A DNA stretch of 64,000 nucleotides. It comes from Epinephelus fuscoguttatus. Taxonomy: Eukaryota > Chordata > Actinopteri > Perciformes > Serranidae. This document shows positions 1-64,000 of the stretch, piece by piece. The notes below the pieces were generated by a model that was given only the letters and a program-made list of their open reading frames with translations, was not told the DNA's origin and did no database searches. Every line of letters starts with the position of its first letter. Within the stretch, counting starts at the first letter, position 1. The stretch is from contig NC_064771.1 of the NCBI RefSeq assembly GCF_011397635.1, positions 18,105,379 to 18,169,378 on the forward strand. The letters run 5' to 3'. The position numbers and the translations under genes were made by a program.

Positions 1-45
1 TTAAAATACCATAGTTAAAAGACTAAGAGCTAAGAGAGAAGCTAC

Positions 46-191
46 CTTGAGTCCGATGATGCGTTTCTTCCAAGAGCGTATACCAGAGTGGTAGATCTCA
101 GTGAGGGCCTGGTGGGACAACCGCACGTCAATGCCCTCTGGGGTGACGGTGAACTGGAAGGCCACCGCCTGGTGGGCTTCTGCCATGGTGA
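46..191 (-). CDS. cpt1a: carnitine O-palmitoyltransferase 1, first coding exon (CPT1A-like), gene partial
   Basis: CPT1 sits in the outer mitochondrial membrane and transfers long-chain acyl groups from CoA to carnitine, the malonyl-CoA-sensitive step that admits fatty acids to beta-oxidation. The exon begins after an acceptor (tgcacag, AG at 193-192). Its ATG is at 186-184, and 47 codons end at donor AAG|gtagct (exon end 46). The peptide starts [16 protein letters not shown] and includes [10 protein letters not shown], the conserved CPT1 N-terminal regulatory segment that precedes the first membrane helix. Stopping after residue 47 fits my memory of the mammalian CPT1A exon boundary. All later exons, including the catalytic domain, lie left of the window. 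The sequence is CPT1A-like, but the brsk1/prr12/irf3 neighbourhood corresponds to the human CPT1C region, so the paralogue name is uncertain; that it is a CPT1 is secure. Confidence 0.85.
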
Positions 192-2356
192 CTGTGCACG
201 ATGAGAGGGACAGAGGGAGGGACAGAGACAAGGAGAGGAAAAGGCAAGTGGGAATGTGTGTTTAACACAGTCTGTTAAATCTCAGTTGCCTTAGTCAAAC
301 ACAAGAACACTGAATGACCACGGTGAGACAACTGATCTCAGGCGAAAATGGAAGTCATGTGCAAATACTAGCATTCTTATGTAAAAAACATTTGTTAATA
401 TTTGAATGGAGCCCAGCTTAGATGTACATACGCATGTGTGCCTGCAAACATACACACACAAACACATATATTGCTACACATTCTTTTTAAATTCAGAAAT
501 AATGAACAGCATCACCTTTTGTCGCAAAAACAAGCCTTCTGCCAGATAATAAAGATAATTCTTAGGATGACTGATCACTCTTTCATTGCTATCGAGACAT
601 CCCTGCCTGCTCTTGGAGTTTGTGCTGAGAAAGAATACACAACACTCCCTATGAGCCCTCAAATATGACATTTAGGTACCCTGGGGGCAGACTACGACAC
701 TGAGAACTGCATGCAAGCTGTCAATAAGAATAACATGCAAGAAGCAAAAGCAACAAAATGCTTTGTAAACTGAAAATGCAATTCATGTGTGTGACTGCAA
801 TGCAGCAGCGGACGGGAAAATGAGCCCTGAAGGTGGTAGCAAGTGCTGTGAAAGGACTTGCGGATGATTCATCAAACTGATGATGAATTGCAAAACTTGT
901 GCACGTGTATGCGCCTGGCAAAACACATTCATCTGATGCATTAGCATTTTTAAGGGAATCTCAAAAAGAAACATTATTTATGAGTCCTTTCAAATGCAAA
1001 GTCAGCTTGAAACTGATAGAGTCTGATGGCAAAGCGCTGACTGGCTGCTGATGCCATTTGGTCTATTTGTTTAAGGCAATAACTGCGTCTCTTCACACAG
1101 GGAATTGATTTCCCTCCACAAATAGGCTATGGATAATGCCCTGAGGTGGAGTCACTGGACTGCACCCCTGCGGAGGCCACGTCTGCTCTGGTTGTGTGTG
1201 TTATAAACAGGCAAACACACACACACTATTCCCTCACTGTCCCCAGGTCCCATTAAGCAGGGCTCGACAGAAATGGCTGCCAACCATTTTGGGAAACTGG
1301 CAACCAATTCTTGGCCTCTGGTTGCCATCAGTGGCATTGTTTACTATAAAAATTACTTAAAATTTCCTATCGATACCACCAAAATATCATTATCATCAAG
1401 ACTTTTGGCCACAACAACTGTGTAGTGAAAACCTGATATCGTGCAAGCCTTGATTGTATCTTAATTAGCCTACTTAAAATTCAAGATGACTAAAAATGGC
1501 GACCATATTTTCAGTTTCAGCAACCAAAAGCTGATGCCTGCTTGCCAGGCTGACTTTTAAAAGTTAGCATCAAGCCTTCTCGAGGCTCTGCTCTTTACGT
1601 CAGATCTGGCAGATACAGTCATTCCTGTTCCAAGAACAAACAGCAGTAAATTTCAGCCCCCTTCTTTTACTGCCAACGCAGACACAACACACCTGCTCAC
1701 TTCAGCGCTGACTGCACACTCACTAAGGAGCCACTTAATGAAACGCTGGTCCCGCTAAATTTTTATTACCAATATCCCTTTGACTGGAATAAATGTCATG
1801 AGAGCTTAATCTGCATTGACAGCAGGGTAATCCCGAGCATCTCTGCAACTTGGATTCCCAATTTACTTAGAGCTCAAGTCTTTAGAGCTGTTACAAAAAA
1901 AGACAACCAGACAATGATGCAGCTTAACAATGATATTTTAATTCAGCAGCAAATATAGTATAATTTAATAGAGTAATTAATGAGGGGAATGGGCTATGAA
2001 TAGTAAAGTCTGTTCACAGTTTAAAGGTTTTTAAAGGGGAAAAGGGGTTTTGTTTTCTGAGACCTGACACAACCCTGTACCTTTTCCTTACTTGGCACGA
2101 GGACTTAACATCAACTAAACAAATGTGAATTCTGAATTTTGGAAAACTGCCAAACAGAAAGCAAGCAGATCAATATTAAACAGGAAGAGGACAGGAGAGA
2201 CTGGGGTCAGTGTGTGTCAACTACGTGACAGGTAAACACACCTCTGAGGTCTTCAGACCTCCGGTAAAGTATGCAAAATACATATGAGACCATAAGTGTA
2301 TTAGACTTGAGATACATAATTCAGGCCTGACACCAAACAAAATGGACAGGAGCAAT

Positions 2357-2916
2357 AGAGCTGCAACAATTTGATGATTAATCAGTTAGGCAGTCAACAA
2401 AAATTAACTGGCCACTATTTTGATAATTGAATAATAGTTTTTAGTCTTTTTTAAAAATTTTCTGGTTTCATGCTTCTTAAATGTGAGAATTTGAGGCTCT
2501 TCTTTGTCGTACATGATAATAAACTAAATAGCTGTGGATTTTTGGACTATTACGATAAAACATACCATTTGAAGATGTCACATTAAGCTCTGGAAAATTA
2601 CTCAGGGCATGTTTCATAATTTTCTGATATCATTGACAAAATGAGTAATCGTTTAATCAAGAAAATAATTGGCAGATTAATAAATAATTGCAAAAGGACT
2701 CCCGCACACTGTCTAACTTGCAATATAAAATTTATTTGCGACGTTTCGGTACTAGACCTTCCCTTTGCCTGATGAAGGTCTAGTAGACAGTGTGCGGGAG
2801 TCATTTTGCAATTTTTTGGTCTTCTCTCTCCAACGCACCTGTCTTGTTTTAATAGATGTGCAAAGTGATTTCCTTTGTTCTAGATTAATTAATAATAAAA
2901 ATAATTGTTAGTTGCA
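2357..2916. mobile_element. decayed hAT-type MITE interrupted by an insertion
   Basis: The left end reads tagagctgcaacaatt near 2365 and the right end reads aataattgttagttgcag near 2895-2912. These resemble the TAGGGCTGCAACTAACGATT termini of a very common teleost hAT MITE family. The internal text (tttctggtttcatgcttctt, ttgaagatgtca) also fits that family. The body is broken at about 2685 by a second element and resumes near 2881. No coding capacity is seen. Outer ends are approximate. Confidence 0.6.
2685..2813. mobile_element. fold-back insertion nested in the hAT-type MITE
   Basis: The left arm (about 2685-2714, containing actcccgcacactgtct) is repeated in inverse orientation at about 2785-2813 (agacagtgtgcgggagt). 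Inside lies a second inverted pair, actagacctt (2751-2760) and aaggtctagt (2775-2784), next to gacgtttcgg. The sequence agattaat flanks the break on both sides (near 2673 and 2882), as expected for a target-site duplication or a shared host motif. Confidence 0.55.
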
Positions 2917-3258
2917 GTAAAAAACTTGATAAAATACAGAATGAATGTAATTTTTGTTTTCTTCAAGTGAGATACATTAAACAACCAAAAGATGAAAAAA
3001 AACTTCAACCATGTATATTTGTTTAAATAATAATAAAGTAGAAAAAATACAAACAAACAAACTAAATTTCACATTTAAATCCCTCATTCTATTGTTTGAC
3101 AGCGACTTAGTCCCTTCAAGATTTACATGTTTGTTTTACAGCGTTTTGCCCTCCAGTGTGTAACGGCAGTTTCAGTTAAGAGTGACAAAAAGTAACTACT
3201 CAATAACTTAAAAGTAAAGACTAAATATATTAAAAGCAAAGTGAGGACCTACTGAAAC

Positions 3259-3260
<2 letters not shown>

Positions 3261-3305
<45 letters not shown>
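3261..3305. repeat. (CA)n microsatellite
   Basis: About 22 uninterrupted CA units lie in cpt1 intron 1. It is probably length-polymorphic. Confidence 0.95.
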
Positions 3306-3309
<4 letters not shown>

Positions 3310-4958
3310 ACAGATATAGTCTAGCTCTGCCTTATCAGAACTTGGCTAACCTTTTCCTGCAGTCTGCCCAGCAATGAATAAATAAAAGATGGAAAATAGC
3401 TGTATAGTTACAGAACTATGCCCCCATTATGGCAACAACTAAAAATGGAATATCGTCAGGTTAATGTTATCATACTAACTCAAGACACACAGATACCGGA
3501 CAAAAAATATCCTTGAATTTTGATCTCTGAAGTACTGTTACATATTATTTTTGCGTTTGAAATTGCCAAAAACACAAATATCCTGCACAACCCAAACAAG
3601 TGACAAATGGTACAATTAGCCAAGGTTATATATGAACCACTGTGTGGACATGTTCTCATTTGAAGCTGATATCACTGTACTGTACTCAGCTTGGGTTACT
3701 TTTAATCATTTCCAGACCTTAAAAAGATAAAGCTAAGTCTTGTCACAGCTTCAAACTCCTGTGCTCAGAGCTCTGTCAAATCCATCTTTCAGATACCAGA
3801 TACGACTGTTTAGATGTGTACACAAACTCCTTTACTGGTAGCTCTCACGAAATGTTCACGTACAAGGTCGTGAGGGGGCAATCCTATTATACATCTATGT
3901 GGCAATCATATGGACTCTTCTGGTCAGCTTGATAAACAAGACCCGATATGAACTCAGCCATAACCATGCCTCATTACCCAAGGTGACCTACTATTTATTA
4001 TTCAATGGTTTACTATGGAGCTCCTTATATAAATATATATATGGCAAAATTAGCATCAAATTTAAATGACTTCAAACATCAATTGTTTAAGATCTGCTGA
4101 GTATTTAAACTTCATAACTTTGTCTTTGAGCACTATATCTAAATAAAGTTATTATCTATTGGTGGAGGAATTCAAGGGTGCACACTGGTATCTCAGGCTA
4201 GGCTTACATAGTGAGTGTGTTATCATTTTGGGACATGTACACCTTTAACCCAGACATTTAAACTAGACAGAGCTATAAAGCCACTGTAAGCCATTACCTT
4301 AATTACTGCCATTGTTATGAGGAAGGACTGGCAAGAGTTGTGCATGTTTCAGTGTTTCACAAGCAGAAACTGGCTACTGTGTTAACTCTGTAGAGAAGCA
4401 TCAATAAAGGCATGCACTGTGCCATTAACTAAGAGCCATATGGCAGAAAAACGTCAGTCAACAACTGTTTGTTAAGCAAATAACGTTAACGTTAACGTCA
4501 ACAGTCAAGTTGATCCTCCAGCTCTTCCAACAAAGTCAGCCCGAATTAAAGAGCAGACATGAAGTGTGAAAAAAGGGGGTGACGTTATTTTATAGCTAGC
4601 TAGCATTTGCATCTTATTTTTTTTTTAAAAAAAGGTCATGTTTGGGCGTGAACACAAAGTAAAATTTAATTCAGCAGTCACAACAGTAATATTACCCTTC
4701 TTACGCACTTCGTCGTCAACCTCGTATTCTTATTTAATCTCAAAGCGTCACACTTCCCTGTTAGCTATTCTGCCAATTATTCGGAAAGCCAAGCTGACGC
4801 TAGCTAACGTTTAAACTACAGTAGGTATGAAAATTAACGTTAGCAGCTGCTAGTGTTGGCTAGCCAATGGTCCAGCCCATTAGCTACACACTAACGGCTG
4901 CTGATGGAGAGTCTTCATCACAACGCACCATAACACTGTCACAGCCGTGTTAGCATAC

Positions 4959-5170
4959 CTGTTGTTGTTGTTGTTTACGCAATGTCGAGGGTCCAGAGTT
5001 GCAGGAAAACGACGGTTAACTTCTGACGACGACCAAGAGCCCGCTGACTTACTGTGATGGCTGTGTCTGAACTGTGTCCTGCTGTGGTCTCGGCCCTCTC
5101 CTCCAGCAGCAACTGTACAAACGTTACAGCTGATGCTGCCTTCAGCGACTGTCGGAAATGTCGCAATCAC
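4959..5170 (-). other. cpt1a: probable non-coding exon 1 and promoter region of cpt1
   Basis: On the minus strand a donor CAACAACAG|gtatgc lies at 4958, at the start of intron 1. The stretch up to about 5170 is CpG-richer than its flanks. A GC box (ggggcggggag) lies at about 5201-5211, just upstream on the minus strand. CPT1A genes usually have a non-coding first exon, so this is the natural candidate. The transcription start was not determined, and small reading frames on both strands here are not convincing proteins. Confidence 0.45.
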
Positions 5171-5429
5171 GCAGTGGAAGCGAGGTGTGTGCTGTGTTTA
5201 AGGGGCGGGGAGAAGCGTTTGTCAACATCTGATTTTAATCTGACGGTTGGAAACTCACTTGACTTTCTATGTCAATAAGGCGGCCTTAAATGCATTGATT
5301 TATAACTGTAGTGCACAAAACAATCCCTTTTTAACTTTCTATTTTTCACTGACAGGATGTTTTAGCATGGGCACTGATTTATGTGGACACTTTCTCTCAA
5401 CAGAAATGCTATATTTGGAATAATTGCAT

Positions 5430-6245
5430 TATATTATATAAGAACAAGCAGGCTGTAAAGTTTGCTCTAGCCTAGAGCTATGGACTCCAGAATAAGGGCT
5501 TCGTTCTAGGACAACATGGTTTCTATTCCTGCAGCTACATTTTATTGGAGTAATTTTGTCAGTGAAATTGACTGGAAGAAAGTTTGGTCCTTTCCACCAA
5601 AGTTTCTTCAAACAGCTAAGGTTCTCAAAAAAGCTTCGATGCAACCACTGAAACATTTCTTAAAAAGTTAAAGTGTGACATAGATATAAATTGCCCTTTT
5701 TGCAAATCCTGAAACTCACTCACATTTATTTTGGTCCTGTAATTTTACATATATGCTATGCAAAGATATTACTAAATATACAGTTGAGAACAGTCAACAG
5801 TCTTTCAAGTTTTACTATTTACTATCGAAATATTATATTTAGGTGCTATGATTACTGTTACAAAGATATTAATGCATTTTTCCTTATTGATCTAATTTTA
5901 CTTAATGGCAAATTTCACCTCAGAAATGTAAATTGACAAACAAAAAACCTAAATTCTTTGCATTTATGAAGGAAATAGAACAATACTTGTCAACAATTTC
6001 TTCCTCAAAAACCAAAAAAAGCCATCAAAATGATAAATGCATGCACTGTCTCCAAAATTTTAAGTGAACTTTTTGTCACAACTCACTTGCATTTTTATTT
6101 CTACCTTTATATATGTTAGATTTGTTTTGCTTTTGTCTTTTTCTGTTCAGTACTGTTTTAGTTGTTTTTTCAATGCTTCATTTGTACATTCTGTACATGT
6201 TGTGTCTGCTCACATTGTATGTTAAAAGTTCAAAATAAAGATTAT
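5430..6245 (+). pseudogene. L1-type LINE ORF2 C-terminal remnant
   Basis: The plus strand, with frameshifts and stops, still reads as the end of a fish L1 ORF2. Near 5565-5600 it gives a WRKVW/SFPPKF-like stretch, and near 5690-5735 a Cys-containing patch before (S)HLFW. Near 5880-6060 come GKFH and KKAIKMINACTVSKI segments. A LINE-like tail follows, with AATAAA at about 6234 and aagattatgaaaaag. Many stop codons make it non-functional. The 5' part of the element is missing. Confidence 0.6.
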
Positions 6246-6786
6246 GAAAAAGACTTTTTATGTAAGATCAATTTGTGTTTTAACGTTTGTCTTATCTTAG
6301 GAATAAAATTCATTCACTGAGACAGTTAAAGTCGGTCTTTGAGTGAAACTGTTGTTCAGACAAACTATCCATACACATTTCTAGTCCCAGCAAAATAAAT
6401 GTTAACTCACTTACTAGATCCTTCTGAAACCTTCACTTCTCACAGTCTTATGTTATGGTGGTGGCGAGTGTTCTGATGAAGTAACCCTGACTGAGTTGGA
6501 AGCTTTGAAGAACTCCATTTGCCAAGAAAACCATAAGATGTGTTGGAAAGCTCTAGGAAAAGCTTGAAAAAGTTTGAACTTTCATACTCATTTTTTCTTT
6601 TTTTAGATTCATGTTGTGATCATTACCATAGCAAATACTACAAATAATGTTTGCATTCAGATGGTAGAACCATAAGAAACAGCCACCTACAATGAACAGA
6701 CACCATTTTAACCCAGTAACTAAATAGACACACACACATGAATTTAGGGTTTATTACTGTAACCATAACAATAAGGTGGATCTCTC

Positions 6787-9238
6787 TTTATTTTGACCAT
6801 CAATTCAATCATAATTGTTCTTTTTATCACAGGCAATAGTTATAATAGTGCACTTTTTATATTTAAATTATGATACAGACATTTCTTTTTTTAAACACCT
6901 TATTCTACTGACCCTTATGAATGGAGAATAGTTTACAATCTTAGCCAGAGTTGGGTCAATGAGACGTGAAGAAGGTGGTGTGGTGATGAGAAAGATGAAA
7001 CTGGTGACGGTGAGCAATCAAAGAGTGTGTACGGACAGTGAGGCAAACAACTCTGTACAGTTTCTCTTGTGATGATGGCTACACAGCAGGTGAAGAGGCA
7101 GACAGACAGGTCAAAGGGACAAGGCTTAAAAGCAAGAGATGAAGCGAAGTAGCAAGCGTTTAATGTGCGTGAGAGAAAATTATGTGCCTGTTAGGGTCCG
7201 GCTGTGATAGTTAATGCGGTATTCCTGGGTCAGTCGAAAATCTCCGTACCTGACATCAGCTCAAAATGCATCCGCTGCGAAGTTTTCAGCTCACTCTTGC
7301 TCGGTCGTCATCCACCTGTCTCACACACACGATCCAGTTACCGAAGATAAGCGTGATATAAATGAAGCGAGATGAAATCAACTTGTCAGCACTGCTATCA
7401 AAGTCTTTCCTCTTCTCAGAAAGAAGCGCAAAAAAAGAGTGATTACAAGAAATGAATTAGAATTCTTGAATTAGCTCTTGATATATTTTTGTTGGCGTAA
7501 AATCTAGTTTGTAGACAAATACATGACAACCACGTGAACAAATAAATAAATATAAATAAATAAATAAATAAATAAATAAATAGATGGATAGGCATGTGGA
7601 CAAATATAAAAAAAGAAATACAATTAAAATAAACAACTGTAGCACTGTGTATCTCTCTGAAAACACTCTGCACTTTTGTTGCATATTGTGCTGTATGGAA
7701 GACTGGTGAAACACATCGACTACTCTGATAGAGTGCTGGAGTGACACATGACCGTCTGAGTTGCTACGTCTGCTCGCAGAAATGGCGCGACTCTCGGCGA
7801 TGAGCGTGGGTGCAGTGATGGACTACTTGGCTTGTTGGTGAACACTGAAGTGAGGAGCATGGGGTGGGGTGGTGGGGGGTGGGGGGGTTAGGAGACTCTT
7901 TGCTTGCTTCCCATTTTGAAGTCCCGTTCAACAAGGAATTGACATCGCAAGCCGTTTTAAAGTCTGGCATTATGAAAATGTCCATTGATGGATTTCCTTT
8001 GCTTTTTTTTGTCGTCGTTTTTGTTTTGTTTTGTTGTTGAGTCAGTACATGAATACTATGGCGATAGGAGACAAGCTCAACGAGAAGGGTGGCGTCTGTT
8101 CGATCCACAGGCCGGGGAATGCTCTTCTCATTCAATCTGGGCACAAACAGCTGTGATGAGGTTCATGGAACTATTCACTCATAGTGTTTTTTTTTCTTTT
8201 CATCATATAGTAATGTTCATATTTCTGTTCAAATCAAAAATACTTTTCTTCAGAGCAACAAGGGGTCCAATGCGGAAAATCTTAGATGCATTGTTTCGTA
8301 TTGTCTCTGAGTAGAAAGAAAATACAAAAGAATCAAAACATTTAACTTTAAACAAACGCCTTCTTAAAAAAAAAACCAACTCCTCCAACCTCCCTCGACA
8401 CTGTTTTCAATTGCTGCTATCACTGTGCTACTGACATCCTCAAAAGAAACGTGTAAACAATAAATAAAACTAAATAAAAAAATATCTTTTTTTTTTTCAC
8501 ATTCACTTACTTAGCTTACTTTGTTGGTTTTCTTTACGTCAGGAGAAGACACTGCTGGAAAATTCCAGGATGTAGTTTCTCCTGAGAAAATCAGGACCTT
8601 TTGTTTTCAGCTCGTCACCACTCGGTGAAGTGGGAGCAGGTTGCAAACTCTTAAGGTTCATCTATGATTTCTCTCAGTATGGACTGGTATTTGCATGTCG
8701 CTTGATAATGATATGAGCGGTTAATCTTTTAAGAGTAATCTTGAGAACCATCACAAGACCGTTATTTCTTTTTGGTGTCAGATACTGTATTATAATGATA
8801 TGGTAGACTAGCCTATCTGATCGTTTCAGCATCCTTTAGCAGGCTGATTTGCTAACTGGCATGCACATTAGCACTTCAAAATTCCTAGTTTTGATCTGTG
8901 AAGCTGTATCTATGATGGATACCAAACTGCTCATTCAAATATTATTTTTTTTTTTTTTATCATTAAAGGGTGATTCCTTAACACTTCGTTCTCATTTAAG
9001 GGTAGGAATCCTGGTGATCCAAAACGTCAAAAGAATGTCGAGTTGGTAAAAAAAAAAAGAAGAAGAAGAAAAAAAAAGCATGACGGCTCAATCCTTGCTA
9101 TGGTCAAGCACCTTCAATAACTTAGTCAAGGAAGAATAGGAGTAGCTCATGGCTTGCAGGGATACTGGGTGATGAAGTTACACTGTCTTCTGTCCGCTGT
9201 GGTTCAGGCACCCTGCTGCGTGGTCTCGCTTTTCTATC
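6787..9238 (-). other. brsk1: probable 3' UTR of brsk1
   Basis: Downstream of the brsk1 stop codon there is no further coding match for 2.4 kb. The first plausible minus-strand AATAAA is at 6792-6787, before the cpt1 promoter. The stretch is AT-rich and contains an (AAAT)n run at about 7541-7581 and a G-rich tract near 7860-7890. The 3' end is inferred only from the poly(A) signal. Confidence 0.35.
7541..7581. repeat. (AAAT)n microsatellite
   Basis: AAAT/TAAA units repeat with one interruption. Translations of this run on the minus strand give a meaningless FIYLFIYL peptide. Confidence 0.9.
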
Positions 9239-25274
<16,036 letters not shown>

Positions 25275-25404
25275 GGCCGGAGGCAGCGGACGGGACGCTG
25301 CCTGTTAGGGGACACTGGGGTGCTTTGGCCCGGCTCTGGCCTCTCTGAAGCACTGGTGTCTCACAGGTGTTTTCACTGAAAATGAGGTGAAGCACAACTT
25401 AGAG

Positions 25405-26383
25405 CAGTGGTTCCCAACCTTTTTCTTTAAGGGGCCCATTTTTTAATCTTTGAGTAAAGTGATGACCCTTAACTAAATGACATATTTTATGGATATTTCG
25501 TATGTAGTGCATAACAATAGTGACACTGATAAACTGATGTTGTTGATGTGTTCAAAGAAGTCTTTTAGACCGTATGCCCTGTTTTCTTTTTTTCTTTATT
25601 TTGTTTTGTATTTTGTTTGTTTTTGTGCCTTGTGGTATTTTAGATGGCGTTGTGTAACGTCTTGGCCAAGGGACTACAGATAAAAAATAGCCTTTTGGCT
25701 AATTCTGACATTTTTATGCCATGTGTATCTATTAATTTGCACTGTCCCTTCTTAAATAAACTAAACTAGTCGAAACTAAACTAAACTGATAAACTGTACA
25801 ATTAACCCAAATAGGGAATGCAATGACTGCAGGAAGTGTGTGTAAAAAAAGAGTGGTTTGGATGAATTTTGAACAGATTATTTCCTTTGAATTTTACATT
25901 AAAGGTGAGTTTAACTTTTTTTTGTAAAATGCCTCGTCTGTATTATATTTCTTATTTTTAATCATCATGCATACAAGGTTGGGTTTTTTTTTTTTTGTTG
26001 CCAAATTCAGTGTTTTCTTCTCTCTTGCGTTTGGCAATTGTTCTACAAGCTCTGTGGTTGTTTTAACTGCATACTTTTCAAAATCAGGTCGGGCCGTTAA
26101 GCAGAAAGTGAAGACTCTGTGAATATAGCCTGTGTTCAGGTCTTCACTGTGCCCTTATCATGGGAGATTTTTTAAATTAATAGCTTAAATAATAATCTAA
26201 ACTTTAAAGATGGCAATTTATTTAGCATTCTTCACAAAAATGAATGAAGTGCTGCAAAATAGGCCTACTGTATATTTAAAAAATGTTTTCTTACACCCCT
26301 TAAAATCAAGACGGCCTTGCAGCCCCTCATGAAGCTTTGGTGACCCCTGACAGGTGTCGGGGCCCCCAGGTTGGGAAGCAGTG
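25405..26383. mobile_element. hAT-type non-autonomous element with perfect 8-bp duplication
   Basis: It begins CAGTGGTTCCCAACC and ends aggttgggaagcagtg. The flanking octamers are identical: acttagag at 25397-25404 and again at 26384-26391. The 979-bp interior has poly(T) tracts and short random frames only. It is inserted just upstream of the brsk1 promoter region. Confidence 0.8.
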
Positions 26384-27155
26384 ACTTAGAGGTAGACCTC
26401 TGAAAACTGACTGGCATGCAGCTGTTCAGGAAGCATTGGGACCTTTTACTTTTACTTTAGTAACAATACAGCACAAAAAGAAACAAATTCAATTGCTAGA
26501 GGATGAAACTTTAATTTAGAGGTCATTGTTTTGCGTGTCACAAGTAGGTCTCAAGTTTTTGCACTCAAGCCCCAAGTCAAGACAGACAAATCCCAGATCA
26601 AGTCCCAAGTCCTAAATTTAAAGTTTCACGTCCCAAACAAGTCCTGATGCATGACATATTAACTCATAGGATATGATGCATTGTTAGAACTACACAGCTG
26701 TATGCAAAGCAGTTTGAAAGAGCTCCACCTTGACCAGCTGTGACATAAAAACATTAATTGATCCATACATAACAAAGAGACATTAATACAGAATGTGATA
26801 AATAAAAGTGAGCGGAAGGGACCACTGTGTATAATGATATTCTTTACGTTGTTGAATACTTTTACTCAAGGACCTGACTGCTTCCTCCACCTCTGTCTGT
26901 TACATATAAAACTCCTGCACTCATAAACATTTTACTCAAGTAGCCTACAGATATTAACGACAGAATGTGCATGTCAGAACTAAATGTAAGCTTCACGTTG
27001 TTCAATTTTCAGTGTTGTTAATGTATAAAATGTATCATGCTTTATAAGATGACCATATGTTTTGTAAAATCTTAATTTCAAAGTGTTTTAATAGCTATCA
27101 ATTACTGGAAGAGAAGTTAGTGGAGTATGGCAGCCGGCCATGGTTCATGCTGACG

Positions 27156-27341
27156 TTAAAGGACACCTTTTTTTTGTTGGTTTCTGACAAATCACAAGTG
27201 GCTTCTGAGTGAGACCGGGCTTGTTATTCAAACGTTTCGTTCTACTTTTCACCCCCCTGCTTTTCTACTCGTTGCCTCACTTCTTTTTACTCTGAAATAC
27301 TCTTTGTGTATTTTTGATTTCAGGGTAAACTGTCCCTTTAA
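27156..27341. mobile_element. short TTAA-bounded MITE
   Basis: It starts TTAAAGGACACC and ends tttcagggtaaactgtccctttaa. This right end closely resembles that of the 548-bp MITE at 12603-13150, and TTAA occurs at both ends. It is 186 bp long and non-coding. Confidence 0.5.
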
Positions 27342-28190
27342 GTCATGTATTTGAATAAATTAAAGCAGAGATGTGGACTTGAGTCACTAGACTCAAGTCA
27401 CAAATTTGACTTGACTTTGACTTGACTCGAGTCACAAATTTGATGCATTCAGACTTGACCTGACAAAATCAAAGAACACTTGCAATTCAACTTAGACTTT
27501 AAAACCAATTACTCGTGACTTCACTTGGACTTGAACCTTTTGACTTGAAAATACTTGATACTTTACCCCAAATCTCAAAGATAAAAAAGAGTATGTTATT
27601 CAAACGCGTCATCCTACTTTCTCTTCCCCCAGCCTTGCTTCTTGTACAGCCTTGTTGCTTCAGGTTTTTAATTCTGACATACTGCTTGTGTAGAAACGAA
27701 ACAAAGAATTATTTTTTACAGTGTATCTGTTTTAAATGTAGACTTGTTTGTTGTCTTCCATCAAGGTAGAAACTACTACTACTTATTTTTAATCGCACTG
27801 AGGTACCTTGATCTCAACAGACTATATGTGTCCCATTAGAACGGACCAGAAAACGGTAGCATGAGTATGTTTCCCATTTCTATTTCTGCTCCATGGTTGG
27901 AGACAAATCCTTCTGGCTGCGTGTAAATCAACCAGCTAGGCGCAGATGAAGATGGGCTTTGGGGAATTATCCGCCCACACACAACATTTCAAATTGAGAT
28001 TTTAGAGATTTTTCAAGGCACTTTACAGATGATACATTCAAATGTCCTACTTACTCTTTTTTATTTGTAAAGCTGTCATTCCTGCTTGATTTGTTTATAT
28101 CAGCATCAAACAGTTTTCAGTTTCCTCCCCAGATGAGGAGGTGTGATGGGTCACTCTTCTTTAAGTGGATGTGCTCATCAGATTTTTGTT

Positions 28191-28192
28191 GT

Positions 28193-28236
<44 letters not shown>
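28191..28236. repeat. (GT)n-(GA)n microsatellite
   Basis: About 18 GT units, with one early interruption, pass into a short GA run. Confidence 0.9.
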
Positions 28237-28237
<1 letters not shown>

Positions 28238-28689
28238 GTTTAAATGTCCCATGAGCTATGCTTGCAGTTAAGACTCTCAGGGACATTACTGCTACATGGT
28301 ATCATCATGTGTCACAAGAATATAACAAAAACAACATTTTTATGCACCAATTTGTGCATTTCTTATATCAATTTATAGTGTAAATGTCTATTTATTTATG
28401 TATTTATTTATATTTATGTATTTATTTTATTTATTTTATCAAAATAAAACTCTATGCTATACTCTATTGCTATAAAGTTGCTATTGGTTATGTTTTCATT
28501 GTTTTAGATATTTAGGGGAACATGTATGTGTCATACCATGGCACCCAGCGGCTTCAGGGGGAAATGCGGGGGGACGAGGACGAAAGGTAAGGCTGCGAAT
28601 GTCAGGGTGGGGCAGGTGGGAGGGGTGGTGGATGGGTCCAACAGAGAGAGCAATGTTCGCGTCTCGTAAGATTCTAAAGCTGAACCCTG

Positions 28690-29675
28690 TTCTTTTTCCA
28701 AAACCTAACTACTTGCTTTTGTTGCCTAAACCTAACCACATGTTTTTGATGCCGAAACCTAACCACATGTTTTTGATGCCTAAACCTAACCACATGTTTT
28801 TGATGCCGAAACCTTAACATGTGTTTTTGTTGTCTAAACCTAACCACATGTTGTTGTTAACTAAATCTAACCACATGTTTTTGTTGCCTAAACCTAACTG
28901 CGTGTTTTTGTTGCCTAAACTTAACCACATGTTTTTGTTGCCTAAACCTAACCATGTGTTTTCTTTGTCTAAACCTAACCACATGTTTTTGTTGCCTAAC
29001 CTAACCACGTTTTTGTTGCCTAACCTAACCACGTGTTCTTGTTGCCTAAACCTAACCATGTGCTTTCTTTGTCTAAACCTAACCACATGTTTTTGTTGCC
29101 TAACCTAGCCACATGTTTTTGTTGCCTAAACCTAACCACATGTTTTTGTTGCCTAAACCTAACCATGTGCTTTCTTTGTCTAAACCTAACCACATGTTTT
29201 TGTTGCCTAACCTAACCACATGTTTTTGTTGCCTAACCCTAACCCGTGTTTTTGTTGCCTAAACCTAACCACATGTTTTTGTTGCCTAAACCTAACCATG
29301 TGTTCTTGTTGCCTAAACCTAACCACATGTTCTTGTTGCCTAAACCTAACCATGTGCTTTCTTTGCCTAAACCTAACCACATGTTTTTGTTGCGTAAACC
29401 TAACCATGTGTTCTTGTTGCTTAGACCTACTGTAACCACATGTTCTTGTTGCCTAAACCTAACCACATGTTCTTGTTGCCTAAACCTAACCATGTGCTTT
29501 CTTTGCCTAAACCTAACCACATGTTTTTGTTGCGTAAACCTAACCACATGTTCTTGTTGCTTAGACCTACTGTAACCACATGTTCTTGTTGCCTAAACCT
29601 AACCATGTGTTTTTGTTGCCTAAACCCAACCACTTGCTTTTGTTGCCTAAACCCCACCATGTGTGATTGTTGTTG
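28690..29675. repeat. minisatellite with CCTAAACCTAACC core, about 27-bp unit
   Basis: Roughly 36 tandem units alternate the core CCTAAACCTAACC with ACATGTTTTTGTTG or ATGTGCTTTCTTTG spacers. A higher-order pattern is visible: a block with tgcgtaaacctaacc and cttagacctactgtaacc occurs twice, near 29390-29440 and 29530-29580. Frames on both strands stay open for up to 109 codons only because the unit length is a multiple of three. Those frames are not genes. Confidence 0.9.
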
Positions 29676-31450
29676 AAGGAAAAAAAAGGTCAATTCACGT
29701 TTGGTTGTGCCGACGTCTATTTTGAAAGAGACTGTATGTAAACTTTACATTTCCTGTGAAAATGGAAGTGTATCTTGAAAGAAGACAATGCATGTAACAG
29801 GCAGAACTTGACACAGTGTCCTAGAACATCAACAACCAACGCACCCAGGATACCTTTCACTTTGTATGTGGATGTGGAAAATCCACGTCCAAGTACATCA
29901 ATATGTGACGAGGTCGGAAGCGAGAATGTCTTGAAATAACATACGTTTTAATCTTTGGGATTGGGGGTAAGGTGTCAAGTATTTTCAAGTTAAAAAGGCT
30001 CAAGTCCAAGTGAAGGCCTAAATCAGTGCTGTAAAGGATAAAGTCCATCTACCTTGATGGAAAATAACAAACAAGTCTACATTTGGGAGTGATAGATTGT
30101 AAAAAAAAAATCATGCTGTGTTTGGTTCTTCCTCAAGCAGTATATCAGAATAAAAGACTTGAAGCGAAAGGGAGTACAAGAGGCAAAGCTGGGGGAAGCA
30201 AAAGTAGGATGAAACGTGCAGTCTGCAACTGTTGTGAGGACAGAATGAAGTTTGCCTTATCCATAAACCTGCAACATATAAATATAGGCTACCTAAGTTT
30301 TCTTTCACAATTGAATGTCTGACAACTAACTACGCTTCCTCATGTGAATTCTGTCTCCAGAGCTTGTTCGTGAACCTCTCCCTCAGCTGACAGCACCAGG
30401 ATCGACTCTGTAGAATCACATGAGGTTATTCTCTAGCATCCAGCTTGTAAGTAAATCCCTTTGGCTCCTAAACACATTTTCCTCCCTTCTCCACTGAGAG
30501 CGAGGAACTCCAGAAAAAACTTCTCTTCCTGGTTCTTTTTGTGGATTCCCTCAATCCTCACACTCATTGTAAGAGCTCAGAATGGAGAAGTGACATTAGA
30601 CTGCTCAGTGCAAGTACTAATGTAAGGATTAAGCAGAGATTAACAGGCTCTTCTTGATTCCATTAAGAGTAGCTATTCCATGTTGAAGCCTGTGCTCAGC
30701 CAGAGGAGGCGGTACTTCTAATAGTTTAAGGACCTAACAAAAATACGGTGAGTGAAATAACATCTGTGATAACCAAGAAAAACAATAGACTGTATGAGGT
30801 AAATGGACAAGCTTTTTATTTATTGTATTTTTATTGTATTTTTGTGCATAAAATGTTACAGTGCACAGGCAGTCAGTGTTATAGTGGAGTCCATAATGAA
30901 GTTACAACATTCACGAAAAAAAACAAACATCTTTCACATTGACAGAAGAATACAGTATCAGAAGCACAGTGTCATCACCCCCCTCCTCAGTTTCTCTGAT
31001 GGTTCAGTCCAGTGCAATAAGCATCGAAGGGAATGCTGGGAAAGTGGAAGGCTTTGATTAAATGAAGCTGTGATTTAAAAAAAGACTACATGTTATTATG
31101 AGACTGCAGTAGAACATGTGACAAAATAGGTGATTCAAATAATCCAAATACAACACAATACTATTTGGAATTAAAGGTATATTCACCTAAAATAGACAAA
31201 TAAAATATTGAAAATAAAAGCTCAAACATGCGTTGTTAGTAACTTGAATATTGTACTCAGATTGCCATTTCACAATATCCATTTGTCAGCATCCAGTTTC
31301 CTCATTTTGTTTCTGATTTTCCTGAGTTGCACAGTACCTTTTAGGTGTCCTTTCATTTTTTAAATTTTCCTTTTAAATTTTAGATTCTGGGTAACATGAT
31401 CCTTCATTAGCATCAGCATTCATCCTAACAAACTCACTGATAATAAAAAT

Positions 31451-32760
31451 TAGGGATGCACTGATCCAATTCTGACTCAAACAACTGCACTGACTCTAAG
31501 TTACATGGGTCGATCTATTTAATACAATTCTACATTTACAGCTGCTGTATCATCTTATATTTGTAGTAAATTCCTGTTTTCACTGAACATTTACAAAAGA
31601 ATTTGCTTCCTTTTTATTTTGTATATTTGGTATTTATCAAGCTTGTTTGCACTTAATTGTGATTTAATGTTTATATTTTGTTCTCATTTCTTGCAGATGT
31701 ATTACTGGAATTTTGACTCTTACTTAACTTTTGACTCATCTGTTGCTGCATTTTTACTAACGAAGATTTTTTTTTACCAAGTTGCACAATTTATTATTTT
31801 AATAATGAAATAACAATTCAGGAAATTCATATTGATTTATTTGTTACATTTTGTTTTACAATATTAGGAAATCAATGTTTAAGTCAAGCCTGATGTTGCC
31901 TTACACATAAAGAATGATAGCGGTCACTTCCACACAGTGAAGCATACATCTTTCTAATTAAAGGTCCAATGTGTAAGATTTTATATATTTGGAGAAATGG
32001 AATGTTACATAATAAGTATTGTTTCTTTCGTTTTTTTAATCACCTGAAAATAAGAATCATCAAATTTTTGTCATCCCAGAATGAGCCATTTGGATCTACA
32101 AAAGGAGCGGATCCTTATCCATGGAGCTCACCATGTTGCACGGCCATGTTTCTACAGTAGCCCTGCATGGACAAACAAAAGTGTCTCTAGATAGGGCCAT
32201 ATGCGCTTTCGTGTTTTTGCGTTTTTGTGTTGGCCACCATAGTTAGCAAACCCACTGTGACGAGCCGAACAGCATCAGAAAAATTGATTTTTAATGTGAA
32301 ACTACTTTACGTAGTGTTTTTACTGGTTTAAATCCGTGGATCCATTTGTTTCGGGTAGGAAGAGACATCTGAGGATAATTCAGCTCCTGGTAAAATCTCT
32401 TTGAACATCTGGATCTTAAGTTATCAGAGATAAAAGGACATTAGCAGGTGCTAGGCTAACAGCCTGTCTGTGGTGAGCCAAACGGCATTGGAAACACTTT
32501 AAAAACTTTGCTTTATTCAGTGTTTTTCCCACTTTTAGTCACCTAGCCTATTTGGGGGAGGAGGAGACTTCTGGAGATAATTTGGCTCCCAGTAAAAACC
32601 TCCTTAACTTTGATAACTGAAGGAATCCTAAGTCGGAGTTCATGCTTGCACATTGGAGAAGTCTCGGCTGGTTGCAATCTGCAGATGCCAGTAAATCCTA
32701 GACACTGCTCGTTCAAACACCAATACTGGATCGGTACTCTCTCTACTCAGTGCATCCCTA
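31451..32760. mobile_element. hAT-type element carrying an inserted repeat
   Basis: The left end tagggatgcactgatcc (31451) and right end ggatcggtac...cagtgcatcccta (32760) are inverted copies of a common fish hAT terminus. Flanks ataaaaat and aacaaaat agree at 6 of 8 positions. Most of the inside is a second repeat (31965-32700). No transposase is encoded. Confidence 0.6.
31965..32700 (+). repeat. interspersed teleost repeat, copy 2
   Basis: It starts aaaggtccaatgtgtaagat and matches the copy at 20944-21720 block by block in the same orientation. It is nested inside the hAT-type element at 31451-32760. Confidence 0.6.
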
Positions 32761-32909
32761 AACAAAATGAAAAATCCAAAAGACATAAAACACCCCAGTA
32801 TACCAACTGACAGTGTCTGTCTGATAAACTGTTTGCTTTGAGAGATTATTACTTTAGTTTTGGTTTACACACACTGATTATCTGTGTAATGCCACAGGAC
32901 TTTTGAGTC

Positions 32910-32915
32910 TTTATT
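32910..32915 (-). terminator. poly(A) signal AATAAA of the CX9C gene
   Basis: AATAAA on the minus strand lies about 75 bases past the TGA at 32993-32991. This is the expected position for a short 3' UTR and supports a real transcription unit. Confidence 0.6.
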
Positions 32916-32990
32916 CAGGAACAAAAACCCAATGATAATAGTTTGTCATTTGTGTGAACTTACATTTTATAAAGATGTACTTCTCATGTA

Positions 32991-33995
32991 TCACGATCCC
33001 TCAGACAGGGCTTTTATACAGGCCTGGAAGGCATCTATCAGATCTTTACAGTCCTCTGCTCCCTTCTCTCTGACACTGAAACACAAAGCTGGATTTATAA
33101 ACCACACTTAACACTCTCTGCACACACTGCTGCGTTATCCTCTCTGGCATATAACATGGTTTCAGGTCAAACAGTGCAAATTTGCATGATGTAGAACAAA
33201 TGAACACATCCACTGGAAACTGTGGAGGAAATAAATCTTTAAATTTAGTCTACGCGCATCAAAGGGATTATTACAGTATAGCCTGATAATAATATTTCAG
33301 CTCAAACCCACACAGCTGCTTTTATCTGCGTTCGCTGACGTACGAGAGGAAGATTGAGTAATACGTGCAGCGGCTCCACTAACACTAATCACAGCTGCAC
33401 TTGGACACACACCAAACGTCTGTCGCTCTTTCATGTAACACGAACCAGCAGCCTGGAATGTGCTGATTCTCTGCTATAGGTCATACATGTGGAAGCCTAT
33501 TTTAAACCTCAGGTCTATCTGTGCTTCTCAAGACCTTCATGTCACTGTAAGGGCCTGCTGTAAATGTCATGACACTTAGTCTTGTGATGTAGAGTGGATT
33601 CACTGCAAGTTAAGTTACAGTAAGTCTAATTAGAGTTAATGATCACCCCATAGGCACTCTTACAAGTTGAGGAGTTAATATGAATCCACAGGACGTCATG
33701 CATACAACTCAGTAATGATGACTGAGAATGGCCCGAGGGGTGTAATTGAAAGTGACCAGGATTTAGCTGGAGCCCAAAACACAGCCACAAGTCTTCCTTA
33801 ACGGCTCAAAGTTATACAAAGACACACTTAGACACCAATGACTCTCACTTTGGCTAGTGCAAATTTAATGCATTTGCATAAATACCTTTCTCAGCATTAA
33901 TAATTTCACATAATTCCTGTCAGAACTCACCATTTGTCAACGTCCTCTTTGATAACCTGGCATGGTGCTGGCACAGCTTCATTAGAGTCTGGCAT
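32991..33995 (-). CDS. small twin-CX9C protein, COX17-like (two coding exons, 49 residues)
   Basis: Exon 1 is 33931-33995 (ATG at 33995-33993, donor AAATG|gtgagt). Exon 2 is 32991-33075 (acceptor tttcag, TGA stop), and an intron of 855 bp splits a Cys codon. The product opens MPDSNEAVPAPC. It has two exact CX9C motifs, C12-C22 and C31-C41, separated by eight residues (VREKGAED), and ends CIKALSEGS. Twin CX9C proteins fold into a disulphide-linked helical hairpin in the mitochondrial intermembrane space, imported by the MIA40 relay. The 9-8-9 spacing and the EKGxxxCxxLIxAxxxC pattern resemble COX17, the copper chaperone of cytochrome oxidase. However, the copper-binding Cys pair before the first CX9C is absent, so copper delivery is doubtful. 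Splice phase, exact spacing and a poly(A) signal at 32915-32910 support a real gene. The orthologue and function are unknown to me. Confidence 0.72.
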
Positions 33996-33999
33996 TTTG

Positions 34000-34145
34000 A
34001 CAGAGGAGAGCTGGAGTTTGTGGTGGTTGTGCGCTGCTTCAGGAGCTGCAGTCAAGTATGGTTACAGATTAGTTCCAGAGATGGAGGGTAAGAGACAGTG
34101 AGGGAGGGAGGGAGGAGGGGAGGAGGGGAGGACAGTGACCGTGTG
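34000..34145 (-). promoter_or_regulatory. probable 5' UTR and promoter side of the CX9C gene
   Basis: This is the DNA immediately upstream of the ATG on the minus strand. It includes a purine-rich (GGGA/GGAGG) tract on the plus strand at about 34095-34135. No TATA box or defined start site can be named, and a further non-coding exon upstream is possible. Confidence 0.3.
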
Positions 34146-35330
34146 CGGTGAACTCGGAAGAAATTAATCATATGCAAGAAATTCTAACTTTAATTTCTAG
34201 TCTTGTTATTTATGTTATGATGAAATGAGTTCTTTGTCTCTGATATTCTTTCCTATTTATGTTCATCAACCTTTAAAACTCAGGTGTTCTTAAATGCTTT
34301 CATTCCTGTTCTTTGTTTTACCGTCTTCCTAATGAATATGCAGATGGCTGACCTTTTGAGTCAAGCGTTATGCATTACAAAGACCTCATAATGCATCTAA
34401 AATACTCACTACAGGGGAGGGCCTTTTTCCTGAAGAGAGCCTGGAAAGCCTGGCTTTGTTTTACGCTGCTTTGTTGGCTTAAGAGGTGGAGAGTTGTTGC
34501 ATTTGCTTCACCAATAAAATGTCAAATTGGCATTGAAGGCAGTGTTAGAAGGGATGTAACTAATAGTCTGAAAATAAGATGAAAATAAAAGCACATCAGT
34601 GAGGTTAATACTTTGCAGGAACACACTTTTGTTTCTTATTTTGAACATCCAAATGATCTTGTCCCGGTTGTGTTACATTTATCTACACAGCAGCATGCAT
34701 TTGAGCATTCCGAGATTTACTACACTGAAACTTTTTGTCCCACAGTCAAAGGTTTTTCATCATACATCAGCAAACCTCTTGTAAGCACATACACTAATGA
34801 ACATACATAGCTTTTTACCTAAGAAAAAGGGGAAGACACCTTTTCCTAATTCTGGATGGGGGAAAAAAAGGATGGCAATTATTCAGCTGCAAAAAAAATA
34901 AATAAATAAAAAAATACAAATGCCACTTTCCCTCCATCAGAATCAATACCAACAACTGAGCAAAGTTACAATAAATAACAAGTAGCACTTTCTTGTCCAA
35001 TAATGTAATGACGTGTTAATGTTAATTGAAGTCAATTGAAATATGTAAATACTGTGTAAATTTGGGGGTAAAATAATGATTATTTAAAAGAAATGACAGT
35101 AAATGAAAACAATGACTAAATGTATTTCCATCACTGTGCATGTAATACAGGACAAAACATAGGAGATGCTTTGTCTCCTTTGATTTGTACATATGACACA
35201 GGAATACCTATTTTGGTCATATTTAGAGATATAAAACATTGTGCAAAGTGTTGGCAGTTAGCAGCTTCAGCAGGCTACAAGAGAATCTGCATCAGACTTC
35301 TATCTTAAAACAATATTATAATAATAATGA
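34146..35330. other. intergenic DNA, nothing identified
   Basis: AT-rich DNA between the CX9C gene and the LINE fragment. Reading frames are short and have no domain resemblance. An A-rich, AAAT-like run occurs near 34890-34918. Confidence 0.5.
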
Positions 35331-35334
35331 TAAA

Positions 35335-35990
35335 CTTTATTTATAAAGGGCTTTTCAAAACAAAGTTACAAAGTGTTTTACATGGTTGATCCTGGATTTG
35401 AAACAATGGTGAATTCAAGCAAATAAAATGAGGCAATTTTAAGAAAATACAAAGAACAATAAAAATAAAATAAAGATAAAATACCGTCTCTGAAGCAGAT
35501 AAGCTAAGTTGGCCATAAATTGCGAAATAAAAGAATACAATAACTGATGACAACACAAATGAGACATATGTAAGATAAGCAGTATGCTAAAACTAATAAA
35601 GGCTTTTTTGAACAGATTAGTTTCAAGAAGTAATTTAGAAGATGTCACCGATTCAGCAAGCCTCAGATCCTCAGGCAGGGAGCTCCAGAGCTGAGGGTCC
35701 TTGACTGCAAATGCCCGGTCACCTCTAGTTTTGAGCCGAGACTGAGGGACAGCCAACCGATCCCTATCTGAGCATCTGAGGCTTCGACCTAGCTCACAGG
35801 GGAGCAGCATCTCAGCAATGTAGCTGGGGGTAAAGCCATGAAGTGCCTTAAAAGTTAACATCTTAAAATCAATTCTAAAACTGACTGGTAACCAGTAAAG
35901 AGAAACTGAAACAGAGCTGATATGGTCATGTTTTCTAGTGTCAGTTAAAAGCTGAGCAGCTGCATTTTGCAGAAACCTTATGGCTGAGGC
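35335..35990 (-). pseudogene. non-LTR retrotransposon 3' fragment (LINE C-terminal coding remnant)
   Basis: The minus strand encodes LTFKALHGFTPSYIAEMLLP, then RSLRCSDRDRLAVPQSRLKT and RGDRAFAVKDPQLWSSLPED (about 35610-35861). This is the C-terminal pattern of fish LINEs of the L2/CR1/Rex type. The plus-strand start ataataataatgataaact matches the simple-repeat tail of such elements. The reverse transcriptase domain is missing and the fragment is dead. The clade was not settled. Confidence 0.55.
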
Positions 35991-37190
35991 TCTACAATAA
36001 CTTGATTTGTAACTGGTTTATGAGGCATGAATAGCTTAACCTGTTTCCTTAATAGCTGCCACCTTAGTTTGGTGTGGTGATGCTGGCATTATTGCACAGG
36101 AGTGCATGTATGGAAAAATGCACATGTAATGACAATGGGTAATAGACTGGCTGATTGCAGATTGGCTGCTCATCATCTGTTTTGTGAATGAGTGATTGTT
36201 TTCAGAATGTACTTGTACTTCTTTACACTAAGAGACAGGGAAACATTTGGAGGTGTTGTGTTTTACACGTTATTATGTAGTGGTTTCAATGATGTAACTA
36301 GGCTGTATGTGGCCCATGAACTAAAATGAGTTTACCACCCTTGTTGTGGTCACTCAGTAAGTACAGTATTTTAGTTACAGAATCTAACTTCACCACTAGA
36401 GGGCAACAAACACTCATACACCATAGTCATATACAGAGATTATCTGGACAAATGGGCCTCCAGTGTGTGCATCATTGTTACCTGTAAACAAAAGAGATCA
36501 CATTTACATTCAGCTTTAATACCTAGTTTAGATGCATGTTCATGTATTATAATACTATTCTGATATTATTTTAGTCGGTGTGTGCAACTGGAGGCAGTGA
36601 CAGGTTAATATGATGGGAAACCCAATCACAGTGTCTCAGTACACCCTGGTCAAAATATTAAAAGTGAGAAACAGCATCTCTCTGGATCAGCTCCCAGTGA
36701 TTCGTCCTGCTTTATAATGACCATAAAATCCAGTGTGCCATCTGCTGGTGTACAAATCAAGTGCATACAAGCTCTGGCAGGCAGGTTCTCTAAATAATAA
36801 AATCAGGACTATATAGTGATAATAACATGGACTACAACGGGTATTGGTGTCTTTATGAATTTTAGCAAATGTACGGAATAAATGCCCCCCTATGCAAAGT
36901 GGTGCTGAGAAGCAAATTGCAGCCTAATTAAGCATCTGACTGGAGGCAGGAAATGCCACTGTCTCTCAAACAGCCTGCACAATTCGGATGTGAATTTGCA
37001 AAGCGACCGAAGGCCTATTTAAATCTGGTTTTCACTGGAAATATTTTCGCACTCGAATGCGTCTCAGCCAATCGCAGCGTACGGGGACAGACAGCTGACT
37101 TATTTTTGTTCGTGTAAAATGTAGTCTAAGTCAATATTCAGCCTCTCGGTACGATGAAAATCTGGAAAAAGCATGCAGGGCTGGCTGGCA
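35991..37190. other. intergenic DNA upstream of prr12
   Basis: No gene is recognised. Common fish intergenic wording such as accactagagggcaacaaac (36393-36412) occurs. CpG content begins to rise from about 37000, toward the prr12 promoter. Confidence 0.45.
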
Positions 37191-38133
37191 GACGAGGGCC
37201 GGTGAATGGAGGTCACCGCAGACACTGAGTGAGTCTCAGCGGTGAGACAGAGAGGGGGAGAGGGAGGACGGACAGCGGCCAGCCGCCTTCAAAAATGGCG
37301 TCTCCGGAGGAAAATGAGTAAAAAATATTAAAACGCGGCCTTCTTTCTTTACACTTCCTCGTTCGGTATTCATGTGTTTTCGCACTATTGTTGTGTTTTT
37401 ACCGGTGTGGACAAACTCGTCGTCGCTTTTACTGTAGCAGCCAAAGAAAGCAGAAATCAGGGGAGCGAGCATTTGGGGGAAATAAAGGCAGCCCTGTTTT
37501 ATTTTGATGCGTCGTTACTGACAGTTAGCATCTGCTGCTAGCCCACAGCTCTGCTCCGGAGGGGGGTGGGAACCATTTGCATTCAAAGAAGAAGAAAAAA
37601 AAAAGATTTTGAAATTGGGGATTTCTTTGCTCGTCTATGGGGAGTGATTGCTACCAACGTGGCCCGTCGATTGCAATCTTTTTGCTGGTGCTAGCATCGT
37701 AGCAAAGACGAGGCTAAAGAAAGGGGAGGAGAGACGGTGGAAAAAGGACGCATTCAAATCAAATGTTTATCAGCAATTCGTCCATTACCGGCCAAATCCG
37801 CGGCGCCTTCATCATGACCGTGACTGATTTTGGACTGAATCTGAATTCGTGGAAATGATAAACGTGAAAGGCGAAGGAAAAGGAGAAAGACTGGCTTTTT
37901 TTGGAGGTGGTTGGATTATAACCCCGTAGACCCCCCTCTTTTTTCATCCAGCTTTCTCCTCCTCCCCTCCATTTCTCTTTCAATATGCTGTTTTCCACTC
38001 CTGAGGACTTGCTTATGAAACCGGGGAAAATAGCCTGAAACCGAGAACGGGAAAGACTGGATTTTTTTCCGTAATCTGCTCTGCGACGATCTCGTTGCTT
38101 TCGTCCTCATCGCACACATTGTACGCCACATAA
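37190..38133 (+). promoter_or_regulatory. prr12: prr12 promoter and 5' UTR region
   Basis: This stretch is GC- and CpG-richer than the preceding DNA and runs directly into the prr12 start codon without a needed splice. It contains a short upstream frame, ATG at 37295 to TAA at 37319-37321 (MASPEENE), preceded by aaaa. If transcription starts before 37295 this would be a uORF. The transcription start is not visible. Confidence 0.45.
37295..37321 (+). other. possible uORF in the prr12 leader
   Basis: An ATG with eight codons and a stop (MASPEENE) lies 812 bases before the main start. It is relevant only if the leader extends this far. Confidence 0.25.
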
Positions 38134-54384
<16,251 letters not shown>

Positions 54385-55655
54385 GTCGACCACAAAGACA
54401 GCAAGAGAGAGATGAAATGGATTAAAGTGAGAGGATTTAAAAAAGAAACAAAAAACAAAATGAAGATACAAACGGAAAGAGATGGATCCCACTGTACAGC
54501 CCCCCGACCCTCTTCAAATCTCTTACGATCTGAGGATGAATTTTTAAAAGGCCCTCGATGAACACAAGGGGGTCTGTTCATGTGACCTCGGACACTGGCC
54601 TCTGTTCTTTTTCTTGTTGTTGATCACTGACTAAAGAAATGTCTTACTCTGTGAGAAGCGGGGACCCCCTCACCGGATCAGGGGTCACTGGCGGGGTCAA
54701 GAGGGAATTGACCATTTGGTGAAAAGGGAGCGAAGGACAAAGAGGAGGAGCCATCACGCCAAGTCCACGGAGGAGCCACTGACATCTTGTTAACTGTGTG
54801 TCATGAAGACGATAGTTCAAAGAGAAACTATTACCACTTAGTTTTTACATAAATTATTTTTTTGAAGACTAACATCAGCTGTTGGCTTTTGAAAAGAGTG
54901 GAAGAGGGTGAGAATGCTTTTTAAAAAAAACTGCGTGCAGAGTGTGCCGTGAGCAGCGTGAACATTGGACTCGTCCGCAGGTAGAAACATGAAATGTGTT
55001 AATAAACGCTCTCTCTCTCTCATCCTGTGCTACGTGAAGGGCAGCACCAGTCCGCTGTGTGATAATATATAAACACATTTTTATTATTTATATGAGGAGG
55101 TTTTTAACTTAAACTCTCACAAGCGCTGGGTTGCTGCCCTAACATTTTAAATACCTTTTTATTTTCCACAGGATCAGTATACAATCGTAACCCACATATC
55201 CAAGCCGTCTTCCCCTCTATACAAAAGAACAGACGTCGAGACAGAAATATTGTATCAAATACAGTGGGTGTAAAATAACGATTTAAAAAAAAAAAAAAAA
55301 AAAAAAAACGGAAGAAAAGAAAAAAGAGAATGGGAAAATCTATTTGAAACTTAACATTGTTGTGCTTCAGTTCAATCATCAGTCATGCAGGTGCAAAGAA
55401 AAAGAAGTAAACTATCCATTTCCCGTGTGGGACGGAGTATAAATAAGTAATATTTAAAGAGGAAATAGTCATTTCATTTTTATCATTTTGATGTTTGTGC
55501 ATACTATGACTTATTTTGAAAACAATCTAATTTTCCATAAAAAAGGAAAAAAAGGCGTGTAAATATTGTACAGTTCTTGATGAAATTCTTTGTCCTTCTG
55601 TACATTAACTCTCCTGTATTTGAGAAACAAATAAAATCTGCAAAGAACAAATGGT
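54385..55655 (+). other. prr12: prr12 3' UTR with two poly(A) signals
   Basis: After the TGA (54382-54384) there is no continuing frame. AATAAA at 55001-55006 and again at 55630-55635 give a short and a long 3' UTR option. A 23-bp poly(A) tract lies at about 55286-55308. The real ends need transcript data. Confidence 0.55.
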
Positions 55656-55949
55656 GTTTCATTTCCCTACAGTGTGTGCGTTCCTTTACATCCACCCCTG
55701 TGAGGACATTTTTGACTGGTTGTCACTTATTCGGGGTTAAGATGTGGTTGGTGTGTCTTGACTTGGATGTTTGACCTTCTGCGTTCAGAATTTGACACAT
55801 GAAAAAGCTGTTTTCTCGTTCATCTGCTGAAGGAGTAAAGTTTCTCTGTGCTCACTGTAAAAATGACTTTGAAGGCATGTATGCTACAAGCATGATTTGT
55901 AACATCACAATTACAGTCCACCTGTGTGATGAGAGAAAAAAGATCCTCT

Positions 55950-57645
55950 TAGTCATTATGAGAAACTTATGACTGAAAATAATGAGGTATTATCTAATGA
56001 GAAACTTTCTCAAAATACTGATTGAAAATGTCAAAATAATGATAAATGATACTCATTATTTTGAGTTACTAAGTCATTTTAAAATGGTTTTTCATGTTGC
56101 AATACTAAGTCATTAGTCTGAGATACTAAACCATTATTTTGATATTAATAAGTAATTATTTGGAAAAAGTCACTATTTTGTGAAACTAAGTCATTCTGAA
56201 AAACTCATTACTTTAGGACACTAAGTCATTATTCTAAGACACTAAACTAAGTCATTATTTTAGATACTAAGTCATTCTGAGATACCAAGCCATTATTTTA
56301 AGGTACTAGGTCATTCTGAGATACTAAGTCATTATTTTGGGATACTAAATCATTCTGAGATACTAAGTCATTCTAAGATACTATGTCATTTTAGATTCTA
56401 AACCATTATTCTAAGATACTAAGTCATTCTGATATACTAAGTCATTATTTTAGATACTAAGTCATTCTAAGATACTACGTCATTATTCTAAGATACTAGG
56501 TCATTCTGAGATAGCAAGTCATTATTCTGAGTTACTAAGTCATTATTTTAGATACTAAGTCATTCTAAGATACTATGTCATTATTCTGAGATACTGCGTA
56601 ATTATTTTGGGATACTATGTCATTATTTTAAGATACTAGGTCATTCTGAGGTACTAAGTCATTTTGGGATACTAAGTCATTATTCTAAGATACTAAGTCA
56701 TTATTCTGAGATACTATGTCATTATTTTATATACGAAGTCATTCTGAGATACTATGTCATTATTTTAGATTCTAAGTCATTCTAAGATACTAAGTCATTC
56801 TGAGATACTAAGTCATTATTTTGGGATACTAAGTCATTCTGAGATACTAAGTCATTATTTTAGATACTAAGTCATTTTAGATACTAAGTCATTCTAAGAT
56901 ACTACGTCATTATATTGGAATACTACGTCATTTTGGGATATTAAGTCATTATTCTGAGATACTATGTCATTATCTGGGGATACTACGTCATTATTCTGTG
57001 ATACTGCGTCATTATTTGGGGATACTAAATCATCATTTTGGGACACTATGTCATTATTCTAAGATACTACATCATTATTTTGGAATACTACGTCATTTTG
57101 GGACACTAAGTCATTATTCTGAGATACTACGTCATTATTTGGACATACGAAGTCATTACTCTGAGATAATTCTTCATTATTTTGGGATACTACATCATTA
57201 TTTTGGGACACTATTTCATTATTCTAAGATACGTCATTATTTGGGGATACTAAATCATTATTCTGTGATACTGCATCATTATTTGGGGATACTAAATCAT
57301 TATTTTGGGATACTATGTCATTATTCTAAGATACTACGTCATTATTTTGGAATACTACGTCATTTTGGGACACTAAGTCATTCTGAGATACTACGTCATT
57401 ATTTGGGCATACAAAGTCATTATTCTAAGATACGTCATTATTTTGGGATACTACATCATTTTGGGACACTACGTCATTATTCTAAGATACTATGTCATTT
57501 TGGGACACTAAGTCATTATTCTGAGATACTGTGTCATTATCTCTGGGATACTACGTCCATATTTTCAGATACTACATTGTTATTTTGGGGATACTAAATC
57601 ATTATTTTGCGATATTAAGTCATTATTTGGGGATACTAAAGCATT
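55950..57645. repeat. AT-rich tandem array, gatactaagtcattattctga-type unit
   Basis: About 1.7 kb consists of 17- to 22-bp units combining gatactaagtcatt or gatactacgtcatt with attttggg or attctga. Units vary in length and sequence, and the right half is enriched in tacgtcatt versions. A 199-codon plus-strand frame at 56998-57597 is an artefact of the repeat. It separates prr12 from irf3. Confidence 0.9.
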
Positions 57646-58150
57646 ATGCCAAGAAAGCTTCTCATTAAAATGACATATATTTTTTCATCATATTGGCAGA
57701 AACTTGCTTCCATACAAATGCATCCAGTACTTTTGAAAATAAAAAATATTTGCGAATTTACAGTTTCGTATCAGTTCCATTGGGGTCAACTGAGTGGCCC
57801 ATTCATTTACTTCCTTTACATATTATTCCTCCTAACAAATTTAATTAGCCCACTTATTTTACTGTATTGACTAATATTGTCTTTCTTGGTTGGTTGTTGC
57901 ATTCACTGTCTTTTAATTGTATCTGTGCTTTGGCAGCACATGTTAAATTCCATGCCAGTAAAGCCTGTTGAATTAAATTGAGCAGCTCATGCTCACAAAC
58001 ATTGATTAAACTTTCTTATGTCATGGAAATAACATATTGGAAATTTTAAATCCAGGTGGTATTCCCCCTTTACGGGTCCTCATAAGTGCAGAAAAATAGC
58101 CGTGTGTGTGAGTTTGTTTGACCCCACCTAGCGGGCCCGGCTGGCATCAA
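57646..58150. other. intergenic DNA before irf3
   Basis: AT-rich DNA with no gene recognised. It ends at the regulatory cluster of the irf3 promoter. Confidence 0.5.
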
Positions 58151-58157
58151 ACTCTCA

Positions 58158-58201
58158 TGACGTCACATCAGGAAAACGAAACTGACGAGTCGGAGTTTCC
58201 C
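58158..58201 (+). promoter_or_regulatory. irf3: irf3 promoter cluster: CRE, ISRE, NF-kB-like site
   Basis: Three sites lie in 44 bp. TGACGTCA (58158-58165) is a perfect CRE/ATF palindrome. GAAAACGAAACT (58172-58183) is a perfect GAAANNGAAACT interferon-stimulated response element. GGAGTTTCCC (58192-58201) fits the NF-kB consensus. They sit about 205 bp before the first donor of irf3. This predicts induction by interferon/IRF and by NF-kB and ATF signals, a feedback that fits fish irf3 being interferon-inducible. Confidence 0.7.
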
Positions 58202-58259
58202 GAGAAAACCTCACCACATCAGGGTGCAGCAAGTCGGACTGCGGACGGCATTTAAGGAA

Positions 58260-58406
58260 TAGACAAGTGGGGTTGACACACATACACCTTCATCTCTTAC
58301 TCACAGCCGTTACTCTGCATCGTATTTCTGACGCTTTGACCCCGAAAACGAGCTGCACTTGAACTCAACACACAGCACCGGCTGAGACCTCGGCGCAAGC
58401 CCACAG
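58260..58406 (+). other. irf3: probable non-coding exon 1 of irf3
   Basis: A donor cccacag|gtagga ends the exon at 58406, and a TATA-like tttaag lies near 58251. No ATG-led frame of note is present. The next exon starts two bases before the irf3 ATG, so a spliced leader is required. The start is approximate. Confidence 0.5.
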
Positions 58407-59319
58407 GTAGGACAACCGTTATAACGAGCTGTCAGTGCTGTGTTTACGTGTTTCACCTGAGGTTAAAACTTACAATTAGTGCTCTGTTGGGAAGCTGTTG
58501 ATGAATGTTAAACCTGTTATCACACATGTAACTTCTCAGCTGTTGTTGTTCCTGCTCTGCTGTCACACATGATCACACAGTCACAGGAGTGTTTCATCAC
58601 ACAGATAGAGACTGGGGGCGTTAATTATTCGTACTCAGTATGTCATGTAAAGTGCTACATGCTGCATTCAATGTCAGACTTTCTACTTTTATAGCTTAGC
58701 ACAAACACTGTACACCAATACTAGTGTAAGGGCACATTCTTCAGCATGAGTGTGCCACTTAAATATAGTTTTCTGTAATATTTTAAGTACTTGTTTTATT
58801 ATTTATTTATTTAGACATATCAGAGTATTGTTTGCACTGTGTGTAGAACCACACCTGGGCTGACATTTTCCTGCTTCCTCTTACACCTCACACATTGCAA
58901 ATATAAGCAGATTCCCCCAGCTGCACATTGGTACTGCAGTAACCAGGATGTTGATGCTCAGATGCTGCGTGTTGCTTTTTTTAATTCTGTCATACCTTTT
59001 ATAATTTATTGGGTGTGGGAAAAGACAGAAAGGTAAAAAAAAGTAGTACATGCATCATAAATCGATAAACATGCAAAGGTGTAATCACATAATGAAATAA
59101 TCCAGACAGAGCACAGGGACAAACTTCAAATGAAGAGAAACAGCTTAATGCAGAGTACGTCACGTGCTCAGGTGCTGAGATCACGTGCAAAATCAGGCTA
59201 GGTAAATAAGAGAAGTAGAAGATATACTAATTTTTCGCTCTGTTGTCATATACACAACGGCTCGAAATACACGCACAAACAGGACCTATACATGCATTAA
59301 ATGGAGAGACGTCAGAGTG

Positions 59320-59497
59320 AGGGGGCTGCCTTGGACAGGTGCCCCGAGCAGTTGGGGGTTCAGTGCCTTGCTCAGGAGGCAAACTTTAGCCTCTACAGCT
59401 ACTGGTCCATACTCCATACTTGGTCCGTAGTAGAACTTGAGCCGGCAACCCTCCTGTTACCAAGCCACGTCCCTACTGACTGAGCTACTGCTGCCCC
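59320..59497 (-). mobile_element. tRNA-derived SINE in irf3 intron 1
   Basis: Read on the minus strand, it starts ggggcagcagtagctcagtc. It has a pol III A-box-like tagctcagtcag and a B-box-like ggctcaagttc at tRNA spacing, then a non-tRNA body. A 60-codon plus-strand frame across it is spurious. Confidence 0.65.
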
Positions 59498-60248
59498 ACC
59501 TGCAAACAAAAGAGACTTTGCATCTCATTGTCCTCTTAGCAGGAACCTGCACCCACGGCCTAAAGCTCAGAGCTCATACTTCCTTTGCAGTGGGTGACAA
59601 GGACAGTCCGATATAACCTGAGCCTCCCATAGGACCTGCCCATAGTAAAGATCAGCGTGCTGCAGCAGCTGACTCACACATATAACTTTGACAAGCCAGC
59701 CTATTCCAAAGCACACAGTTCCTTTTTGTTGCATTGATGTGGTTGTAAAACAACTAAAGAGCTACCTTGATATGCTAAAAGAATATTTTAAAATGGATCT
59801 GAACATTCTAATTAATATAAACCTCAGCTGGCAAGGAACGTCAATGTGGCTTTAGAAAGATACTGAACTCTTAGGTTGGACAGATGTTAAATTGTAGCTG
59901 GAATGGAACTCGGAGAACTTGGAGATGATGGGTTTTGTTCTCCAAACCTTACGACTAAATGTCATTATACTACATTTTAATGTTGTTTGCATGAGAGGTT
60001 TGGAAGACGCTGGAATATCTATGTCATCTGTCTATGTCTTGACATTGGTATCAGATGTCCTGACATAGAATTTTGGTCACCGTCACAACCTAATTTCAAC
60101 CAAATATCGACATCTAATGATGCTGGTATAAGAATATATTAAATTCTCTCTATTATAAATGATCTGGAAATTGAATTACTGATGACTAGGGATGCCAAAT
60201 GGAGCCTTGATGACACTGTTGACATGCCATTTTGTCTTGCTCCTGCAG

Positions 60249-63200
60249 AAATGTCTCATTCTAAACCACTGCTCATCCCTTGGCTGCGGACCCAGATTGA
60301 CAGCAAAAGGTATCCTGGTGTCCAGTGGACGAACCTGGAGCAAACCGAGTTCTCCATCCCGTGGAAACATGCTTTAAGACAGGACTCCTCCGACATGGAC
60401 ATCCTCATCTTTAAGGTGACAGTCACACTCAGTCATCATAAATAACACGATTCTAAAAAACTCCCTGCCTTTAACCTGCGTCCTTAACCTGCAGGCCTGG
60501 GCAGAGGGGAGTGGCAATGGGCGGGTTCATGGGGACCCCTCGGTGTGGAAGAGGAACTTCCGCAGCGCCCTCCGAGCCAAAGGCTTCAAACTGGTCAGCG
60601 ACAACAAGAACGACCCTGCTAACCCCCATAAAGTGTTTCGCTGGCCGGATGAGCCAACATCAGGAGGTGAGGATCCACCAGTGCGCCCATAGACAGTCAG
60701 TCCTTTATTGCAAGGGCGTAGGTTTCTTTCAACACTTGGGTGGATGTTAATGAAACGGGTGGTTTGGGGATTCTCCGCCAGAAATTTTTGAGCATCAAAC
60801 ACTTATTTCCTGTATTCTGGTGATTTTAATGCACCAACTTGTGCCTTATCTGCATCAATTTATGGTGTAAATGTGGTGAAAATGTCTTATTTATTTATCT
60901 ATTGAGGGGGGCATGTCCCCCGTGTCCCCCCTGAAATTTACACTGATGCTTTATGTAGTGGACACCAGGCCAGCTGATAAAGGACTGTTTCCTCTGATGA
61001 TCTGTACCTAAAGCTATGTAATGACATGTGTATGTGTTCTGTATTCACTGGCATTAAATGGATTTGAAAACAAAAAAGCACCTTTCCATCAATGTGGCCA
61101 CATACCAGGGGCATTGTAGTCTACTATTTGCGTTGTAGTCGGGGAACGTGGGACTGATTACCCAGGGCCCCAATGGGAGGGCGGTCCTAGAAATGCCTGG
61201 GATTAAACACTGTCTGCAGTTTTTTATTTTTAATTAATTTGTGCTATACCTAAATTATAATTGCGGCAATTAATGGGTTGAAAGACTGTATGAAAAACAG
61301 TGAAGCTTTTAGAGACCCCTTTCCCCTCAGGTACAAATGGTTTAGTTCACCCTTGCACTTTTTATTGCTGCTAGGCAACCACCCCATCGCGTCCTTACAC
61401 TAACCATCCCGTATAATCGATCTACCATTTTTTGTTTGTTTGTTTTTCACAGTAATTAGTAGCTAGTTCATAAAATGTTGAGGCAGAGGGAAGTGGCTGT
61501 GGCTCTGGTTGAGCGTGAGAGGCTGTCAGTAGATGGTTTGTCGGCACAGATAAACTGAGATCTGTGTGGGGACATGAGACCCTAATAAAGAGGGTGGATC
61601 ACGGGGAGTACCACCAGTTGGTCCAGGAGCTTCTCCTCGATGATGGCCGTCTCCAGGCATATTTTAGGATGACTCGTGGGCAGTTTGACAACCTGCTGTC
61701 TATGGTCGGGCCGTATAGCTCTGGGTATCCACCAACCACTACCATCAGTTTCTCCTCTATTCTTTACCAACTGTAAACTTGTTGTCAAGACCAAGTTTTT
61801 TCAACTCAAGGAGTTCAGAGCGCTCTGGCAAAAAGCTTCAATCTCATTAACAACAAATACAAAAAGGCGCCTCCAGCTCCTAAAACGCTTTCAGTGCAAA
61901 CGAGGCCTTATGTTGCTGGAGCACCAACGTACACTGTGATGTCTTTCCCCAAGAAATCAAGGTACCACAAAAAGAAAGAAAGGAAAGGGAAAGAAAGGAT
62001 CAAGAGAGGAAGGACAGGGGGCCCCACAGAGACTGCTTATGTATAGGCCCCAGAATTTGGTTCTACGCCCCTGCCACATACACCACATATCTGACCTCCT
62101 TACCTGATTTGATCATATTACTGTCTGTTTTGCATACATTTATGTCCGGATTTATGTCTCTGTGGTTGAGATTTGTCAAGGTAGTATGCAAATTCTGAGC
62201 CAATACCATTTGTAAAGGGGATTAGAGGGAGGATTAAAGAGGTGTTTCTGAGGCGAATAAATGATTCAAAGATAGCGAGCTGCAGATGTTAACTAAGCTT
62301 CTTTGCTTTCACTCTCAAAGCTAACTCCTCTGCTGGATCCCAGGACCAAGATGACGCTGATTTGTTTGAGGATTACGGCTTTCCTATACAAGAAGTAAGC
62401 AGCTGTGTTAGTGGGTTGTAAAATGTAAATGCTGTGAAATTAAAACATGTTATTGAATTGATTTGATGATTTGTGTTTCTGTGATATCTCAGAGCCAGGT
62501 CGTCCCATGCTTTGATCACTATCTTCAAGCCGGTAAGGGACTATTTATTATCTGGTGAATGAATTTTTGTGTCTCCGAAGGTAAATGTGAATATTCCCAG
62601 AAATGCTCGCTAATTTGGAATCACTTGTCTGAATATTTCTGAACCCATCACTGTGTGCCAGCAGACTCCCCTGCCGGCCAGGATATTCTCCAGGAGTGTT
62701 TAAAGGAACTGAACATTGGCCCTGAACCAGGTATCAGCTCTGCTCGTCATTTCCTCCTCGCTGCTGCAGTGTGAGCAGAAAACAAGAGTATCTAAGTTAC
62801 TTTTTTCCTAGAAACACTTTTTCAGTTTCTCCAACTTTTCCACAGAGGGCACCGCAGGCTTTGAGCCTCCTCCTGAGCAACAACAGCTCCAAAACCCGGT
62901 TGTGATTGGTGGACATGCGTTGCCTGAGCAACAGCAGTATCCAGTAATGTCTGAGGGTGCAGTCGGTGAAGCTGGGTTGCCTGAGCAACCGGCACATCCA
63001 ATGGAGGGAGCCGTGGGAGGAGCCTGTGATGGGCAGTTGGTGGAGCAGTTTCTTCATACTATTACCAAGACCAGTGATAGAGATAATTTCAGTAAGTTGG
63101 ATTTTACTGATTTGCACAGACACTAAAAATGACATCCTTCACAAAATATTAACATGGTATATCTTCAGTAAGGCCATAAAAACAATGTGGCCTGTTAATA

Positions 63201-63388
63201 TGAATAATGTTAGTCATGATTTACACCTTGAATAACCTGTTTTTATCAGCTGTTAATCGTCTTTTCTCATGAACTTCTCATCTCTTTGAATCTATAGAGA
63301 CTCAATTCAGGATAACAGTGTACTACAGAGGGGTGAAGGTGTCCGAGCAGCTGGTTCAGAATGAAGATGGAATTCGCCTCGTCTACAG
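60249..63388 (+). CDS. irf3: interferon regulatory factor 3, partial (continues past the window)
   Basis: IRF3 is the transcription factor that TBK1/IKKe phosphorylate after cytosolic nucleic-acid sensing; it then dimerises, enters the nucleus and drives type I interferon genes. Coding exons: 60251-60415, 60495-60666, 62321-62394, 62493-62532, 62665-62730, 62846-63091, 63298-63388; phases agree, giving 284 residues before the window runs out. The ATG at 60251 follows acceptor ctgcag by two bases. The DNA-binding domain (residues about 5-112) shows LLIPWLRTQIDSKRYPGVQW, FSIPWKHALRQDSS, IFKAWAEGSGNGR, VWKRNFRSALRAKGFKLV and HKVFRWPDEP, including the tryptophan repeat and the RxxxRxK-type recognition helix. 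An acidic, Pro/Gln-rich linker follows. From about 256 the IRF-association domain begins (FRITVYYRGVKVSEQLVQNE). The remaining IAD and the C-terminal Ser cluster lie outside. Adjacency to prr12 matches human 19q13.33. Confidence 0.93.
60700..60960. repeat. interspersed repeat in irf3 intron
   Basis: The text gcaccaacttgtgcctta, tcaatttatggtgtaaatg and gggggcatgtcccccgtg is a pattern common in fish introns. A related stretch lies near 28340-28400 (gcaccaatttgtgcattt, tcaatttatagtgtaaatg). The class is not assigned. Confidence 0.45.
61475..61776 (+). pseudogene. PIF/Harbinger transposase (HARBI1-like) fragment
   Basis: The frame near 61475-61560 reads LRQREVAVALVERERLSVDG. After a stop and frame change, 61564-61776 reads GEYHQLVQELLLDDGRLQAY and FRMTRGQFDNLLSMVGPYSS, the N-terminal domain of fish Harbinger transposases. 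The catalytic DDE region is absent. It is a dead fragment inside the third coding intron region of irf3 (60667-62320). Confidence 0.65.
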
Positions 63389-64000
63389 GTAACATAAAAA
63401 TAAAGCTTCCATCAACTTCAATTGCCCCTGTGAACACACAAGAGTGTGCATACATAACAGTCGGAGGGAGGTGGGAGGAGCCAAATATAGTGATGGAATA
63501 CAGCCTTTGCATCATCAGAGTGAACTGAATGATTGGCAGCAACTGAAGTGAACAAGTGGGTCAAGTTGGGGCTCAGTTTTTATTAGAAGTTCTCTTTTTG
63601 TGAGTTTGTCAAATGACTTCATAACAGTGAAGTCAGGGCCTCGGGTCTAAAATCATTATAAATTAAAAAAAAAAGCTTTTATCAAAGGAAATGTGTCTCA
63701 TAAATGTTCAAAATCCAAAATTTAGCCTAGTTAGAGACATAGTCTGGTATTCTGGGAAACACATTATTCTCTTTTTTTGCTGAGAGTGAGAGATGAAAAG
63801 GTCGATACCTCTCTCATGTCTGTGTGGTCACTATGTCCAGTCAGGAGCCAATTAGCTTAGCTTAGCATAAAAAATGGAAACAGGGAAGCAGCTTGCCCGG
63901 CTCCGTCCAAAGGTGTCAAATTCTGCTTACCAGCTCTTCTAAGACACTTTTCACTCCTGATATTATCATGCGTCTTGGTCGATCAGATCACAAGTGGACA
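63389..64000 (+). other. irf3: irf3 intron with interspersed repeat at window end
   Basis: No further irf3 exon is visible before the window ends. From about 63725 to 63940 the sequence is a common fish repeat (agacatagtctggtattctg, ttagcttagcttagcata, ccggctccgtccaaaggtg), related to the fragment near 11560. Confidence 0.5.

Follow-up and report, generated by a model that had tools for sequence, protein, structure and literature searches.

What holds twin-CX9C peptides in the intermembrane space is MIA40-dependent oxidation, which folds them into a helical hairpin with two disulfides; the cysteine that docks to MIA40 is flanked by suitably placed hydrophobic or aromatic residues. TRIAP1 and NDUFS5 are twin-CX9C proteins, and a genome-wide survey of such proteins was reportedly made by Cavallaro in 2010. 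Among these proteins COX17 hands copper on to SCO1/2 and COX11. The described protein closest to the locus reported here is COX17, known as a copper carrier, whose cysteines are conserved from yeast to human and in which Cu(I) is held by the vicinal cysteines of a CCXC motif; in the yeast protein, copper binding is described as being abolished only when residues 23 and 24 are both mutated (PMC7909247). The same source describes COX19 and CHCHD7/Cox23, which share the twin-CX9C layout, as complex IV factors, in each of which one cysteine of the three in CCXC remains (PMC7909247). Yeast Cox17 is also reported to bind Mic60 and to affect MICOS, with copper promoting that contact (PMC4463469). For Arabidopsis, two duplicate COX17 genes are tabulated (PMC6696091), and in Tetrahymena a COX17-like protein, COX17L, is named among the ciliate-specific subunits of complex IV (PMC10227065). 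Among the literature matches listed, which were open-licence papers, none described a COX17 paralogue that lacks the two copper-binding cysteines.

Here we describe a locus in the grouper Epinephelus fuscoguttatus, lying in a stretch of 64,000 nucleotides that was analysed as a whole and that we refer to as the window. It is very probably a real, constrained and protein-coding cox17 paralogue without the copper site, carried in two copies beside two brsk1 genes.

Gene structure and kinship with cox17

On the minus strand of the window, joining 33995-33931 to 33075-32991 yields a 49-residue frame that is open from ATG to stop, MPDSNEAVPAPCQVIKEDVDKCVREKGAEDCKDLIDAFQACIKALSEGS, with cysteines at positions 12, 22, 31 and 41. 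This is the COX17-type layout, C-X9-C-X8-C-X9-C. Coding exon 1 (33931..33995, minus strand, 65 nt) has an A at -3 relative to its ATG and runs to a terminal TG followed by gtgagt, encoding MPDSNEAVPAPCQVIKEDVDK and bases 1-2 of the Cys22 codon, while coding exon 2 (32991..33075, minus strand, 85 nt with the stop) encodes (C)VREKGAEDCKDLIDAFQACIKALSEGS. Between them lies a GT-AG intron of 855 nt in phase 2 (33076..33930, minus strand), which begins with GTGAGT, ends with TTTCAG and splits the second Cys codon between TG and T. An AATAAA polyadenylation signal (32910..32915, minus strand) follows 75 bases 3' of the stop. The original prediction, made from the letters of the window, had proposed a two-exon frame with two CX9C motifs spaced by eight, an intron with GT-AG borders that interrupts the second Cys codon, and an AATAAA about 75 bases past the stop; on re-reading, the exons, frame, spacing and stop were all as claimed, the intron borders were found at 33930/33076 and the signal at 32915-32910. 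No GC-rich promoter was found near exon 1 in 300-base windows from 32500 to 35499, where GC ranged from 0.29 to 0.48.

Against the Pfam COX17 family (PF05051) the window copy scores 29.1 bits, above the curated cut-off of 24.9, and the five other Pfam families listed for it all fall below their own cut-offs. COX19 and CHCHD7/Cox23, by contrast, are separate families, PF05051 alone passing its cut-off among the families listed. When the window copy was searched against PDB sequences, the first four of its 12 matches were COX17 chains (E 0.00055 to 0.39, best 0.00055). With COX17 (human 2rn9/2rnb, yeast 1u96) it shares the 9-8-9 cysteine spacing and the EKG and LI(D/E)A core; it differs from COX17 in having Pro-Ala for the Cys-Cys of CCXC, a shorter N-terminus and a lower pI, and in lacking both the KPLKP stretch and the C-terminal GFKI.

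The true cox17 of the same genome lies on C13 (L001 1501-1790, minus strand; exon 1 1790-1681, exon 2 from 1582 down) and matches PF05051 at 78.3 bits. It encodes 64 residues, including PCCAC, from an exon 1 of 110 coding nt, an intron of 98 nt and an exon 2 of 85 nt with the stop. Its intron cuts the matching Cys codon, between TG and C, in the same phase as in the window copy, and the two second exons are equal in length. A comparison with the true cox17 of the same fish had been proposed as a check on the original prediction, and it found intron codon, phase and exon 2 length all in common. Because the intron is kept, where a processed copy would have none, the gene was duplicated as DNA. 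In a genome search with PF05051, which scored 23 candidates, the true cox17 was the only match listed. This exon-by-exon search did not list either of the two copper-free copies, so that further divergent copies could escape a search of this kind.

A second copy on C19

Searching the genome with the window peptide gave three matches, namely its own two exons and C19:39252726-39252806, at 63% identity; at the nucleotide level, a 56-nt match of 84% identity connects window 33028-33083, which takes in part of exon 2, with C19. The C19 copy is a frame of 57 residues, MSDSETAAAPAEAPVPAACATIKADLDKCVAEKGAEGCKDLMEAFAACVKSAAEGTS, with four cysteines, an exon 2 of 88 nt and a GT-AG intron of about 13.3 kb in the same codon and phase. 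Its exon 1, which ends at 39266075 in the same Cys codon with the donor GTAAGT, is the one of seven candidate frames listed, all ending in TG at a GT donor, that was selected for its frame, its donor and the place of its cysteine. In an alignment, the first exons of the two copies have the same residue at 13 of the 21 whole codons of the window exon, and BLAST found no similarity between these two exons; their kinship is thus based on the alignment and on gene structure, not on BLAST.

The C19 copy also lies above the PF05051 cut-off, at 28.2 bits, and all six other families listed for it are below theirs. Within a 30-residue core the two copies are identical at 21 positions, each of them matches cox17 at 14, and at eight positions both agree with one another against cox17; both are also more acidic than cox17 (pI 4.3 vs 5.3). 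A profile of the three paralogues, which thus includes the true cox17, found human COX17 in the PDB with an E value of 2.9e-21. The 11 sequences that this search returned up to E 1 comprised COX17, TRIAP1, NDUFS5, a designed protein and ATPTB12, with CHCH proteins of the TRIAP1 and NDUFS5 type showing weak similarity (E 0.011 to 0.18). In the genome, a match on C16 (E 1.14) has an internal stop and was regarded as noise. Relatives were also sought in viral contigs and in prokaryote genome contigs, where none was confirmed among 79 and 89 pattern stretches respectively.

Neighbourhood and duplication of the block

The downstream neighbour of the window copy is brsk1 (11665..23879, minus strand), supported by Pfam and C19 matches, with an extent that is that of the detected frames and matches; Pfam places KA1_BRSK in 11665-12183 and UBA_BRSK in 18131-18364. 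The C19 copy in turn sits upstream of a second brsk1. Scattered repeat matches aside, 11 collinear matches connect window 16204-23879 with C19 39213000-39236925, and on both chromosomes these brsk1 matches are followed, on the same strand, by the cox17-like exon 2. The paralogue is therefore found in a collinear duplicated block, as expected of a teleost genome-duplication pair. With no outgroup in the comparison, the dating of the pair consists of a dS of 1.99 for brsk1 and of 3.8, which is saturated, for the cox17-like copies. The block duplication was probably the teleost whole-genome duplication, and parsimony supports a split from cox17 that came before it.

A long open exon at 41059..45924 (plus strand) was called prr12 in the original prediction; Pfam finds no family in it, and we use the name provisionally. 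Residues 1-597 of a 622-residue part of this neighbour, used as the query, match C19:506930-508639 at 61% identity. The whole match on C19 (506930-511089) is 38.7 Mb from the brsk1/cox17-like duplicate, so that the block came apart once it had been duplicated. C19 and C20 thus have duplicated genes in common, their order rearranged, as the teleost genome duplication would predict.

The position of the frame 5' of brsk1 raises the matter of whether the two are one unit. Twin-CX9C upstream reading frames are described in Drosophila, a possible parallel (PMC2276209), and a transcript common to the cox17-like frame and brsk1 may exist. However, a gene of its own is favoured over a brsk1 upstream frame by the AATAAA after the stop and by the roughly 9 kb that lie before the first brsk1 match.

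Three other parts of the window, 29621-29928, 61380-61895 and 35442-36017, each match at least two places in 80 kb of C19 and have the appearance of interspersed repeats. The last of them, on the minus strand, looks like a retroelement reading frame.

Absence of the copper site

At the position of the copper pair the window copy reads APAPC where the true cox17 reads PCCAC, Pro and Ala replacing Cys-Cys in the alignment. The C19 copy has no Cys-Cys either, and reads PAAC there, with Pro and Ala preceding Ala-Cys. The original prediction of a member of the COX17-like fold family without the copper Cys pair thus holds for the window copy and extends to the second one. As the pair is absent in both copies, its loss most simply predates their split.

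Possible roles of the protein

Both copies carry two CX9C motifs, which define the MIA40-dependent class, and around the putative docking Cys they read, by eye, CKDLIDAFQAC and CKDLMEAFAAC. We propose that an old DNA-level duplicate of cox17 would have lost its Cys-Cys copper site before its neighbourhood was duplicated, most likely in the teleost whole-genome duplication, after which the two copies would have been kept beside the two brsk1 genes. The peptide would be imported into the mitochondrial intermembrane space and oxidised there by MIA40/CHCHD4 to a two-disulfide helical hairpin, which would act through protein-protein contacts and would not carry Cu(I) as COX17 does. From the motifs and the altered copper site we can soundly infer a copper-free role in the intermembrane space, with copper chaperoning abandoned.

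What this role might be is suggested mainly by analogy. The likeliest job, for which we would put the case nearly but not quite as strong as the case against, is to assist or modulate, without copper, the assembly or the stability of cytochrome c oxidase. Contact with MIC60/MICOS would rank second and seems rather unlikely; given that copper promotes the Cox17-Mic60 contact, a copper-free role at MICOS is somewhat disfavoured. Another role in the intermembrane space would come third. More tentatively, the copies could belong to an as yet undescribed family of copper-free COX17-derived microproteins, paired since the teleost duplication. Their scaffold would then serve purely for protein-protein contact in the intermembrane space, as an adaptor or as a regulator of complex IV, and they might compete with COX17 for SCO1/2, COX11 or MIC60.

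A more specific mechanism within this reading, which we consider unlikely though worth weighing, is that the protein modulates copper transfer without itself binding copper, by attaching to COX17, SCO1/2 or COX11; it might, for instance, compete with COX17 or form a hetero-oligomer with it. COX19 and Cox23 act as complex IV factors with a single CCXC cysteine (PMC7909247) and offer a precedent for this, and the greater acidity of both copies would also be in keeping with it; however, the eight core positions at which they differ jointly from cox17 mean that the surface for contact with COX17 may be gone. Less likely again, and in our view improbable, is that it is built into a respiratory complex as an accessory structural subunit. 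The parallel here is COX17L of Tetrahymena, a COX17-like protein that is described as a subunit of ciliate complex IV (PMC10227065); it is ciliate-specific, and is likened to the window copy by description, not by sequence. The 11 sequences of the PDB profile search up to E 1 include no such subunit, and the ciliate COX17L is not listed among them either. To our knowledge, no COX17-like subunit of this sort occurs in vertebrate complex IV structures.

If the two copies are indeed a copper-free cox17 paralogue, then in this long-retained pair of animal proteins, which have no copper cysteines, the part played by the scaffold could be told apart from that of the metal, and non-chaperone roles such as the MICOS contact would have a natural test. 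It would also mean that genes for proteins this small, with some 50 residues divided between two exons, can be maintained for long and are easily overlooked.

Constraint on the reading frame

We compared the window and C19 copies by codon maximum likelihood over 49 codons, obtaining an omega of 0.088 with dN 0.33 and a saturated dS of 3.8. Because of this saturation omega is imprecise, values from 0.05 to 0.3 fitting about equally (lnL -326.2 to -327.3) and 0.5 being worse by 3.1 lnL units; over the same codons omega = 1 is rejected (2dlnL 15.7). Fits against cox17 over 34 codons gave an omega of 0.037 at dS 11 for the window copy, and for the C19 copy a dS of over 200; both fits are saturated and were set aside. 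The brsk1 pair, over 250 codons, has a dS of 1.99 and an omega of 0.026, a rate taken from the six of ten named exon frames that were ungapped and more than 80% identical, so that its dN is biased low, and from a codon set that probably includes some flanking non-exon residues. The copy pair therefore evolves faster than brsk1, yet under purifying selection.

These rates bear on whether the window copy could be an unprocessed pseudogene, that is, a decaying or recently silenced copy of cox17 whose frame is open by luck. Exon 2 taken alone (29 codons) would allow it, as neutrality is not rejected there (omega 0.36, 2dlnL just 3.26). Against this, omega over the whole frame is as low as given above, and two intact copies keep the start, the splice sites and all four cysteines. 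We simulated neutral evolution with substitutions only, no indels and equal rates, and counted the runs in which the ATG, the open frame, the four cysteines and the splice dinucleotides were kept. Under this scheme one copy survives with a frequency of 5.6e-3, 8.8e-5 and 2.6e-7 at 0.25, 0.5 and 0.9 substitutions per site. The lowest of these distances is about the per-copy distance implied by the omega = 1 fit (total dS 0.54), and since it is the distance of a truly neutral pair, both copies would survive neutrally with a probability of about 3e-5. Even the shortest distance in the simulation thus leaves neutral survival of both unlikely, and we regard a pseudogene as very improbable. A processed or unconstrained copy of cox17, named with the original prediction as the finding that would overturn it, is disfavoured by the kept intron, by the second intact copy and by an omega of 0.09 over the whole frame. 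Recent silencing of one of the two copies may have taken place.

Chance occurrence of the motif

We searched for two-exon frames of up to 120 residues with the 9-8-9 Cys pattern, a GTRAG donor, a YAG acceptor and an intron of 60-2000 nt. The window holds five such joins, the window copy and four others, three of which come from a minisatellite region (28-29.6 kb) and one of which passes through a brsk1 exon. In first-order Markov windows at least one such join occurred in 9 of 60, with a mean of 0.17. The twin-CX9C pattern on which the original prediction relied is thus modest evidence, with little beyond chance in it, and the bare motif was dropped as proof of a gene on account of these random windows. 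That two open stretches with no relation to each other happen to join into a mimic of a twin-CX9C protein, as these counts by themselves would permit, can be dismissed as vanishingly improbable because the window copy matches the COX17 profile above its cut-off, has its intron where the true cox17 has it and is matched by an intact paralogue with both exons on C19. The minisatellite itself (window 28701-29653) consists of 27-bp units in about 35 copies and is a source of spurious Cys-rich open frames.
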